The notes below the pieces were generated by a model, which saw nothing but the letters and a program-made list of their open reading frames with translations, was not told the DNA's origin and did not search any database. A DNA stretch of 64,000 nucleotides from Futiania mangrovi (GTDB taxonomy: Bacteria; Pseudomonadota; Alphaproteobacteria; Futianiales; Futianiaceae). Location: assembly GCF_024158125.1 (NCBI RefSeq), contig NZ_JAMZFT010000002.1, forward strand, positions 496,001 through 560,000. The letters run 5' to 3'. Shown one piece after another: positions 1 to 64,000 of the stretch (its first letter is position 1; each line of letters opens with the position of its first letter). The translations under genes were made by a program, and so were the position numbers.

Positions 1-963
1 CGCCGCGCTGTCAACGTCCTCCCGGCCCTCGACAATCTGCGCGACGGTCGCGGCCAGAGGCATCTCGACGCCCGCCCGGTCCGCGCGCTCGCAGATGGCG
101 GCGGCGGTCCACGCGCCTTCCACGGTGCCCCCGGCGCGGTCCGCAGCGCCCGCGGGCGTCTGCCCCTCGCCCAGCGCCAGGCCATACCGGTAGTTCCGCG
201 ACTGCGTGCTGGTGCAGGTCAGCACCACGTCGCCCAGCCCGGACAGGCCCATGAGCGTCGTCTCCTCTCCGCCCAGCGCGGCGGCAAGACGCCGGATCTC
301 CGCGAAGCCGCGCGCGGTCAGGGCGGCGCGTGCGCTCTCTCCGAAGCCGCGGCCCATGACGATGCCGCAGGCGATCGCCAGCACGTTCTTCGCCGCCCCG
401 CCGAGTGCCGCCCCCGTCAGGTCCGGCGACCAGTAGGGCCGGAACGCCGGGCCGCTCAGCGCTTCGCACAGGGCAAGCCCCGTGGTCTCGTCCGGCATGG
501 CGAGGGTGACCGCCGTTGGCAGCCCGCGTGCCACGTCGGCGGCGAAACTCGGCCCCGTCAGCAGGGCCAGCGGAACCTCGCCCAGCACCTCGCGCGTCGT
601 CTCGTGCGGCAGGAGGCCCGTGCCGCGCTCCACCCCCTTGGCAGTCAGCACGACGGGCACGTCCGCGCCGAGGTAGGGCCGAAGCTCGCCCGCCACTCCC
701 CGCCAGCCCTGCGCCGGTACCGCGGCGACGATCAGCCCGGCCCCGGCGGCGTCGCCCAGCCGGCCGGTCGGGCGGATGCGGGGATCGAGCGCGAGGCCCG
801 GCAGGCGGGCACGGTTCTCACCGTCGCGGGCGAGTGCCGCTGCATGCGCCGGGTCGCGCGTCCACAGGGTCACGGCCCGTCCCCCGCGCGCAATCAGCAG
901 CGCGAGCGCCGTTCCCCAGGCCCCGGCGCCGAGCACCGCGACTGGCCGATCATCGTTCAGCAT
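1..963 (-). CDS. gpsA: Glycerol-3-phosphate dehydrogenase [NAD(P)+], 3' end cut by window edge
   Basis: Cytosolic enzyme that reduces dihydroxyacetone phosphate to sn-glycerol-3-phosphate, the backbone precursor of phospholipids. The leftward frame opens with ATG at 963 and stays open for all 321 codons to base 1, so the last few residues and the stop lie outside the window (family length is about 325-340 aa). The N-terminus has the dinucleotide motif GAGAWGTALA, then LLTGPSFA, GAALGGAAKNVLAIACG with the catalytic lysine, and GLSGLGDVVLTCTS, all in family order. It lies 103 bp downstream of tsaD on the same strand, a common alphaproteobacterial pairing. Identification is secure; only the C-terminus is missing. 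Confidence 0.95.
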   Translation of the reverse strand, partial: MLNDDRPVAVLGAGAWGTALALLIARGGRAVTLWTRDPAHAAALARDGENRARLPGLALDPRIRPTGRLGDAAGAGLIVAAVPAQGWRGVAGELRPYLGADVPVVLTAKGVERGTGLLPHETTREVLGEVPLALLTGPSFAADVARGLPTAVTLAMPDETTGLALCEALSGPAFRPYWSPDLTGAALGGAAKNVLAIACGIVMGRGFGESARAALTARGFAEIRRLAAALGGEETTLMGLSGLGDVVLTCTSTQSRNYRYGLALGEGQTPAGAADRAGGTVEGAWTAAAICERADRAGVEMPLAATVAQIVEGREDVDSAA

Positions 964-1066
964 GGCCTTCCGCCTCGATTCGGACCGCGTTCAGGTCTCG
1001 CGGGGCAGACTAGCGGCGGGGCCGACGGGCGCAAGCCCCCGGCGCGCCGCCGCGCCCGCCTTGCGG

Positions 1067-2155
1067 TCAGGCCTTCACGCCTGCGCCCGGCGCGGGCGGG
1101 GCGTCGGTGTCCAGCGGCCAGCGCGCGCGCGGCGTGACCGTCAGCGGATCGGTGAGGCCGAGGGCCAGCCGCTCGATCCCCGCCCAGGCAATCATCGCGG
1201 CATTGTCGGTACAGAGCCGCAGCGGCGGGGCCACGAAATCGAAGCCTTCCCGCGCGGCGAGCGCCGTCAGTCCCTCGCGCAGCGCGCCATTCGCCGCGAC
1301 GCCGCCGGCGACGACGAAGCCGGCCCTACCGGCCTGACCGGTGAGCGCGCGGAAGGCGGCCATGGCGCGGCGGCTCTTCTCGACCAGCACGTCCACGACC
1401 GCGGCCTGAAACCCCGCGGCGATGTCGGCGACGGGTGCATCGGGGTGTGTCTCGCGCGCGCGCCGCACGGCGGTCTTGAGCCCCGAGAAGGAAAGGTCGC
1501 AGCCCGGCCGGTCGAGCAGCGGACGCGGCAGCGGTATGGCCGCGGGGTCGCCCTCGCGCGCGGCGCGCTCCACGGCGGGTCCGCCGGGATAGCCCAGGCC
1601 CAGAAGCTTCGCGGTCTTGTCGAACGCCTCGCCCGCGGCGTCGTCGATGGTCGTGCCGAGGCGGCGATAGCGCCCAACTCCTTCGACGGCCAGCAGCTGG
1701 CAATGCCCGCCGGAGACGAGCAGCAGAAGATAGGGGAAGGGCGCGTTCCCGGCGATCCGGGGGGAGAGCGCGTGGCCTTCGAGATGGTTCACGGCGACGA
1801 GCGGCTTGCCCGTGGCCGCGGCGATCCCCTTGCCGGTCATCAGGCCGACGATCACGCCGCCGATCAGGCCCGGCCCCGCGGTCGCGGCCACGGCGTCGAG
1901 GGCCTCGTAGCCGACGCCCGCCCTCTCCATCGCTTCCATGACGAGATGGTCGATGTGGCGGACGTGCTGGCGGGCCGCGATCTCCGGCACGACGCCGCCA
2001 TAGGGTGCATGCTCGGCGGTCTGGGACAGCAGCGCCTCGGCCAGGATCTCCCCGCCTGCGCCCGGCCGACCGCGCACGACGGCGGCGGCCGTCTCGTCGC
2101 AGCTCGACTCGATGCCCAGCACCGTCAGCGGCCGGTGTCCTTCGTCCAATTGCAT
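1067..2155 (-). CDS. tsaD: tRNA N6-adenosine threonylcarbamoyltransferase TsaD
   Basis: Cytosolic ASKHA-fold enzyme that transfers the threonylcarbamoyl group to A37 of ANN-decoding tRNAs, as part of the TsaB-TsaD-TsaE system. The protein of 362 aa shows the start region [15 protein letters not shown], the metal-binding HVRHIDH segment, the [14 protein letters not shown] nucleotide loop, LLLLVSGGH and the C-terminal [13 protein letters not shown]. The frame continues upstream to 2215, but I chose the ATG at 2155 (MQLDEGHRP), which has AGAGG just upstream and matches the usual N-terminus. It is divergent from hemC, with 98 bp between the starts, an arrangement common in this class. Confidence 0.95.
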
Positions 2156-2253
2156 GCCTCTCGAAACGTCGCGTATAGGAGGACGGTCCGGCGCGCGCCG
2201 GATCCGACTGCGCACGAGGTATAGCGCGGGGCCAGCCCCCGCAAGGAGCGGTT

Positions 2254-3180
2254 TTGCAACGCATCATCCGATTGGGCACGCGGGCGAGCCCGCTGGCGCT
2301 CGCCCAGGCCGAGGAAACGCGCGACCGGCTGCGCGCGGCGCACGACCTGCCGCCGGAGGCGGTGGAGATCGTGCCGATCAAGACGACGGGCGACCAGGTG
2401 CTCGACCGCGCGCTGTCGGAGATCGGCGGCAAGGGCCTCTTCACCAAGGAGATCGAGGAAGCGCTCTTCGACGGTCGCATCGACATCGCTGTCCATTCCA
2501 TGAAGGATCTGCCGACCCGCTTGCCGGAGGGGCTGACGCTCGCCGCGGTCCTGCCGCGCGAGGATGTGCGCGACGCCTTCATCTCGCCCACGGCACGCTC
2601 GCTCGCCGATCTGCCCCAAGGCGCCATCGTCGGCACCGCCTCGCTGCGGCGTCAGGCCCAGGTGCGCCGCCGAAGGCCCGACCTGCAGGTGATCACCTTC
2701 CGCGGCAATGTGCAGACGCGCCTGCGCAAGCTGGAGGAGGGGCAGGCAGCGGCCACCTTCCTCGCGATGGCCGGTCTGAACCGGCTCGGGCGTCCCGACG
2801 TCGCGACGCGCGCGATGGCCGCCGAAGAGATGCTGCCGGCGGTCGCGCAAGGGGCCATCGGGCTGGAGATCCGTGCCGACGACGATACGACGCGGCTTGC
2901 GGTCGCCCCGCTCGACGACCCCGACACGGCGGATTGCGTGGCGACCGAGCGGGGCTTCCTGGACGCGCTCGACGGTTCTTGCCGCACGCCGATCGCGGGG
3001 CTTGCCCGGCTCGACGGCGGTGACGTCGTGTTCCAGGGCGAGATCCTGCGCCCCGACGGCAGCGAAGCGCACTCGATCGCCACGCGGGGGCCGAGAGCCG
3101 ACGGCGCGCGGTTGGGGTACGAGGCGGGCCAGCTTCTTCGCAGCCGCGCCGGGCCCGGCTTCTTCGACCATCTCGGCTGA
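2254..3180 (+). CDS. hemC: Porphobilinogen deaminase (hydroxymethylbilane synthase)
   Basis: Joins four porphobilinogens into hydroxymethylbilane in the cytosolic heme pathway. At 308 aa it has normal length. Visible landmarks are [14 protein letters not shown], the GGKGLFTKE loop, the substrate-site HSMKDLP with its catalytic Asp near residue 85, [10 protein letters not shown], and DGSCRTPI, whose Cys243 carries the dipyrromethane cofactor. The start codon is TTG at 2254, preceded by AAGGAG 5-6 nt upstream; no ATG in this frame would preserve the conserved N-terminus. It is followed after 16 nt by hemD, so the two are probably co-transcribed and supply heme for the cytochromes implied elsewhere in the window. 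Confidence 0.96.
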
Positions 3181-3196
3181 CCGGGCGAGGCGGGCC

Positions 3197-3907
3197 ATGC
3201 GCGTGCTGCTGACCCGGCCCGCCGAGGATGCCGCGCGCACGGCCGCAGCCTTCGCGGGGCGAGGGGCGGAGACGATGTGCGCGCCGGTGATGCAGATCCG
3301 GATGCGGACTGTCGCGCCGGAGGCTCTGCGGCAGGTATTGACGGGGGCCCAGACCCTGCTCGTCACGAGTGCGAACGGCGCCCGCGCGTTTGCCGCCGCC
3401 GTGCCTGAGCGCGGCTATCGCGTCCTCGCGGTCGGCCCCGCGAGTGCCGACGCTGCGCGCGATGCGGGCTTTGCCGATGTGCTGGCGGCCGACGGCGACG
3501 TTCATGCGCTCGCTGCGCTGGTGCGGGGGCGTGTGACGCCGGACGGCGGGCCTCTCGTTCACGTCGCGGGCACGCACCGGGCGGGCGACCTCGCGGCGAT
3601 GCTGGCGCGCGACGGGTTCGAGGTGCGCCGCCTCGTCCTGTATGAGGCCGTGCCCGTGCCGGCGCTCGACCCCGGTGTGCAAAAGGCCCTGGCGGCGGGA
3701 CAGATCGATGCCGTGGCGCACTTCTCGCCGCGCAGTGCGCGGGTGTTCGAGGAGTTGCTTGCGGCTGCCGGGCTCGCGGCGCAGGCAGGGTCGCTCGACG
3801 CGCTGTGCCTCAGCCGTGCCGTGGCCGATGCGCTGCGCCTGCCGTGGCGCACCCGCCGCATCGCGGAACATCCCGAGGTTGAAGCGCTTGCCGCGCTCGT
3901 CCCATAA
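3197..3907 (+). CDS. hemD: Uroporphyrinogen-III synthase
   Basis: Closes and inverts ring D of hydroxymethylbilane to give uroporphyrinogen III. The 236-aa protein starts MRVLLTRPAEDAARTA, typical of the family, and has the segment LLVTSANGARAF, a second domain beginning LVHVAGTHRAGDLA, and the C-terminal LCLSRAVADALR. HemD sequences are poorly conserved, so position directly after hemC and overall length carry weight. The ATG at 3197 lies 16 nt after the hemC stop, with GGCGAGGCGGG upstream. It ends 95 nt before the Mic60-like gene. Confidence 0.92.
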   Translation: MRVLLTRPAEDAARTAAAFAGRGAETMCAPVMQIRMRTVAPEALRQVLTGAQTLLVTSANGARAFAAAVPERGYRVLAVGPASADAARDAGFADVLAADGDVHALAALVRGRVTPDGGPLVHVAGTHRAGDLAAMLARDGFEVRRLVLYEAVPVPALDPGVQKALAAGQIDAVAHFSPRSARVFEELLAAAGLAAQAGSLDALCLSRAVADALRLPWRTRRIAEHPEVEALAALVP

Positions 3908-4002
3908 GGGAAAGGTATACCCGCCCTTCGGCTGGTGGCAGGCCTGCATGCCACATGCTAGGGTCGCCTCCGGCAGGTGCACGACAGAGTTGAGGACAGC
4001 AG

Positions 4003-5310
4003 ATGAGCCAGACGCGGGAGCCAGGCGCCGAACAGGAGGTGTCGGCAGACGCGCCGCAAGGCGCCGCGGAGCCGGGGGCGGAAACGGCGCCTGCGGACGT
4101 CCGGGAAACCGGCGCGGATGCCGCTGGACACGACTCCGGGCCAGACTCGGAACACCAGTCCGAACATGCCGAACATTCCGAACCCGATGAAGGCCGGCCG
4201 GCGAGCTTCTACGTTGCCGCGGTGCTGGCACTGCTGATCGCGGGCGGCGTTGGCTTTGCGGCGATCCAGCCCTGGCTGGCGCGGAACCTGCCTGCCTCGC
4301 TCGCCGATTACGTCGCGCCGCGGACAGTGGATCCGCGGGTCGCTGCCCTGGAGGACGAGATTGCTGCCCTGCGGGATCGGATTGCCGCGCAGCCCGCGCC
4401 TCAACCGGGTGCGTCGCCCGAGGAGGTGCGCGGTCTCGCGCAAGGGCTGACCGACATGACAGAGCGTCTCGCCGTCGTCGAGGAGCGGATCGAAGCGGAG
4501 CCGGCGGAGCCGCAGCAGGCACCGCTTCCCCAGGAGGTTCTGGACCGCATCGCGGCACTGGAAACCGCCATCGCGGCGCTTCAGCCTGCCGAGGGCGGGG
4601 CGGGAGCGCAAACGGTTGCGGAGACGCTGGCGCCGATGACCGCGCGCATCGCCGACCTGGAGCGCGAGCTTGCCTCGGTGCGCGAGGCGCGCAACGTCTC
4701 CGCGCTCGACCAGGAGATCGAAACACTGCGCCAGCGTCTCGCCGAAGTCGAGGCCGCCCGCGGCGACGCGGCCGCAGCGAAGGCGGTTGCGCTGGCCCGG
4801 CTGTCCTCGGACGTCGGCGAAGGGCGGGCTTTCGACACCTCGTTGCAGACGTTCCGCGGCGTCTGGGGCGATGCGGTTTCGCTCCCGGCGCTGGAGGCCT
4901 ACGCGGGGACGGGTCTTCCCGACATCGAGGCGTTGCGCCGGTCCTTCCCCGCGGCTGCCCGCGCGACGCAGCGCGCAGCTGCCGTGCCGGAAGATGCCGG
5001 GCTTCTCGACCGCCTGTGGGGCAGTGCGCGCACACTCGTGACCGTCCGGCCAGCCGGTGACAGCGAAGGCACGTCGGTCGGCGCGATCCTGTCGCGTGCC
5101 GAGGCCAAGCTCGCCCGTGGCGACCTTTCGGGCGCCGTTGCGGATCTGACGGCGCTGCCGCCCTCCGCCGCGGGCGCAGAAGAGATGGCCGCGTGGAGGG
5201 CCAAAGCCGAGGGCCGCCTCGATGCGCTCGCCGAACTCGACGCGCTGGAGACCCGGGCGCTGTCGGAGCTTGCGGGTACCGGGAGTGCGCCGGAGGGCGG
5301 CACGAAATGA
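4003..5310 (+). CDS. Mic60/mitofilin-like inner-membrane protein (COG4223 type)
   Basis: A 435-aa protein with an acidic, low-complexity N-terminus (about residues 1-65), one membrane segment (about 69-89, VAAVLALLIAGGVGFAAI), a long coiled-coil stretch rich in Glu, Arg and Ala (about 100-260), and a C-terminal helical domain like that of mitofilin. Alphaproteobacterial Mic60 relatives occupy exactly this place, between hemC/hemD and hemY, and have been linked to shaping intracytoplasmic membranes and to contacts with the outer membrane; in mitochondria Mic60 organises crista junctions. The acidic head would face the cytoplasm and the coiled coil the periplasm. The stop overlaps the hemY start (ATGA), so the two are translationally coupled. 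Name by architecture and synteny, not by a specific catalytic motif. Confidence 0.85.
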   Translation: MSQTREPGAEQEVSADAPQGAAEPGAETAPADVRETGADAAGHDSGPDSEHQSEHAEHSEPDEGRPASFYVAAVLALLIAGGVGFAAIQPWLARNLPASLADYVAPRTVDPRVAALEDEIAALRDRIAAQPAPQPGASPEEVRGLAQGLTDMTERLAVVEERIEAEPAEPQQAPLPQEVLDRIAALETAIAALQPAEGGAGAQTVAETLAPMTARIADLERELASVREARNVSALDQEIETLRQRLAEVEAARGDAAAAKAVALARLSSDVGEGRAFDTSLQTFRGVWGDAVSLPALEAYAGTGLPDIEALRRSFPAAARATQRAAAVPEDAGLLDRLWGSARTLVTVRPAGDSEGTSVGAILSRAEAKLARGDLSGAVADLTALPPSAAGAEEMAAWRAKAEGRLDALAELDALETRALSELAGTGSAPEGGTK

Positions 5311-6893
5311 TCCGTGTCCTCATTACGCTCGCGGTCCTCCTGTTGCTTGTGGGGGGCGTTGTCTGGGTGTCGGAGCAGCCCGGTGCGGTTTCGGCAACCT
5401 GGTTCGGATGGCGCATCGAGACGAGCGCCGCGGTCGCCGTGTTCGGCCTGCTGATCGCCGGCGGCGTCCTGGGTCTGCTGTTCCTGTTTCTGAGGACGTT
5501 GTGGGTCAGCCCGCGGCGGGTCGGGCGGTACTTCCGGCGCAAGCGCGAGGAAAGCGGGTACGAGGCCCTGTCGCGGGGCCTGGTGGCGGTGGCTGCGGGC
5601 GACGGCAAGGCGGCGGACCGGTTTGCCCGCATCGCCGAACGCAAGCTGGAGCAACCGGCACTGACGCGCCTGCTGAACGCGCAGGCCGCGCAGCTCAATG
5701 GCGACGATGCACGCGCCGAACGCTATTTCGACGCCATGGCCAAGGAGTCCCAGACGGAGCTTCTGGGTTTGCGCGGCCTGATCGTGCAGGCACTGCGCAA
5801 GGGGGACAAGCAGCTCGCCCGCGATCTCGCGGAGAAAGCGCGGGCGCGCGCCCCGCGGACCGCCTGGGCGCACACGACGCTGTTCGATCTCGAGACCGAC
5901 CTTGGGGACTGGGCCAACGCGCGGCGTACGCTGGTGGAGCAGCGCCGGGTGAAGCTCATCGACAAGGGCACCGCGACGCGCCGCGAGGCGGTGCTGACCC
6001 TGGTGCAGGCACGCGATGCGGCGAATGGCGGGCGGCTGGAAGATGCCCGCGCCCTTGCCGTAGACGCTGCGAAGGCCGCACCGGGCCTCGTGCCCGCGGC
6101 GGCCTTGGCTGCGCGGCTGTTGGGGGACGCGGGCGACCAGCGCAAGGCGGCGAAGATCCTGCGCGCGGCCTGGGCGCAGGCGCCGCACCCGGACCTTGCC
6201 ACCGCGTGCATGGGACTCGTGCCCGACGAGGAGACCGCGAGCCGCCGGAAGCGCGTGGAGAAGATGCTCGCGGCCGCTCCAGACCATGCGGAAAGCCGGC
6301 TGACCCGTGCCGAGCTTGCCATTGCGGCAGAGGACTGGACCGCCGCGCGTGAGGCCCTCTCGGGTCTGGACACCGCAGAGGCCGACGCGCGCGTCTGCAC
6401 GCTGATGGCGACGGTCGCGAAGGGCGGCGGCGAAGACGAAGCGATCGTGCGTGCATGGCTTGCCAGGGCGCTCACGGCGCCTCGCGGACCGCAATGGGTT
6501 TGCGAGTCCTGTGGCCACATACCGGCCCGGTGGGAGGCGGTGTGCGCGTCCTGCGGCGCGTTCGACACGCTGGCCTGGCGGCCGGCCGCGGGGGCCGAAA
6601 CCTCGCTTGCCTTGCCTCCGGCCGTCCTGCCCCTGCTGACCGCAGCCGACGAGTCTGCCACTCAGGAGCCTGCGGCGGGCGCGGTCGAGGAGGTACCCGT
6701 TGCCGAGCCGGTGCCGGAGGCTGCTGCGCCAGAGGCGCCGTCAGCCGCGCCGGAACCGGCGCGTCCGAAGCCGGCTTCGGTGGACGCGACCGCCGACCGG
6801 ATGAACCGCGCGCCGGACCTCGATCACAGGCCGGACGATCCGGGCATCGACCCGGATGCCCGCACGGCAGCGCCGGCGCCGCCCCGCTACTGA
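5307..6893 (+). CDS. hemY: HemY-type TPR inner-membrane protein with C-terminal zinc-ribbon
   Basis: A 528-aa membrane protein of the HemY_N family (not the protoporphyrinogen oxidase also called HemY). Residues 1-25 and about 41-66 are hydrophobic membrane segments, with the conserved NLxW-like region between them (here AVSATWFGWRIETS). The middle is a series of TPR helices rich in Ala, Arg and Leu. Near residues 395-425 follows a C-x2-C ... C-x2-C module (WVCESCGH and CASCGAFDTLAW) like the rubredoxin-type metal site in LapB, and then a Pro/Ala/Glu-rich tail of about 100 residues. Translationally coupled to the Mic60-like gene by a 4-nt overlap. Role in heme biosynthesis is inferred in the family and not established. 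Confidence 0.88.
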   Translation: MIRVLITLAVLLLLVGGVVWVSEQPGAVSATWFGWRIETSAAVAVFGLLIAGGVLGLLFLFLRTLWVSPRRVGRYFRRKREESGYEALSRGLVAVAAGDGKAADRFARIAERKLEQPALTRLLNAQAAQLNGDDARAERYFDAMAKESQTELLGLRGLIVQALRKGDKQLARDLAEKARARAPRTAWAHTTLFDLETDLGDWANARRTLVEQRRVKLIDKGTATRREAVLTLVQARDAANGGRLEDARALAVDAAKAAPGLVPAAALAARLLGDAGDQRKAAKILRAAWAQAPHPDLATACMGLVPDEETASRRKRVEKMLAAAPDHAESRLTRAELAIAAEDWTAAREALSGLDTAEADARVCTLMATVAKGGGEDEAIVRAWLARALTAPRGPQWVCESCGHIPARWEAVCASCGAFDTLAWRPAAGAETSLALPPAVLPLLTAADESATQEPAAGAVEEVPVAEPVPEAAAPEAPSAAPEPARPKPASVDATADRMNRAPDLDHRPDDPGIDPDARTAAPAPPRY

Positions 6894-6958
6894 CCGGGCG
6901 CGGCGGGCGCGCGTCCCGGGGGCGCGCGAAAAGCGTGCACTGCGATGGCGTTAGGCTC

Positions 6959-6987
6959 TTGCATCCCGGCGCAAAGGTTCATATGGT
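6959..6987 (+). promoter_or_regulatory. Possible promoter of tRNA-Thr
   Basis: TTGCAT at 6959-6964 and TATGGT at 6982-6987 are separated by 17 bp, a reasonable sigma-70 pair about 43 bp upstream of the tRNA 5' end. The -10 match is weak, so this is tentative. Confidence 0.3.
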
Positions 6988-7029
6988 CCGCGCCGCCTCG
7001 ACGGCGCATGGCCGTCCGATACCCGAAAT

Positions 7030-7104
7030 GCCGGTGTAGCTCAGGGGTAGAGCAGGTCATTCGTAATGACAAGGTCGGGAGTTCAAATCTCTCCACCGGC
7101 ACCA
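7030..7104 (+). tRNA. tRNA-Thr (anticodon CGU)
   Basis: Folds as a full cloverleaf: acceptor GCCGGTG/CACCGGC, D-arm GCTC-AGGGGTA-GAGC, anticodon loop TTCGTAA with CGT at positions 34-36, T-arm GGGAG-TTCAAAT-CTCTC (one G-U pair), discriminator A at 7101 and an encoded CCA at 7102-7104. The first anticodon-stem pair (27-43) is a G-A mismatch; the other four pair. It reads ACG threonine codons. Confidence 0.96.
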
Positions 7105-7244
7105 TCAATTCCAGGGGCATGGGGCAAGACCCGAGAGGCGCCTCGATCTTTCTGGCACGAAGGCGATCGCTGCCCGGCCTCCGGGAGCGATGCAGCCGGT
7201 TTTCCCGGTCGCCGGTCGCCGGTTGCCGCCGGGGCCGAGGGCGC

Positions 7245-7943
7245 TCAGTGGGCCGGGTCGTCGATCAGTGGCGTCGGCTTTGCAAGTTTCAGGAGATCCG
7301 TGCGGTCCCGCACGATGACGCGGTTGCCGTCGACCTCGACCCCATAGGGGCCGAGCGTCCTGATCGCGCGCGACAAGTTCTCCGGCGTCATGCCCAGATA
7401 GGCCGCGAGCCGCCGCTTTTCGATGGGCAGCGTGAACTCCCTCGCGTCCGCAGAGCGGTCGAGATGACGCAGCACATAGTTCGCCAGCCGCTCGACCGAA
7501 TTGCGCAGGCGCAGGTCCTTGGAGTTCTTCACCACCGCGCGATAGCACGCGGCAAGCTCGGTCACGACGGAGCGGGCGAAGGCGTTGTCGGCCTGGAAGA
7601 CCGTGCGCACGTCCTCGGACGGCAGCAGCACGATGCGGCTCTTCTCCAGCGTGCGGGCCGACATGAGATAGGGCGCATCGCGAATCGTCGCTGCAAGAAT
7701 GAAGGTCGCCATCGGGCCCAGCGTCGCCATGGTCGTCTCGCGCCGGTTCCATGTGGCGAACAGCTCGACCATGCCCTCCAGGACGATATGGAGGAAGTCT
7801 GGCGAATCGCCCTCGGTGACCAATTCGATCGCAGGGGGAAAGGTCTGCACATAGGCGCCGCGCACCAGCTGAGCGAAGCTCCCGTCCGACATGTCCTCGA
7901 ACAAGGGCAGGTGCCGGACGTCCTCGAAGTCTGCCTGCCGCAC
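7245..7943 (-). CDS. Crp/Fnr family regulator of nitrate respiration (NarR-like)
   Basis: A 232-aa regulator with an N-terminal cyclic-nucleotide-binding-type beta barrel (about residues 10-125), a dimer helix, and a winged helix-turn-helix (about 175-196). The recognition helix reads TPENLSRAI; its E-x-x-S-R pattern is that of FNR and predicts binding to TTGAT-N4-ATCAA sites, two of which lie in the adjacent spacer. The N-terminal cysteines that hold the FNR iron-sulfur cluster are absent (one Cys only, near 133), so it does not sense oxygen by that route. In Paracoccus the nitrite-responsive NarR has the same place, divergent from a fused narK, and also lacks those cysteines. A heme-based NO sensor of the DNR/NNR type is the alternative. 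Confidence 0.82.
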   Translation of the reverse strand: MRQADFEDVRHLPLFEDMSDGSFAQLVRGAYVQTFPPAIELVTEGDSPDFLHIVLEGMVELFATWNRRETTMATLGPMATFILAATIRDAPYLMSARTLEKSRIVLLPSEDVRTVFQADNAFARSVVTELAACYRAVVKNSKDLRLRNSVERLANYVLRHLDRSADAREFTLPIEKRRLAAYLGMTPENLSRAIRTLGPYGVEVDGNRVIVRDRTDLLKLAKPTPLIDDPAH

Positions 7944-7969
7944 GGCGTCGCCCCCTTCCCGTCGCTCGC

Positions 7970-7983
7970 TTGATTTTTATCAC
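7970..7983. promoter_or_regulatory. FNR/NarR-type box near the regulator start
   Basis: TTGAT-TTTT-ATCAC matches nine of ten bases of the TTGAT-N4-ATCAA consensus. It lies only 26 bp upstream of the regulator ATG at 7943, so on that strand it would sit at or after the transcription start and may mediate autorepression. Relative to narK it is far upstream. Confidence 0.55.
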
Positions 7984-8013
7984 GTGGAGGACGCACCCTT
8001 GTCAAGGGTCGTC

Positions 8014-8027
8014 TTGAAATATATCCA
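8014..8027. promoter_or_regulatory. Degenerate FNR-like half-match
   Basis: TTGAA-ATAT-ATCCA matches eight of ten consensus positions within an AT-rich patch between the two stronger boxes. Function uncertain. Confidence 0.2.
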
Positions 8028-8106
8028 CAGTAACATAGATCTGTTTATGGGCCGTGGATGATAAAGGCTCGCAAATTACTGATTTCGCGCCGAAGATATA
8101 GGCCCA

Positions 8107-8120
8107 TTGATCCAGATCAA
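8107..8120. promoter_or_regulatory. Perfect FNR/NarR box upstream of narK
   Basis: TTGAT-CCAG-ATCAA is an exact consensus palindrome centred 85 bp before the narK ATG. If it acts as a class II site at -41.5, transcription of narKGHJI would start near 8155. It fits the E-x-x-S-R recognition helix of the adjacent regulator. Confidence 0.8.
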
Positions 8121-8198
8121 CTGAATCGGCTGCATGTAAAGGCTTCCTCTGTCGCGTGGCGCCCGCTCCGGGCCGCCTGAGCGCGAGGAGGAGACCTC

Positions 8199-10928
8199 AT
8201 GCAGACAATGGCTGGCGTGACGCCAGGCGACCAGAACAGGGCCCTGGCCCTGAGCACGGTTGCCTTCACGGCCTGTTTCGCCGTGTGGACGATCTTTTCG
8301 ATCATAGGCGTGGCCATAAAGGCCGAGCTTGGCCTCACAGAGTTCGAGTTCGGCATCCTTGTCGCGACACCCATCCTGACGGGGTCTCTGACGCGGATAT
8401 TCCTTGGGGTCTGGACAGAGCGGTACGGCGGGCGGCTGGTGTTCTCCGCGCAGATGCTGCTGACCGCGGCCGCGACGTGGGCGCTGACCTTTGCCGACAC
8501 CTACACGATGTACCTCGTCGCCGCGCTCGGCATCGGGCTTGCCGGCGGGTCGTTCATCATCGGGGTGGCATACGTGTCGCGCTGGTACGAGGCAGGCCGC
8601 CAGGGGACCGCGCTCGGCATCTTCGGGGCAGGCAACGTGGGCGCCGCGGTGACCAAGTTCCTGGCCCCCTTCGTCATGGTGGCCTATGGCTGGCAGGGCG
8701 TAGCCCACGTGTGGGCCATCGGCCTGGCCCTGATGGGCGTGGCGTTCTTCCTCTTTGCCAAGGACGATCCCGAACTGGTGGAGCGGCGCCGGCGCGGGAT
8801 CAAGGCGCCGCCCCTGGCGCAGCAATTCGCGCCGCTGAAGAACCTGCAGGTCTGGCGCTTCTCGCTCTATTATTTTTTCGTGTTCGGCGCCTTCGTCGCG
8901 CTGGCGCTGTGGATGCCGCACTACCTGATCGACGTCTATGGCGTCGACGTGAAGACGGCCGGCATGGCAGCCGCGGCGTTCTCGCTGTCGGCCTCGCTCT
9001 TCCGCGCCTATGGCGGGCATCTGTCGGACCGGTTCGGCGCGCGTGCCGTCATGTACTGGACCTTCGGCTTCTCGCTGGTCCTGCTCTTCATGTTGTCCTA
9101 TCCGCCGACCGGCTACGTGATCCGCGGCAAGGGAGGCGACATCGTCTTCTCGACGGAGATGAGCCTCTGGCCCTTCGTTGCGGCGCTCTTCGTCCTCGGC
9201 TTCTTCATGAGCCTCGGCAAGGCGGCGGTCTACAAGCACATCCCCGTCTACTACCCGCGCCATGTCGGTGCGGTGGGCGGCCTGGTCGGAATGATCGGCG
9301 GCCTCGGCGGCTTCATCCTGCCGATCGCGTTCGGCGCGCTGCTCGACCTGACGGGCATCTACACGAGCTGCTTCGCGCTGCTGTTCGTGATCGTGGCGGT
9401 GTCGCTCGCCTGGATGCACCTGTCGATCCGCGCGATGGAGCGGGCTGCTCATGGCGAGGCGCTCGACAAGCTTCCGGCCCTGCCCGAAATGCAGGAAATC
9501 CACCACCCCGAAAAGACGGCCATGCCGCGCGTGCTGGAGGACTGGCGCCCCGAGGACAAGGACTTCTGGGAGCAGAAGGGCCGCCGCATCGCGCAACGCA
9601 ATCTGTGGATCTCGATCCCCGCGCTGCTCCTGGCCTTCTCCGTCTGGATGGTGTGGTCGGTGGTCGTGGCGCGGCTGCCCGCGATCGGCTTCGACTTCAC
9701 GGCGGACCAGCTGTTCTGGCTCGCCGCGCTGCCGGGGCTTTCGGGTGCGACGCTCAGGATCTTCTACAGCTTCATGGTGCCGATCTTCGGCGGGCGCCTG
9801 TGGACGACGCTGTCGACCGCCTCGCTGCTGCTGCCTGCACTCGGCATCGGCTACGCGGTGCAGAACCCGGAGACGCCGTACCTCATCTTCATGACGCTGG
9901 CGCTGTTGTGTGGCCTCGGAGGCGGCAACTTCGCCTCGTCCATGGCCAACATCAACTTCTTCTTCCCCAAGGCCGAGAAGGGCAATGCGCTCGCCCTCAA
10001 CGCCGGGCTCGGGAACCTGGGCGTGTCGGTCATGCAGTTCCTGGTGCCGCTTGCGATCACCGCGGGCGTGTTCGGCGCGCTCGCCGGCGAACCGCAGCAG
10101 ATGAGCGACGGCGGCCGCCTGTGGATGCAGAACGCGGGCTTCATCTGGGTGCCGTTCATCGCTGTGGCGACCGCGGCCGCCTGGATCGGCATGAACGACA
10201 TCGCCGACGCCAAGGCCAGCTTCCGCGAGCAGGCGATCATCTTCTCGCGAAAGCACAACTGGCTGATGTGCGTGCTCTACACCGGCACGTTCGGCAGCTT
10301 CATCGGCTACTCGGCCGGTTTCCCGCTGCTCGCCAAGACGCAGTTCCCGGACGTCAACTCGCTGCAGTTCGTGTTCCTGGGACCGCTCGTGGGTGCGCTG
10401 TCGCGCGCGGCGACGGGCTGGGTGTCGGACAAGTACGGCGGCGGGCGCGTCACCTTCTGGACCTTCGCCGGCATGATCGCGGCGGTGGGCGGCGTGATCT
10501 TCTTCCTCGGCATCAAGGAGCAGCCGGGGGCCTTCTGGGGCTTCTTCGCCTGCTTCATGGCGCTGTTCTTCCTGACCGGCGTGGGCAACGCCTCCACCTT
10601 CCAGATGATCCCCGCGATCATGGGACGCGAGGTGCCGCGCCTGATGCCGCAGCTGGAAGCGGGCGAACGCCGCCGCCAGGCCGAGCGTGAGAGCGCGGCG
10701 ATCATCGCCTTCACCTCGGCGATCGCGGCCTATGGCGCGTTCTTCATCCCGAAGGCCTACGGCACCTCCATCGCCATGACCGGCGGGCCGATCGCGGCGC
10801 TCTGGGCCTTCCTGGTGTTCTACGGGATCTGCGTGGTCATCACCTGGGCCTACTACACCCGCCCCGGCGGCCTTCTCCACGATCTCGAGCGTGGCCGCGC
10901 CGCGGCCGGCGCACCTCGCGCAGCCTGA
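8199..10928 (+). CDS. narK: Fused NarK1-NarK2 nitrate/nitrite transporter
   Basis: A 909-aa double major-facilitator protein. The first half (about residues 1-420) and second half (about 465-890) each carry about 12 membrane helices; a hydrophilic linker around 420-465 joins them. Nitrate-signature glycine-rich helices are visible in both halves (for example GLAGGSFIIGVAYVSRWY and CGLGGGNFASSMANINFFFP). In Paracoccus the same fusion combines a proton-nitrate symporter (NarK1) with a nitrate-nitrite antiporter (NarK2), and both halves are needed for full activity. The second half has an extended periplasmic or cytoplasmic insertion near 640-670. AGGAGG precedes the ATG. First gene of the nar operon; narG follows after 17 nt. 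Confidence 0.93.
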   Translation: MQTMAGVTPGDQNRALALSTVAFTACFAVWTIFSIIGVAIKAELGLTEFEFGILVATPILTGSLTRIFLGVWTERYGGRLVFSAQMLLTAAATWALTFADTYTMYLVAALGIGLAGGSFIIGVAYVSRWYEAGRQGTALGIFGAGNVGAAVTKFLAPFVMVAYGWQGVAHVWAIGLALMGVAFFLFAKDDPELVERRRRGIKAPPLAQQFAPLKNLQVWRFSLYYFFVFGAFVALALWMPHYLIDVYGVDVKTAGMAAAAFSLSASLFRAYGGHLSDRFGARAVMYWTFGFSLVLLFMLSYPPTGYVIRGKGGDIVFSTEMSLWPFVAALFVLGFFMSLGKAAVYKHIPVYYPRHVGAVGGLVGMIGGLGGFILPIAFGALLDLTGIYTSCFALLFVIVAVSLAWMHLSIRAMERAAHGEALDKLPALPEMQEIHHPEKTAMPRVLEDWRPEDKDFWEQKGRRIAQRNLWISIPALLLAFSVWMVWSVVVARLPAIGFDFTADQLFWLAALPGLSGATLRIFYSFMVPIFGGRLWTTLSTASLLLPALGIGYAVQNPETPYLIFMTLALLCGLGGGNFASSMANINFFFPKAEKGNALALNAGLGNLGVSVMQFLVPLAITAGVFGALAGEPQQMSDGGRLWMQNAGFIWVPFIAVATAAAWIGMNDIADAKASFREQAIIFSRKHNWLMCVLYTGTFGSFIGYSAGFPLLAKTQFPDVNSLQFVFLGPLVGALSRAATGWVSDKYGGGRVTFWTFAGMIAAVGGVIFFLGIKEQPGAFWGFFACFMALFFLTGVGNASTFQMIPAIMGREVPRLMPQLEAGERRRQAERESAAIIAFTSAIAAYGAFFIPKAYGTSIAMTGGPIAALWAFLVFYGICVVITWAYYTRPGGLLHDLERGRAAAGAPRAA

Positions 10929-10945
10929 CCTGAAAGGAGCGGAAG

Positions 10946-13900
10946 ATGAGCCATCTTCTCGACCGTCTGAACTTCCTCAGCCCGAAGTCGCTCGAAACCT
11001 TCGCGGGCGGCCACGGCGAGGTCACGCGGGAGAACCGCGACTGGGAGGACGTCTACCGGAACCGCTGGCGCCACGACAAGGTCGTGCGCTCCACCCACGG
11101 GGTGAACTGCACGGGCTCGTGCTCCTGGAAGATCTACGTGAAGTCCGGGATCGTGACGTGGGAGACGCAGCACACCGATTACCCGCGCACCCGGCCCGAC
11201 CTGCCGAACCACGAGCCTCGGGGCTGCGCGCGCGGTGCGTCCTACAGCTGGTATCTCTACAGCGCGAACCGCGTGAAGACGCCGCTGGTGCGGGGACGCC
11301 TGATGAAGGCGTGGCGCACCCTGCGCCAGACGCTGAGCCCGGCGGCCGCGTGGGCGAAGCTGCAGCAGGACCCCGTGCTGCGCGCCCGCTATGTCACGAC
11401 GCGCGGCAAGGGCGGTTTCGTGCGCGCAAGCTGGGACGAGGCGACGGAGATCATCGCGGCGGCCAATGCCTACACGGCGAAGACCTACGGACCCGACCGG
11501 GTGTTCGGCTTCTCGCCGATCCCGGCGATGTCGATGGTCTCCTATGCCGCGGGCTCGCGCTACCTCAGTCTGCTCGGCGGCGTCTGCATGAGTTTCTACG
11601 ACTGGTATTGCGACCTGCCGCCGGCCTCGCCCATGACCTGGGGCGAGCAGACCGACGTGCCGGAAAGCGCGGACTGGTACAATGCGGGCTTCCTGCTGCT
11701 CTGGGGCTCGAACGTGCCGCAGACGCGGACGCCGGATGCGCATTTCTACACCGAGGCGCGCTACCGCGGCACCAAGTCGGCGGTCATCTGCCCGGACTAT
11801 TCGGAGGCCGCGAAGTTCGGCGACATCTGGCTCGCGCCGAAGCAGGGAACCGACGCGGCGCTGGCGCTTGCCATGGGCCATGTGATCCTGCGCGAGTTCC
11901 ACCTCGACCGGCAGGCGCCCTATTTCGAGGACTACGCGCGCCGCTACACCGACATGCCGATGCTGGTGCGGCTGGAGGAGAAGGACGGCCGCCTGATCCC
12001 GGGCCGCTTCCTGCGGGCCGAGGATTTCGACAATGCGCTGGGCGAGAAGAACAACCCCGACTGGAAGACCGTCGCCATCGACGGCAAGAGCGAAAGCATC
12101 GTCGCGCCGAACGGCTCGATCGGCTTCCGCTGGGGGCAGGAGGGGGCCTGGAACCTCGAGGAACGCGCGGGCAAGGCCGAGACCGAGCTGCGGCTGTCGT
12201 TGATCCTCGACGGTCATCACGACGAGGTGGCTGAAGTCGACTTCCCCTATTTCGGCGGGCAGGCGACGGAGAACTTCGTGAAGTGCGCGCATCCGGGCGT
12301 GCTCGCGCGCAATGTGCCCGCCCGGCGGCTGAAGCTGGCGGACGGGACCGAGGCGCTGGCCGCGACCGTGTTCGACCTCTTCTGCGCCAACTACGGCCTC
12401 GACCGCGGCCTGGGCGGGGAGTGGACCGCCACCTCCTACGACGACGACGTGCCGTGCACGCCGGCGTGGGCGGAAAAGATCACCGGCGTGAAGCGGGACG
12501 CCATCGTCACGGTCGCGCGCGAGTTCGCACTCAACGCCGAGAAGACGCAAGGCAAGTCCATGGTGATCCTGGGGGCCGGTCTCAACCACTGGTACCACAT
12601 GGACATGAACTACCGCGGCATCATCAACATGCTGGTGATGTGCGGCTGCGTGGGCCAGTCGGGCGGCGGCTGGAGCCACTATGTGGGGCAGGAGAAGCTG
12701 CGCCCGCAGACCGGCTGGACGCCGCTTGCCTTCGCCCTCGACTGGGGCCGCCCGCCCCGGCACATGAACTCGACCTCGGCCTGGTACGCGCACACCGACC
12801 AGTGGCGCTACGAGACGCTGAACGTGGGCGAGATCCTGTCGCCGACCGCGCCCGAGGGCGACTGGAGCGGCAGCCTGATCGACTACAACATCCGCGCCGA
12901 ACGGATGGGCTGGCTGCCGTCCGCGCCGCAGCTGAGGACCAACCCGCTGGAGGTGGGCAAGGCGGCGATGGAGGCGGGCAAGACCCCGGCCGAGTACGTT
13001 GCCGCGCAGCTGAAGTCCGGCAAGCTGGAGATGGCGTGCGAGGATCCGGACGCGCCGGAGAACTGGCCGCGCAACCTGTTCGTGTGGCGGTCGAACTTGC
13101 TGGGGTCCTCGGGCAAGGGGCACGAGTACTTCCTCAAGCACCTGCTCGGCACCGATCATGGCGTGCTCGGCAAGGACCTGGGCGAGGAGGGGCGCGACCG
13201 GCCGCAGGAGGCGCGCTGGCACGAGGAGGCGCCGCGCGGCAAGCTCGACCTGCTCGTCTGCATCGACTTCCGCATGTCCACGACGGCGGTCTATTCCGAC
13301 ATCGTCCTGCCGACGGCGAGCTGGTACGAGAAGAACGACCTCAACACCTCCGACATGCACCCGTTCATCCACCCGCTGCAGGCGGCGGTGGACCCGGCCT
13401 ACGAGTCGAAGTCGGACTGGGAGATCTTCAAGGCGATCGCGAAGAAATTCTCCGAGGTCGCGCCGGAACTCCTGGGCGTCGAGACCGACGTGGTCGCGGT
13501 GCCGATCCTGCACGACACGGCGGGCGAGATCGCGCAAGGCCAAGTGAAGGACTGGAAGCGCGGCGAGTGCGACCTGATTCCCGGCAAGACCGCGCCCAAT
13601 TTCGTGGCGGTGGAGCGTGACTATCCAAACCTCTACCACCGATTCGTGGCCCTCGGCCCGCTCATGGACAAGGCCGGGAACGGCGGCAAGGGTATCGGCT
13701 GGAACACCCGGCACGAGGTCCAGCACCTGCGCGACCTGAACGGCGAATGGACCGACGGGCCCGCCAGGGGCTGCGCGAAGATCGTCACCGACATCGACGC
13801 CACCGAGGTGATCCTGATGCTCGCGCCGGAGACCAACGGCGAGGTCGCGGTCAAGGCGTGGGAGGCATTGAGCAAGGCGACGGGCCGCGAGCATGCCCAC

Positions 13901-14698
13901 CTGGCCCTGCCGAAGGAAGACGAGAAGCTCCGCTTCCGCGACATCGCCGCCCAGCCGCGCAAGATCATCTCCTCGCCCACCTGGTCGGGCATCGAGAGCG
14001 AGAAGGTCTGCTACAACGCCGGCTACACGAACGTGCACGAGCTGATCCCGTGGCGCACGCTCACCGGCCGCCAGCAGCTCTACCAGGATCACCTCTGGAT
14101 GCGCGCGTTCGGCGAGGGCTTCTGCACCTGGCGTCCGCCGGTCGACCTGAAGACCATCACGCGGGAGATCAACACGGACGCCCGCGACGGTAGCCCGCAC
14201 GTGGTGCTGAACTTCATCACGCCGCACCAGAAGTGGGGCATCCACTCCACCTATTCCGACAACCTGCTGATGCTGACGCTGAACCGCGGCGGACCGGTGG
14301 TCTGGCTGTCGGAGGACGATGCGGCGAAGGCCGGTATCGCCGACAACGACTGGGTGGAGGTCTACAACGCCAATGGCGCGCTGACCGCGCGCGCGGTCGT
14401 CTCCCAGCGCATGAAGAACGGAACGCTCTTCATGTACCACGCGCAGGAGAAGATCGTGAACACGCCGGGCTCGGAGAAGACGGGCCTGCGCGGCGGCATC
14501 CACAACTCCGTCACGCGGGCGACGCTGAAGCCGACGCACATGATCGGCGGCTACGCGCAGCAGAGCTACGGCTTCAACTACTACGGAACCGTAGGTTCGA
14601 ACCGCGACGAGTTCGTCATTGTCCGGAAAATGCGGAAGGTCGACTGGCTCGACGAGCCGGCGTCCCCCTCCGCCAGCGAAGGGGAGGCGGCGGAATGA
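10946..14698 (+). CDS. narG: Respiratory nitrate reductase alpha subunit
   Basis: Catalytic subunit of membrane-bound nitrate reductase; binds bis-MGD and one [4Fe-4S] cluster and reduces nitrate to nitrite on the cytoplasmic face. At 1250 aa it has the normal length. The cluster motif uses His51, Cys55 and Cys59 (HGVNCTGSC) plus a later Cys, as in E. coli NarG. The segment SFYDWYCDLPPASP carries the Asp ligand to molybdenum (Asp219 here, Asp222 in E. coli). There is no cleavable Tat signal, as expected for NarG. AAAGGAG lies 8 nt before the ATG at 10946, and the stop overlaps the narH start (ATGA). Confidence 0.98.
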   Translation: MSHLLDRLNFLSPKSLETFAGGHGEVTRENRDWEDVYRNRWRHDKVVRSTHGVNCTGSCSWKIYVKSGIVTWETQHTDYPRTRPDLPNHEPRGCARGASYSWYLYSANRVKTPLVRGRLMKAWRTLRQTLSPAAAWAKLQQDPVLRARYVTTRGKGGFVRASWDEATEIIAAANAYTAKTYGPDRVFGFSPIPAMSMVSYAAGSRYLSLLGGVCMSFYDWYCDLPPASPMTWGEQTDVPESADWYNAGFLLLWGSNVPQTRTPDAHFYTEARYRGTKSAVICPDYSEAAKFGDIWLAPKQGTDAALALAMGHVILREFHLDRQAPYFEDYARRYTDMPMLVRLEEKDGRLIPGRFLRAEDFDNALGEKNNPDWKTVAIDGKSESIVAPNGSIGFRWGQEGAWNLEERAGKAETELRLSLILDGHHDEVAEVDFPYFGGQATENFVKCAHPGVLARNVPARRLKLADGTEALAATVFDLFCANYGLDRGLGGEWTATSYDDDVPCTPAWAEKITGVKRDAIVTVAREFALNAEKTQGKSMVILGAGLNHWYHMDMNYRGIINMLVMCGCVGQSGGGWSHYVGQEKLRPQTGWTPLAFALDWGRPPRHMNSTSAWYAHTDQWRYETLNVGEILSPTAPEGDWSGSLIDYNIRAERMGWLPSAPQLRTNPLEVGKAAMEAGKTPAEYVAAQLKSGKLEMACEDPDAPENWPRNLFVWRSNLLGSSGKGHEYFLKHLLGTDHGVLGKDLGEEGRDRPQEARWHEEAPRGKLDLLVCIDFRMSTTAVYSDIVLPTASWYEKNDLNTSDMHPFIHPLQAAVDPAYESKSDWEIFKAIAKKFSEVAPELLGVETDVVAVPILHDTAGEIAQGQVKDWKRGECDLIPGKTAPNFVAVERDYPNLYHRFVALGPLMDKAGNGGKGIGWNTRHEVQHLRDLNGEWTDGPARGCAKIVTDIDATEVILMLAPETNGEVAVKAWEALSKATGREHAHLALPKEDEKLRFRDIAAQPRKIISSPTWSGIESEKVCYNAGYTNVHELIPWRTLTGRQQLYQDHLWMRAFGEGFCTWRPPVDLKTITREINTDARDGSPHVVLNFITPHQKWGIHSTYSDNLLMLTLNRGGPVVWLSEDDAAKAGIADNDWVEVYNANGALTARAVVSQRMKNGTLFMYHAQEKIVNTPGSEKTGLRGGIHNSVTRATLKPTHMIGGYAQQSYGFNYYGTVGSNRDEFVIVRKMRKVDWLDEPASPSASEGEAAE

Positions 14699-16218
14699 GA
14701 ATTCGCGCGCAAATCGGCATGGTGCTGAACCTCGACAAGTGCATCGGGTGTCACACCTGCTCGGTGACTTGCAAGAACGTGTGGACCAGCCGCGACGGCG
14801 TCGAATACGCCTGGTTCAACAATGTCGAGACGAAGCCCGGCGTGGGCTATCCCCGCGACTGGGAGAACCAGAAGCGCTGGAACGGCGGCTGGGAGCGGCT
14901 GCGGTCGGGCAAGATCCAGCCGCGGCAGGGATCGAAGTGGCGCATCCTCGCCAACATCTTCGCCAACCCCTCGCTGCCGGAGATCGACGACTATTACGAG
15001 CCGTTCGACTTCGACTACGACCATCTGAAGTCGGCGCCCGAGATGAAGGCGTTTCCGACGGCGCGCCCGCGCTCCCGCATCACGGGCGAGCGCATGGAGA
15101 AGATCGAGTACGGCCCCAACTGGGAGGAGATCCTGGGCGGCGAGTTCGAGAAGCGCTCGAAGGACTACAATTTCGAGGGCGTCCAGAAGGAGATCTACGG
15201 CCAGTACGAGAACACCTTCATGATGTACCTGCCGAGGCTGTGCGAGCACTGCCTCAACCCCTCCTGCGCCGCCTCGTGCCCCTCGGGCGCGATCTACAAG
15301 CGCGAGGAGGACGGCATCGTCCTGATCGACCAGGAGAAGTGCCGCGGCTGGCGCATGTGCGTGTCAGGCTGCCCGTACAAGAAGATCTACTACAACTGGC
15401 AGTCGGGCAAATCGGAGAAGTGCACCTTCTGCTACCCGCGCATCGAGAGCGGCAACCCGACCGTGTGCTCGGAAACCTGCGTGGGGCGCATCCGCTACCT
15501 GGGCGTGATGCTCTACGACGCCGACGCGATCGAGAAGGCCGCGTCCGCGCCGGACGAGAAGGATCTCTACCAGGCGCAACTCGATCTCTTCCTCGACCCG
15601 AACGACCCGGCCGTGCAGGAGATGGCGCGCGCCGACGGCATTCCCGAGGACTGGATCGAGGCGGCGAAGCTGAGCCCGGTCTGGAAGATGGCGATGGACT
15701 GGAAGGTCGCCTTCCCGCTCCACCCCGAATACCGGACCCTGCCGATGGTCTGGTACGTGCCGCCGCTCTCGCCGATCAAGAACGCCGCGGAGGCGGGCAA
15801 GATCGGCCATGACGGCGAGATGCCGGACGTGCGCTCGCTGCGCATTCCCGTCCGCTACCTCGCCAACATGCTGACGGCGGGCGACGAGGCGCCGGTCGTC
15901 TCCGCGCTTGAGCGGATGCTCGCCATGCGGGCCTACATGCGGGCCAAGACCGTGGACGGCGCGATCGACGCGGGCGTATGCGAGCGCGTCGGCCTCACGC
16001 CCGCAATGGTCGAGGACATGTACCGGATCATGGCGCTCGCCGACTACGAGGACCGCTTCGTCATCCCGACAACCCACCGCGAAGTGGTGGAGGACGCCTA
16101 CGACCTGCGCGGCGGCTGCGGCTTCACCGACGGCAACGGCTGTTCCACGGGCATCTCCGGCGGCTCGCTGTTCGGCGGCGGCAAGCGCAAGCACACAACC
16201 CCGTCGGAGGCGTTCTGA
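14695..16218 (+). CDS. narH: Respiratory nitrate reductase beta subunit
   Basis: Electron-transfer subunit of 507 aa that links heme b in NarI to NarG through three [4Fe-4S] and one [3Fe-4S] cluster. Four cysteine groups are present: Cys16-x2-Cys19-x2-Cys22-x3-Cys26, then CEHCLNPSCAASC, CRGWRMCVSGC and CTFCYPRIESGNPTVCSETC. The Trp in the third group is the normal NarH replacement that gives the [3Fe-4S] cluster and is not a defect. Start overlaps the narG stop and the stop overlaps the narJ start (TGATG), so expression of the three is coupled. Confidence 0.98.
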   Translation: MRIRAQIGMVLNLDKCIGCHTCSVTCKNVWTSRDGVEYAWFNNVETKPGVGYPRDWENQKRWNGGWERLRSGKIQPRQGSKWRILANIFANPSLPEIDDYYEPFDFDYDHLKSAPEMKAFPTARPRSRITGERMEKIEYGPNWEEILGGEFEKRSKDYNFEGVQKEIYGQYENTFMMYLPRLCEHCLNPSCAASCPSGAIYKREEDGIVLIDQEKCRGWRMCVSGCPYKKIYYNWQSGKSEKCTFCYPRIESGNPTVCSETCVGRIRYLGVMLYDADAIEKAASAPDEKDLYQAQLDLFLDPNDPAVQEMARADGIPEDWIEAAKLSPVWKMAMDWKVAFPLHPEYRTLPMVWYVPPLSPIKNAAEAGKIGHDGEMPDVRSLRIPVRYLANMLTAGDEAPVVSALERMLAMRAYMRAKTVDGAIDAGVCERVGLTPAMVEDMYRIMALADYEDRFVIPTTHREVVEDAYDLRGGCGFTDGNGCSTGISGGSLFGGGKRKHTTPSEAF

Positions 16219-16922
16219 TGCAGATGACACTGAAGGCCCTCTCGGCGCTCCTGACCTATCCCGGCCGGGAGCTTCAGGCCGCCATCCCCGAGATCCGCGC
16301 GGCGCTCGCCAGCGATGGGCTCCTCGGGCCCCGCGACGTGCGGGCGCTCGGGCCCCTGCTGGACGAACTTGAGCGCGACGACCTCTATGCGCTCGAGGAG
16401 CGCTATGTCGCGCTGTTCGACCGGTCGCGGACGCTCTCGCTCAACCTGTTCGAGCATGTCCACGGCGAAAGCCGCGACCGGGGCGGGGCGATGGTGGACC
16501 TGCTGGAAACCTACCGGGCGGGCGGGTATGCGCCTGTCGGCAACGAACTGCCCGATCATCTGCCGATCCTGCTCGAGTTTCTGAGCGTGCGTCCGCTCGC
16601 GGAGTCGCGCGCGATCCTGGCGGACGCCGCGCACATCCTCGAGGCGCTGCGCGTCCGGCTGGATCGGCGCGGGTCGGACTATGCGGCGGTGTTCGCGGCA
16701 CTCACCCGCATCGCCGGTGCGACGCCCGATGCCGACGCGCTGGCCGGGCTGTCGAACGAGGCCGAGGAGGACCCGGACGATCTCGCCGCGCTCGACGCGA
16801 CATGGGAGGAGGCGCAGGTCACCTTCGGCCCCGATCCCAATGCAGGCTGCCCTGCGACGCGCGACATGCTCGCCCGCATGGACATGCCCGTTTCCGCGGC
16901 GCCCGGCCGCGCCGCAAACTGA
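16218..16922 (+). CDS. narJ: Nitrate reductase assembly chaperone
   Basis: A 234-aa system-specific chaperone that binds apo-NarG and allows molybdenum cofactor insertion and membrane attachment; it is not part of the final enzyme. It starts MQMTLKALSALLTYPG, typical of the NarJ/TorD family, and has the conserved SLNLFEHVHGESRDRGGAMV segment and LPDHLPILLEFLS. The ATG overlaps the narH stop by one base. narI follows after 11 nt with GGAGG before it. Confidence 0.96.
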   Translation: MQMTLKALSALLTYPGRELQAAIPEIRAALASDGLLGPRDVRALGPLLDELERDDLYALEERYVALFDRSRTLSLNLFEHVHGESRDRGGAMVDLLETYRAGGYAPVGNELPDHLPILLEFLSVRPLAESRAILADAAHILEALRVRLDRRGSDYAAVFAALTRIAGATPDADALAGLSNEAEEDPDDLAALDATWEEAQVTFGPDPNAGCPATRDMLARMDMPVSAAPGRAAN

Positions 16923-16933
16923 CGGAGGCAGCG

Positions 16934-17656
16934 ATGCACGACTTCCTTTTCGGCATCTATCCCTACATCGCGCTTAGCGTGCTGGCGCTCGGCTCGATCG
17001 CGCGCTACGAGCGCGACCCCTTCACCTGGAAGACAAGCTCCAGCCAGTTGCTGCGGCGCCGTCAGCTGGTGATCGGCTCGGTGCTGTTCCATGTCGGTGT
17101 GCTGGTGGTGTTCTTCGGCCACCTGGTCGGCCTGCTGACCCCGATCGCCTTCTTCGACATGCTGGGCATCAGCCATGGCGCCAAGCAGATCCTCGCCATC
17201 GTCGTCGGCGGGATCGCGGGCGTGATGGCGCTGGTCGGCGGGCTCATGCTGCTGCACCGCCGCCTGTTCGATCCGCGTATCCGCGCAACCTCGCGCTTTG
17301 CCGATATCGCCATCCTGGCGCTGCTGGTGGCGCAACTGGTGATCGGCATCGGCACGATCTTCATCTCGCTGCAGCACCTCGATGGCTACGAGATGGTGAA
17401 GTTCATGGCGTGGGCGCAGGGCATCTTCACGTTCGAGGCGGGCGCTGCGGCCTACATTTCCGATGCGCACTGGCTGTTCAAGCTGCACCTGTTCCTCGGG
17501 CTGACGATCTTCCTCGTGTTCCCGTTCACGCGGCTGGTGCATATGCTGTCGGCGCCGGTCCGCTTCCTGTGGCGGCCGGGCTACCAGGTCGTGCGTTCGC
17601 GCCGCACCGCTCCGCTGCCGCCACGCGGCCGCGCCATGCCGGAACCCTCGGAGTAG
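16934..17656 (+). CDS. narI: Respiratory nitrate reductase gamma subunit (cytochrome b)
   Basis: A 240-aa integral membrane protein with five predicted helices that oxidises quinol at the periplasmic side and passes electrons through two b hemes. Four histidines fall at the expected ligand spacing: His53 and His63 in the second helix region, and His185 and His203 in the last (E. coli 56/66 and 187/205). This completes narGHJI. The ATG at 16934 has GGAGG 8 nt upstream; a longer frame starts earlier but runs through narJ. The prolyl isomerase gene follows after 5 nt. Confidence 0.97.
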   Translation: MHDFLFGIYPYIALSVLALGSIARYERDPFTWKTSSSQLLRRRQLVIGSVLFHVGVLVVFFGHLVGLLTPIAFFDMLGISHGAKQILAIVVGGIAGVMALVGGLMLLHRRLFDPRIRATSRFADIAILALLVAQLVIGIGTIFISLQHLDGYEMVKFMAWAQGIFTFEAGAAAYISDAHWLFKLHLFLGLTIFLVFPFTRLVHMLSAPVRFLWRPGYQVVRSRRTAPLPPRGRAMPEPSE

Positions 17657-17661
17657 TGACC

Positions 17662-18483
17662 ATGAACAAGCCGCTCTTTCCCGATGTCGTGGTCAATGGC
17701 GTGACGATCCCGGCGCGTGCGATTGCTGCGGAGGCACAGAACCACGCCGCGCCGAAGGGCAAGCCCGGCTGGGCGTGGCATGCGGCGGCGCGCGCGCTCG
17801 CCGTGCGCGAACTGCTCCGCCAGGAGGCGTCACGGGCCGGGATCGCACCGGAACCCCGCGCGCTGCCGGGCGGGCGTATCGAGACGGACGAGGAGGCCGT
17901 GCTTCGGGCGCTTCTGGACCGGCGTCTCTCGGCGTGTCCTCCGTCGGAGGAGGAGGTGCGTGCCGTCTATGACGCGAACCCCGAACGGTTCGTTTCACCC
18001 GCGCTGTTCGAGGCCTCCCACATCCTCTTCGCCGACGACACACGCGATGTGACCGTGCGTCCGCGGGCACGCAAGCGGGCGGCGGCGGTGCTGGCCGAGA
18101 TCGCCCGCGATCCGGGCGCATTCGAACGGATCGCGCGCGCCGAGAGCGATTGCCCCTCCCGCGCGAACGGCGGCATGCTCGGCCAGCTGGCGGAAGGCGA
18201 TACGGTGCCGGAGTTCGAGGCCGTGCTGAAAGCGATCGAGCCCGGCACGGTGGCGCCGGAGCCGGTCGAGACGCGCTACGGCGTGCATGTGCTGCGCCTC
18301 GACGCCCGCGCCGACGGGGCCGTCCTGCCGTTCGAGGCGGTGCGCGACCGCATCGCGGCGGCCATCGAGCGGCGGCGTTGGGCCGGGGAAGCGCGCGCCT
18401 TCGTCGAACGCCTCGTCTCGGTGGCAGATGTGCAGGGCGTGGTATTTGCCGCCGCGGACCGCGCCACGTCTTCCGGCAGCTGA
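17662..18483 (+). CDS. Parvulin-type peptidyl-prolyl cis-trans isomerase in nar operon
   Basis: A 273-aa protein whose C-terminal half is a rotamase (PpiC) domain: SHILFA near residue 121, the segment FERIARAESDCPSRANGGMLGQ (given here in part by position, about 154-175), and YGVHVLRLDAR near 207. The N-terminal about 95 residues are helical, like NifM or SurA-type chaperone arms. There is no signal peptide, so it probably acts in the cytoplasm. It starts 5 nt after narI and is the last gene of the operon. A PpiC gene also follows narI in Pseudomonas aeruginosa, which suggests a role in folding of nitrate reductase; this role is inferred. Confidence 0.88.
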   Translation: MNKPLFPDVVVNGVTIPARAIAAEAQNHAAPKGKPGWAWHAAARALAVRELLRQEASRAGIAPEPRALPGGRIETDEEAVLRALLDRRLSACPPSEEEVRAVYDANPERFVSPALFEASHILFADDTRDVTVRPRARKRAAAVLAEIARDPGAFERIARAESDCPSRANGGMLGQLAEGDTVPEFEAVLKAIEPGTVAPEPVETRYGVHVLRLDARADGAVLPFEAVRDRIAAAIERRRWAGEARAFVERLVSVADVQGVVFAAADRATSSGS

Positions 18484-18538
18484 CGGCGCACCCGTCCTTC
18501 ACCCCGTCGCTGCAACCCAGAGGTTCCGCCTGCGGCAT

Positions 18539-18544
18539 TTGACA
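18539..18544 (+). promoter_or_regulatory. Possible -35 box upstream of SDR gene
   Basis: A consensus TTGACA lies 65 bp before the SDR start in an otherwise GC-rich spacer. The matching -10 (TTTGCT, 17 bp later) is weak, so only the -35 is marked. Confidence 0.3.
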
Positions 18545-18608
18545 GGTGCGCCGCGCTTGCGTTTGCTCTGTAGCAGGCGCAGCTGAGCACGGAGGCGCGG
18601 GGCACCGC

Positions 18609-19394
18609 ATGGCAGGCGGACGGGTCGAGGGGCGCGTGGCGCTCGTGACGGGTGCGGCGCAAGGGCTGGGGGCCGCGATCGCCCGCATGCTGGCCGACGA
18701 GGGCGCACGCATCCTGCTGACCGACCTCCAGGCGGACAAGGCCGAAGGCGTCGCTGCCGCGATCCGCAATGCGCATGGGGCCGATGCCGCCGGCGCGGTT
18801 CCCCACGACGTCACGTCCGAAGACGGCTGGGCAAGGGCTGTCGCCGCGGCGGAAGCCGGCTTCGGCGGGCTTCACATCCTCGTCAATAACGCCGGGATCG
18901 TCGAACTTGGCACCGTGGAGGAGACGTCGCCCGAGGTATGGCGGAGCATGCACGCGGTCGACCTCGACAGCGTCTACCTGGGCTGCCGCGCGGCACTGCC
19001 GCTGATGCGGGCGTCTGGCGGCGGGTCCATCGTCAACATCTCATCGATTTCGGGCATCGTCGCGGGCGCGAACCTCGCCGCCTACAATTCGGCCAAGGCG
19101 GCGGTCCGGCACCTGACGAAGTCGGTCGCGCTCCATTGCGCGAAGCTGGCGCGCGAGGGGCAACCGCTCGTGCGTTGCAACTCCGTGCACCCGGTCTTCA
19201 TCGACACGCCGATGATCGCGCCCTTGACCGGCGGCGACGAGGCGGGGCGGGGCCGGCTCGAAAGGCAGATTCCCATCGGGCGTATCGGCGCGCCGGAGGA
19301 CGTCGCCTATGCCGTCCTTTACCTTGCGAGCGAAGAGTCCAGATTGATGACCGGTGCCGAACTGGTGCTCGATGGAGGCCTCAGTGCTCAATAG
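18609..19394 (+). CDS. SDR family NAD(P)-dependent oxidoreductase
   Basis: A classical short-chain dehydrogenase/reductase of 261 aa. The cofactor motif TGAAQGLG lies at residues 14-21, the NNAG motif follows, a Ser-rich SSISG segment precedes the catalytic Tyr159-x3-Lys163 (YNSAK), and the C-terminus has DGGLSAQ. An acidic residue after strand beta2 (LLTDLQ) suggests preference for NAD over NADP. The closest named types are 3-alpha- or 20-beta-hydroxysteroid and glucose dehydrogenase-like SDRs, but the substrate cannot be read from sequence. GGAGG lies 13 nt before the ATG; the frame continues upstream to 18546 without conserved sequence. It may form a pair with the amidotransferase 24 nt downstream. 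Confidence 0.88.
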   Translation: MAGGRVEGRVALVTGAAQGLGAAIARMLADEGARILLTDLQADKAEGVAAAIRNAHGADAAGAVPHDVTSEDGWARAVAAAEAGFGGLHILVNNAGIVELGTVEETSPEVWRSMHAVDLDSVYLGCRAALPLMRASGGGSIVNISSISGIVAGANLAAYNSAKAAVRHLTKSVALHCAKLAREGQPLVRCNSVHPVFIDTPMIAPLTGGDEAGRGRLERQIPIGRIGAPEDVAYAVLYLASEESRLMTGAELVLDGGLSAQ

Positions 19395-19418
19395 GCGCCT
19401 GACGGCCGATCGCAGGGG

Positions 19419-20165
19419 ATGACAGCAGCCATGACCGACAAGCCCGTTCTGCTGGTGGTGCATCAGCTGACCTCGGACCCGGGGCGGATCGGGCGGGCCA
19501 TCGCGCGCCGCGGCTACAGGCTCGACGTGCGCTGCTGCGCGGCGGGGTACGAGTTGCCGCCGGACCTCTCCGGGCATGCCGCCGTCGTGGTGTTCGGCGG
19601 CCCGATGAGTGCGAACGACGACCATCTTGCCTTCCTGCGCAAGGAGATGCGCCTGATCGAGCGGGCGCTGAAGACGGATGTGCCGTTCCTGGGCGTGTGC
19701 CTCGGCCACCAGATGATGGCGCGGGTGCTGGGCGGGCGCGTGGTGAAGCACCCGGCCGGCGAGGTCGAGATCGGCTATTGGCCGATCCGCGCGACGGAGC
19801 CCGGCAAACCGCTCTTCGGCGAGGAGATGACGGTCTACCAATGGCACCGCGAGGGCGTGGAGCTTCCGGCGGGCGCAGGGATCGAGGTGCTCGCCCGTTC
19901 CGAACGCTTCGACAACCAGGCCTTCCGGGTAGGGTCCGGCGCCTATGGCATCCAGTTTCACGTCGAGCTGACGACCGGCATGATGCAGCGCTGGCTGCAG
20001 CGCGGCCGGCCGGACCCGTCGGTCCCCGGCACCATGCCGCGCGCCGAGCAGCTTGCCGCGCGGCGCCGCCACGACGCGGACCTGCGGCGGTGGCTCGACG
20101 GCTTCATCGAGCACTGGATGCACGGGGCCGAGATGGATGCCGCGGTGCCGCGCGAGACGGCCTGA
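19419..20165 (+). CDS. Class I glutamine amidotransferase-like protein
   Basis: A stand-alone GATase1 domain of 248 aa, related to the GMP-synthase amidotransferase subgroup. The nucleophile is Cys94 in FLGVCLGHQMMARVLGG, and the His-x-Glu of the triad is in GIQFHVELT near residue 190. Such free-standing proteins may hydrolyse glutamine for an unknown partner or act on gamma-glutamyl compounds; no synthetase partner is next to it. The ATG at 19419 is used here; the ATG at 19431 (MTDKPVLL) is an equally plausible start. Ends 63 nt before tRNA-Ala on the other strand. Confidence 0.86.
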   Translation: MTAAMTDKPVLLVVHQLTSDPGRIGRAIARRGYRLDVRCCAAGYELPPDLSGHAAVVVFGGPMSANDDHLAFLRKEMRLIERALKTDVPFLGVCLGHQMMARVLGGRVVKHPAGEVEIGYWPIRATEPGKPLFGEEMTVYQWHREGVELPAGAGIEVLARSERFDNQAFRVGSGAYGIQFHVELTTGMMQRWLQRGRPDPSVPGTMPRAEQLAARRRHDADLRRWLDGFIEHWMHGAEMDAAVPRETA

Positions 20166-20228
20166 CGCTGTACCGGCGAGGGTGCGTCTGTTCTTCGCTG
20201 TCTCGGAAGCGAACCGGCGGGCGGGGAA

Positions 20229-20304
20229 TGGTGGAGCCGAGGGGAGTCGAACCCCTGACCTCAGCAATGCGAATGCTGCGCTCTCCCAACTGAGCTACGG
20301 CCCC
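20229..20304 (-). tRNA. tRNA-Ala (anticodon CGC)
   Basis: Cloverleaf on the minus strand: acceptor GGGGCCG/CGGCTCC with the G3-U70 pair that identifies alanine tRNAs, anticodon stem CAGCA/TGCTG with loop TTCGCAT (anticodon CGC), T-loop TTCGACT, discriminator A, and an encoded CCA at 20231-20229. Reads GCG codons, which are frequent in this genome. Confidence 0.97.
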
Positions 20305-20323
20305 GCGCCCTTGGGACGCGGAC

Positions 20324-20352
20324 TTGTAGCGGCGGCGCCGCGGCTCTGTCAA
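20324..20352 (-). promoter_or_regulatory. Promoter of tRNA-Ala
   Basis: On the minus strand a perfect TTGACA (20352-20347) and CTACAA (20329-20324) are separated by exactly 17 bp. The -10 ends 19 bp before the tRNA 5' end, which fits a short processed leader. One of the clearest sigma-70-type promoters in the window. Confidence 0.6.
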
Positions 20353-20510
20353 GCGGCTGCAAGGACGGCGCGGCTCCAGAGTGCGGCGCATGGGCCGCGA
20401 TGCCTTGCGCCGGGCGGCGGGCGCGGCTACATCGGACGGGACCGGAAAGCCCGGCGAGGCGCTTCGGGGCCCGCACGGGTCCGGCCGACAAGGGGGGGAC
20501 AGCCGCAGCC

Positions 20511-20801
20511 ATGTGTTCGCTACTCAGCCTGATCACCACGGTCATCCAGCTTTATATCTATGTCGTCATCATCCAGGCGGTGATGAGCTGGCTCCTGGCC
20601 TTCAACGTGATCAACATGCACAACGCCTTCGTCGCGAGCATCGCGCGCGGGCTCTACCAGCTGACGGAGCCGGTGCTGCGCCCGATCCGCAACGTCCTGC
20701 CGAACCTTGGCGGTCTCGACATCTCGCCGGTGATCCTGATCCTGGCGCTGATCTTCGTGCAGAACCTGATCTACGAGTATTCCTTCGGGGTGTGCTTTTG
20801 A
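20511..20801 (+). CDS. YggT family membrane protein
   Basis: A 96-aa protein with two hydrophobic segments (about residues 5-28 and 68-90) separated by the conserved LTEPVLRPIRNVLPNLGG-like stretch (about 48-66) that marks the YggT family. Function is not settled; related proteins are tied to turgor, cell division and chloroplast membrane assembly. The ATG at 20511 follows a purine-rich AGGGGGGGA. The stop overlaps the start of the DUF167 gene (TTGA), and YggT-DUF167 pairs are common in proteobacteria. Confidence 0.9.
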   Translation: MCSLLSLITTVIQLYIYVVIIQAVMSWLLAFNVINMHNAFVASIARGLYQLTEPVLRPIRNVLPNLGGLDISPVILILALIFVQNLIYEYSFGVCF

Positions 20802-21121
20802 GCGATGACGGCCTGCGCCTGGCGGATGGGGGCCTGCTGATCCGCGTCCGGGTGACGCCCAATGCGCGGCGCGAGGGTCTGGTGCCCGGCGAGGGGCAGC
20901 TGGAGGCGAAGGTGACGGTCCCGCCGGAGAAGGGGCGGGCGAACGCCGCCCTGGTTGCCCTGCTCGCGCGGACGTGGCGGCTGCCGCGGACCTCGCTGGA
21001 GGTGGTTTCGGGTGCGACGGGGCGGATGAAGACGGTGCGCGTGGCCGGCGATGCAGAAGCGGCGCGGCGCGCGGTTGCGGAATGGATGGTTGCGGAGCGT
21101 GAGGGAAAGGGCAGCGCATGA
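20798..21121 (+). CDS. DUF167 (YggU) family protein
   Basis: A small basic protein of 107 aa. It has the family core [35 protein letters not shown] and [14 protein letters not shown]. Structures of relatives show a single alpha/beta domain; function is unknown. The only workable start that keeps the conserved region is TTG at 20798, overlapping the YggT stop by 4 nt (a GTG at 20792 is also in frame). Its own stop overlaps the folD start (ATGA), so yggT, DUF167 and folD form one coupled operon. Confidence 0.85.
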
Positions 21122-22008
21122 GCGAGGCACGGATCATTGACGGCAAGGCGTTCGCGGAAGGCTTGCGGGCGCGCGTGGGAGAAGCGGTCGCCGGTCTCGT
21201 GCGCGCGCACGGGCTGACCCCGGGTCTTGCGGTGGTGCTGGTGGGTGAGGATCCGGCCTCCCAGGTCTATGTGCGCAACAAGGCGAAGCAGACGCGCGAG
21301 GCGGGCATGCACTCGGTCGAGCACCGCCTGTCCGCAGACACGTCCGAGGCGGACCTGCTGGCGCTGGTGCGCGCCCTGAACGCCGACCCGGCGATCCACG
21401 GCATCCTGGTGCAATTGCCTCTGCCCGCCCAGATCCGCGCGGAAACGGTGATCCAGACCATCGACCCGGCGAAGGACGTGGATGGCTTCCATGTCGTCAA
21501 TGCGGGCCTGCTGGCCACGGGTCAGGAGGCGCTGGTGCCGTGCACGCCGCTCGGTTGCCTGATGCTCGCCCGCGACACGCTGGGCGACCTCTCCGGGCTG
21601 GAGGCGGTGGTCGTCGGGCGGTCGAACATCGTAGGCAAGCCGATGGCGCAATTGCTGCTCAAGGAAAGCTGCACGGTGACGGTCGCCCACTCGCGCACGC
21701 GCGACCTGCCGGCGGTATGCCGCCGCGCCGACCTGCTGATCGCCGCCGTGGGCCGGCCGAACATGGTCAAGGCCGATTGGATCAAGCCCGGAGCGACGGT
21801 GATCGATGTCGGCATCAACCGCGTGGATGCAGGCGAGGGCAAGACGCGCCTGACTGGCGATGTGGATTTCGAGGATGCCAAGGCGGTTGCGGGCGCGATC
21901 ACACCGGTTCCGGGCGGGGTCGGGCCGATGACGATCGCCTGCCTGCTGCGCAACACGGTCGTTGCCGCCTGCCGCCAGCGCAGGCTGACGCCGCCGGAAA
22001 CTCTTTGA
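21118..22008 (+). CDS. folD: Methylenetetrahydrofolate dehydrogenase / cyclohydrolase
   Basis: Bifunctional 296-aa folate enzyme converting 5,10-methylene-THF to 10-formyl-THF through the methenyl form, using NADP. The signature [14 protein letters not shown] contains the catalytic lysine (near residue 57), [13 protein letters not shown] is the folate-binding region, and [14 protein letters not shown] together with [15 protein letters not shown] complete the family pattern. Start overlaps the DUF167 stop. Convergent with argG; strong hairpins lie between. Confidence 0.97.
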
Positions 22009-22026
22009 ATTTCAGATGCTTCAAAG
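22003..22026. other. Small hairpin across the folD stop
   Basis: CTTTGAA and TTCAAAG form a perfect 7-bp inverted repeat with a 10-nt loop that spans the folD stop codon. It precedes the stronger hairpin at 22034 and may be part of the same end-of-gene structure. Confidence 0.35.
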
Positions 22027-22033
22027 TTGGGCG

Positions 22034-22061
22034 CCGGTAGGGCCTGTGGCGGCCCTACCGG
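22034..22061. terminator. Bidirectional hairpin between folD and argG
   Basis: CCGGTAGGGCC and GGCCCTACCGG are perfect 11-bp arms around the 6-nt loop TGTGGC, placed between two convergent stops. There is no clear U-tract, so this may work with Rho or as an mRNA 3' end stabiliser. It is built from two facing copies of the GTAGGGCC element that recurs in this window. Confidence 0.6.
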
Positions 22062-22076
22062 TCCGACCCCTCGATT

Positions 22077-23297
<1,221 letters not shown>

Positions 23298-23404
23298 GGG
23301 AGGCACCCTTTCGCTCAGGTCACATGGGGATTGGCGACGGGCGCGCACTATAGTGGAGACGGGGCCTGCGGCAAGGGGGACTCTCCGGGCGCGCCGGGCC
23401 CGCG

Positions 23405-23812
23405 TCAGTCCGCGTGCAGCACGGTCCAGCCGGTGCCGAATGTGGCGCTGTCGGCAAGCTCTTCGGAGGAGAGCGCGAAGACGACGGGCACGCCAGCCTC
23501 GGCAAAGCGGCGCGCGATCGAGCGGCCGTCCATCATCGGCTCGCTCTCGTCCAGCCTCTCCGGCACGCGGGGTCCGAACAGCGGATCGGCGCGCTGGACG
23601 AGCAGGATCGCGTCATCCCGCCGTGCGATTTCGATCTGGTGCTCGACCCGGCGCGAGGTTTCGCCCGCATAGGGCGCGATCAGGTCGGCGCCCGTGGTGC
23701 GATAGAGCTGACGTTTCAGGGTCGTTGCCGCCTGCTCGGCCGCATGCTCCGCGCCCGAGCCCTTGCTGACGACGAAGATGACCGGCGACGTGCCGCTTGC
23801 AGCGTCCGACAT
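23405..23812 (-). CDS. Conserved-looking protein of unknown function
   Basis: A 135-aa soluble protein that I do not recognise. It starts [20 protein letters not shown] and has alternating beta strands and helices: a hydrophobic strand (VIFVVS), a helix with [13 protein letters not shown], the stretch [20 protein letters not shown], then [13 protein letters not shown] near the C-terminus. This pattern suggests a small Rossmann-like or TIR-like alpha/beta fold, which is a guess. It begins 4 nt after the rlmN stop on the same strand, so it is probably co-transcribed with rlmN. The longer frame to 23944 runs into rlmN and is not used. Confidence 0.7.
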
Positions 23813-23816
23813 GATG

Positions 23817-24977
<1,161 letters not shown>

Positions 24978-25014
24978 GGGCGGTGTCCTCGGGCTCGCGG
25001 GTGGCAGGCGCGCT

Positions 25015-25557
25015 TCAGCGCACGCCGCACGCCTCGCTGATCGTCTTGTGCGCTGCCGTGAAGCCGATCAGCGAATAGGTGTCGGTCGTGTCGGTGCCGC
25101 GGTTGGAGCGGCCCTTCACGCGGATGTTGGCGCCGCGCTTCATGGCTTCAACCAGGCGCTGCTCCTCGACCGCATCGCGCAGCCACGCGCCGTCGCCCTG
25201 GGTGAAGAGCGACCAGTTGTCCGTGCCGACGGTCGCGGTGACGCTGGAGCCCGGCTCGTAGGTATAGCCGGTGATGACGCTCACCTCGTTCTTGACCGAC
25301 TGGCCCGGCCGGTGCGTGACCATGAGGTAGATGTCGCCGCGCCGGACGTTGTCGGGCAGTGCCTCGACAGGCTTGGTCGCCATCCAGCATGTCTTCTGGC
25401 CGCCGTCGGTCATGGCGAAGGCCGTCCAGTCGCGGAAATTGCCCAGCAACTCCGGCCCGGCCGCGGCTGCCTGGCCCGCGATCAGCAGGCCCGTGCCCGC
25501 CGCCAGCGCGCCGCGCAGCACCTTGCCAAGAAACGATCGTGCCTTCCGACCTGTCAT
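25015..25557 (-). CDS. IalB-like (invasion-associated locus B) periplasmic protein
   Basis: A 180-aa secreted protein. A lysine/arginine-rich start followed by a hydrophobic stretch and AGQAAAAG forms a signal peptide ending near residue 33. The mature part has the family features: W at the start (NFRDWTAF), a Cys pair (TCWM near 50 and EACGVR at the end), the repeated beta pattern [14 protein letters not shown], and the [12 protein letters not shown] segment. IalB homologs are widespread in alphaproteobacteria, free-living ones included; the link to erythrocyte invasion applies to Bartonella only. The ATG at 25557 has GGGAG upstream; the longer frame to 25887 has no signal sequence at its start. 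Confidence 0.85.
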
Positions 25558-25780
25558 CACGTGCTCCCGATTGACTGTTCGCCATGCCTCGCGATCCTCA
25601 TCGGCGGATCGCATGCTTCTCCGCGGCTGACCGCCGGTGCGCGGACCCCGCGGAGGGGGACCGTGCCGGGTTCGGCTTGCCGGACCGGCTGCGAGCGGAT
25701 ACCAACCGCCGGCGACGCGCTGGCCACGGAACTTGGCCGCATAAAGACACGGAATCGCACCGGAAGGGAAGGCCTTGAAC

Positions 25781-26848
25781 ATGCCAGAATCCCTGAAAAT
25801 CCCCGTCTCGTCTCCAGCCGATCCGGTCCTCGTCGAGGTGACCCGCGCCGGCCTGGTGGAATCGCGCCACAGCGGCGCCCTTTGCATCGCCGATTCGCGT
25901 GGCGAGATCGTGGCGGCACTGGGCGACGTCGAGGTGGCGGTCTTTCCCCGGTCGTCCTACAAGATGCTGCAGGCGCTTCCCCTGATCGAGACCGGGGCGG
26001 CGGATGCCTTCGGAGTGACCGACCGGGAACTGGCGCTTGCGTGCGCCTCGCACAATGGCGAGCCGGGTCATGTGGAGGCGGTGCGTGGCTGGCTCGCCCG
26101 TATCGGCTGCAGCGAAGACGACCTCGCCTGCGGGGCTCACCGGCCCTACCATGAGGGCTCCACCGACGACCTCGTCCGGCAGGGCCATGCGCCGCGACGC
26201 GCGCACAACAATTGCTCCGGCAAGCATGCGGGCTTCCTGACGGTCTGCCGCCATCTGGGCCTTCCCATCGCGGGGTATGCCCGGCCCGACCACCCGGTGC
26301 AGCGCATGGCCTGCGACGCGATCGCCGGTATGACCGGTATTGCCGCGGATGCGATGGTGAACGGCATCGACGGCTGTTCTGCCCCTGCGCTGGCCTTCCC
26401 CTTGAGCGGGCTCGCCCGTGCCTTCGCCGGGATCGCCGCGCCGGAAACGCTTGCCGACGGAACCCGCGCGGCCGCCGTGCTCAGGCTCTACCGCGCCGTC
26501 ACGGGCGAACCGTGGTTCGTGGCCGGAACGGGCCGTTCCTGCACGGTCCTGATGCAGGCGGCGGAGGGACGCGCTGCGCTCAAGACCGGGGCGGAGGGTG
26601 TGTTCACCGCGGCCATACCTGCCGGTGACGGCCGACCGGCGCTGGGCGTGGCGGTGAAGATCGCAGACGGCGCGACGCGCGCTTCCGAATGCGTGATTTC
26701 CGAACTCCTCGTCCGGCTGGGCGTCGTTACCGCGGATACGGAGGGCGTCGCCGATTTCCGGACGCCGGCGATCAGGAGCCGCGCGGGGGAGGAGGCCGGC
26801 GCGATCCGTGCGGCAGAAGCGCTGTCCCACCTGGCCCTACCCGTGTAG
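25781..26848 (+). CDS. L-asparaginase II (thermolabile, rhizobial type)
   Basis: Hydrolyses asparagine to aspartate and ammonia. The 355-aa protein belongs to the asparaginase II family first known from Rhizobium etli, unrelated in sequence to the E. coli AnsA/AnsB type. Landmarks are VTRAGLVESRHSGALCIAD, PRSSYKMLQALPLIETGAAD with the Ser and Lys of the active site, ACASHNGEPGHV, HNNCSGKHAGFL and the C-terminal half with GTGRSCTVLM. I chose ATG 25781, about 9-14 nt after GGAAGGGAAGG; a TTG at 25775 is also in frame. A hairpin overlaps its stop codon. Divergent from the IalB gene. Confidence 0.93.
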   Translation: MPESLKIPVSSPADPVLVEVTRAGLVESRHSGALCIADSRGEIVAALGDVEVAVFPRSSYKMLQALPLIETGAADAFGVTDRELALACASHNGEPGHVEAVRGWLARIGCSEDDLACGAHRPYHEGSTDDLVRQGHAPRRAHNNCSGKHAGFLTVCRHLGLPIAGYARPDHPVQRMACDAIAGMTGIAADAMVNGIDGCSAPALAFPLSGLARAFAGIAAPETLADGTRAAAVLRLYRAVTGEPWFVAGTGRSCTVLMQAAEGRAALKTGAEGVFTAAIPAGDGRPALGVAVKIADGATRASECVISELLVRLGVVTADTEGVADFRTPAIRSRAGEEAGAIRAAEALSHLALPV

Positions 26849-26854
26849 GGCCGG
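26831..26854. terminator. Hairpin spanning the asparaginase stop codon
   Basis: GGCCCTAC (26833-26840) and GTAGGGCC (26845-26852) form a perfect 8-bp stem with a CCGT loop, extended by a T-G and a C-G pair. The TAG stop is part of the right arm. Only 11 nt separate the two convergent genes here, so the hairpin may serve both ends. Confidence 0.45.
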
Positions 26855-26859
26855 CCACG

Positions 26860-27258
26860 CTACGCCCTGTGACCACCGTTGCGCAGGCGGCCCAGCGCGG
26901 CGCGGGCCTTCAGCCTGTGCTCCTCGCGCACATGGGCGCCCACGGTTCGCAGGACAGCGGCAAGCACGGCGGCATCGTCGGTGAAGCCGAGGCACAGAAT
27001 GACGTCGGGCACGGCATCCACGGGCAGGACGAAATAGGCCAGCGCTGCCAGCAGCGTCAGCCGCACGCGGCGCGGCGTCTGCGGATCGAAGGCGGCGTAA
27101 TAGGCCGCGGCGGCATCTTCCGCGAACGGAACGCGGGCGATCAGGCGGCCGAGCTTGGCCCAGAAGCCCTCCCTCACGATACGCTCGTGCCGGTCCGAGG
27201 GCGCGGGCACGCGGTAGGGCGTGCCGTCGATCCGGGGCGTGACGTCCTCGGCGGTCAT
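26860..27258 (-). CDS. YkvA-like DUF1232 protein
   Basis: A 132-aa protein with a DUF1232 core: [27 protein letters not shown], which includes a short hydrophobic helix and the family-specific Y-x-x-x-P-x-D-x-x-P-D pattern near residues 68-82. Function is unknown; the hydrophobic helix suggests weak membrane association. The ATG at 27258 has an excellent GGAGGAAG seven nt upstream, which is why I prefer it to the ATG at 27273. Convergent with asparaginase. Confidence 0.86.
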
Positions 27259-27424
27259 CCGCACTTCCTCCATCCTCGGCCAAGGCCCCTGTCGCGATCC
27301 AAGCGGATGCGGGGCGAGGGGGACTGGCGCCTGTCCCGAAACGCGATATGGTCGCGCACCCGCCGCCGCTTCAAGAGGCAGGCGGCACGGCCGGATAACA
27401 AGGGTGCAAGACGAGAGGGACGCG

Positions 27425-28192
27425 ATGAAGCTGGACGGGAACATTGCAGCAGTGGTGACGGGCGGGGCTTCCGGCCTCGGCGAGGCGACGGCCCGGGCGC
27501 TGGCTGCCAAGGGCGTGAAGGTCGCCCTGTTCGACATGAACGCGGAGCGCGGGGCGCAGGTCGCGGGCGAGATCGGCGGTGTCTTCTGCGCCTGCGACGT
27601 GACGAAGCCCGAAGACGTCGAGCGGGCGCTGGCGGAAGCGCGCGCCGCGCACGGGCAGGAGCGCGTCCTCGTCAATTGCGCCGGCATCGGCCCCGCACAG
27701 AAGACCGTCTCCAAGGGCCGCGCGCACGATCCGGCGCTGTTCAACAAGGTCATCGCCGTCAACCTGATCGGCAGTTTCAACTGCCTCTCGCACTCGGCCG
27801 CGGGCATGAGCGAAGCCGAGCCACTGACCGCGGACGGGGAGCGCGGCGTGATCGTCAATACGGCCTCGGTCGCCGCCTTCGACGGGCAGATCGGGCAGGT
27901 GGCCTATGCGGCTTCGAAGGGCGGCATCGTGGGCATGACCCTGCCCGCCGCGCGCGACCTCGCGAACCTGGGCGTGCGGGTGTGCACGATCGCGCCGGGG
28001 CTGTTCCTGACGCCGCTGCTGCAGTCGCTGCCGCAGCAGGTGCAGGACTCGCTGGGCGCGCAGGTGCCGTTCCCCTCGCGCCTCGGCAGCCCGGCGGAAT
28101 ACGCCGCGCTGGCGGTCCACATCGCCGAGAATTCGATGCTCAACGGCGAGGTGATCCGCCTCGACGGCGCGATCCGCATGGCGCCGAAGTAG
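27425..28192 (+). CDS. SDR, 3-hydroxyacyl-CoA dehydrogenase type-2-like
   Basis: A 255-aa classical SDR with TGGASGLG at the N-terminus, LFDMN after beta2 (NAD preference), NCAGIG, and Tyr161-x3-Lys165 (YAASK). The overall pattern, with [14 protein letters not shown] and [20 protein letters not shown], resembles HSD17B10-type 3-hydroxy-2-methylbutyryl-CoA or 3-hydroxyacyl-CoA dehydrogenase, which acts in fatty acid and isoleucine breakdown. The substrate call is by resemblance only. It ends 6 nt before the phhB stop on the other strand; the TAG stop is the core of a GTAGGGCC element. Confidence 0.86.
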
Positions 28193-28198
28193 GGCCGG

Positions 28199-28492
28199 TC
28201 AGGCCGCGAACTGATCCATGATGCGGGCAAGGTCGATGTCGCGCTGCGTCAGCCCGCCCGCGTCATGGGTCGAGAGCGTAACGTCCACCGTGCGGTAGAC
28301 GTTGAACCACTCGGGATGGTGATCCATCCTTTCGGCGGCCAGAGCCACCCGGGTCATCCAGCCGAAGGCCGCGTTGAAGTCCCGGAAGGTGAAGGTCTTG
28401 GTGATGGCGTCGCGGCCATAGACCTCGGCCCAGCCGTCGAGGGTGTTCATTGCCGCGTCGCGCGCGTCGCCTTCGAGCTTGTCGTTCGACAT
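28199..28492 (-). CDS. phhB: 4a-hydroxytetrahydrobiopterin (pterin-4a-carbinolamine) dehydratase
   Basis: A 97-aa protein that dehydrates 4a-hydroxy-tetrahydropterin, recycling the cofactor of aromatic amino acid hydroxylases; some homologs act in folate or molybdopterin routes. The catalytic motif is [22 protein letters not shown] (about residues 57-78, with the two His and the later His of the active site), and [19 protein letters not shown] precedes it. No phenylalanine hydroxylase gene is in the window, so its partner is unknown. Confidence 0.93.
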
Positions 28493-28619
28493 GGTGGTCG
28501 CCTCTCCCTAGGTGTGCCGCCAGACGGGCGGCGGCCGTGCCCCGCTCGGGGCGGAGACCAACAGGACGCGGGCCGCACGTCAAGGTTTGTTCCGGCACCA
28601 GGCAAGGATGGGGTACAGC

Positions 28620-29048
28620 ATGGCCAGCAGGGCAGACGGACGGGAAAACGCCTGGGCGCACATGATGGCGCCGAGCATCGACGACCTCGCGCAGATCGCG
28701 GAGGACGCCTTCGCACGCCTGCCGGAGGTGTTCGCGCGCCGCTGCGGCGACATCGCGATCCTCGTCGTCGAGTTCCCCGACGAGCAGACCGCCGAGGACC
28801 TGGAACTGGAAACGCCGTTCGACCTCCTCGGGCTCTACGAGGGGATCGACCTTGCGAGCGCGTCGAGCTTCGATGCGCCGGAAGCCCCCAACCGCATCGT
28901 CCTGTTCCGCCGGGCGCTGCTCGACTATTGGGCGGAGCACGAGGAGACGCTCGGCGATCTCGTGACCCATGTGCTCGTGCACGAGATCGGGCACCATTTC
29001 GGCCTTTCGGACGACGACATGGAGGCGATCGAGGCGGCGGCCCGTTGA
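28620..29048 (+). CDS. Minimal zincin metallopeptidase family protein (DUF1025/COG3824)
   Basis: A 142-aa protein with a zinc-binding HExxHH motif at residues 121-126 (HEIGHHFG) close to the C-terminus, preceded by the LGLYEG segment and RIVLFRRAL. This is the small acidic family called possible Zn-dependent protease, found in alphaproteobacteria and actinobacteria; no substrate is known. I chose ATG 28620 because AAGGA lies upstream; ATGs at 28662 and 28665 are alternatives and would give the more usual N-terminus. No signal peptide. Confidence 0.86.
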   Translation: MASRADGRENAWAHMMAPSIDDLAQIAEDAFARLPEVFARRCGDIAILVVEFPDEQTAEDLELETPFDLLGLYEGIDLASASSFDAPEAPNRIVLFRRALLDYWAEHEETLGDLVTHVLVHEIGHHFGLSDDDMEAIEAAAR

Positions 29049-29058
29049 GCGCCCGGTA

Positions 29059-29080
29059 GGGCCGGGAGGCTACCCGGTCC
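29059..29080. terminator. Hairpin between convergent genes at 29.06 kb
   Basis: GGGCCGGG and CCCGGTCC form an 8-bp stem (one G-U pair) around AGGCTA. The loop contains the stop codon of the leftward cobB gene. A GTAGGGCC element overlaps its left arm. Confidence 0.4.
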
Positions 29081-29798
29081 GCCCCGAGAGTAGATCCTCC
29101 ACCCACGCCGGTACGACCTCGCTCGCCGGGCCATACCGCCCCTCGTGGAAGGCGCTGCGCACCTCCGACGGCTCGAGATTGAGTTCGACTGTGCGTGCAC
29201 CCGCGGCGCGGGCCGCGCGCACGAAGCCTGCCGCCGGATAGACGCTGCCCGAAGTGCCGATGGCCGCGAACAGGGCGCAATCGGAAAGCGCCACCTCGAT
29301 CTCGTCCATGTGGTAGGGCATCTCCCCGAACCACACCACGTCGGGGCGCAATTCGCCGGTATGACCGCAGGCGGCGCAGGCCCTGCCGGGATCGATGGCG
29401 GCGCGGTCGGTGCACACGTCGCCGCAGGCCATGCAGCGGGTCTTCGCGAGTTCTCCGTGCATGTGGAGAAGGCGCGTGCTGCCCGCCTGCTCGTGCAGGT
29501 CGTCGACGTTCTGCGTCACGACGAGCACCTCTCCCGCCCACTCGCGTTCCAGCCGGGCAATCGCCAGGTGCGCGGGGTTGGGGCGTGCGCCCGCCAGGTT
29601 CTCCCGCCGCGCGGAGTAGAAGGCGAGGACCAGTTGGGGATCGCGCGCGAAACCCTCCGGCGTCGCGACGTCCTCAAGGTTGTAGCGCGTCCACAGCCCG
29701 CCCACGTCGCGGAAGGTGCCAAGCCCCGATTCCGCCGAGATGCCGGCGCCGGTCAGGATCACGATCGAGGGGTGCAGGGCGCGCTTGTTCGGCGTCAT
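29070..29798 (-). CDS. cobB: NAD-dependent protein deacylase, Sir2 family (CobB type)
   Basis: A 242-aa sirtuin that removes acyl groups from lysines with NAD. Visible are ILTGAGISAESGLGTFR (cofactor loop), TQNVDDLHEQAG, catalytic His114 in HMHG, and four zinc cysteines 122, 125, 141 and 144. Tyr61 and Arg64 (FYSARR) match the Y-x2-R pair that class III sirtuins such as SIRT5 and E. coli CobB use to bind succinyl and malonyl groups, so desuccinylase activity is likely besides deacetylation. The ATG at 29798 gives the standard start; the frame continues to 29897. Confidence 0.94.
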   Translation of the reverse strand: MTPNKRALHPSIVILTGAGISAESGLGTFRDVGGLWTRYNLEDVATPEGFARDPQLVLAFYSARRENLAGARPNPAHLAIARLEREWAGEVLVVTQNVDDLHEQAGSTRLLHMHGELAKTRCMACGDVCTDRAAIDPGRACAACGHTGELRPDVVWFGEMPYHMDEIEVALSDCALFAAIGTSGSVYPAAGFVRAARAAGARTVELNLEPSEVRSAFHEGRYGPASEVVPAWVEDLLSGRTG

Positions 29799-29958
29799 CG
29801 GTGGGGCGTCTCCGGGTCTTGCGTTCGGGGGGCAGGTCTGGAATAAGGCACCCAGCTGAGCGGGGGTGACCCCGCCGTGAACAGCACCTTCCCTCACATC
29901 TCAGGATCATCGAAACCGCGGCGCGATCAAGCGCTGCGGCAGCATATGGAGTTGCGTT

Positions 29959-30513
29959 ATGACGGGTATCGAGACCGGTTTCGGCGCGGCGCCGCTCGGC
30001 GCGACAGAACCGGAGGCGGCGGAGTTCGCAAGCCTGATGCCGGCGGAAGCGACGCTGGTGGCGGGCGTGGGCGAGGACGACGATTTCCGCGCCTGCCGCG
30101 ATCTGATCGGCCATGCGCGGCGCGACTATGGCCAGGCGCAGGAGAACATGCGGCTTGCGCTCCAGTACAAGGACATGGGTCAGGACCGCGTGGCGCAGAG
30201 CTATGCCGACAAGGCATACGCCAAGCTGCAGGAACTCTTGTGGACGCTGGAGGAACTGCTCGGCAACTGCGTGAAGATCGGCGCCTTGTCGGACGCAGAG
30301 ATCCGGGAGATGCAGGACATCAAGGCGCGTGTCGACGGTCTGCTCCGCCGCTTCGAGTCGGATCAGCCGACGCTGGGCGAGCGGGCGGGCGCCTTCCTGC
30401 AGGACGCGGGCGAGGTGATGGGCCAGATCGGCCAGGGGCTTGCGTGGGCGGCTGGCGCAGTTCTGGGCGGTCTCGGCTGGCTGCTCGGCGGCGGGCGCCA
30501 GGGCGCGTTCTGA
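29959..30513 (+). CDS. Unknown protein A of a tandem paralog pair with glycine-rich tail
   Basis: A 184-aa protein that I do not recognise. In order: a Gly/Ala/Glu N-terminus with AEFASLM near residues 21-27; DDDFRACR with Cys46; a helical, heptad-like core to about residue 133, with a second Cys at 104; and a tail from 142 to 184 (starting RAGAFLQDAGEVMGQIGQG) with a glycine-rich hydrophobic helix and ending GGGRQGAF. Protein B downstream shares the Cys spacing (58) and 35 of 43 tail residues. There is no N-terminal signal peptide, so the tail could be a membrane anchor, an assembly zipper or a C-terminal export signal. Start ATG 29959, with GGAG 9 nt upstream. Confidence 0.8.
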   Translation: MTGIETGFGAAPLGATEPEAAEFASLMPAEATLVAGVGEDDDFRACRDLIGHARRDYGQAQENMRLALQYKDMGQDRVAQSYADKAYAKLQELLWTLEELLGNCVKIGALSDAEIREMQDIKARVDGLLRRFESDQPTLGERAGAFLQDAGEVMGQIGQGLAWAAGAVLGGLGWLLGGGRQGAF

Positions 30514-30606
30514 TCGCCTGTTCCCGGTGGGATTTCACCTTCGTGTTTCCCGGCGCGGCCGACCGGCCCCTCGGTTCCGCCGCGATATATTCGAGGAGTA
30601 GCCCGA

Positions 30607-31206
30607 ATGACACAGATCGACTTGCCGCCCGTGGCCCCCGGCGCGTTCGGCGGCGCGCCGGCAGACGCCGACGCGTTCGCAACGCTGATGACCGCACCCG
30701 GCACGCAACCAGCAAGCGCCTCGGCCATGGTGGTCGCCGTCAGCACCGACGACGAACGCGCCTTCCGCGCGTGCCGCGCCATGGCTGCGGACGTCTACAC
30801 CTTCTACAATCGCTTCATGCGCAACCTGAGCCAGGCCGATGCCCTGGACCGGGCAGGCAACAAGGTTGAGAAATCCGCCTATGTTCAGGCGGCCTATCAG
30901 GATCTGAAGCAGCTGCAGTTCACGATCGACGCGGTGCTGGCGGTGTGCAGCGACGCCTTGTCCGAGGAGGAACTCGAAGGCTTGCGGGAGTTGAAGGAGC
31001 AGGTGGACGACCTCAAGGGGCAGATCGACAATCTCTACAAGCCCGATGGAACCGAGCGGCCGGGCGCCGGTGCGCGGGCGGGGGCTTTCCTTCGGGACGC
31101 CGGAGAGGTTATGGGCCAGATCGGCCAGGGCCTCGGCTGGGTGCTGAGCGGCGTTCTCGGCGCCCTCGGCTGGGCGCTCGGCGGTGGGCGGCAGGGTGCG
31201 TTCTGA
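30607..31206 (+). CDS. Unknown protein B of the tandem paralog pair
   Basis: A 199-aa paralog of the preceding protein. It has AFATLM near residues 23-28, ERAFRACR with Cys56, a helical and partly coiled-coil core (EELEGLRELKEQVDDLKGQI, about 121-140) with Cys114, and the tail from 157 to 199 ending GGGRQGAF. The core is only weakly similar to protein A, whereas the tail is about 80 % identical, so the tail is under stronger constraint. A clear AGGAG stands 7 nt before ATG 30607; 93 bp separate the two genes, with no terminator seen, so they are probably one transcript. Convergent with thpR. Function unknown. Confidence 0.82.
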   Translation: MTQIDLPPVAPGAFGGAPADADAFATLMTAPGTQPASASAMVVAVSTDDERAFRACRAMAADVYTFYNRFMRNLSQADALDRAGNKVEKSAYVQAAYQDLKQLQFTIDAVLAVCSDALSEEELEGLRELKEQVDDLKGQIDNLYKPDGTERPGAGARAGAFLRDAGEVMGQIGQGLGWVLSGVLGALGWALGGGRQGAF

Positions 31207-31215
31207 GGCGGGACG

Positions 31216-31749
31216 TCAGACCAGTTCGTAATCGGCCAGCGCCTCGTAGACGCCTCCGTCGGAGAGAAGGTGGCTCTCGAACAGGTGGAACTCCCGTACG
31301 GGCACGGGACCGGTCGAGAACAGGCCGAACCGCTGGATGTAGCGGCCGACGCGGTCAGGCGGCGTGGTCTTCAGCCGCCCGATCGTCACGTGTGGCATGA
31401 ACTTGCGGGCCGAGATGTCGAGCCCCGCGCGGCGCAGCGCCGTCTCGACCCGGCCCTGCAGCGTGACGAGCGCGTCGCATTTCTCAACGCCGATCCAGAC
31501 CGCGCGGGGCTTCGCGTCCCCGAACTGCCCGACGCCGGACAGGCGCAGGTCGAAGCAGGGCGCGCGGATGACCGAGAGCGCGCTGTGCGCGTCCTCGATC
31601 AGGTGCTCCGGCGTCTCCCCGATGAAGGCGAGGGTCAGGTGCAGGCTCTCGTGCTTCACCCAGCGCGCGCCGGGCAGGCCGGTCTGGATCATCGCGATCC
31701 GGTCGCGCACGTCCTCCGGCAGGGCAAGACCGACAAAGATGCGCCGCAT
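31216..31749 (-). CDS. thpR: RNA 2',3'-cyclic phosphodiesterase (LigT/ThpR family)
   Basis: A 177-aa two-histidine phosphoesterase. The two catalytic H-x-T-x motifs are HLTL at residue 37 and HVTI at residue 120, with the expected duplicated fold. Family members open 2',3'-cyclic phosphates at RNA ends and can reversibly ligate tRNA half molecules; the natural substrate is unclear. Starts MRRIFVGLALP, the usual N-terminus. Ends 9 nt from the stop of paralog B on the other strand and lies downstream of the aldo-keto reductase gene. Confidence 0.93.
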   Translation of the reverse strand: MRRIFVGLALPEDVRDRIAMIQTGLPGARWVKHESLHLTLAFIGETPEHLIEDAHSALSVIRAPCFDLRLSGVGQFGDAKPRAVWIGVEKCDALVTLQGRVETALRRAGLDISARKFMPHVTIGRLKTTPPDRVGRYIQRFGLFSTGPVPVREFHLFESHLLSDGGVYEALADYELV

Positions 31750-31785
31750 GGGGCCGCCCTCCGTTCGCCCGGGCCGCGGACCCCG

Positions 31786-32826
31786 TCAGGGACAGGGATT
31801 GGGACGCAGCCGGTGAATCGCCTCGATGCCTTTTAGCACGTCCGCGCTCAACGTCACATCGAAGGCCGACAGGTTCTCCTGAAGCTGCGGAAGCGTCGTC
31901 GCGCCGATGATGGTGGAGGTGACGAAGGGCCGCTGGCGCACGAAGGCGAGCGCCATCTGCGCGGGCGTCAGCCCAGCCGCCTGCGCAAGGTCGCAATAGG
32001 CCCGGATGACCGTCTCGACGCCTTCCGTCTCGTACCGCTGCAGCCGGTCGAACAGCACCTTGCGGGAGCCTTCGGGCCGCGCGCCGCCCAGATACTTGCC
32101 GGTCAGCACGCCCTGGCCGAGCGGGGAGTAGGGCAGGTAGCCCACCTCCTCGCGGATCAGCACCTCGGCAAGCGCGGTGTCGTCGACCCGGTTGAGCAGG
32201 CTGTAGGCGTTCTGCACGGAGGCGACGCGGGGCAGGCCGAGGCGGTCGGCAGCCTCGAGAAAGCGCATCACGCCCCACGGCGTCTCGTTCGACAGGCCGA
32301 CCGCGCGGATCTTGCCCTCGTCCACGAGGGCCTTGAGGAGCGCAAGCTGCTCCTCGATGGGTACGGCGTCGCCCGGCTGGTGGTCGTAGCCGACCGCGCC
32401 GAAGATCTTCATGGGCCGGTCCGGCCAGTGGATCTGGTAGAGGTCGATGCGGTCGGTCTTCAGGCGCTTCAGGCTGCCCTCGATCGCATACCGGATGTTG
32501 CGTTCGTCGACGCGGGTCTCGCCGTCCCACGGACGGAACCAGTCCATGGCGGAGCGGCCGACCACCTTGCTCGCCACGATCCATTGGTCGCGGTTGCCGC
32601 GCGCGGCGAACCAGTCGCCGATGTACTCCTCGGTCTTGCCGTGTGTCTCCGTACGGGGCGGAATGGCGTAAAGCTCTGCGGTGTCGAGGAAATTGATGCC
32701 CCGGTCCTGGGCGAGATCGAGCTGGGCGAAGGCGTCCTCGCGGCTGTTCTGCTCCCCGAAGGTCATAGTGCCCAGGCAGACCTCGCTCACGGTCAGCCCG
32801 CTGCGGCCGAGCGGCGTCATCTTCAT
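31786..32826 (-). CDS. Aldo/keto reductase (Tas-like)
   Basis: A 346-aa NADPH-dependent (beta/alpha)8 oxidoreductase. It has GRSGLTVSEVCLGTMTFGEQ, FLDTAELYAIPPR with the catalytic Asp and Tyr near residues 49-54, ASKVVG with the Lys near 86, and DLYQIHWPDRP with the His near 129. The motif TAEXYXXPP and the insertion near 60-75 are features of E. coli Tas and plant NADP-dependent reductases. The physiological substrate is not known. 36 nt upstream of thpR on the same strand, so possibly co-transcribed. Confidence 0.92.
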   Translation of the reverse strand: MKMTPLGRSGLTVSEVCLGTMTFGEQNSREDAFAQLDLAQDRGINFLDTAELYAIPPRTETHGKTEEYIGDWFAARGNRDQWIVASKVVGRSAMDWFRPWDGETRVDERNIRYAIEGSLKRLKTDRIDLYQIHWPDRPMKIFGAVGYDHQPGDAVPIEEQLALLKALVDEGKIRAVGLSNETPWGVMRFLEAADRLGLPRVASVQNAYSLLNRVDDTALAEVLIREEVGYLPYSPLGQGVLTGKYLGGARPEGSRKVLFDRLQRYETEGVETVIRAYCDLAQAAGLTPAQMALAFVRQRPFVTSTIIGATTLPQLQENLSAFDVTLSADVLKGIEAIHRLRPNPCP

Positions 32827-32895
32827 CCTGTCCGGTATCCCCCTGCTGGAAAACGCGACTGCGGCGCGACACCCCTGCGCGCCCTGGTGACGAGA

Positions 32896-33639
32896 CTATT
32901 GCGCGCGCGCCTGCACCCGCCCGATCAGATCTTCCACGAAGGGCGCGATGCGGTCCACGATGACTTGCACACCCTCCGCGGTCGGGTGGATTCCGTCCGC
33001 CTGGTTGAGGGAGGCGTCCGCTGCCACCCCATCGAGGAAGAAGGGGTAGAGGAGGGTACCGTGTTTCTCGGCAAGCTCGGGATAGATCGGCTCGAACGCG
33101 GCGCGATACTCCGGCCCCAGGTTGGGCGGGCTGCGCATGCCTGCGAGCAGCACCGGAATGCCGCGGTCGGCGAGCTTTTCGAGAATGGCGTCGAGGTTGG
33201 CGCGCGCCGCCTCCGGTGGCAGGCCGCGCAGCGCGTCGTTGGCCCCAAGCTCGACGATGGCCGCGTCCACCCGTTCGCCCAGCGACCAGTCGAGGCGGGC
33301 AAGGCCGCCCGCCGTCGTGTCGCCCGAAACGCCTCCGTCGATCACGGTCACGTCATGGCCGCGGGCGCGCAACTCCCGCTCCAGCGCGGGCACGAAGCCC
33401 TCGCCCTGTGCAAGGCCGTAGCCCGCGGTCAGGCTGTCGCCGAACGCGAGGATGCGTACCGCCTCCGCCTGCGCGGATGCGCCAAGAGCAATGAACCAGA
33501 GGGCTGCAGCAAGCGTAATCCATAAGGTCCGAAGCCGCGCGGCATTGAGAATCCTGCCCCGGGCGCCATATCCGGAAGGCGCGTCATCCCCGCCGCGCCG
33601 GAGTGCGGCACTGGCCGCGCATGTTGTGTCCGTCTGCAT
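32896..33639 (-). CDS. tesA: Periplasmic SGNH arylesterase / lysophospholipase (TesA-like)
   Basis: A GDSL-type hydrolase of up to 247 aa. The catalytic Ser is in AFGDSLTAGYG, oxyanion Gly and Asn are in GGVSGDTT and ELGANDALRG, and Asp-x2-His is in QADGIHPTAEG. A hydrophobic signal segment (LWITLAAALWFIALGASAQA) ends near residue 58 of the longest frame, so the first about 28 residues are unusual for a leader. The only ATG is at 33639, which leaves just 18 bp to the divergent ABC gene; the true start may be a non-standard codon further in. Divergence from a YbbA/YbbP-type ABC system is a widely conserved arrangement. Confidence 0.88.
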   Translation of the reverse strand: MQTDTTCAASAALRRGGDDAPSGYGARGRILNAARLRTLWITLAAALWFIALGASAQAEAVRILAFGDSLTAGYGLAQGEGFVPALERELRARGHDVTVIDGGVSGDTTAGGLARLDWSLGERVDAAIVELGANDALRGLPPEAARANLDAILEKLADRGIPVLLAGMRSPPNLGPEYRAAFEPIYPELAEKHGTLLYPFFLDGVAADASLNQADGIHPTAEGVQVIVDRIAPFVEDLIGRVQARAQ

Positions 33640-33657
33640 CGTCGAGAGGACGTCCCC

Positions 33658-34407
33658 GTGACCGTTTCATCAAGTTCCGCCGACCGCACCGAACCGGCCA
33701 TCCGGCTGACGGGCCTCTCCCTGACATTGGGGAGCGAGGCCGGTCCGGTCAACATCCTGCGCGGCATCGATCTTGCCGTCGGCGCGGGCGAGACGGTGGG
33801 GATCGTCGGGCCGTCGGGGTCTGGCAAGTCGACGCTGCTGATGATCCTCGGCGGGCTGGAGCGGGCGAGTTCCGGGACCGTGGAGGTCCTTGGGCGCGAC
33901 CTGACGGCGCTGGACGAGGACCGGCTGGCGCTCTTTCGCCGCGATGCCGTGGGCATAGTCTTCCAGTCCTTCCACCTGATTCCCACCATGACCGCGTTGG
34001 AAAACGTGGCCGTGCCGCTGGAGCTTGCCGGAAAGCCCGAGGCGTTCGAGGCGGCAGAGGCGGCGCTGGTTCGCGTCGGTCTGGGTCATCGCATGGGGCA
34101 CTACCCCGGCCAGCTTTCAGGGGGCGAGCAGCAGCGGGTCGCGCTGGCTCGCGCGACGGTGGGGCGTCCCAGGCTGCTTCTCGCAGACGAACCGACAGGA
34201 AACCTCGACGGGCGCACGGGCGCGGACATCGTCTCGCTGCTGTTCGACCTGCATGCCGAACAGGGTACGACGCTGGTCCTCGTCACGCACGATCCGGCGC
34301 TTGCCGACCGTTGCGACCGCGTGATCGAGATCGACGATGGCCTGATCGCGCGCATCCGGCCCGGCGCACATGCGGCGCCGGAAAAACGCCTCTCGGTCGC
34401 GGAGTAG
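33658..34407 (+). CDS. ABC transporter ATP-binding protein (YbbA/LolD type)
   Basis: A 249-aa ATPase of the MacB/LolD class that partners with FtsX-like permeases. Walker A GPSGSGKST near residue 53, Q-loop FQSFHL, signature LSGGEQQRVALARA, Walker B LLLADEPTGNLD, and the switch histidine in VLVTHDP are all present. Starts with GTG at 33658, with GAGAGGA 9 nt upstream. It is divergent from tesA, which suggests a role in handling lipids or an envelope compound; the E. coli ybbAP-tesA locus is the model. The permease follows after 4 nt. Confidence 0.92.
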   Translation: MTVSSSSADRTEPAIRLTGLSLTLGSEAGPVNILRGIDLAVGAGETVGIVGPSGSGKSTLLMILGGLERASSGTVEVLGRDLTALDEDRLALFRRDAVGIVFQSFHLIPTMTALENVAVPLELAGKPEAFEAAEAALVRVGLGHRMGHYPGQLSGGEQQRVALARATVGRPRLLLADEPTGNLDGRTGADIVSLLFDLHAEQGTTLVLVTHDPALADRCDRVIEIDDGLIARIRPGAHAAPEKRLSVAE

Positions 34408-34411
34408 GGCC

Positions 34412-36985
34412 ATGTCCGACCGTACGGCAGAACCGGGTGCCGCGACCTCCTGGCGCCTCGCGGCGCGGCTCGCCCGGCGCGACCTGCGCGGCGGGCTGAA
34501 GGGCGTGCGCATCTTCGTGGCCTGCCTGCTGCTGGGCGTTGCCGCGATCGCCGCGGTCGGCTCGCTCGCCGCCTCCATCGAGGCCGGGCTCAGCAAGGAA
34601 GGCGCAGCGCTGCTCGGCGGCGACCTCGCCGTGCGCATCGTCCATGTCGAGGCGACGCCGGAGCAACAGTCCTACCTGGAAGACCTCGGGACCGTCTCGC
34701 GGATGGCGGACATGCGGGCGATGGCCGGAAGGATCGCGCCGGACGGGACGAAGGAGCGCCGCACGCTCGTGCAACTCTCGGCGGTCGACGGGGCCTATCC
34801 GCTATACGGTACGCCGCGGTTCGACCCGGCCCTACCGGTGGACGCGGCGCTGGCGAAGACTGGCGGAGCATGGGGTGCCGTCGTCGAAGGCTCGCTCGCC
34901 CGCAGGCTGGGCCTTGCCCCCGGCGACACGTTGCGGATCGGCACGCTCGACTACGAGGTGCGGGCCGAGATCTTGACGACCCCCGATCGCGGGTCGGCAG
35001 GCCTGACCTGGGGCCCCCGCGTCATGGTGGCGTTCGACAGTCTCGCCGAAACGGGGCTGATCCAGCCGGGCAGCCTCGTGAACTACCACTACCGTGTGGC
35101 CCTCTCCCGCGGCGCGGACGTGGAACAGGCGCGGGCTGCGCTGCAGGCGCAATTCCCGGACGCAGGTTGGCAGGTGCGAGACCGGCGCAACGGCACGCCG
35201 CAGGTCCGCGAATTTGTCGAGCGGGTGGCGATGTTCCTGACGCTGGTCGGACTGACCGCCCTGGTCGTCGGCGGCGTTGGCGTGGCGAACGGCGTGAAGG
35301 ACTACCTCGACGGCAAGATCGGCACCATCGCGACGCTGAAGTGCATCGGGGCGACGGACGGCCTCATCGTGCGCATGTTCATGCTGGAAGTGCTGGCGTT
35401 CGCAGGCGCGGGTATCCTCGGCGGGCTTGTCCTTGGTGCGGTCATACCGCCGGTCGGACTGGCCCTCCTGGCCGATCTTCTGCCGGTTCCGGCGGTGGCA
35501 GGGCTCTATCCCGTGCCGCTTGCCGTGGCCGGCGCATCCGGCCTCCTGGTCGCGCTGGCCTTCGCGGTATGGCCGCTGGCGGCGACGCGCGACGTCCGGC
35601 CTGCGCGGTTGTTCCGGGCGCTCGTCGCCGCGACCGGGCGGCGTGTGCGGTGGAGCGACGCCGCCCTCGGGTTCGGGGCGCTGATCGTGCTTGCCGCGCT
35701 GACACTGGCGACCGCGCGCGACACGCTTCTCGTGATATGGTTCGGGGTAGGGCTGGTCGCGGCCTTCGCGCTTCTGCGGCTGACGGGATGGCTGGCGGTC
35801 CGGCTGGCGCGCGCGCTGCAGGCGCTGCGGCCGGGTGCGGTGGTGCGCCTCGCACTCGCCAATCTCAATCGGCCCGGGAGCCCAGCGCCCTCGGTCGTGC
35901 TGTCGCTTGGCCTCGGCCTCACCGTGCTGGTAACGGTCTCGCTGGTCGACGGCAATCTCGCGCGCCAGGTGCAGGAGGACCTGCCCGAGAACGCGCCCGC
36001 CTATTTCTTCATCGACATCCAGGGCCCGCAGTCGGACGCCTTCGCGGAGGCGGTCTCTGCCATACCCGGCGTGCGTGCCGTGGACCGCAGCCCGATGCTG
36101 CGGGGCCGTTTCGTGGCTATCAACGGCGTGCCGGCGAGCGAGGCCACGGTCGCGCCGGGCGGGGAATGGATGCTGCGCGGGGACCGCGGTCTCACCTATG
36201 CCGCCCGCCCGCCCGAGGGCACGACCATCGTTGCGGGCAAGTGGTGGCCCGAGGACTACGACGGCCCGCCGCTGGTCTCGTTCGAGGCGGAAGGGGCGAT
36301 GGAGCTTGGCATCGGCATCGGCGACACGATCACGGTCAATGTGCTGGGGCGCGAGATCACGGCGGAAATCGCCAGCCTGCGCGAGTTGGACTGGCGCACG
36401 CTCGGCATCAATTTCCTGATGATCTTCACGCCGAACACGCTTGCAGGCGCACCGCAGACGGTCCTGGCCACGGCCGAGATGACGCCGGCGGCCGAGGCCG
36501 CGGTCGAGCGCGCGGTGGCGCAGGATTTCCCCAATGTCTCCGCGATCCGGGTACGCGACGCGCTGGAGACGGTGGCGACCTATGTCGAGAACCTGGGCGC
36601 GGCGGTGCGCGGCATCTCGGCGGTGACGATCCTGTCGGGCCTGCTGGTGCTTGCAGGGGCGCTGGCGGCGGGACAGCGGGCACGGACCTATGACGCGGTG
36701 GTGCTGAAGGTGCTGGGCGCGACACGTGGGCGGCTGGCGGCGGTGCACCTGACGGAGTTCGCGCTGCTCGGGCTTGCGACCGCCGTCGTGTCGGCGGCGC
36801 TCGGCACCGTCGGAGCGTGGGCCGTGGTCGACCTGGTCATGGGCGCGCGCTTCACGGTGCTGCCCTGGACGCTGCTGGCGACGGTCGCCGGAACGCTTGT
36901 CGTGACGGTCGGCATCGGCATCGCGCTCAGCTGGCGGACGCTGTCGGCGCGGCCCGCCGGTCCCCTCCGCCAGGGGGCGGGATAG
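34412..36985 (+). CDS. FtsX-like ABC permease (YbbP type)
   Basis: An 857-aa inner-membrane permease with two FtsX domains. Hydrophobic segments appear near residues 31-52, a block at 275-400 (VGLTALVVGGVGVANG onward), 430-480, and a last block at 735-845 (VTILSGLLVLAGALAAGQRA). Large periplasmic domains lie near 55-270 and 490-730. The start ATG at 34412 overlaps the end of a GTAGGGCC motif at the stop of the ATPase gene. Together with the ATPase it probably works as a mechanotransmission-type machine and not as a classical importer. Substrate unknown. Confidence 0.9.
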   Translation: MSDRTAEPGAATSWRLAARLARRDLRGGLKGVRIFVACLLLGVAAIAAVGSLAASIEAGLSKEGAALLGGDLAVRIVHVEATPEQQSYLEDLGTVSRMADMRAMAGRIAPDGTKERRTLVQLSAVDGAYPLYGTPRFDPALPVDAALAKTGGAWGAVVEGSLARRLGLAPGDTLRIGTLDYEVRAEILTTPDRGSAGLTWGPRVMVAFDSLAETGLIQPGSLVNYHYRVALSRGADVEQARAALQAQFPDAGWQVRDRRNGTPQVREFVERVAMFLTLVGLTALVVGGVGVANGVKDYLDGKIGTIATLKCIGATDGLIVRMFMLEVLAFAGAGILGGLVLGAVIPPVGLALLADLLPVPAVAGLYPVPLAVAGASGLLVALAFAVWPLAATRDVRPARLFRALVAATGRRVRWSDAALGFGALIVLAALTLATARDTLLVIWFGVGLVAAFALLRLTGWLAVRLARALQALRPGAVVRLALANLNRPGSPAPSVVLSLGLGLTVLVTVSLVDGNLARQVQEDLPENAPAYFFIDIQGPQSDAFAEAVSAIPGVRAVDRSPMLRGRFVAINGVPASEATVAPGGEWMLRGDRGLTYAARPPEGTTIVAGKWWPEDYDGPPLVSFEAEGAMELGIGIGDTITVNVLGREITAEIASLRELDWRTLGINFLMIFTPNTLAGAPQTVLATAEMTPAAEAAVERAVAQDFPNVSAIRVRDALETVATYVENLGAAVRGISAVTILSGLLVLAGALAAGQRARTYDAVVLKVLGATRGRLAAVHLTEFALLGLATAVVSAALGTVGAWAVVDLVMGARFTVLPWTLLATVAGTLVVTVGIGIALSWRTLSARPAGPLRQGAG

Positions 36986-37004
36986 GGCGCCGGGTGCGCC
37001 CGTG

Positions 37005-37080
37005 GCGTTAATTAACGGGTAAGCATTGGAGAACTCGATCTCTTTTCGGTCCGATTCTCCTTGAACCGCTGCCAATGCAT
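37005..37080 (+). promoter_or_regulatory. AT-rich leader with nested inverted repeat upstream of Bax inhibitor gene
   Basis: The spacer contains TTAATTAA, one of the few AT-rich patches in the window, followed by GCATTGG (37023-37029) complementary to CCAATGC (37072-37078) and GGAGAA (37028-37033) complementary to TTCTCC (37055-37060). This may be a folded leader or promoter region; no known riboswitch is recognised. Confidence 0.3.
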
Positions 37081-37122
37081 GCCAATATCCTCGCGGAGGT
37101 TCACCTTCTGACGGAGCGTTTG

Positions 37123-37836
37123 ATGGCAAACTACGAGCGTCGCATGTCGGCCGGCACGCATGCCGAAGCCGGCGTGATCGACCAGGGCCTGCGCAGCTAC
37201 ATGCTGCGGGTCTATAACTACATGGGTGTCGGCCTGGCGCTGACGGGCGCGGTTGCGCTGCTGTTCGCGGCCACTCCGGCGCTCTATGGCGCGGTCATGG
37301 GCACGCCGCTGATGTGGGTCGCCATGCTGGCGCCGCTTGGGCTCGTGTTCTTCCTGAGCTTCCGTATCCACAAGATGAGCTTCGCCGCTGCCCAGACGAC
37401 ATTCTGGGTCTATGCGGCGGTGAACGGGGTTGCGTTCTCGACGATCTTTCTGGCCTTCTCCGGCGAGAGCATCGCGCGCACCTTCTTCATCACGGCGGCC
37501 ATGTTCGGCGCGATGAGCCTGTGGGGCTACACGACGAAGCGCGACCTGACGGGCATGGGCTCCTTCCTGTTCATGGGGCTGATCGGCCTGATCATCGCGA
37601 TGGTCGTTAACATCTTCCTCGCGTCGAGCGCGCTGCAGTTCGCGATCTCTGTCATCGGTGTGCTGATCTTCACTGGCCTGACCGCCTACGACACTCAGGC
37701 GATCAAGGAAATGTACGCCGAAAGCGACGGCAGCGAGACGGCAGGCAAGAAGGCGATCATGGGCGCGCTGCGGCTCTATCTCGACTTCATCAACCTGTTC
37801 ATGATGCTCCTGCATTTCTTCGGCAACCGGGAATAG
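37123..37836 (+). CDS. Bax inhibitor-1 / YccA family membrane protein
   Basis: A 237-aa protein with seven predicted membrane helices, starting after a basic 40-residue N-terminus (MANYERRMSAG). The family signature lies in the C-terminal helices: GVLIFTGLTAYDTQAIKEMY near residue 185-205, with the paired Asp residues of the pH-sensing calcium leak in BI-1 proteins. Bacterial members are linked to calcium or proton leak and to interaction with the FtsH protease (YccA). I chose the ATG at 37123, with GGAG 7-10 nt upstream, over the one at 37075, which lies inside the structured leader. A strong terminator follows. Confidence 0.92.
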   Translation: MANYERRMSAGTHAEAGVIDQGLRSYMLRVYNYMGVGLALTGAVALLFAATPALYGAVMGTPLMWVAMLAPLGLVFFLSFRIHKMSFAAAQTTFWVYAAVNGVAFSTIFLAFSGESIARTFFITAAMFGAMSLWGYTTKRDLTGMGSFLFMGLIGLIIAMVVNIFLASSALQFAISVIGVLIFTGLTAYDTQAIKEMYAESDGSETAGKKAIMGALRLYLDFINLFMMLLHFFGNRE

Positions 37837-37882
37837 GGCACGCGCCCTCATCTGCCTGAAGTATCTGCTCTGCGAAACGAAG

Positions 37883-37909
37883 AAGGCCCCGCGTTCGGCG
37901 GGGCCTTTT
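37883..37909 (+). terminator. Rho-independent terminator
   Basis: AAGGCCCCGC and GCGGGGCCTT form a perfect 10-bp stem with loop GTTCG, followed by a short T run (TTTT including the stem end). It ends the Bax inhibitor gene and, with AA on the other side, may also serve the DUF2794 gene on the minus strand. Confidence 0.85.
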
Positions 37910-37929
37910 CATATGCGGCGACATTTGCG

Positions 37930-38316
37930 TCAGTCCGCGCCGTCGAGAACCTTCAGCGCCTTGCGTTCGAGCACCTTGAGGACACCGGCAAGCTCGCGCC
38001 CCCGTTTCAGCATGTGCCCGGTGCCGGTCATCACCGCGAATGCCCCCTGCCTGCGGGCGAAGCGCGGCTCCTTCACGATGCGGTAGAGCGGCGTTTCGCT
38101 GGTCCGGCGGAACACCGAGAAGACCGCCCTGTCCGAGAGGCAGTCGATCGCGTAGTCGCGCCATTCCCCGGCGGCGACCATCTGCCCGTAGATGCGCAAG
38201 ATCTGCGCAAGCTCCCTGCGGTCGAAGGACGTGATGGGCGGGGGCGCCTGCCGCGCAGCTGCCGGCGCAGCTGCCGCGGCCCGCGCGAGGAAAGGTATGG
38301 GCGTTGACTCCTCCAT
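37930..38316 (-). CDS. DUF2794 family protein
   Basis: A 128-aa protein of a family restricted to alphaproteobacteria. The family core is clear: FDRRELAQILRIYGQMVAAG, DYAIDCLSDRAVFSVFRRTSE, PLYRIVKEPRFARRQGAF, and GHMLKRGRELAGVLKVLE. Residues 1-40 are an Ala/Pro-rich low-complexity stretch. The start ATG at 38316 has no good ribosome site, but no conserved sequence lies further upstream. Function unknown; the protein appears soluble. Confidence 0.9.
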   Translation of the reverse strand: MEESTPIPFLARAAAAAPAAARQAPPPITSFDRRELAQILRIYGQMVAAGEWRDYAIDCLSDRAVFSVFRRTSETPLYRIVKEPRFARRQGAFAVMTGTGHMLKRGRELAGVLKVLERKALKVLDGAD

Positions 38317-38719
38317 TGGGACGGAAGCATGAAAGCCCGCGCCTTCGATTGCAAGAGGCCTGCGTCCGCGACGCCAGCACGACGGCGCGCAGAACGCGAC
38401 GCAGATGCCCCGATTTTGCCGCAAACGTGCCAGCGCGCAGCCATATGCGGCCGCCACTCTCTGCTGGCAGTTGGCGATGCCGACATGTGGCCCGGTTCCG
38501 GACAAACCCGCCTGCCATCCTTTGCCCCCCAACCCCGCTGGCAGGCGGCCCCGGAACCGGGCACCTTCTTCCCTTCCCGTGCATGTCGGCCCGATACCCG
38601 GGCTTTCCCTTGATTTTGGCATCGCGTCCGGCGCACCTTCGGCGGGAACGCAGGCGCCTGCGCACTGCCATGGGATGATTCGAACCGACCGGACGCTGAC
38701 TGCCTTGACCGACCGCGCC
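38317..38719. other. 403-bp gene-free gap between divergent genes
   Basis: This spacer lies between the starts of DUF2794 (leftward) and an ABC ATPase (rightward). I find no RNA gene or convincing coding region; a 94-codon frame from ATG 38329 has no recognisable protein features. The centre holds a large inverted repeat (38490-38562). A TTGATTTTGGCATCG stretch near 38610 is locally AT-rich and may contain a promoter. Confidence 0.6.
38490..38562. repeat. Two-tier inverted repeat (long hairpin)
   Basis: Outer arms GCCCGGTTCCGG (38490-38501) and CCGGAACCGGGC (38551-38562) are perfect over 12 bp. Inner arms CCGCCTGCCA (38508-38517) and TGGCAGGCGG (38539-38548) are perfect over 10 bp. They are separated by internal loops of 6 and 2 nt, and the apical loop has 21 nt. 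With 22 paired positions it is the largest hairpin I saw in the window, and it lies upstream of both flanking genes, so it is not an ordinary terminator. Confidence 0.85.
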
Positions 38720-39487
38720 ATGATCCGCGTCTCCGGCCTCATCAAGCGCTTCGGCGCCCGGACGGCGGTCGATGATGTGTCCTTCGCGCTGGAGCGCGGG
38801 GACGTCATGGGGTTTCTCGGCCCGAACGGGGCGGGCAAGACCACGACAATGCGGATGATCGCAGGCTTCCTCGCCCCGGACGCCGGTCGGGTGGAAGTGG
38901 CCGGGATCGATGTTGTCCGTGCGCCGCGGCAGGCCCAGGCGCTGCTCGGCTACCTGCCGGAAGGTGCCCCGGCCTATGGAGAGATGACGCCGGCGGCACT
39001 CCTGTCCTTCCAGGCGCGCGCGCGGGGGGTGTCCGGTGCCGCGGCCGGTTTCGCCATCGCCCGGGCGATGGCCCGTACGGCGCTGGAAGAGGTGGCGGAA
39101 CAGCGTATCGACACCCTGTCCAAGGGGTTCCGGAGGCGGGTGGCGCTCGCCGGTGCGATCCTGCACGATCCGCCTGTCCTGGTGCTCGACGAGCCGACCG
39201 ACGGTCTCGACCCCAACCAGAAGCGGGAGGTGCGCGCGCTGATCGGCGCCCTGCAGGCGGAAACGGCGATCCTGATCTCCACCCATGCGCTGGAAGAGGT
39301 CGAGGCGGTGTGCAACCGGGTCGCGGTGATCGCGGGCGGGCAGCTGGTCGCAGATACCACGCCCGCCATGCTGGCGGCGGCGGGGGCCGGGCCCGGGGCG
39401 CGCGACGCCAGAACGCGCACGCGGCTCGAGGCAGTGTTCGCGCGCCTGACCGGACACGGGAGCGCGCCCATGCGGGATCTGCCATGA
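38720..39487 (+). CDS. ABC transporter ATPase (GldA/multidrug type)
   Basis: A 255-aa ATPase that pairs with the fused permease downstream. Walker A GPNGAGKTTT, Q-loop region LLGYLPEGAPAYGEMT, signature LSKGFRRRVALAGA (a degenerate LSGGQ), Walker B VLVLDEPTDGLDP and switch His in ISTHALEE are visible. The set ATPase, ABC-2 permease, GldG-like domain and DUF4340 is the gliding-type ABC module, common well beyond gliding bacteria. The start at ATG 38720 (MIRVSGLIKRFG) is chosen on homology; ATG 38675 is an alternative. Stop overlaps the next start. Confidence 0.9.
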   Translation: MIRVSGLIKRFGARTAVDDVSFALERGDVMGFLGPNGAGKTTTMRMIAGFLAPDAGRVEVAGIDVVRAPRQAQALLGYLPEGAPAYGEMTPAALLSFQARARGVSGAAAGFAIARAMARTALEEVAEQRIDTLSKGFRRRVALAGAILHDPPVLVLDEPTDGLDPNQKREVRALIGALQAETAILISTHALEEVEAVCNRVAVIAGGQLVADTTPAMLAAAGAGPGARDARTRTRLEAVFARLTGHGSAPMRDLP

Positions 39488-42120
39488 CGCGGCGCGGGCC
39501 TGCCGTCGCCTCCCTCGGGGGTTCGGCCTGGCGGTCCGGCTTCGCGGCCGTGTTCCTGCGCGAGGCAGCGGCCATCTTCGGCGCGCCGCTGGCCGTCCTG
39601 TTCGCTGTGGTCTTCGTCTTCTTCGCGGCGGCCTTGAGCTTTCACGCGACCGGGCTGCTCGATCGGGGCGAGGCCACGCTCGACCCCTTCTTCGCGACGC
39701 ACCCCTACCTGCACATGGTGCTGATGCCAGCGCTGGCGATGCGTGCGTGGGCGGAGGAGCGGCGCAGCGGCAGCGCCGAGTTGCTGTTGACCCTGCCGCT
39801 CCCCCTCTGGGCGGCCGTTGGCGCGAAGTTCCTGGCGACCTGGGTGTTCGCAGCCACGATGCTCGCGGCAACGACGCCCGTTTGGGCGACCGTGGCCTGG
39901 CTCGGCAATCCGGATCATGGGGTTGTGCTCGCCGGCTATCTCGCGAGCCTCCTGATGGCCGGCGCATACCTCGCGATCGGGCATCTGGCCTCGGCGCTGA
40001 CGGCGAGCCAGGTCGTGGCCTTCGTTGCGGCCGTGGCGGCAGGAGCGCTTCTGACGGCGGCGGGATTGCCGCTGGTGCTGGAGCCCGCCGCAGCGGTTCT
40101 GCCGGGACGTGCGCTTGCAGCGCTTGCGGACCTGTCCATCCTCGGCCATTTCACGGCGATCCTGCGGGGGGTGCTCGAGGCGCGCGACGCGGTATACTTC
40201 CTGACCGTGATCGGCGGGGGGCTGGCCGCGACAGCCATCGTGGTCGCGGGCTGGCGGACCGGCGGTGCGCCCTTCGCCCGCGTCCGGACCGCTGCGGCGC
40301 TCATTCTGGTCGCGGTCACGGTCATCGCCCTCAACGTCGCTGCGTCGGGGTTTCTGCGGCACGCGCGCATCGACCTGACCGCGGAAGGAGCATGGACGCT
40401 GGGGGCGCCCGCGCGCACGATCCTTTCGCGCCTGCAGGAGCCGGTGAGCCTGCGCTTCTACCGCACGCCGGAGACGTTGCGCGAGGCGCCCGAACTTGCA
40501 GGCTTTGCCCGGCGGGTGGAGGACCTGCTGAGGGAAATCGCGCATGCCGCCGACGGGAAGGTCGTGCTGGACATCTTGGATCCCGCGCCCTTCTCCGAAA
40601 TGGAGGACCGGGCGGTGGCCGACGGGATGCGCGCGGTCGGGGCGGGCGACGGCCGCCGCGTCTATTTCGGTCTCGCCGGGGCGAACACGGTGGATGGGCG
40701 TGCGGCGATACCCTTCTTCCTGACCGAGCGGGCAAAACTCCTCGAATACGACTTGCTGCAGATGATCGATGGCCTGGACCGTGTGGTGAAACCCCGGGTC
40801 GGCGTGCTGTCGAGCCTGCCTCTCGCCACGGGACCCGGCGGTCCCGGGGCCGCGCTGCGGGGCGAAGCGCAGCCGTTTCCCATCTGGAGCGAGTTGGCGA
40901 GTTATTTCGATCTCGAAATACTGAATTCGGAATTGGAGATTGTGCCGCCGTCCATCGGCGTCCTGCTGATCCTCCATCCGCCCGTGCTCTCCGAGGGGCC
41001 GGGCGGGGCGGTCGCGCGCTTTCTCGCCGACGGCGGCAAGGCGGTCATCCTGCTCGACCCCTTCTCCGAACTGGTCGCGGCACCCGACGCGCTCGGCCGG
41101 CGGCTGCCGGGCGTCGCGGCAGCCAGCCATCTGCCGGACGTGCTTGCCTCCTGGGGCGTTGCCATGGACCGGTCCCGTGTCGTTGCCGATCCTGGGCGCG
41201 CGGCACGGGTCGCCGGTCTCGGGCCTGGCGGGGAGGGCGGGTTCTACCCGGTATGGCTGACGCTGGGCACGGAAGACATGGCTTCCTCGGACCCGGTGGC
41301 GAGCCAGTTGGCCCGGATCGTGCTGGCAAGTGCGGGGGCCATCGACGTCTCCGGGCTTGTCCCCGGCCTCATTCCCGAACCGGTGCTGGTGTCCAGCCCG
41401 GCGGCGGTGACCATACCGATCTCGGCCCTGCGCGAGCCGCAGGCTGCGCTGGCCGCGGTGCGTGCGGCGGATAACCGGGGCCAGCGCATGCTCGCCGTGC
41501 GCCTGTCGGGCCGCTTCCCGCTACCGGACGGCGAGGCCGCCGGGAGCGACCCCAGACCCGGCAGCGTGCTGTTGATCGGCGACATCGATCTCGCCGATGC
41601 CCGGCTCTGGCGCCAGCCGAGCGCCCGCTTCGGGGCGCGGGCCAGCGTGCCCTCCTCCGACAACGCTGCGTTTCTCGTCAATGCGGTCGATCACATGCTG
41701 GGCTCGACGGACCTGCTGGCGCTGCGTGGCCGCACCGTGACCGACCGGCGCTTTACCAGGATCGAAGAGATGCGCCGGGCCGCAGCCCGGGAAATGCAGG
41801 CCGAGGAGAGCGCGCTCGCCCAGCGCCTGAAGGATGCCGAGGCCCGCCTGGCAGAGACCGAGGCGGACGGTCCACTGGCGCTCGCGGGGAGTCGCCGGCA
41901 GACGGAAATCGAGGCCCTGCGGGCGGACGTTGCCGCCTCCCGCGCAGCGTTGCGGGCGGTACGTCATCGATACGATGCGGCGATCGCCACACTGAAACTG
42001 CGGCTCATGCTGCTCAACATGGTCGCAGCCCCGCTGCTGGCTGCGCTTGTCCTGCTGGCGGGCGCTGCCATCGGACGCGCGCTGGCCCGGGCATGGCGTG
42101 CGGGGAGGATCGCCGGATGA
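39484..42120 (+). CDS. Fused ABC-2 permease and GldG-like protein
   Basis: An 878-aa fusion. Residues about 15-265 are an ABC-2/GldF-type permease with six helices, starting with FAAVFLREAAAIFGAPLAVL. A further membrane helix lies near 278-298. The region about 310-690 is the extracytoplasmic GldG/IFT52-like domain, with ILSRLQEPVSLRFYRTPE, DILDPAPFSEMEDRAV and LFLIGDIDLAD-type strands. A coiled coil follows (about 755-825) and a last helix near 838-862. In Flavobacterium, GldF and GldG are separate genes; fusion is an economical variant. Translational overlaps (ATGA) on both sides bind it to its ATPase and the DUF4340 protein. Transported substrate unknown; polysaccharide or envelope component is a guess. 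Confidence 0.87.
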   Translation: MTRRGPAVASLGGSAWRSGFAAVFLREAAAIFGAPLAVLFAVVFVFFAAALSFHATGLLDRGEATLDPFFATHPYLHMVLMPALAMRAWAEERRSGSAELLLTLPLPLWAAVGAKFLATWVFAATMLAATTPVWATVAWLGNPDHGVVLAGYLASLLMAGAYLAIGHLASALTASQVVAFVAAVAAGALLTAAGLPLVLEPAAAVLPGRALAALADLSILGHFTAILRGVLEARDAVYFLTVIGGGLAATAIVVAGWRTGGAPFARVRTAAALILVAVTVIALNVAASGFLRHARIDLTAEGAWTLGAPARTILSRLQEPVSLRFYRTPETLREAPELAGFARRVEDLLREIAHAADGKVVLDILDPAPFSEMEDRAVADGMRAVGAGDGRRVYFGLAGANTVDGRAAIPFFLTERAKLLEYDLLQMIDGLDRVVKPRVGVLSSLPLATGPGGPGAALRGEAQPFPIWSELASYFDLEILNSELEIVPPSIGVLLILHPPVLSEGPGGAVARFLADGGKAVILLDPFSELVAAPDALGRRLPGVAAASHLPDVLASWGVAMDRSRVVADPGRAARVAGLGPGGEGGFYPVWLTLGTEDMASSDPVASQLARIVLASAGAIDVSGLVPGLIPEPVLVSSPAAVTIPISALREPQAALAAVRAADNRGQRMLAVRLSGRFPLPDGEAAGSDPRPGSVLLIGDIDLADARLWRQPSARFGARASVPSSDNAAFLVNAVDHMLGSTDLLALRGRTVTDRRFTRIEEMRRAAAREMQAEESALAQRLKDAEARLAETEADGPLALAGSRRQTEIEALRADVAASRAALRAVRHRYDAAIATLKLRLMLLNMVAAPLLAALVLLAGAAIGRALARAWRAGRIAG

Positions 42121-42686
42121 GGATGCGCGACCTGTTGCTGCTTTCGGCGATTGCCGGTGCCGCATGCCTTCTTGCGCTGGCGGCGCCCTCTCCGGTCAGG
42201 CCGGCCCTACCGGTGGAAGAGATCGAGCCGATGCTCGCCTTTCCGGGGTTCGGGGCGGCACTGGACACGGTTGCGCGGATCCGGATTGCAGGGCCGGAGG
42301 GAGCGGCGGTCCTGGTCCGCGGGAGCACGCGCTGGGAGGTCGCGTCCGGAGAGGACGGCGCCGCCGCCGATGGGGCGCGCGTGGCAGCCCTGCTCGGGGG
42401 CCTGGCGCAGCTTCGGCTGGTGGAGGAGAAGACCCGGCTTCCGGAGCGGTATGGCCTGATCGCCGTCGATGACCCGGAGGATAGCGGCAGGGGGACGCGG
42501 GTAACCGTCTATGACATCGACGACCGCGTCCGGGCCGACCTGATCCTCGGCAAGGTGCGGATCCCGCCTGCACCCGGCCTGCCCGGGGAGCGGTTCGTGC
42601 GCCGTCCGGGCGCCGCGCAGGCCTGGCTGGCACGCGGTGCACCGGATGCGCTGGCATTGCCGGACGCCTGGCGCGCCGCCCAGTAG
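42117..42686 (+). CDS. DUF4340 family protein
   Basis: A 189-aa exported or membrane-anchored protein. Residues about 5-23 form a signal or anchor segment (LLLLSAIAGAACLLALAAP). The rest follows the DUF4340 pattern: RIAGPEGAAVLVRGSTRWEVA, a helix with VAALLGGLAQLRLVEEKT, and VYDIDDRVRADLILGK. DUF4340 proteins accompany GldFG-type ABC modules and are usually about 300-480 aa, so this is a short, single-repeat version. Start overlaps the previous stop. The TAG stop lies in a GTAGGGCC element. Confidence 0.8.
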   Translation: MRMRDLLLLSAIAGAACLLALAAPSPVRPALPVEEIEPMLAFPGFGAALDTVARIRIAGPEGAAVLVRGSTRWEVASGEDGAAADGARVAALLGGLAQLRLVEEKTRLPERYGLIAVDDPEDSGRGTRVTVYDIDDRVRADLILGKVRIPPAPGLPGERFVRRPGAAQAWLARGAPDALALPDAWRAAQ

Positions 42687-42721
42687 GGCCAGGCTTCCGC
42701 CTGCCCGTGCAGCCCCGCCCA

Positions 42722-42752
42722 AAAAGGAAACGGGGCGCCGTCTGGCGCCCCG
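42722..42752 (-). terminator. Terminator of acnA
   Basis: On the minus strand, CGGGGCGCC and GGCGCCCCG (9-bp stem, loop AGAC) lead into TTTCCTTTTT. This is a good intrinsic terminator 46 bp after the acnA stop. Confidence 0.75.
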
Positions 42753-42798
42753 CTCCGAAGCCGGCCGGCCCATGGTAGGGCCGGTAAGGTCCGCCCGG

Positions 42799-45477
42799 TC
42801 AGGCAGCCTTGTTCAGCCCGTTCAGCACATAATGCAGGATGCCGCCGGCGCGGTAGTACCCGATCTCGTCCGCGGTATCGATGCGGCAGGTCACCGGCAC
42901 CTCGCGGGTCGCACCGCCCTCGTAGGTGATGCGCAGCGTCAGGTCCTGGCGGGGCTTGAGGTCCTCCGAGAGCCCGAGGACGTCGACGGTTTCCGCACCC
43001 GTGAGGCCGAGAGACTTGCGGTCCGTCCCCTCCTTGAACTGCAGCGGCAGCACGCCCATGCCGACGAGGTTGGAGCGGTGGATACGCTCGAACGATTCCG
43101 CGATGACGGCCTTCACACCGAGCAGCTTGGTGCCCTTCGCCGCCCAGTCGCGGGACGAGCCCGTGCCGTACTCCTTGCCGGCGATGACCACCAGCGGCGC
43201 GCCCGTCTCGGCATATCTCATGGCGGCGTCGTAGATCGCCATGGTCTCGCCGCTCGGGTAGTGCCGGGTCACACCGCCCTCGATGCCGGGCGTCATCTCG
43301 TTCTTGATGCGGATGTTGGCGAAGGTGCCCCGCATCATGACCTCGTGATTGCCCCGGCGCGAGCCGTAGGAGTTGAAGTCCTTCACCTCGACCCCGTGCT
43401 CGCGCAGGTAGCGGCCCGCCGGGCTGTCGGCCTTGATCGAGCCGGCCGGGCTGATGTGGTCGGTGGTGATGGAGTCGCCGAAGAGCCCGAGGATGCGCGC
43501 GCCCTCGACCGGCTTGATGCCCTGTGCGCTCATGTCGACGAAGTAGGGCGGGTTCTGGACATAGGTCGAGGCGCCGTCCCAGGTGTAGGTGAGCCCGGTC
43601 GCCGTCTCGATCTTCTGCCAGTGCTCGTCGCCGTCGAACACCGCGCCATACTCCTTCTCGAACACGTCGGGCGTGATCGTGGCGCGGATCGTCTCGGCGA
43701 TCTCGGCGGAGGAGGGCCAGATGTCCTTGAGGTAGACCGGCTTGCCGTCCGCGTCCTCGCCCAGCGGCTCCGCCGTCAGGTTGACCGACATGCTGCCCGC
43801 GATGGCGTAGGCCACGACCAGCGGCGGCGAGGCGAGGTAGTTCGCCTTGACGTGCGGGTTGACGCGGCCCTCGAAGTTGCGGTTGCCGGAGAGGACCGAG
43901 CACGCCACCAGATCGCCCTTGGTGATCGCGTCGGCGATCGGGTCCGCGAGCGGGCCGGAGTTGCCAATGCAGGTCGTGCAGCCGTAGCCGACGAGGTTGA
44001 AGCCCAGCCGGTCGAGATCGCCCTGCAGGCCTGCCTTCTGGAGATAGTCGCTGACCACCTTGGAACCCGGCGCGAGCGAAGTCTTGACCCACGGCTTCAC
44101 CTTGAGGCCCCGGGCGACGGCGTTGCGGGCGAGCAGGCCCGCGCCGACCATCACGCTGGGGTTGGAGGTGTTCGTGCAGCTCGTGATCGCCGCGATCACC
44201 ACGTCGCCGTGCGAGAGCGAGTAGTTCGCGCCCTCGACGGCCACCTCGGCGGCAGTGTCCTTCTTGAACTCGGTCTTCAGCGCCTCGGCGAACATCGGCG
44301 CTGCGTCCTTCAGCGGCACGCGGTCCTGCGGACGCTTCGGGCCGGCCATGGAGGCCTCGACCGTGCTCATGTCCAGCTCCAGCGTGTCGGTGAACACCGG
44401 CTCGACCGTCTCGTCGCGCCACATGCCCTGCGCCTTGGCATAGGCCTCGACCAGGGCGATGCGGTCCTCCTCGCGGCCCGTGGCGCGGAGGTAGCGCAGA
44501 GTCTCGCCGTCCACGGGGAAGAAGCCGCAGGTCGCACCGTATTCCGGCGCCATGTTGGCGATGGTCGCGCGGTCTTCCAGCGGCAGGTCGGCGAGGCCGG
44601 GGCCGAAGAACTCGACGAACTTGCCGACGACACCCTTCTTGCGGAGCATCTGCGTGACGGTCAGCACGAGGTCGGTCGCGGTCACGCCTTCCTTCAGCTT
44701 GCCGGTGAGGCGGAAGCCCACGACCTCCGGGATCAACATGGAGATCGGCTGGCCGAGCATGGCGGCCTCAGCCTCGATCCCGCCGACACCCCAGCCAAGC
44801 ACGGCCAGGCCGTTGACCATGGTGGTGTGGCTGTCGGTGCCGACGAGCGTGTCGGGATAGGCGATCTCGGCGCCGTCGGGCGCGGTCGAGGTCCAGACGG
44901 TCTGGGCCAGGTTCTCGAGGTTCACCTGGTGGCAGATGCCGGTGCCGGGCGGCACGACGCGGAAATTGTCGAACGCCTGCTGGCCCCAGCGCAGGAACTG
45001 GTAACGCTCGCCGTTGCGCTCGTACTCGAGGTCGACGTTGGTCGCGAAGGCCTTCGGCGTGCCGAAGGCGTCGACCATGACCGAGTGGTCGATGACGAGG
45101 TCGACGGGCACCTGCGGGTTGATCCGCTTGGGATCGCCCTTGGCGCGGGCGGTCGCGTCGCGCATGGCGGCAAGGTCGACGACGGCGGGCACGCCGGTGA
45201 AGTCCTGCATCAGAACGCGCGCCGGGCGATAGGCGATCTCCCGGTCGGAGCGGCGATCCTTCAGCCAGTCGGCGACAGCCTTCGCGTCGTCGGTCGTGAC
45301 CGTGCCCCCGTCCTCGAACCGGAGCATGTTCTCCAGCAGGACCTTCAGCGAGTAGGGCAGGCGCGCCAGGTCGCCGAACTTCTCGGCCGCGGCGGGCAGG
45401 CTGTAATAGGCATAGGTCTTTCCGTTCACGTCGAGCGTGCGGCGCGTCTTCAGCGTATCGATGCCGGGGGTGGTCAC
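42799..45477 (-). CDS. acnA: Aconitate hydratase A
   Basis: TCA-cycle enzyme that isomerises citrate to isocitrate with a [4Fe-4S] cluster. The 892-aa protein has normal AcnA length. Cluster cysteines are seen in [14 protein letters not shown] and in [14 protein letters not shown], with [16 protein letters not shown] and the C-terminal swivel domain containing [15 protein letters not shown] and [13 protein letters not shown]. The ATG at 45477 ([15 protein letters not shown]) is the usual start. It is divergent from ccmA, a gene order shared by many alphaproteobacteria. An intrinsic terminator follows. Confidence 0.97.
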
Positions 45478-45684
45478 GGTGGCTATCCCTCGCTTTCGTC
45501 CCTTGCGGTCCGTCCTGTCCAGCGGATGCGGCCCCGCGTTCCTTGAGATAGGCGGTTGTTTCGCGCGTCTCTATAGGGCGGAGAACGGGTGTCTGTCCAC
45601 TGGACGCAGCGACATGGCCGCGTCACACTCCGCGCCGTTCGAAGCAGCCGGCCCTGGCCGGCCCGCCCGAGGTGCCTTCTGCCG

Positions 45685-46368
45685 ATGCGATCCGCCGTGT
45701 TCTCCTTCCAGACGCCGCCCGCCGCGCTCGGCCTGCGGGGGCTTGCCTGCAGGCGCGGCGGACGGGGCGTCTTCGCCGGGCTGGACGCCGAGGTGGCGCC
45801 CGGCGGCGCGCTGGTGCTGCGCGGCCCCAACGGGTCCGGCAAGTCGACGCTGCTGCGTCTCGTGGCGGGGCTCCTGCCGGCAGCGGGCGGCACGATCTCA
45901 TGGGGCGGACAGGACATCACGCGCCATCTGGACGCCCGCGCCCGCATCGCGTCCTATGCGGGCCACCTCGACGCGGTGAAGCCCGTGCTGACGGTGGAGG
46001 AGACACTGGGCGACTGGGCGGCGCTCTTCGGCGTGCCGCGGGCGTTGCGGGCTGAACGGGTTGCCGCCGCGCTCGAAGCCTTCGCGCTCGACGGTCTGTC
46101 CGACATGGCCGTGCAGATCCTGTCCGCCGGGCAGCGGCGCAGGCTGGGGCTTGCCCGCCTGCTGCTGGCGCGCCGCCCGCTCTGGCTCATGGACGAGCCG
46201 AGCGTGGCGCTCGATGCCGCTTCGGTGGACCGGCTCGCGGCGGCCATGGCGGAACACCGGGCGGCGGGCGGGCTGATCCTCGCCGCAACCCACATCGACC
46301 TCGCGCTCGACGGGGCGGAGACACTGGACCTTGGCGCGTTCGCGCCCGCGCCGGAGGAGGCGTGGTGA
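45685..46368 (+). CDS. ccmA: Heme ABC exporter ATP-binding protein
   Basis: A 227-aa ATPase of the CcmABCD complex, which releases holo-CcmE during cytochrome c maturation. Walker A GPNGSGKSTLLR, signature LSAGQRRRLGLARLLL (the Ccm-type LSAGQ), Walker B LWLMDEPSVALD and the switch His in AATHIDLAL are present, along with SYAGHLDAVKPVLTVEE. The ATG at 45685 gives standard length; the frame is open further upstream to 45589. The stop overlaps the ccmB start (GTGA). Confidence 0.94.
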   Translation: MRSAVFSFQTPPAALGLRGLACRRGGRGVFAGLDAEVAPGGALVLRGPNGSGKSTLLRLVAGLLPAAGGTISWGGQDITRHLDARARIASYAGHLDAVKPVLTVEETLGDWAALFGVPRALRAERVAAALEAFALDGLSDMAVQILSAGQRRRLGLARLLLARRPLWLMDEPSVALDAASVDRLAAAMAEHRAAGGLILAATHIDLALDGAETLDLGAFAPAPEEAW

Positions 46369-47069
46369 GCGGGCCCGGGCCGGAGGCCGCCGAACCGGGT
46401 CTCGCCGGGCCGTTCCTGGCGCTCGTCCGGCGCGACCTGCGGCTTGCTTGGCGGGGCGGAGGCGCGGGGGCGCTGTCGACCGTGTTCTTCGTGATCGTGG
46501 CGAGCCTCGTGCCCTTCGGCGTTGGGCCGCAGATGGAGCTGCTGGCGCGAATCGCTGGCGGGGTCGTATGGATCGCGGCGCTGCTGTCGGTGCTGCTGGC
46601 GCTCGACCGTCTCTTTCAGGCGGACATGGAGGACGGTTCGCTCGACCAGCTTGCGCTCTCCGGGCTGCCGCTGGCGCTCGTCGTGCTGGCGAAGGCCATC
46701 GCGCACTGGAGCTCGACGGCCTGGCCGCTGATCGCGGCGGCGCCGCTCATTGCGCTGCTGCTCAATCTGCCTCTGGCGGGACTGCCGGCACTGCTGGCGG
46801 CGCTGGCGATCGGGACGCCTGCGCTCAGCCTGATCGGCGCGGTGGGCGCGGCCCTGACCGTCGGCTTGCGGCGCGGCGGGCTGCTTCTGTCGCTGCTGGT
46901 CCTGCCGCTGTTCGTGCCGGTGCTGATCTTCGGGGCGAGCGCGGTGGAGGCGGCGATCACGCTGGCGCCCGTGTGGCCGCACCTGGCGCTGCTGGGTGCG
47001 GTCAGCCTCGCGGCCCTGGCGCTCTGCCCGCTGGGGGCGGCTGCGGCGCTACGCCTCAATCTGGGCTGA
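46365..47069 (+). CDS. ccmB: Heme exporter protein CcmB
   Basis: A 234-aa membrane permease with six helices and the typical start FLALVRRDLRLAWR before the first. The middle segment WIAALLSVLLALDRLFQADMEDGSLDQL is strongly family-specific (positions about 65-93). Starts with GTG at 46365, overlapping the ccmA stop; a GTG three bases earlier is possible. With CcmA and CcmC it forms the complex that drives heme transfer to CcmE. Confidence 0.95.
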   Translation: MSGPGPEAAEPGLAGPFLALVRRDLRLAWRGGGAGALSTVFFVIVASLVPFGVGPQMELLARIAGGVVWIAALLSVLLALDRLFQADMEDGSLDQLALSGLPLALVVLAKAIAHWSSTAWPLIAAAPLIALLLNLPLAGLPALLAALAIGTPALSLIGAVGAALTVGLRRGGLLLSLLVLPLFVPVLIFGASAVEAAITLAPVWPHLALLGAVSLAALALCPLGAAAALRLNLG

Positions 47070-47116
47070 GGCCCGGTGTCCGGTTCAGCTTGCGGGAGGG
47101 GGGGCTGCCGCCCTAA

Positions 47117-47866
47117 ATGAGCGTCATGTTCGGTTACGCCAATCCCGCCCGCTTCATGCGCCTGTCGTCCCGGCTGCTGCCGTGGGTGGCGGCGCTGGCG
47201 CTCGCGGCGCTGACCGTGGGCGTGCCGATGTCTTTCATGGCGCCGCCCGACTACCAGCAGGGCGAGACGGTGCGCATCATGTACGTGCATGTGCCCGCCG
47301 CGTGGATGGCCATGTTCGCCTATGCGACGATTGCCGTGGCGAGCCTCTTCTCGCTGATCTGGCGGCACCCGCTGGCCGACGCCTGCGCGCGGCAGGCCGC
47401 GCCGCTGGGCGCGGGTTTCACGCTGATCGCGCTGGTGACGGGAAGCCTGTGGGGCGAGCCGATGTGGGGCACCTGGTGGGTGTGGGACGCGCGGCTGACG
47501 TCGGTACTGCTGCTGTTCTTCCTCTATCTCGGCTACATGGCGCTGTGGGCGGCGATCGAGGACCCGGCGAAGGCGGCGCGCGCGGCGGCGATCCTCGGCC
47601 TCGCGGGCGCGATCAACCTGCCGGTCATCAAGTTCTCGGTCGACTGGTGGAACACGCTGCACCAGCCGGCCTCGGTGCTGCGTCTCGACGGCCCGACGAT
47701 CCATCCCGACATGTTGTGGCCGCTGCTGGTGATGGGGCTGGCGTTCCAGCTGGTGTTCGTGACGCTGCTGTTCGTCGGCATGCGGACGGAGGTCAGGGCG
47801 CGGCGGCTGCATGCGCTGCGGGTGGCGCGCGCGCACGGTGCTGCCGGGGAGGCGCGGGCCGCATGA
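47117..47866 (+). CDS. ccmC: Heme handling protein CcmC
   Basis: A 249-aa inner-membrane protein that presents heme to CcmE in the periplasm. The tryptophan-rich heme-binding motif is in WGTWWVWDARLTS near residues 117-129, flanked by conserved histidines (MYVHVPAAW near 57 and TLHQPAS near 182). Six helices are predicted. GGGAGGGG precedes the ATG at 47117. The stop overlaps the ccmD start (ATGA). Confidence 0.96.
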   Translation: MSVMFGYANPARFMRLSSRLLPWVAALALAALTVGVPMSFMAPPDYQQGETVRIMYVHVPAAWMAMFAYATIAVASLFSLIWRHPLADACARQAAPLGAGFTLIALVTGSLWGEPMWGTWWVWDARLTSVLLLFFLYLGYMALWAAIEDPAKAARAAAILGLAGAINLPVIKFSVDWWNTLHQPASVLRLDGPTIHPDMLWPLLVMGLAFQLVFVTLLFVGMRTEVRARRLHALRVARAHGAAGEARAA

Positions 47867-48072
47867 GCGATTTCCTGGCGATGGGCGGATACGCGGCCTA
47901 TGTCTGGCCCTCCTGGGGCGTGACGGTGCTGGTGCTTGGGGGGCTTTCGCTCGCCTATGCGCTGAAGGCCCGCTCGGTCGCTGCCGCGCTGGAACGGGAG
48001 GAGGCGCGCCGCGGACCCCGGCGCCGGGCCGCCATGGAAACGGCGGCTGCCGGGGCGGAGGAGGCATCGTGA
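47863..48072 (+). CDS. ccmD: Heme exporter protein CcmD
   Basis: A 69-aa single-pass membrane protein. The pattern MGGYAAYVWPSWG followed by a hydrophobic helix (VTVLVLGGLSLAYALKA) and a basic, Glu/Arg-rich cytoplasmic end is diagnostic. CcmD is needed to release holo-CcmE from CcmABC. Overlaps ccmC and ccmG by 4 nt each. Confidence 0.93.
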   Translation: MSDFLAMGGYAAYVWPSWGVTVLVLGGLSLAYALKARSVAAALEREEARRGPRRRAAMETAAAGAEEAS

Positions 48073-48626
48073 ACCGCACGCGCATCCTCGTCCTGCTGCC
48101 GGTGCTCGTGTTCCTGGGCATCGCCGGGGCGTTTCTCTGGGGCCTCTATTTCGGCAATGCGCGCGAAGTGCCCTCCGCGCTGATCGGGCGGCCCGCGCCG
48201 CAGTTCGATCTCGCCCCGCTCGCCGAAGGGGCCGAACGCTTCGCCACCGCCGACCTCATGCAGGGCGAGGCGTCCATCGTGAACGTCTGGGCGTCCTGGT
48301 GCGTGCCGTGCCGGGCCGAGCATGAATTGCTGATGGAGATCCGTGAGCGCGGGCTCGCGCCGCTCTACGGCCTCAACTACAAGAACGACCCGGAGGATGC
48401 GCGCGCCTTCCTCGACGAGCTGGGCGACCCGTTCGACAAGGTGGGCGTCGACCGCAACGGGCGCACCGGCATCGACTGGGGCGTCTACGGTGTGCCGGAA
48501 ACCTTCGTCGTCGATGGGGCGGGCCGCATCGTCTACAAGCATATCGGCCCGCTCGTCCCCGGCGATATCGAGGGCAAGATCTTGCCTGCGCTGGAGAAGG
48601 CGCGCGCGACCCCGCCGCAAGGCTGA
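48069..48626 (+). CDS. ccmG: Thiol:disulfide interchange protein CcmG (DsbE)
   Basis: A 185-aa membrane-anchored thioredoxin that keeps apocytochrome c thiols reduced for heme attachment. Residues about 6-27 are the anchor; the active site is WCVPCR near residue 80 in NVWASWCVPCRAEH; the cis-Pro region GVYGVPETFVVD is near 140. Starts with GTG at 48069, overlapping the ccmD stop. ccmE, ccmF and ccmH are not in the window and must be elsewhere. Confidence 0.95.
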   Translation: MNRTRILVLLPVLVFLGIAGAFLWGLYFGNAREVPSALIGRPAPQFDLAPLAEGAERFATADLMQGEASIVNVWASWCVPCRAEHELLMEIRERGLAPLYGLNYKNDPEDARAFLDELGDPFDKVGVDRNGRTGIDWGVYGVPETFVVDGAGRIVYKHIGPLVPGDIEGKILPALEKARATPPQG

Positions 48627-48698
48627 GCCGGGCTGAGCGGATTGACCCGGCCCGCGAGGGCTGGACGCGGCCCCCGATTCGCGCCACATCTCGTGACC

Positions 48699-49274
48699 AT
48701 GAGCGAGCTTCCAGCCGACCCCCACCGCTTCGTGCGGCGCGTGCCCGACGGCGACGACCGGGAGCGGCGCGTGTGCAGCGATTGCGGCTTCGTCGACTAC
48801 GAGAACCCGAAGATCGTCGTCGGCGCGGTCGTGAGCCACGGCGCGAGGCTGCTGCTCTGCCGCCGCGCGATCGAGCCGCGGCGCGGCTTCTGGACGCTGC
48901 CCGCCGGATACCTGGAGCTGGGCGAGGCGACGGAGGCGGGGGCGGTCCGCGAGGCATGGGAAGAGGCGCGCGCCGAGATCGAGATCGACCAGCTGCTCGC
49001 GGTCTATTCGATCCCACGGATCAGCCAGGTGCAGCTGATCTACCGGGCGCGACTCACGCGGCCCGAGGTCGCGCCGGGCCCGGAGAGCGAGGAGGTCGGA
49101 CTCTTCGCCTGGGACGATATCCCGTGGGACCGGATCGCGTTCCCCAGCGTGCACTGGGCGCTGGCCGCCTGGGACGAAAGCCGGGGCCGGGCGGGGTTCG
49201 CCCCCTACACCAATCCGCCGGGCGCCACGGGCGACATGCGGCGGGCAGGACGTATCAAGGGAGAGGGCGCATGA
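48699..49274 (+). CDS. Nudix hydrolase with N-terminal zinc ribbon
   Basis: A 191-aa protein. The Nudix box G-x5-E-x7-R-E-x2-E-E is found in [20 protein letters not shown] near residues 68-87. Before it, [13 protein letters not shown] resembles one half of the zinc ribbon of NudC and of ADP-ribose pyrophosphatase-like proteins. The likely substrate is a nucleotide sugar or NAD-like dinucleotide, which is not certain. The ATG at 48699 fits the domain; the frame opens at 48642. The stop overlaps the DUF2237 start. Confidence 0.9.
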
Positions 49275-49663
49275 GCGGACGCGAAACCGAGACGGAAACG
49301 CAGCGGAACGTGCTGGGCGAGGCGCTGGAGACCTGCTCGACCTCGCCGCTGACGGGCTTCTACCGCGACGGCTGCTGCAACACCGGCGCCGGCGACCATG
49401 GCGTGCACACGGTGTGCGCGGAGATGACGGCGGAGTTCCTCGCCTTCTCGAAATATGTGGGCAACGATCTCTCGACGCCGCGGCCGGAGTTCGGCTTCGC
49501 GGGGCTGAAGCCCGGTGACCGCTGGTGCGTGTGCGCGGCGCGCTGGTACCAGGCCTATGACGAGGGCTGCCCGGCGCCGGTCTTCCTGCGCGCGACGAAC
49601 GAGGCGACGCTCGCCATCGTGCCGCTGGCCGCGCTCAAGGAATGCGCGCGCGACCTGAGCTGA
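49271..49663 (+). CDS. DUF2237 family protein
   Basis: A 130-aa cysteine-rich protein (nine Cys). The family pattern [57 protein letters not shown] and [15 protein letters not shown] is complete. No function is established; the many conserved cysteines suggest metal binding or a redox role. Start overlaps the Nudix stop (ATGA), so the two are coupled. Convergent with yciB; only 4 nt separate the stops. Confidence 0.9.
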
Positions 49664-49667
49664 GGCG

Positions 49668-50276
49668 TCAGGCACGGGGACGCGCGCCCGCTTCCGCCTC
49701 CGCTTCCGCCTCGGTCATCGAGCGGTTCATCAGCGGGATCTGCGCGAAGGTGAAGATCAGCGTGATCGGCATCACGCCGAAGGTCTTGAAGCTGACCCAG
49801 GTCTCGGTCGAGAAATTGCGCCACACGACCTCGTTGAGGACCGCGAGGAAGACGAAGAACAGCCCCCAGCGCAGCGTCAGCGTGCGCCAGCCCTCGGCCG
49901 TCATGGGGAAGGCTTCTTCCAGAAGGGGCTTCAGCAGCGACTTGCCGAAGCCGAGCCCGCCCAGCAGGATCGCCGCAAACAGGCCGTTCACGATGGTCGG
50001 CTTGAGCTTGATGAACAGCTCGTCGTTGAGGAAGATCGTCAGGCCGCCGAACACGAACACCACGATGCCCGAGACCATGGGCATGACCGGCAGCTTGCGC
50101 ACCATGATGTAGGACGTGGTCAGCGAAACGGCCGTCGCGATCATGAAGGTGCCCGTGGCGAGCACGATGGGCGCATACTCGGTCCCGCCGATGGTCATGG
50201 GCGGAGCCTGCGTGAAGGTCAGGAAGAAGACGCCGAGCGGTCCGACCTCGAGCAGCAGTTTGACGAGCGCGTTCAT
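49668..50276 (-). CDS. yciB: Septation protein A / YciB-type inner-membrane protein
   Basis: A 202-aa protein with five hydrophobic helices and the family start NALVKLLLEVGPLGVFFLTF (residues 2-21), plus PTIVNGLFAAILLGG, LTLRWGLFFVFLAVLNEVVW and WVSFKTFGVMPITLIFTFAQ. Also known as IspZ/IspA; it helps keep cell envelope integrity and links to the division and elongation machinery in E. coli. The ATG at 50276 has GGAGAGGGAG upstream. It follows ftsY on the same strand, as in many relatives. The acidic C-terminus (EAEAEAEAG) is unusual. Confidence 0.93.
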   Translation of the reverse strand: MNALVKLLLEVGPLGVFFLTFTQAPPMTIGGTEYAPIVLATGTFMIATAVSLTTSYIMVRKLPVMPMVSGIVVFVFGGLTIFLNDELFIKLKPTIVNGLFAAILLGGLGFGKSLLKPLLEEAFPMTAEGWRTLTLRWGLFFVFLAVLNEVVWRNFSTETWVSFKTFGVMPITLIFTFAQIPLMNRSMTEAEAEAEAGARPRA

Positions 50277-50339
50277 CCGTTCTCCCTCTCCGGGCCGCGT
50301 CTGGGCCCGTGACATAGCGCGGGGCGGCTTGCCGTCCCC

Positions 50340-51536
50340 TTAAGACGTCCCCGGCGCTGCGCCGGTGATCGCGCGGGCATAATCCATCGGGTCGAAGGGC
50401 TGCAGATCGTCGATCCCCTCGCCCACGCCGACGGCGTGCACCGGCAGGCCCGTCTGCTCCGCGATGGAGACCAGCACGCCGCCCTTGGCGGATCCGTCGA
50501 GTTTCGTCACCACGAGGCCGGTCACGTCCGCCATCTCGCGGAACACCTCCGCCTGGTTGATCGCGTTCTGCCCCGTGGTGGCGTCGAGCACGAGCAGCGT
50601 GGCGTGCGGCGCGTCCACGTCGATCTTCTTCACGACGCGGCCGATCTTCTGCAGTTCCGCCATGAGGTCCGTCTTGTTCTGCAGGCGGCCAGCGGTGTCG
50701 ATCATCAGAACGTCCATGCCTTCCGCCTTCGCCCGCGTCAGTGCGTCATAGGCGAGGCCGGCGGCGTCCGCGCCCACCTTTCCCGAGACGACGGGTAGGC
50801 CGGAGCGTTCGCCCCAGACCTGCAACTGCTCGATCGCGGCGGCGCGGAAAGTGTCCCCGGCGGCGAGCATGACCTTGAGACCCGCGCCCTTCAGCTGGCT
50901 CGCGAGCTTTCCGATGGTCGTGGTCTTGCCGGTCCCGTTCACGCCCACGAACATGATGACGTAGGGTTTTGCATCCGCGCGCAGCGGCAGGGGCTTCGCC
51001 ACCGGTTCGAGCGTGCGTGCGATCTCCGCGGCGAGCGCGCCGCGCACTTCCTCCGGCGCAAGCTCCTTGCCGAAGCGGCCCTTGGCGAGCGCGGCGGTGA
51101 TGCGCGAGGCCGCCTTTACGCCGAGGTCGGCAGAGATCAGCAGCTCCTCAAGCTCCTCCAGCGTGTCGTCGTCGAGCTTGCGCTTGGTGAAGATCGCGCC
51201 GATCCCCTCCGACAGGCGGGAGGAGGAGCGGGTGAGGCCGCGCGTCAGCCGCGCGAAGAAGCCCGGCTTGCGGGCGGGTTCGGGTTCCGGTGCGGGCGTA
51301 TCTTCGGCGCGCGCGAAGACGGGGGCTTTCGTGGCGGGCGCGGGCGCAGCCACGGGCTGGGGCTCGGGGGCCGGTTCCCGTGCGGCCTCGGGTTGGGGTT
51401 CAGGTTCGACCGCGGCCTGTCCGGTGTCCTCCGGCGGACGCTCCTCGCCGGTCTCGTCAGGTGTGACGTCGGGCCGGGGCGCCTCTTTCGCCTCCTCCGG
51501 GGCGGGCTTCTTCTTTCCGAAGGGCCAGAGTGCCAT
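50340..51536 (-). CDS. ftsY: Signal recognition particle receptor FtsY
   Basis: SRP receptor GTPase of 398 aa that docks ribosome-nascent chain complexes at the membrane. Residues about 1-90 form an acidic, Pro/Glu-rich A domain; the NG domain follows, with G1 GVNGTGKTTT, DTFRAAA, G3 DTAGRLQNK, G4 TKLDGSAKGG and the closing GVGEGIDDLQPF. Start ATG at 51536 shares its A with the last base of the mtaB TAA stop (TAATG). Confidence 0.97.
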   Translation of the reverse strand: MALWPFGKKKPAPEEAKEAPRPDVTPDETGEERPPEDTGQAAVEPEPQPEAAREPAPEPQPVAAPAPATKAPVFARAEDTPAPEPEPARKPGFFARLTRGLTRSSSRLSEGIGAIFTKRKLDDDTLEELEELLISADLGVKAASRITAALAKGRFGKELAPEEVRGALAAEIARTLEPVAKPLPLRADAKPYVIMFVGVNGTGKTTTIGKLASQLKGAGLKVMLAAGDTFRAAAIEQLQVWGERSGLPVVSGKVGADAAGLAYDALTRAKAEGMDVLMIDTAGRLQNKTDLMAELQKIGRVVKKIDVDAPHATLLVLDATTGQNAINQAEVFREMADVTGLVVTKLDGSAKGGVLVSIAEQTGLPVHAVGVGEGIDDLQPFDPMDYARAITGAAPGTS

Positions 51537-52789
51537 TACGCCGCCTCCGCGTAGGTCCGTGTGCCGTCGTGCCGGATGTGCCGCACCGCCGCGACCGTGC
51601 CGGGGGCGAGTGTGTCGGGCACGGCAACGGTCGAGAAATCCTCCGCCCGCGCCTCGCCCGGCTTCTCCACCAGCACGCGGTCGATCTGGCCGATCTTGGT
51701 ATCGAGATGGGCGGCCAGCCGCGCGGCCGCCGCCGCCCGCAGCGCCTGGGCGCGCGCCTTCACGACCTCGCGGGGAAGCTGCGGCATGCGGGCCGCGGGC
51801 GTGCCCTCACGCGCCGAAAAGGGGAAGACATGGGCATAGGCGATGGCGCACTCGTCGAGCAGGCGCAGAGAGCCCTCGAACATCGCGTCCGTCTCGGTCG
51901 GGAAGCCCGCGATGATGTCGGCGCCGAAGGCGACGTCGGGGCGGACCGTGCGCACCTTCTCGCAGAAGGCGATGGCGTCGGCGCGCAGGTGGCGGCGCTT
52001 CATGCGCTTCAGGATCATGTCGTCGCCCGCCTGCAGCGACAGGTGCAGGTGCGGCATCAGGCGCTTCTCCTCCGCGATCAGGCGGAACAGCGTCTCGTCC
52101 ACCTCCACCGCGTCGAGAGAGGAGAGCCGCAGCCGCTGCAACTCCGGCACCAGCCGGAAGATGCGCTGGCAGAGATCGCCGAGCGTGGGCCTGCCCGGCA
52201 GGTCCGCGCCGTAGGAGGTGAGGTCGACGCCGGTCAGCACCACCTCCGCGAAGCCCGCGGCGGCGAGGCGGCGCACCTCCTCCACCACCGGCCCGGCGGG
52301 GACGGAGCGGGAGTTGCCGCGCCCGAACGGGATGATGCAGAAGGTGCAGCGGTGGTCGCAGCCGTTCTGCACCTGCACATAGGCGCGGGCGCGTCCGTCG
52401 AAGCTGTCGACCATGTGGGCCGCGGTCTCCCGCACCGACATGATGTCGTTGACGCGCACCTGCTCGGCCACGCCCGTGCCGAAGTCGGGGGCGAAGTGGC
52501 GCGCCTCCAGCTTCTCGGCATTGCCGAGCACGCGGTCCACCTCCGGCATGGCGGCGAAGCGGGCGGGGTCGATCTGCGCGGCGCAGCCCGTGACGATGAT
52601 GCGCGCGTCCGGGTTCTCGCGCCGCGCGCGCCGGATCGCCTGGCGGGCCTGGCGCACGGCCTCCGCCGTGACCGCGCAGGTGTTGAACACGATGGCGTTG
52701 TCGAGGCCCGCATCCTGCGCATTGCGGCGCATCACCTCGGATTCGTAGGTGTTGAGGCGGCAGCCGAAGGTGACGATGTCAACGCTCAT
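51536..52789 (-). CDS. mtaB: tRNA threonylcarbamoyladenosine methylthiotransferase MtaB
   Basis: Radical-SAM methylthiotransferase of 417 aa that turns t6A37 into ms2t6A37 in tRNA, thus acting after TsaD (also in this window). Three cysteines of the N-terminal UPF0004 domain are seen (TFGCRLNTYE, NTCAVT, VTGCAAQ); the radical-SAM motif is GCDHRCTFCIIP; and LQAGDDMILKRMKRRH plus a C-terminal TRAM-like region follow. Start ATG overlaps the dapF stop (ATGA). This order dapF-mtaB-ftsY is a conserved alphaproteobacterial operon. Confidence 0.96.
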   Translation of the reverse strand: MSVDIVTFGCRLNTYESEVMRRNAQDAGLDNAIVFNTCAVTAEAVRQARQAIRRARRENPDARIIVTGCAAQIDPARFAAMPEVDRVLGNAEKLEARHFAPDFGTGVAEQVRVNDIMSVRETAAHMVDSFDGRARAYVQVQNGCDHRCTFCIIPFGRGNSRSVPAGPVVEEVRRLAAAGFAEVVLTGVDLTSYGADLPGRPTLGDLCQRIFRLVPELQRLRLSSLDAVEVDETLFRLIAEEKRLMPHLHLSLQAGDDMILKRMKRRHLRADAIAFCEKVRTVRPDVAFGADIIAGFPTETDAMFEGSLRLLDECAIAYAHVFPFSAREGTPAARMPQLPREVVKARAQALRAAAAARLAAHLDTKIGQIDRVLVEKPGEARAEDFSTVAVPDTLAPGTVAAVRHIRHDGTRTYAEAA

Positions 52790-53676
52790 GCCGCCTGCCC
52801 CGGGCCTCCGGCCTCCGCCTCCGCCCGCACGGCGGCGAGCCAGTCGGCGTCGAACTCCGCATCGAAGACGCGGGACCACGGCCCGGTCATCAGCACGTGG
52901 CCGTCGCTCTCCCGCCAGGTGACGGTGAGGGTTCCGCCGTCGACCTCCACCTCCACGGTGCGGTCGAGCAATTGCTTGCGCACGCCCGCGACGACCGCGG
53001 CGCACGCGCCCGACCCGCAGGCGAGCGTCAGCCCTGCGCCCCGCTCCCAAACCCTGAGCCGGATGCGGCCCGGATCGCGGACCTGCGCGAAGCCGATGTT
53101 GGCGCGCTCCGGGAAGAGGAAATGGTTCTCCAGGAACGGCCCGGCGCGCGCGATGTCGTGGGCGGCGACGTCGTCCACGAAGAACACCGCGTGCGGATTG
53201 CCCATGTTGACGCAGCCCGGCGAATGCAGCGTCGGCGCGTCGATCGGCCCGAGCTTCAGGTCGATGCCGCGGGTGTCCATGCGCTCGGCCAGCGGGATCT
53301 GGTCCCATTCGAGGCGCGGCTCCAGCATGTCGACCGTGATCTGGCCCTCTCCGGCGTCGCGGCAGACGAGGAGGCCGCGCTCGGTCTTGAGCGTCACGGC
53401 GTCGGTCTCAAGCTCCGTCATCAGCAGGCCTGCCACGCAGCGCGTCCCGTTGCCGCAGGCGCCCGATTCCGAGCCGTCGGAGTTCCAGAAGGTCACGGTG
53501 GCGGCAACCTGCGGATGCCGGTCCACGGTGATGAGCTGGTCGAAGCCCACACCGCGGTGCCGGTCGGCGATGGCGCGGGCGAGCGCGGGCGTCACCGGGC
53601 AGGGGGTTTCCCGCCGGTCGATCACAACGAAATCGTTTCCGAGGCCATGCGCCTTCACGAAGCCGAGGCCGGTCAT
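52786..53676 (-). CDS. dapF: Diaminopimelate epimerase
   Basis: Converts LL- to meso-diaminopimelate for lysine and peptidoglycan synthesis. At 296 aa it has the two catalytic cysteines, Cys74 in SGACGNGTRC and Cys220 in LACGSGACAA, and the standard start GLGFVKAHGLGNDFVVID. GGAG lies 7-10 nt before the ATG at 53676. First gene of the dapF-mtaB-ftsY-yciB group; divergent from the dimethylformamidase-like gene. Confidence 0.97.
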   Translation of the reverse strand: MTGLGFVKAHGLGNDFVVIDRRETPCPVTPALARAIADRHRGVGFDQLITVDRHPQVAATVTFWNSDGSESGACGNGTRCVAGLLMTELETDAVTLKTERGLLVCRDAGEGQITVDMLEPRLEWDQIPLAERMDTRGIDLKLGPIDAPTLHSPGCVNMGNPHAVFFVDDVAAHDIARAGPFLENHFLFPERANIGFAQVRDPGRIRLRVWERGAGLTLACGSGACAAVVAGVRKQLLDRTVEVEVDGGTLTVTWRESDGHVLMTGPWSRVFDAEFDADWLAAVRAEAEAGGPGQAA

Positions 53677-53829
53677 GGTCGTCTCCACGCTCGAACTGCC
53701 GCCGCTTATATGGGATCGCACGCGGCGGCACAAATGGCGCGGGAGCCACATCGGGGTGCGTGCGTGCCCTTTTCGCCGCGGGCGCGGGTTCCTAGAGTGA
53801 GGGGAAGGCGAAAACGCAAGCGAGGGGGG

Positions 53830-55977
53830 ATGATGCGCATGATACCGCTGATCGGCTATGCGGACCGGCTGTCGGGCCGGCCGGGCGACACCATCGGCTT
53901 CAAGGTATCGAGCGCGGGGGGCGAGCCCTTCACGGCAAGCCTCGTCCGCATCGTCTGCTCCGACCCCAATCCGGCCGGCCCCGGCATCCTGGAGGAGCAG
54001 GTGCCGGCGGATTTCGCAGGGGAGTACCCCTCGCGTGTGCAGCCCTTGAAGCCCGGCTCCTGGGGTCGGTCCGACGGGACGCTCGACCTCGATGGCGCAC
54101 GCGGGCTGCGCCTCTCCGCCCTGATCTGGCCGACGCGCACGGACGAGGTGTCCGACCGGCAGACCGTCCTCGCCTGGGGGCCGGTCGCGCTGGATCTCGC
54201 GCCGGGTGGCCTGCTGGAAGCCCGGGTGGGTGACACGGTCGTGCAGGCGCACGGAAAGCTGCATGGGCGGCACTGGTACAGCGCCTGGATGAGCCTCAGC
54301 GCCGACGGACGGACCCTGAGCGTCGGCGCCGACCCGCTGGGCCACGGCGGCGAGGCGCCGCGGGCGGCCAGCGCGCCGATGGAGGCATTGCCGGGCCTGG
54401 CCCCTGCGCCGGTCACGGTCGCCGCCGAGGCGTGGGAGGGCGACACGCGCCATGTCTTCAACGGCAAGATCGAGGCCCCGGCGATCCACGCCGATGCGGA
54501 CGGGGCGGAGGCCGCGCTCGCCCTGCGCTGGGACTTCGCACGCGAGATGTCCTCGACCCGGATCGTCGACACGGGGCCGAAGGGCCTTCACGGGCAATTG
54601 TTCAATTACCCGGCGCGCGCGATGACCGGTGCGTCCTGGACCGGCGAGGAGATGTGCTGGCGGCACGCACCCGGCCAGTACGGCGCGATCCATTTCCACG
54701 ACGACGACCTCTACGACGCAGGCTGGGAGACCGATTTCAGCTTCACCATCCCGGAGGACCTGCCGTCCGGCATCTATGCAGCGCGCATCGCCTGCGGCGC
54801 GCACGAGGACGCGATCCCGTTCTTCGTGGCGCCGCCAAGGGGGGAGCGTCGCGCGCGGCTCTGCGTGCTGGTTTCCACCTTCACCTACGCGATCTACGGC
54901 AACCATGCGCGGCCCGACTTCGTGCCGGCATGGAAGGCGCGGTTCGAGGCGTGGAATGCCTATCCCTGGAACCCGGCGGAGCATCCGGAGTACGGGCTGT
55001 CGACCTACAACTACCACTCCGACCGGTCGGGCATCTGCCACGGCAGCCACCTGCGGCCGCTGATGAACCTGAAGCCCGGCTATCTGACCTTCGGCTATGG
55101 CGAGGGGTCGGGCCTCAGGCACTTCCCGGCGGACACGCATCTGATCGCCTGGCTTCACGCCAAGGGCATCGATTACGACATCGTCACCGACCGGGAGTTG
55201 CACGAGGAGGGCGGGGCGGCCATCGCGGGCTACAAGGCCGTCGTGACGGGCACCCACCCCGAATATCACACGCGCGAGACGCTGGACGCGCTGCAGACCT
55301 ACCGCGACACGGGCGGGCGGCTGATCTATCTCGGCGGCAACGGCTTCTACTGGCGCATCGCCGTGCACCCGGAGAACCCGGACATCCTGGAGATCCGGCG
55401 CGGCGAGGGCGGCATCCGCGCCTGGGCGGCGGAGCCCGGCGAATACTACAACGCCTTCGACGGGGCCTATGGCGGCCTGTGGCGGCGCAGCGGGCGGCCG
55501 CCGCAGATGCTGGCGGGGATCGGCTTCTCCGCGCAGGGCCAGTTCGAGGCGTCCTACTACCGCCGCCGGATCGGGCCGGACGCGCCGCCGTCGGCCGCCT
55601 GGATCTTCGAGGGCGTCGACGACGAGATCATCGGCAATTTCGGGCTGAGCGCCGGGGGTGCGGCGGGGTTCGAGCTGGACCGCGCGGACGTCCGCCTAGG
55701 CTCGCCCGAGGACATCGAGGTGGTCGCCAGCTCCGAGGCGCACGGGTCCACCTTCGTGCTGGTGCCCGAGGAGCAGCTGACCCACATCACCACCTGGCCC
55801 GGCGAGCCCTGGCAGAAGCTGATCCGCGCCGACATGGCCTATTTCAGGGCGCCGGGCGGCGGCGAGGTGTTCGCCACCGGCTCCATCACCTTCTGCGGCA
55901 GCCTTCCGCACAACGGGTTCGAGAACAATGTGAGCCGCGTCCTCGAGAACGTGATGCGGCGGTTCCTGAGGGACTAG
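53830..55977 (+). CDS. N,N-dimethylformamidase large-subunit-like amidohydrolase
   Basis: A 715-aa protein related to the beta (large) subunit of dimethylformamidase, which splits DMF into dimethylamine and formate using a mononuclear iron site. The N-terminal part (to about 330) is built of beta sandwiches, with a LamG-like segment (LALRWDFAREMSSTRIVDTG, positions about 232-251). The catalytic part has TYAIYGNHARPD (Tyr353/356), NYHSDRSG (Tyr395) and THPEYHTRE (His476, Glu478). The Tyr, Tyr, Glu spacing matches the two-tyrosine-one-carboxylate iron centre described for the Paracoccus enzyme, as I recall it. No small subunit (about 130 aa) lies nearby, so the true substrate may be another amide. 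GAGGGGGG precedes the ATG. Its stop shares CTAG with the stop of the CoA-transferase on the other strand. Confidence 0.85.
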   Translation: MMRMIPLIGYADRLSGRPGDTIGFKVSSAGGEPFTASLVRIVCSDPNPAGPGILEEQVPADFAGEYPSRVQPLKPGSWGRSDGTLDLDGARGLRLSALIWPTRTDEVSDRQTVLAWGPVALDLAPGGLLEARVGDTVVQAHGKLHGRHWYSAWMSLSADGRTLSVGADPLGHGGEAPRAASAPMEALPGLAPAPVTVAAEAWEGDTRHVFNGKIEAPAIHADADGAEAALALRWDFAREMSSTRIVDTGPKGLHGQLFNYPARAMTGASWTGEEMCWRHAPGQYGAIHFHDDDLYDAGWETDFSFTIPEDLPSGIYAARIACGAHEDAIPFFVAPPRGERRARLCVLVSTFTYAIYGNHARPDFVPAWKARFEAWNAYPWNPAEHPEYGLSTYNYHSDRSGICHGSHLRPLMNLKPGYLTFGYGEGSGLRHFPADTHLIAWLHAKGIDYDIVTDRELHEEGGAAIAGYKAVVTGTHPEYHTRETLDALQTYRDTGGRLIYLGGNGFYWRIAVHPENPDILEIRRGEGGIRAWAAEPGEYYNAFDGAYGGLWRRSGRPPQMLAGIGFSAQGQFEASYYRRRIGPDAPPSAAWIFEGVDDEIIGNFGLSAGGAAGFELDRADVRLGSPEDIEVVASSEAHGSTFVLVPEEQLTHITTWPGEPWQKLIRADMAYFRAPGGGEVFATGSITFCGSLPHNGFENNVSRVLENVMRRFLRD

Positions 55978-57197
55978 AGCACACCCTTCGCCTTGAGGTC
56001 CGCAATCTCCGCGTCAGTGAGGCCAAGCTCGCCGGTCAGCACCTCGCGGGCGTGCTGGCCGAGATAGGGCGGCGGCGTCGGCGCGGTCGTGTCGGTGCTG
56101 GCGAACTTCACCGGGTTGCCGACCTGCGGGATGGTGCCCGCGCGGTCGTCCGGATAGTCGCGCTGCAGCCCGCGCGCCTTGACGTGCGGGTCGGCGAACA
56201 CCGCCTCGATGTCGTTGATCGGGCCGCAGGGCACGCCGTGCTGCTCCAGCAGCGCAATCCAGTCGGCCGAGGTTCGCCCGGCGATGGCCCCGCCCAGCAG
56301 GTCGGTCAGCGCGTCGCGGTTGATGACCCGGTCCACGTTGCGGGTGAAGCGCGGGTCGGCCCCCACCGCGTCGAGGCCCGCCGCCTTGCAGAACTTGGCG
56401 AACTGCGCGTCGTTGCCGACGGCGAGGATGATGTGGCCGTCGGCGGTCGCGAACACCTGGTAGGGCACCACGTTCGGATGCCGGTTGCCCATGCGCACCG
56501 GCGCCTTGCCGGAGACGAGATAGTTCGACGCCTGGTTGGCGAGCGCCGCGATCTGGCAGTCGAGGAGGGCCACGTCGATCGTCTCGCCCTCGCCGGTGTG
56601 GTCGCGCTTGACGAGCGCGGTCAGGATCGCCGCGGTGGCGTAGAGCCCGGTCGTGAGGTCCGACATGGCGACGCCGATCTTCATGGGCTCGGCGCCCGGC
56701 GCGCCGTCCGGCTGGCCGGTGATGCTCATCAGCCCGCTCATGGCCTGGATCAGGAAGTCGTAGCCCGCCCGCTTCGCATAGGGTCCGGTCTGGCCGAAGC
56801 CCGTGACCGAGCAATAGACGAGCCGCGGGTTGATGGCGCGCAGGCTGTCGGCGTCGAGGCCGTATTTCTTCAGGCCGCCGACCTTGTAGTTCTCGACCAC
56901 CACGTCGGCCTTCTCCGCCAGCTTGCGGACGAGTGCCTGCCCCTCCGGCGTCGTGAAGTCGATGGTTACGGAGCGTTTCCCGCGGTTCGCGGCGATGGTG
57001 TAGGCCGAGAGGCCCGGGTCCTTGTCGGTCGGCTCGACGAGCCAGGGCGGCCCCCAGGTGCGGGTGTCGTCGCCCTGCTTGGGACGCTCCACCTTGACGA
57101 CGTCCGCGCCCATGTCGGCCAGGAACTGCGTGGCCCACGGCCCCGCCAGCACCCGCGACAGATCCAGCACCCTGATGTGACCGAGCGGTCCAGGCAT
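55974..57197 (-). CDS. CaiB/BaiF class III CoA-transferase (first)
   Basis: A 407-aa enzyme that moves CoA between carboxylic acids through a mixed anhydride on an Asp. N-terminal HIRVLDLSRVLAGPWATQFLADMGADVVKVE, the NRGKRSVTID strand, YCSVTGFGQTGPYA, and the catalytic-Asp region MKIGVAMSDLTTGLYA are typical. Members use succinyl-CoA, formyl-CoA or similar donors; the substrate here is not determined. I chose ATG 57197, with AAGGGG upstream; a GTG at 57203 is also in frame. It shares a convergent CTAG stop with the DMFase-like gene. Confidence 0.92.
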   Translation of the reverse strand: MPGPLGHIRVLDLSRVLAGPWATQFLADMGADVVKVERPKQGDDTRTWGPPWLVEPTDKDPGLSAYTIAANRGKRSVTIDFTTPEGQALVRKLAEKADVVVENYKVGGLKKYGLDADSLRAINPRLVYCSVTGFGQTGPYAKRAGYDFLIQAMSGLMSITGQPDGAPGAEPMKIGVAMSDLTTGLYATAAILTALVKRDHTGEGETIDVALLDCQIAALANQASNYLVSGKAPVRMGNRHPNVVPYQVFATADGHIILAVGNDAQFAKFCKAAGLDAVGADPRFTRNVDRVINRDALTDLLGGAIAGRTSADWIALLEQHGVPCGPINDIEAVFADPHVKARGLQRDYPDDRAGTIPQVGNPVKFASTDTTAPTPPPYLGQHAREVLTGELGLTDAEIADLKAKGVL

Positions 57198-57394
57198 CCT
57201 CACTCACCCCTTGCGTATAGCGCCTTCTCGCGCATGTGGTTCACCGCGCCTTCTGGGGCAAGCGCGCGGCCTTGTCCATCGCGGGCGGCGGCATGGCAGG
57301 CTTGCCGGGGGGCTGAGCGGCTTGCCTGGCGCGCTGGATCGGTCCACCTTCCGGCACCGGACAGGACCGTAGACCGGCTAGGGATGAGGGAACC

Positions 57395-58177
57395 ATGGAT
57401 TTCGGACTGAAGGGACGCCGCGCGCTGGTGCTCGCCTCGACACGCGGTTTGGGACGGGCGATCGCCACCTCGCTCGCCGCGGAGGGGGCCGAGGTCGTGA
57501 TCTGCGGGCGCGACGGCGCGGACAAGGCGGCTTCCGAGATCGCCGCGCAGACCGGCGCGCAGGTGCACGGCATCCTGTGCGACCTGCACGACCGCGCGCA
57601 GGTCGACGACCTGATCCGCGTGGTGCAGCAGAAGCTGGGGGGCGTGGACGTGCTCGTGCTCAACGGTGGGGGCCCGCCGCCCGCCCCGGCCATCGAGATC
57701 TCCGGCGCGGATTGGAAGCTGTGGTTCGAGCGCATGGTAGAGACGCTGATACACGTGGCGGGCGCCTTCCTGCCCGACATGCGGGCGCGCGGCTGGGGGC
57801 GGCTGGTGACGGTCGCGTCCTCGGCGGCGGTGCAGCCCTTGCCGCACATGGCGCTGTCGAACAGCCTGCGCGCGGGTCTCCTGGCGTGGAACAAGACGCT
57901 TGCCGCCGAAGTGGCGGCGGACGGGGTCACCTGCAACGTGATCCTGCCGGGCCGGATCCAGACCGACCGGGTCGACCAGCTCGACGAGGCGAAGGCCAGG
58001 CGCGAGGGCCGGACCGTCGACCAGGTGCGGGCGCAGGCGCTGGCCGGCATCCCGGCGGCGCGCTACGGCCAGCCGAAGGAGTTCGGTGACGCCGCGGCCT
58101 TCCTGTGCTCGGAGCAGGCGAGCTATGTCACCGGCACGCTGATGCGGGTCGACGGCGGCTATATCCGCGCGGTCTGA
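57395..58177 (+). CDS. Atypical SDR (FabG-like) lacking the Tyr-x3-Lys pair
   Basis: A 260-aa SDR with a Rossmann start RRALVLASTRGLGRAIATSLA, in which the usual TGxxxGxG is ASTRGLG, and LVLNGGGPPPA in place of NNAG. The Ser of the catalytic set is present (VASSAAVQP), but the Tyr-x3-Lys positions are Ser155 and Arg159 (LSNSLR). C-terminal GTLMRVDGGYIRAV is standard. A branch of FabG-like SDRs has this S-N-x-x-R pattern; their chemistry is unknown. Located between two CoA-transferase genes that run the other way, with GAGGGA before the ATG. Confidence 0.88.
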   Translation: MDFGLKGRRALVLASTRGLGRAIATSLAAEGAEVVICGRDGADKAASEIAAQTGAQVHGILCDLHDRAQVDDLIRVVQQKLGGVDVLVLNGGGPPPAPAIEISGADWKLWFERMVETLIHVAGAFLPDMRARGWGRLVTVASSAAVQPLPHMALSNSLRAGLLAWNKTLAAEVAADGVTCNVILPGRIQTDRVDQLDEAKARREGRTVDQVRAQALAGIPAARYGQPKEFGDAAAFLCSEQASYVTGTLMRVDGGYIRAV

Positions 58178-58202
58178 GGCCTGGCTCCCGCAGAAGACAC
58201 CG

Positions 58203-59417
58203 TCAGGCGGCATCCTCCGCCTGGCGGCCCGCGCCGGTGGCGAGCAGGGCGTCGATCTCGCCCGAGCTGAGCCCCGCCTCGGCCAGCACCTCGCGCGTGT
58301 GGGCGCCGAGCCGGGGGGCGCCGCGCCGGATCGCGCCGGGCGATGCCTTGAAGCGCACCGGGATCGCGGTTGTGACGAGCGGTCCCTCGGTCGGGTGGTC
58401 GAGGCGCTGGAAGAAGCCCGTGGCCTTGAGGTGCGGGTCCTCCGGCAGGTCCTCCAGCCGGTTGACCGGCATGGCGGGGATGTCCGCCTCCTCGAAGGTC
58501 GCGAGCCACTCGGCGGTGGGACGCGCGGGCATCGCGTCGGCGATCATGCCGTAAAGCTCGGCAATGGCGCGGCTGCGCGCGCCGGCGTCGGTGACGCGCA
58601 CGTCGTCTGCCATTTCGGGCCGCCCGGCGGCCACGAAGAAGCGCTGCCACTGCTTCGTCGTGTAGGGCATGACCGTGATGTGCCCGTCGGCGGTCGCATA
58701 GGGCCGGCGATGGGGCGCGAGCACGCGGTCGTAGCCCATCGGCCCTCCCGGCGGGTCGAATACCGCGCCCGCCATGTGCTCCAGCAGCACGAAGGAGGTC
58801 AGCGTCTCGAACATCGGGACCTCGACCTCCTGGCCCTCGCCCGTCCGCTCCCGGTGGAAGAGCGCCATGGCGATGGCCCAGGTGACGGTGAGGCCCGCCG
58901 TCTTGTCGGCGAGGATGGTCGGGGCGTATCGCGGCTCCCCGTCGGCGCGCTGGCGGGCGGCAAGGTCGGCCACGCCCGACATGGCCTGGATCACGTCGTC
59001 ATAGGCGGGTTTGTCCTCGTAGGGCCCGCCCTGGCCGAAGCCCCAGGCCGAGCAATAAACGAGGCGCGGGTTGACGGCCTTCAGATCCTCCCACGCGAGG
59101 CCCAGCCGGGCGATGGCCCTGGGCCGCATCGAATGGACGAAGACGTCCGCGCCCGCGACGAGGCGCAGCAGTGCGGCGCGCGCCGCCTTCTGCTTCAGGT
59201 CCAGCGCGACCGAGCGCTTGTTGCGGTTGGCGTTCATGAACACCGCGCCCATGCCGGGCGAGCGCAGGGGGGCGATGCCGCGCAGAACGTCGCCTTCGGG
59301 AGCCTCGACCTTGATGACGTCGGCGCCCATGTCGCCCAGGGTCTGCGTCGCGTAGGGGCCGAGAACCACCGATGTGAGGTCCACCACCCTGATCCCTGCC
59401 AAGGGCCCTTGTGCCAT
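58203..59417 (-). CDS. CaiB/BaiF class III CoA-transferase (second)
   Basis: A 404-aa CoA-transferase distinct from the one at 55974: IRVVDLTSVVLGPYATQTLGDMGADVIKVE at the start, NRNKRSVALDLK, YCSAWGFGQGGPYEDKPAYDDVIQAMSG, and the catalytic-Asp region PTILADKTAGL near residue 170. The PAYDDVIQA variant places it with formyl-CoA- or mesaconyl-CoA-like CoA-transferase groups, but the substrate is open. 26 nt separate its stop from the SDR stop. The spacer to the acyl-CoA dehydrogenase gene (59418-59691) must hold both divergent promoters. Confidence 0.92.
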   Translation of the reverse strand: MAQGPLAGIRVVDLTSVVLGPYATQTLGDMGADVIKVEAPEGDVLRGIAPLRSPGMGAVFMNANRNKRSVALDLKQKAARAALLRLVAGADVFVHSMRPRAIARLGLAWEDLKAVNPRLVYCSAWGFGQGGPYEDKPAYDDVIQAMSGVADLAARQRADGEPRYAPTILADKTAGLTVTWAIAMALFHRERTGEGQEVEVPMFETLTSFVLLEHMAGAVFDPPGGPMGYDRVLAPHRRPYATADGHITVMPYTTKQWQRFFVAAGRPEMADDVRVTDAGARSRAIAELYGMIADAMPARPTAEWLATFEEADIPAMPVNRLEDLPEDPHLKATGFFQRLDHPTEGPLVTTAIPVRFKASPGAIRRGAPRLGAHTREVLAEAGLSSGEIDALLATGAGRQAEDAA

Positions 59418-59691
59418 CTGAATTCACCCGTTAGGAAATTGCGGAACATCGTTTCACTGGCGACGGCGCTTTTAGCAACAGATGACCGAAACGACCACTT
59501 CGTTGACCGTGGAGCAGGCGCTCGCCGCGCGCACATGCGCCAGCGCGCGCGCATTCCGCCCCATGCCGCAGGAGGGCGCCCGCGTACCTTCCGCCGTGTG
59601 AACCCGACCCTTTACCGGCGCCGGGGCAACGACCCCGTCCGTGCGCCGCAATCACAAGACAAGACACGTCCTTGCCAAGGAGATGCATCGC
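59418..59691. other. Divergent promoter spacer
   Basis: 274 bp between the second CoA-transferase (leftward) and the acyl-CoA dehydrogenase (rightward). No RNA gene or small coding region is convincing. A TTGACC near 59504 is the only -35-like sequence I noticed, and no clear -10 follows. Confidence 0.4.
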
Positions 59692-60852
59692 ATGGATTTC
59701 GAACTGACGGCCGACCAGAAGGAGCTGCGCGAGGCCGCGCGCACCTTCGCCCGCGAACAGATGGCGCCGGTCGCCAGGGAGATCGAGGCGACGAGCGAAC
59801 CCCTCTCGCGCGAATGGAAGCACAAGTACGGCGAGATGGGCTTCCTGGGCGTCAATCTGCCGAAGGAATATGGCGGGCTCGGCCTCTCCGACCTCGACGC
59901 TTTGCTGGTGCTGGAGCAGTTCGTGCAGGTGCACCCGGGGGTCGCCTTCCCGATCTTCGAGGCGAGCGTCGGCCCGATCAAGGCAATCGAGAAGTTCGGG
60001 ACCGACAGCCTGAAGAAGGACCTGCTGCCGCGCGTCGCGACCGGCGACGCGGTCGTCGCCGTCGCCATGTCGGAGCCCGAGGCGGGAACCGCGCTCACCG
60101 ACCTTAAGACGCGCGCGGAGATCAAGGGCGACAAGGTCGTCGTCACGGGCACGAAGCGCTGGTGCTCCGGCGGGGGCAAGGCGGACGGCTACCTCGTCTA
60201 TTCGCGCATGGGCGACGGCGCGGGGGCCAAGGGGATCGGCGCGGTCTACGTGCCGGGCGACGCGCAGGGCCTGACCTTCGGCAAGCGCGAGCAGCTGATG
60301 GGCTTCCGCGGCATTTATTCGGCCGACATGTTCTTCGACAAGGTGGAGGTGCCGCTCGACCACGTGGTCGTGCCGGAAGGCGGGTTCCCGAAGCTGATGC
60401 AGGCCTTCGACCTGGAACGCTGCGGCAACTCGACCATGTGCCTCGGCATCGCGCAGGCCGCGCTCGACGAGGCGCTCGCCTACGTCAAGGAGCGCACCCA
60501 GTTCGGCAAGCCGCTGATCGAGTTCCAGGCGGTCCAGATGAAGATCGCCGAGATGGCGATGCAGGTCGACGCCGCGCGCCTGCTGATCTGGCGCGCCGTG
60601 ACGCAGGCCGAGCACGGCTTCCCCTCCATCGCCAACAGTTCCATCGCCAAGTGCTTCTCCAACGAGATGGTGCGCGATGTGACCGGCAAGGCGATGCAGC
60701 TGATGGGCGGCTACGGCTACTCCAAGGAATACCCGGCCGAGCAGCGGTTCCGGGACGCCTGGGGCTGGGGCATCGCCGGCGGCGCCATCGACATCCAGAA
60801 GGTCAACATCGCCGCGGCACTGGCCGGCAAGCGGTTCGACCAGCGCCGGTGA
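59692..60852 (+). CDS. Acyl-CoA dehydrogenase family protein with IVD-like glutamate position
   Basis: A 386-aa FAD enzyme that introduces an alpha-beta double bond in an acyl-CoA. It shows FLGVNLPKEYGGLGLS, the FAD-binding AMSEPEAGTALTDLKT and the C-terminal KAMQLMGGYGYSKEYPAEQRFRD. The usual C-terminal catalytic Glu (in YEGT of short- and medium-chain enzymes) is replaced: the segment reads WGIAGGAIDIQ with Gly363 at that place. A Glu occurs instead at 242 in FDLERCGNSTMCLG, the helix position used by isovaleryl-CoA dehydrogenase. This suggests a branched or otherwise bulky substrate. AAGGAG lies 9 nt before the ATG. Confidence 0.92.
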   Translation: MDFELTADQKELREAARTFAREQMAPVAREIEATSEPLSREWKHKYGEMGFLGVNLPKEYGGLGLSDLDALLVLEQFVQVHPGVAFPIFEASVGPIKAIEKFGTDSLKKDLLPRVATGDAVVAVAMSEPEAGTALTDLKTRAEIKGDKVVVTGTKRWCSGGGKADGYLVYSRMGDGAGAKGIGAVYVPGDAQGLTFGKREQLMGFRGIYSADMFFDKVEVPLDHVVVPEGGFPKLMQAFDLERCGNSTMCLGIAQAALDEALAYVKERTQFGKPLIEFQAVQMKIAEMAMQVDAARLLIWRAVTQAEHGFPSIANSSIAKCFSNEMVRDVTGKAMQLMGGYGYSKEYPAEQRFRDAWGWGIAGGAIDIQKVNIAAALAGKRFDQRR

Positions 60853-60887
60853 CGCGGGACTCCGCGCGGGGCCGTGCTCTCGCGCGC

Positions 60888-60916
60888 TTGTTGGGGTGCG
60901 GGCTTCGTGCTAGCGT
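60888..60916 (+). promoter_or_regulatory. Possible promoter of dctP
   Basis: TTGTTG (60888-60893) and TAGCGT (60911-60916) are 17 bp apart, about 70 bp before the dctP start. The match is moderate. Confidence 0.28.
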
Positions 60917-60983
60917 TTGAGGCTCATCGGCACGTCAACGAAATTCAAGAAAATCAGTGCTTAAGACAAGGGAGGTTGAGCAC

Positions 60984-62024
60984 ATGAAGACTAAGGTACT
61001 TGCGCTCGCGGCGGCGGTTGCCGCAGCGGCAGCGTTCGCCCTGCCGGCAGGCGCCCAGACGGTCGAGGGACCGAAGGTGAGCTGGAAGCTTTCCACCTGG
61101 GGCAACCCCCGGGCATTCACCAAGGGGATCGAGCATATCGCCGAGGTGGTCAAGGAGCGCACCGGCGGCAACTTCACCATCGAGATCTTCTATGGCGAGG
61201 CGCTGTCCAAGGCCCGGGAGAACCTGGACGGCATCAAGCTCGGCGCGTTCGACGCCGCGCAGCTCTGCAACTTCTACCATCCGGGCAAGAACCCCGCGTG
61301 GATGATCTTCACCATGCCGTTCCTGCCAATCGGCGACTGGGACGTGCGCGAGAAGGTGACGCGCGCGATGTACAAGCATCCGGCCTTCATCGCGGACATG
61401 GATGGCTGGAACGCCATGCCGTACATGTCGGCGCTGCTGCCGCAGTACGAGTTCCTGGGCCGCGGCGAGCCGCCGCTCAAGCTCTCGGACTGGAACGGCA
61501 AGCGGGTGCGTGCGGGCGGTGGCCTCGGTCTCGCCATGGAAGTGCTGGGCGCGACCCGCACCACGGTTCCGGCGACGGAGGTCTACACCTCGATGGAGCG
61601 GGGCACGGTCGACGCGGCCTCGTTCCCCTACACCTACGCCCATGCCGCCTACAAGATCCCGGAAGTGGCCGACTGGTTCACGAACAACATGTCGCCGGGC
61701 ACGTCGGAGTGCGGCACTGTCTTCAGCAAGACCTCCTACGGCAAGCTTCCGGAGCAGTACAAGGCGCTCCTCGAGGACGTGCTGGACGAGGCCTATGACG
61801 TCCAGGTCCAGGCCTATATCGACATCGACAAGAAGAACCTGCCGGACTTCAAGGCGAAGCTGCAGGAGATCCTGTACACGCCGGAACAGCTGGCCGAGTT
61901 CCAGAAGGTCGCCGGTACGCCGGTGTGGGACCAGTGGGTCGCGGAAAACCAGGAAAAGTTCGACGCCCGCGGGCTGCTGAACGACCTTCTGGCCGAGATC
62001 GAAAAGGCCCAGAAGGGCAGCTGA
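60984..62024 (+). CDS. dctP: TRAP transporter substrate-binding protein (DctP family)
   Basis: A 346-aa periplasmic receptor. MKTK followed by an Ala-rich hydrophobic stretch and AGAQ forms a signal peptide ending near residue 24. The mature protein has the DctP pattern: SWKLSTWGNPRAFTKG, GGNFTIEIFYGEALSK, LNDWNGKR-like (here LSDWNGKRVRAGGG, with the Arg that clamps the substrate carboxylate near 177), and EVYTSMERGTVDAASFPYTY. The ligand is probably a carboxylate. GGGAGG precedes the ATG. A hairpin between dctP and dctQ may give more receptor than membrane subunits. Confidence 0.94.
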   Translation: MKTKVLALAAAVAAAAAFALPAGAQTVEGPKVSWKLSTWGNPRAFTKGIEHIAEVVKERTGGNFTIEIFYGEALSKARENLDGIKLGAFDAAQLCNFYHPGKNPAWMIFTMPFLPIGDWDVREKVTRAMYKHPAFIADMDGWNAMPYMSALLPQYEFLGRGEPPLKLSDWNGKRVRAGGGLGLAMEVLGATRTTVPATEVYTSMERGTVDAASFPYTYAHAAYKIPEVADWFTNNMSPGTSECGTVFSKTSYGKLPEQYKALLEDVLDEAYDVQVQAYIDIDKKNLPDFKAKLQEILYTPEQLAEFQKVAGTPVWDQWVAENQEKFDARGLLNDLLAEIEKAQKGS

Positions 62025-62050
62025 TCCGGGCCTGACAGGCGAAAGCTCCA

Positions 62051-62087
62051 GGGCCGCGCCGGGCCAGTTTCGGCGCGGCCCTTCTTT
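62051..62087 (+). terminator. Attenuator/terminator between dctP and dctQ
   Basis: GGGCCGCGCC (62051-62060) and GGCGCGGCCC (62072-62081) form a perfect 10-bp stem with an 11-nt loop, followed by TTCTTT. It lies inside an operon, so it is expected to be leaky and to set the ratio of receptor to membrane proteins, or to protect the dctP mRNA end. Confidence 0.65.
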
Positions 62088-62105
62088 CCAACGAGGGGCC
62101 AAATA

Positions 62106-62750
62106 ATGGCACATGCACTAGGGAACAGGCCCACCCGGCAGAGCGCCCGCGAAGGGTTCATCGGGTGGCTGGACTATGTCGTCTGGCAGATCGAGCGCGC
62201 CTTCACGCTGCTCTCGTCACTCTTCATCTTCGGCCTGATGATGATCGGCGTCGTCCAGGTCTTCGGGCGCAAGCTCTTCGACGCGCCGATCTTCGGCTAT
62301 ATCGACATGGTCGAACTGGCCATGACCACCTTCGCCTTCCTCGCCATCTCCTACACCGAGCGGCTGGGCGGGCACGTGCGCATGGAACTGCTCGTCGGCA
62401 AGCTGAAGGGCCGGGTGCAGTGGGCGGCGGAGTTCGCCAGCGTGATCGTCGCCCTCTTCGTCGTGGCGATCCTGATCTATTACGGCTGGACGCACACCGT
62501 GCGCGCCTACGAGTTCGGCGATTCCACCATCGACGCGGAATACCCGATGTGGCCGTCGAAGCTGGTCGTGCCGATCGCATTCTCGCTCCTGTGGATCCGC
62601 CTTCTGGTCATGGCCTACGGCTACGCCCGCCTGTTCGCGGACCCGGAGCGTACGCCGATCGGGGTGCCCGTTGTCGGCAATGTCGCGGAACAGGCAAAGG
62701 CTGAGGCCGCCGAGGCGCTGGGCGCCGACGCGCGTGAGGGGGGACGCTGA
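62106..62750 (+). CDS. dctQ: TRAP transporter small membrane subunit (DctQ)
   Basis: A 214-aa protein with four membrane helices. Typical segments are the first helix with FIFGLMMIGVVQVFGRKLF, the family-specific YIDMVELAMTTFAFLAISYTERLGGHVRMELL (about residues 60-91), and the last helix pair ending PIAFSLLWIRLLVMAYGY. A charged C-terminal extension of about 40 residues follows. It partners with DctM for sodium-driven uptake. GAGGGG precedes the ATG at 62106. Confidence 0.93.
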   Translation: MAHALGNRPTRQSAREGFIGWLDYVVWQIERAFTLLSSLFIFGLMMIGVVQVFGRKLFDAPIFGYIDMVELAMTTFAFLAISYTERLGGHVRMELLVGKLKGRVQWAAEFASVIVALFVVAILIYYGWTHTVRAYEFGDSTIDAEYPMWPSKLVVPIAFSLLWIRLLVMAYGYARLFADPERTPIGVPVVGNVAEQAKAEAAEALGADAREGGR

Positions 62751-62752
62751 CG

Positions 62753-64000
62753 ATGGAGCTCAGCAACGAAACGCTCGGCATCCTGGGCTTCGTAGGCCTT
62801 CTGGTGCTGGTGGTGATCGGCGTGCGGATCTACATCGCCGCCGCGATCGTGGGCCTGATCGGCCTGATCGGGATGATCGGCTGGGACGCGGGCGCGGGCA
62901 TCGTCGGCACGATCCCGCATTCCAAGTCCGCGAGCTACACGCTCTCGGTGCTGCCGATGTTCATCCTCATCGGCTACCTGGCCTTCCACGCCGGCATCAC
63001 GGACGCGGTGTTCGATGCCGCGCGCAAATGGTTCGGCTGGATGCCGGGCGGCCTGGCGGTCGCCTCGGTCTTCGCGACCGCGGGCTTCGCGGCGGTGTCG
63101 GGGGCGTCGACCGCCACGGCGGCGGTGTTCTCCCGCGTCGCCATCCCGGAGATGCTGAAGTCCGGCTATCATCCGAAGCTCGCCGCCGGCGTCGTCGCCG
63201 CCGGCGGCACGCTCGCCACGCTGATCCCGCCGAGCGCCATCCTCGTGATCTACGCGATCATCGTGGAGGAGTCCGTGGGCCAGCTTCTGCTCGCGGGCTT
63301 CATCCCGGGCATCGTGTCGGCGCTGGTCTATGCCGGCATCATCGTGGTCTGGTCGATCATCGACCCGACCATCGGGCGCCCGATCCGCGGCTATACCTGG
63401 GGCGAGCGGGTGAAGTCCGTACCCGGCACCTTCCCGGTGCTCGCCGTCATCGTGATCATCTTCTCCGCCGTCTACTACGGCTGGGCCACGCCGACCGAGG
63501 CGGGCGCGCTGGGCGCCTTCGTCGTGTTCGTGCTGGCGCTCGCCAAGGGCATGAGGTGGGACAACCTCAAGGACGCGCTGCTGGAGACCGCGAAGCTGAC
63601 GGTCATGATCTTCACGCTCATCTGGGGCGTGCTGATCTTCGTCCGCTTCCTGGGCTTCACGGGCGTTCCGGCGGAGTTCACGGAGTGGATCACCAGCCTC
63701 GACTACCCGCCGGTCGTGATCATGATCTTCATCCTGCTGGGCTATGCTATCCTCGGCATGTTCATGGACGCGATCGGCATGATGCTGCTGACGCTGCCCG
63801 TGGTGTACCCGGCGGTGATCGCGCTCGGCTACGATCCGATCTGGTTCGGCATCGTGGTGGTGAAGATGGCGGAGGTGTGCCTCGTCACGCCGCCGATCGG
63901 GCTCAACTGCTTCGTGGTGAACGCGGTGCGCCCCGACATCCCGCTGACGCAGGTATTCCGCGGCGTGGGGCCGTTCGTGGTGGCCGACTTCATCACGGTC
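62753..64000 (+). CDS. dctM: TRAP transporter large permease (DctM), 3' end cut by window edge
   Basis: The main sodium-coupled transport subunit. The frame is open for 416 codons from ATG 62753 to the last base, so roughly the last 15-30 residues are missing. Many hydrophobic helices and the family segments SVLPMFILIGYLAFHAG, FAAVSGASTATAAVFSRVAIPEM, GTLATLIPPSAILVIYA, WATPTEAGALGAF and EVCLVTPPIGLNCFVVN are visible, including the GGTLATLIPPS and TPPIGLN re-entrant loops. Starts 2 nt after the dctQ stop, with GAGGGGGG upstream. Confidence 0.95.
   Translation, partial: MELSNETLGILGFVGLLVLVVIGVRIYIAAAIVGLIGLIGMIGWDAGAGIVGTIPHSKSASYTLSVLPMFILIGYLAFHAGITDAVFDAARKWFGWMPGGLAVASVFATAGFAAVSGASTATAAVFSRVAIPEMLKSGYHPKLAAGVVAAGGTLATLIPPSAILVIYAIIVEESVGQLLLAGFIPGIVSALVYAGIIVVWSIIDPTIGRPIRGYTWGERVKSVPGTFPVLAVIVIIFSAVYYGWATPTEAGALGAFVVFVLALAKGMRWDNLKDALLETAKLTVMIFTLIWGVLIFVRFLGFTGVPAEFTEWITSLDYPPVVIMIFILLGYAILGMFMDAIGMMLLTLPVVYPAVIALGYDPIWFGIVVVKMAEVCLVTPPIGLNCFVVNAVRPDIPLTQVFRGVGPFVVADFITV

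Follow-up and report, generated by a model that had tools for sequence, protein, structure and literature searches.

In CTERM signals, a glycine-rich hydrophobic stretch is followed by an arginine. Precedents for membrane-active antagonism proteins with glycine-rich hydrophobic C-termini are also known (PMC5380434; PMC10434224). CdzC and CdzD of Caulobacter crescentus, proteins of 84-86 amino acids, share their locus with the genes of a type I exporter and of a membrane immunity protein (PMC5380434), and TelE belongs to the LXG/WXG100 proteins of the type VII system (PMC10434224). The organism investigated here, Futiania mangrovii FT118T, is the first cultured member of the Futianiales (UBA8317); it has a G+C content of 68.5% and carries genes for polyhydroxybutyrate synthesis and depolymerisation, phbABC and phaZ (PMC9927469). 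The window, i.e., the whole stretch of 64,000 nucleotides that was analysed, lies within a contig of 1,219,768 bp (C2) of the 3.39 Mb genome. It contains two genes, A and B (cluster 1), which belong to a family of eight paralogs; the other six, c1 to c6, stand in tandem on contig C3 (cluster 2). The family is undescribed and apparently lineage-restricted, so far found only in F. mangrovii.

A preliminary description had presented A and B as a tandem pair. Their adjacency, coordinates and lengths were confirmed (Table 1), but the framing as a pair was too narrow for what are really eight members at two loci. A profile search with A and B brought up a third homolog on C3, and reading that region gave the six tandem paralogs. 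A profile of all eight members retrieved just these eight from the genome, with E-values from 8e-53 to 4e-67, and no ninth paralog at E up to 5; as the members match such a profile by construction, the informative point is the missing ninth. Independently of that profile, BLAST joined both loci, as in the match of A to c6 (E 6e-5). The proteins range from 175 to 214 amino acids, with a total of 1,521 residues, and all eight reading frames are intact. The GC content at the three codon positions (A 0.75/0.46/0.86, B 0.71/0.48/0.84) matched what real genes show, with a regional GC of 69% around both genes. The other details of the preliminary description also held on recounting: the identity of the A and B tails at 35 of 43 positions with the shared GGGRQGAF end, an FRACR motif followed by a second cysteine exactly 58 residues later, an F-A-x-L-M motif near the N-terminus of both proteins, and the lack of a signal peptide, the first 12 residues containing no K or R and the best N-terminal 12-mer reaching a hydropathy of only about 1.4. 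Between A and B, there was one weak hairpin-plus-T match (30526-30539), which did not exceed chance expectation.

Table 1. Features of the two loci. Coordinates of A and B refer to the window, residue numbers to the respective protein.
Feature	Position	Strand	Description
Gene A, 184 aa	29959-30513	+	N-terminus, core with Cys pair, C-terminal tail ending GGGRQGAF
Gene A N-terminus	residues 1-45		probably disordered, as in the models of B and c4
Gene A invariant Cys pair	C46/C104		in the core
A tail module	30382-30510	+	last 43 residues: amphipathic start RAGAFLQDAGEVMGQIGQ, Gly/Trp-rich hydrophobic LAWAAGAVLGGLGWLLGG, GRQGAF
A-B intergenic gap, 93 bp	30514-30606	+	GAGGAG ribosome-binding-like site 5' of B
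Gene B, 199 aa	30607-31206	+	architecture like A; tail end GGGRQGAF
Gene B Cys pair	C56/C114		core of three helices at 47-143, high prediction confidence
B tail module	31075-31203	+	final 43 residues, 35 of them as in A; 12 synonymous codon differences
Cluster 2, six paralogs	G000:C3:298971-302834 = L007:8972-12835		all on the same strand
c1	L007:8972-9499		
c2	L007:9521-10165		
c3	L007:10402-10959		start uncertain
c4	L007:10984-11559		
c5	L007:11641-12210		
c6	L007:12281-12835		

In a tree of the whole proteins, A with B and c1 with c2 grouped firmly and c4 with c5 more weakly; c3 and c6 found no settled place there and are reciprocal best BLAST matches. A tree of the cores had long branches and was not relied on. 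By their C-terminal ends the members fall into three classes, RQGAF (A, B, c3, c6), RRPGAV (c4, c5) and WQN (c1, c2), and a DNA pattern that encodes the RQGAF end and requires glycine at the second codon ahead of the arginine occurred only at A, B, c3 and c6. The c2 protein contains a Gly/Asn-rich N-terminal insertion of about 36 residues (within FPWFGRRGPDYQRNNGGGNGNDGVGGPGNPG), which its sister c1 lacks.

Searches for relatives supported the earlier statement that no known family has this architecture. All eight members were compared with Pfam, NCBIfam, PHROGs and PADLOC, where the best E-value was 0.02 or weaker and far off the cut-offs, and the PDB gave no family match either. Profile searches of 384 further genomes from the class and 398 from the phylum, two overlapping samples of species outside the Futianiales, yielded no real relative. 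The same holds for two pattern scans each of 84,980 species genomes and of viral contigs, which recognise short peptides only when nearly exact and would overlook more distant relatives, including those in other Futianiales, as well as for phages with B as query and plasmids with c4 as query. Of the weak profile matches elsewhere, those within a recognisable gene were to helical proteins such as chemoreceptors, a histidine kinase, GrpE, MscL and methionine aminopeptidase; the family architecture was seen in none of the hits read, of which a few on the minus strand gave no resolved frame. Sequence hits in the PDB were mostly designed or coiled-coil bundles. No structural match fell below E 0.001, the best fold match of B being the lipid-droplet protein TIP47 with an insignificant E of 0.58.

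The preliminary description had further regarded the tail as a functional module and the cores as only weakly alike. For the comparison of the nearest pairs, segments were cut at the cysteines and the tail boundary was placed 38 residues from the third-column cysteine. Identity of A and B was 81% in the tail and 24% in the core (uncorrected Fisher p 4e-10); as this boundary was chosen to reproduce the previously described 43-residue tail of A, the figure for A/B is biased and is no independent test. The other pairs offer a fairer one and point in the same direction with modest support: 56% versus 38% for c4/c5 (p 0.05), 49% versus 26% for c3/c6 (p 0.01) and 50% versus 33% for c1/c2 (p 0.1, not significant), all p-values being uncorrected and derived from Fisher tests that assume independent residues. 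With the tail exceeding the core in all four pairs, the notion of a module under its own constraint was upheld. In A/B (53%, p 0.002) and c1/c2 (64%, p 0.001), though not in c3/c6 and c4/c5, the N-terminus too surpassed the core in identity. For the tails of A and B, a dN of 0.12 and a dS of 0.68 were obtained (dN/dS about 0.17), and 12 of the 35 identical codons differed synonymously. The likeness of the tails is thus kept by protein constraint, and a recent duplication or gene conversion behind it is unlikely. In the core of one pair, c3/c6, dN reaches dS.

Other proposals of the preliminary description fared less well. Membrane insertion stays a hypothesis, as do export and a heteromer of A with B: the mean hydropathy over 19 residues is about 1.35 for the tails of A and B, a marginal value for a membrane span, and 1.8-2.0 for those of c3 and c6. 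An oligomer zipper is not favoured, since GxxxG spacings were no commoner than in shuffled tails (p 0.1-0.9).

Across all eight members only Met1 and two cysteines, those singled out in the preliminary description, are invariant. A second cysteine pair is present in all six members of cluster 2, and both of its residues are absent together from A and B. The family has 28 cysteines, every one of them in one of four alignment columns, while about 14 others would be expected elsewhere from the local frequency; the naive P of about 7e-7 for this restriction ignores the relatedness of the paralogs and is therefore indicative only. Recurring short motifs were found in the N-terminus of most members, D-F-[AS] followed by [LVI]-[VI]-A. 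AlphaFold models of B and c4, built on the eight sequences only, predicted a bundle of three helices with good confidence, preceded by a disordered N-terminus and followed by a tail of low confidence. The helices comprise residues 47-82, 86-113 and 120-143 in B, with pLDDT values of about 86-93 in blocks of ten residues, and 41-75, 78-106 and 115-144 in c4 (about 87-97). Estimated from these helix boundaries, the paired cysteines are predicted to occupy opposing positions on the two arms of helix hairpins: the residue numbers of the first pair add up to 170 in B (56+114) for a hairpin register of 168 and to 154 in c4 (48+106) for 153, those of the second pair in c4 to 224 (99+125) for 221. Such a register fits disulfides between adjacent helices. 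Conserved cysteines in even number can also have cytoplasmic metal or redox roles.

The genes enclosing cluster 1 run on the opposite strand and encode a Sir2 deacylase and a LigT-type phosphoesterase; an aldo/keto reductase is also among its neighbours. Cluster 2 has an S49 peptidase gene on one side and a methyltransferase gene on the other. These two genes are no more than 600 bp apart in 16 of 21 other alphaproteobacterial families, and in Futiania about 4.1 kb holding the six paralogs lie between them, which identifies cluster 2, the locus to which this comparison applied, as an insertion into a conserved neighbourhood. Beside neither cluster was a transporter, an immunity-like gene or a regulator found, and upstream of the genes no sigma-54 site or common motif clearly exceeded chance.

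With a probability of roughly 0.4, we propose that the proteins are leaderless, disulfide-clamped bundles which are exported without a Sec signal and attached to the membrane by their tails. Each would consist of three parts: a disordered, motif-bearing N-terminus, a variable bundle with one or two cysteine pairs, and the conserved Gly/Trp-rich tail, amphipathic at first and then hydrophobic. Both ends may serve for addressing and docking, recognised by a common partner or membrane, and the diverged core would be the specific working part; tails conserved next to variable cores suggest shared handling and individual functions. The conserved amphipathic-hydrophobic character of the tail points to attachment to a membrane or lipid surface. 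The cysteines, paired and otherwise absent, point to disulfides and thereby to a bundle that probably works outside the cytoplasm after Sec-independent export. Anatomy, number of paralogs and the patterns of conservation and of cysteines are observed here, while disulfides, export and membrane attachment are inferred. Several observations count against the proposal: no secretion signal is recognisable, the sole clear type I system found in the genome serves its adjacent RTX protein, neither cluster has a transporter beside it, the tails of A and B are only marginally hydrophobic, and the tail is of low confidence in both models. A bolder version, in which the tail with its group-specific ends (RQGAF, RRPGAV, WQN) is a new signal for leaderless export or surface attachment and the family forms four cognate surface pairs of disulfide-clamped bundles with diversifying cores, appears improbable to us. 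If the tail were an address signal, it would stand for a non-Sec route or a mode of attachment so far undescribed, and the eight paralogs would be a natural set for testing which residues are important. Even with an ordinary role, this is an undescribed family expanded in one cultured order-level lineage and unannotated by the libraries searched, and thus a tractable case of the origin and diversification of orphan families.

A serious rival, and the main one, is a role inside the cytoplasm, which we consider unlikely on balance. The proteins would form a surface coat, their tails binding lipid or a polyhydroxybutyrate granule in a phasin-like manner and the cysteine pair being structural, redox-active or metal-related. 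Several features are in line with this idea: the polyhydroxybutyrate genes of the host (PMC9927469), the acidic helical bundles without signal peptide, the amphipathic starts of the tails and, for what an insignificant match is worth, TIP47 as best fold match of B. However, a search of all eight members with the E limit at 10 gave no Pfam phasin match, the polyhydroxybutyrate genes adjoin neither cluster, and the absence of cysteines outside the paired positions points to an oxidising compartment.

For two further explanations we see only a slim chance. The proteins might be glycine-rich, membrane-active antagonism proteins working in cognate pairs, A with B and so forth, comparable to CdzC/CdzD or to the tail of TelE. 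The paired genes, whose leaderless products have matching glycine-rich hydrophobic C-termini and diversified cores, speak for this reading, and the precedents cited above use such tails. Yet the Cdz proteins are of 84-86 amino acids and encoded with their own type I exporter (PMC5380434), and a Cdz-like bacteriocin was rejected because exporter and immunity gene are absent at both loci and the glycine zipper does not rise above shuffled tails, the frequency of GxxxG being what composition predicts. A T6SS effector was likewise rejected, as a search for the sheath gene VipB (PF05943), positive in a control genome, gave no match in Futiania. Alternatively, the family might consist of rapidly evolving orphan genes of weak function that are conserved by common ancestry only. 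Its occurrence in one genome and the core of c3/c6 fit this explanation, which is opposed by the dN/dS of the A/B tails, by cysteines that stay invariant across eight diverged members and by the intact reading frames. Very improbable is a tail acting as C-terminal sorting signal for a sorting enzyme, for instance either of the two exosortases: the genome has these enzymes together with a PrsK/PrsR/PrsT set, and the tail does show a glycine-rich hydrophobic stretch followed by arginine, but a search with CTERM models, run to E 10, left all eight members without a match, the PEP motif and the Sec signal peptide needed by such substrates are missing, and no upstream sigma-54 site stood clearly above chance.

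Two other candidates were dismissed. Encapsulin (PF04454) was not found in the genome while control genomes matched, so that a role as encapsulin cargo is not supported. A type I (RTX) substrate was rejected as no RTX model matched the members and the C-terminus of the resident RTX protein is different (SLILL). This RTX-type protein has 1,486 amino acids and no cysteine, and is encoded beside a PrtD-type type I exporter and PrsK/PrsR/PrsT (L064, G000:C1:1203000-1221000). The two exosortase genes are located at G000:C1:1198214-1198963 (L065) and G000:C4:111819-112559 (L066).

Arrays of orphan paralogs with conserved ends are already known as a kind, and it is this particular family that is without a match in our searches. 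From phasins it is set apart by its conserved cysteines, its conserved C-terminal peptide and the missing Pfam phasin match, while it resembles them as a set of small helical proteins without signal peptide in a host that makes polyhydroxybutyrate. PEP-CTERM/exosortase substrates possess a PEP motif, a signal peptide and a CTERM model match, none of which was found here; the hydrophobic, glycine-rich C-terminal stretch followed by arginine and the exosortases in the Futiania genome are the points of likeness. CdzC and CdzD differ from the family, whose members are of 175-214 amino acids with a cysteine-clamped helical core, lack an exporter or immunity gene alongside and show no excess of GxxxG. 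Common to both are two adjacent alphaproteobacterial proteins without Sec signal and with glycine-rich hydrophobic segments. From LXG/WXG100-type effectors such as TelE the family differs by a core with cysteine pairs instead of a W-x-G motif, and no member matched a WXG100/LXG domain of Pfam at E up to 10; like TelE, the proteins combine a leaderless helical bundle with a glycine-rich C-terminal segment, which in TelE is membrane-active (PMC10434224).
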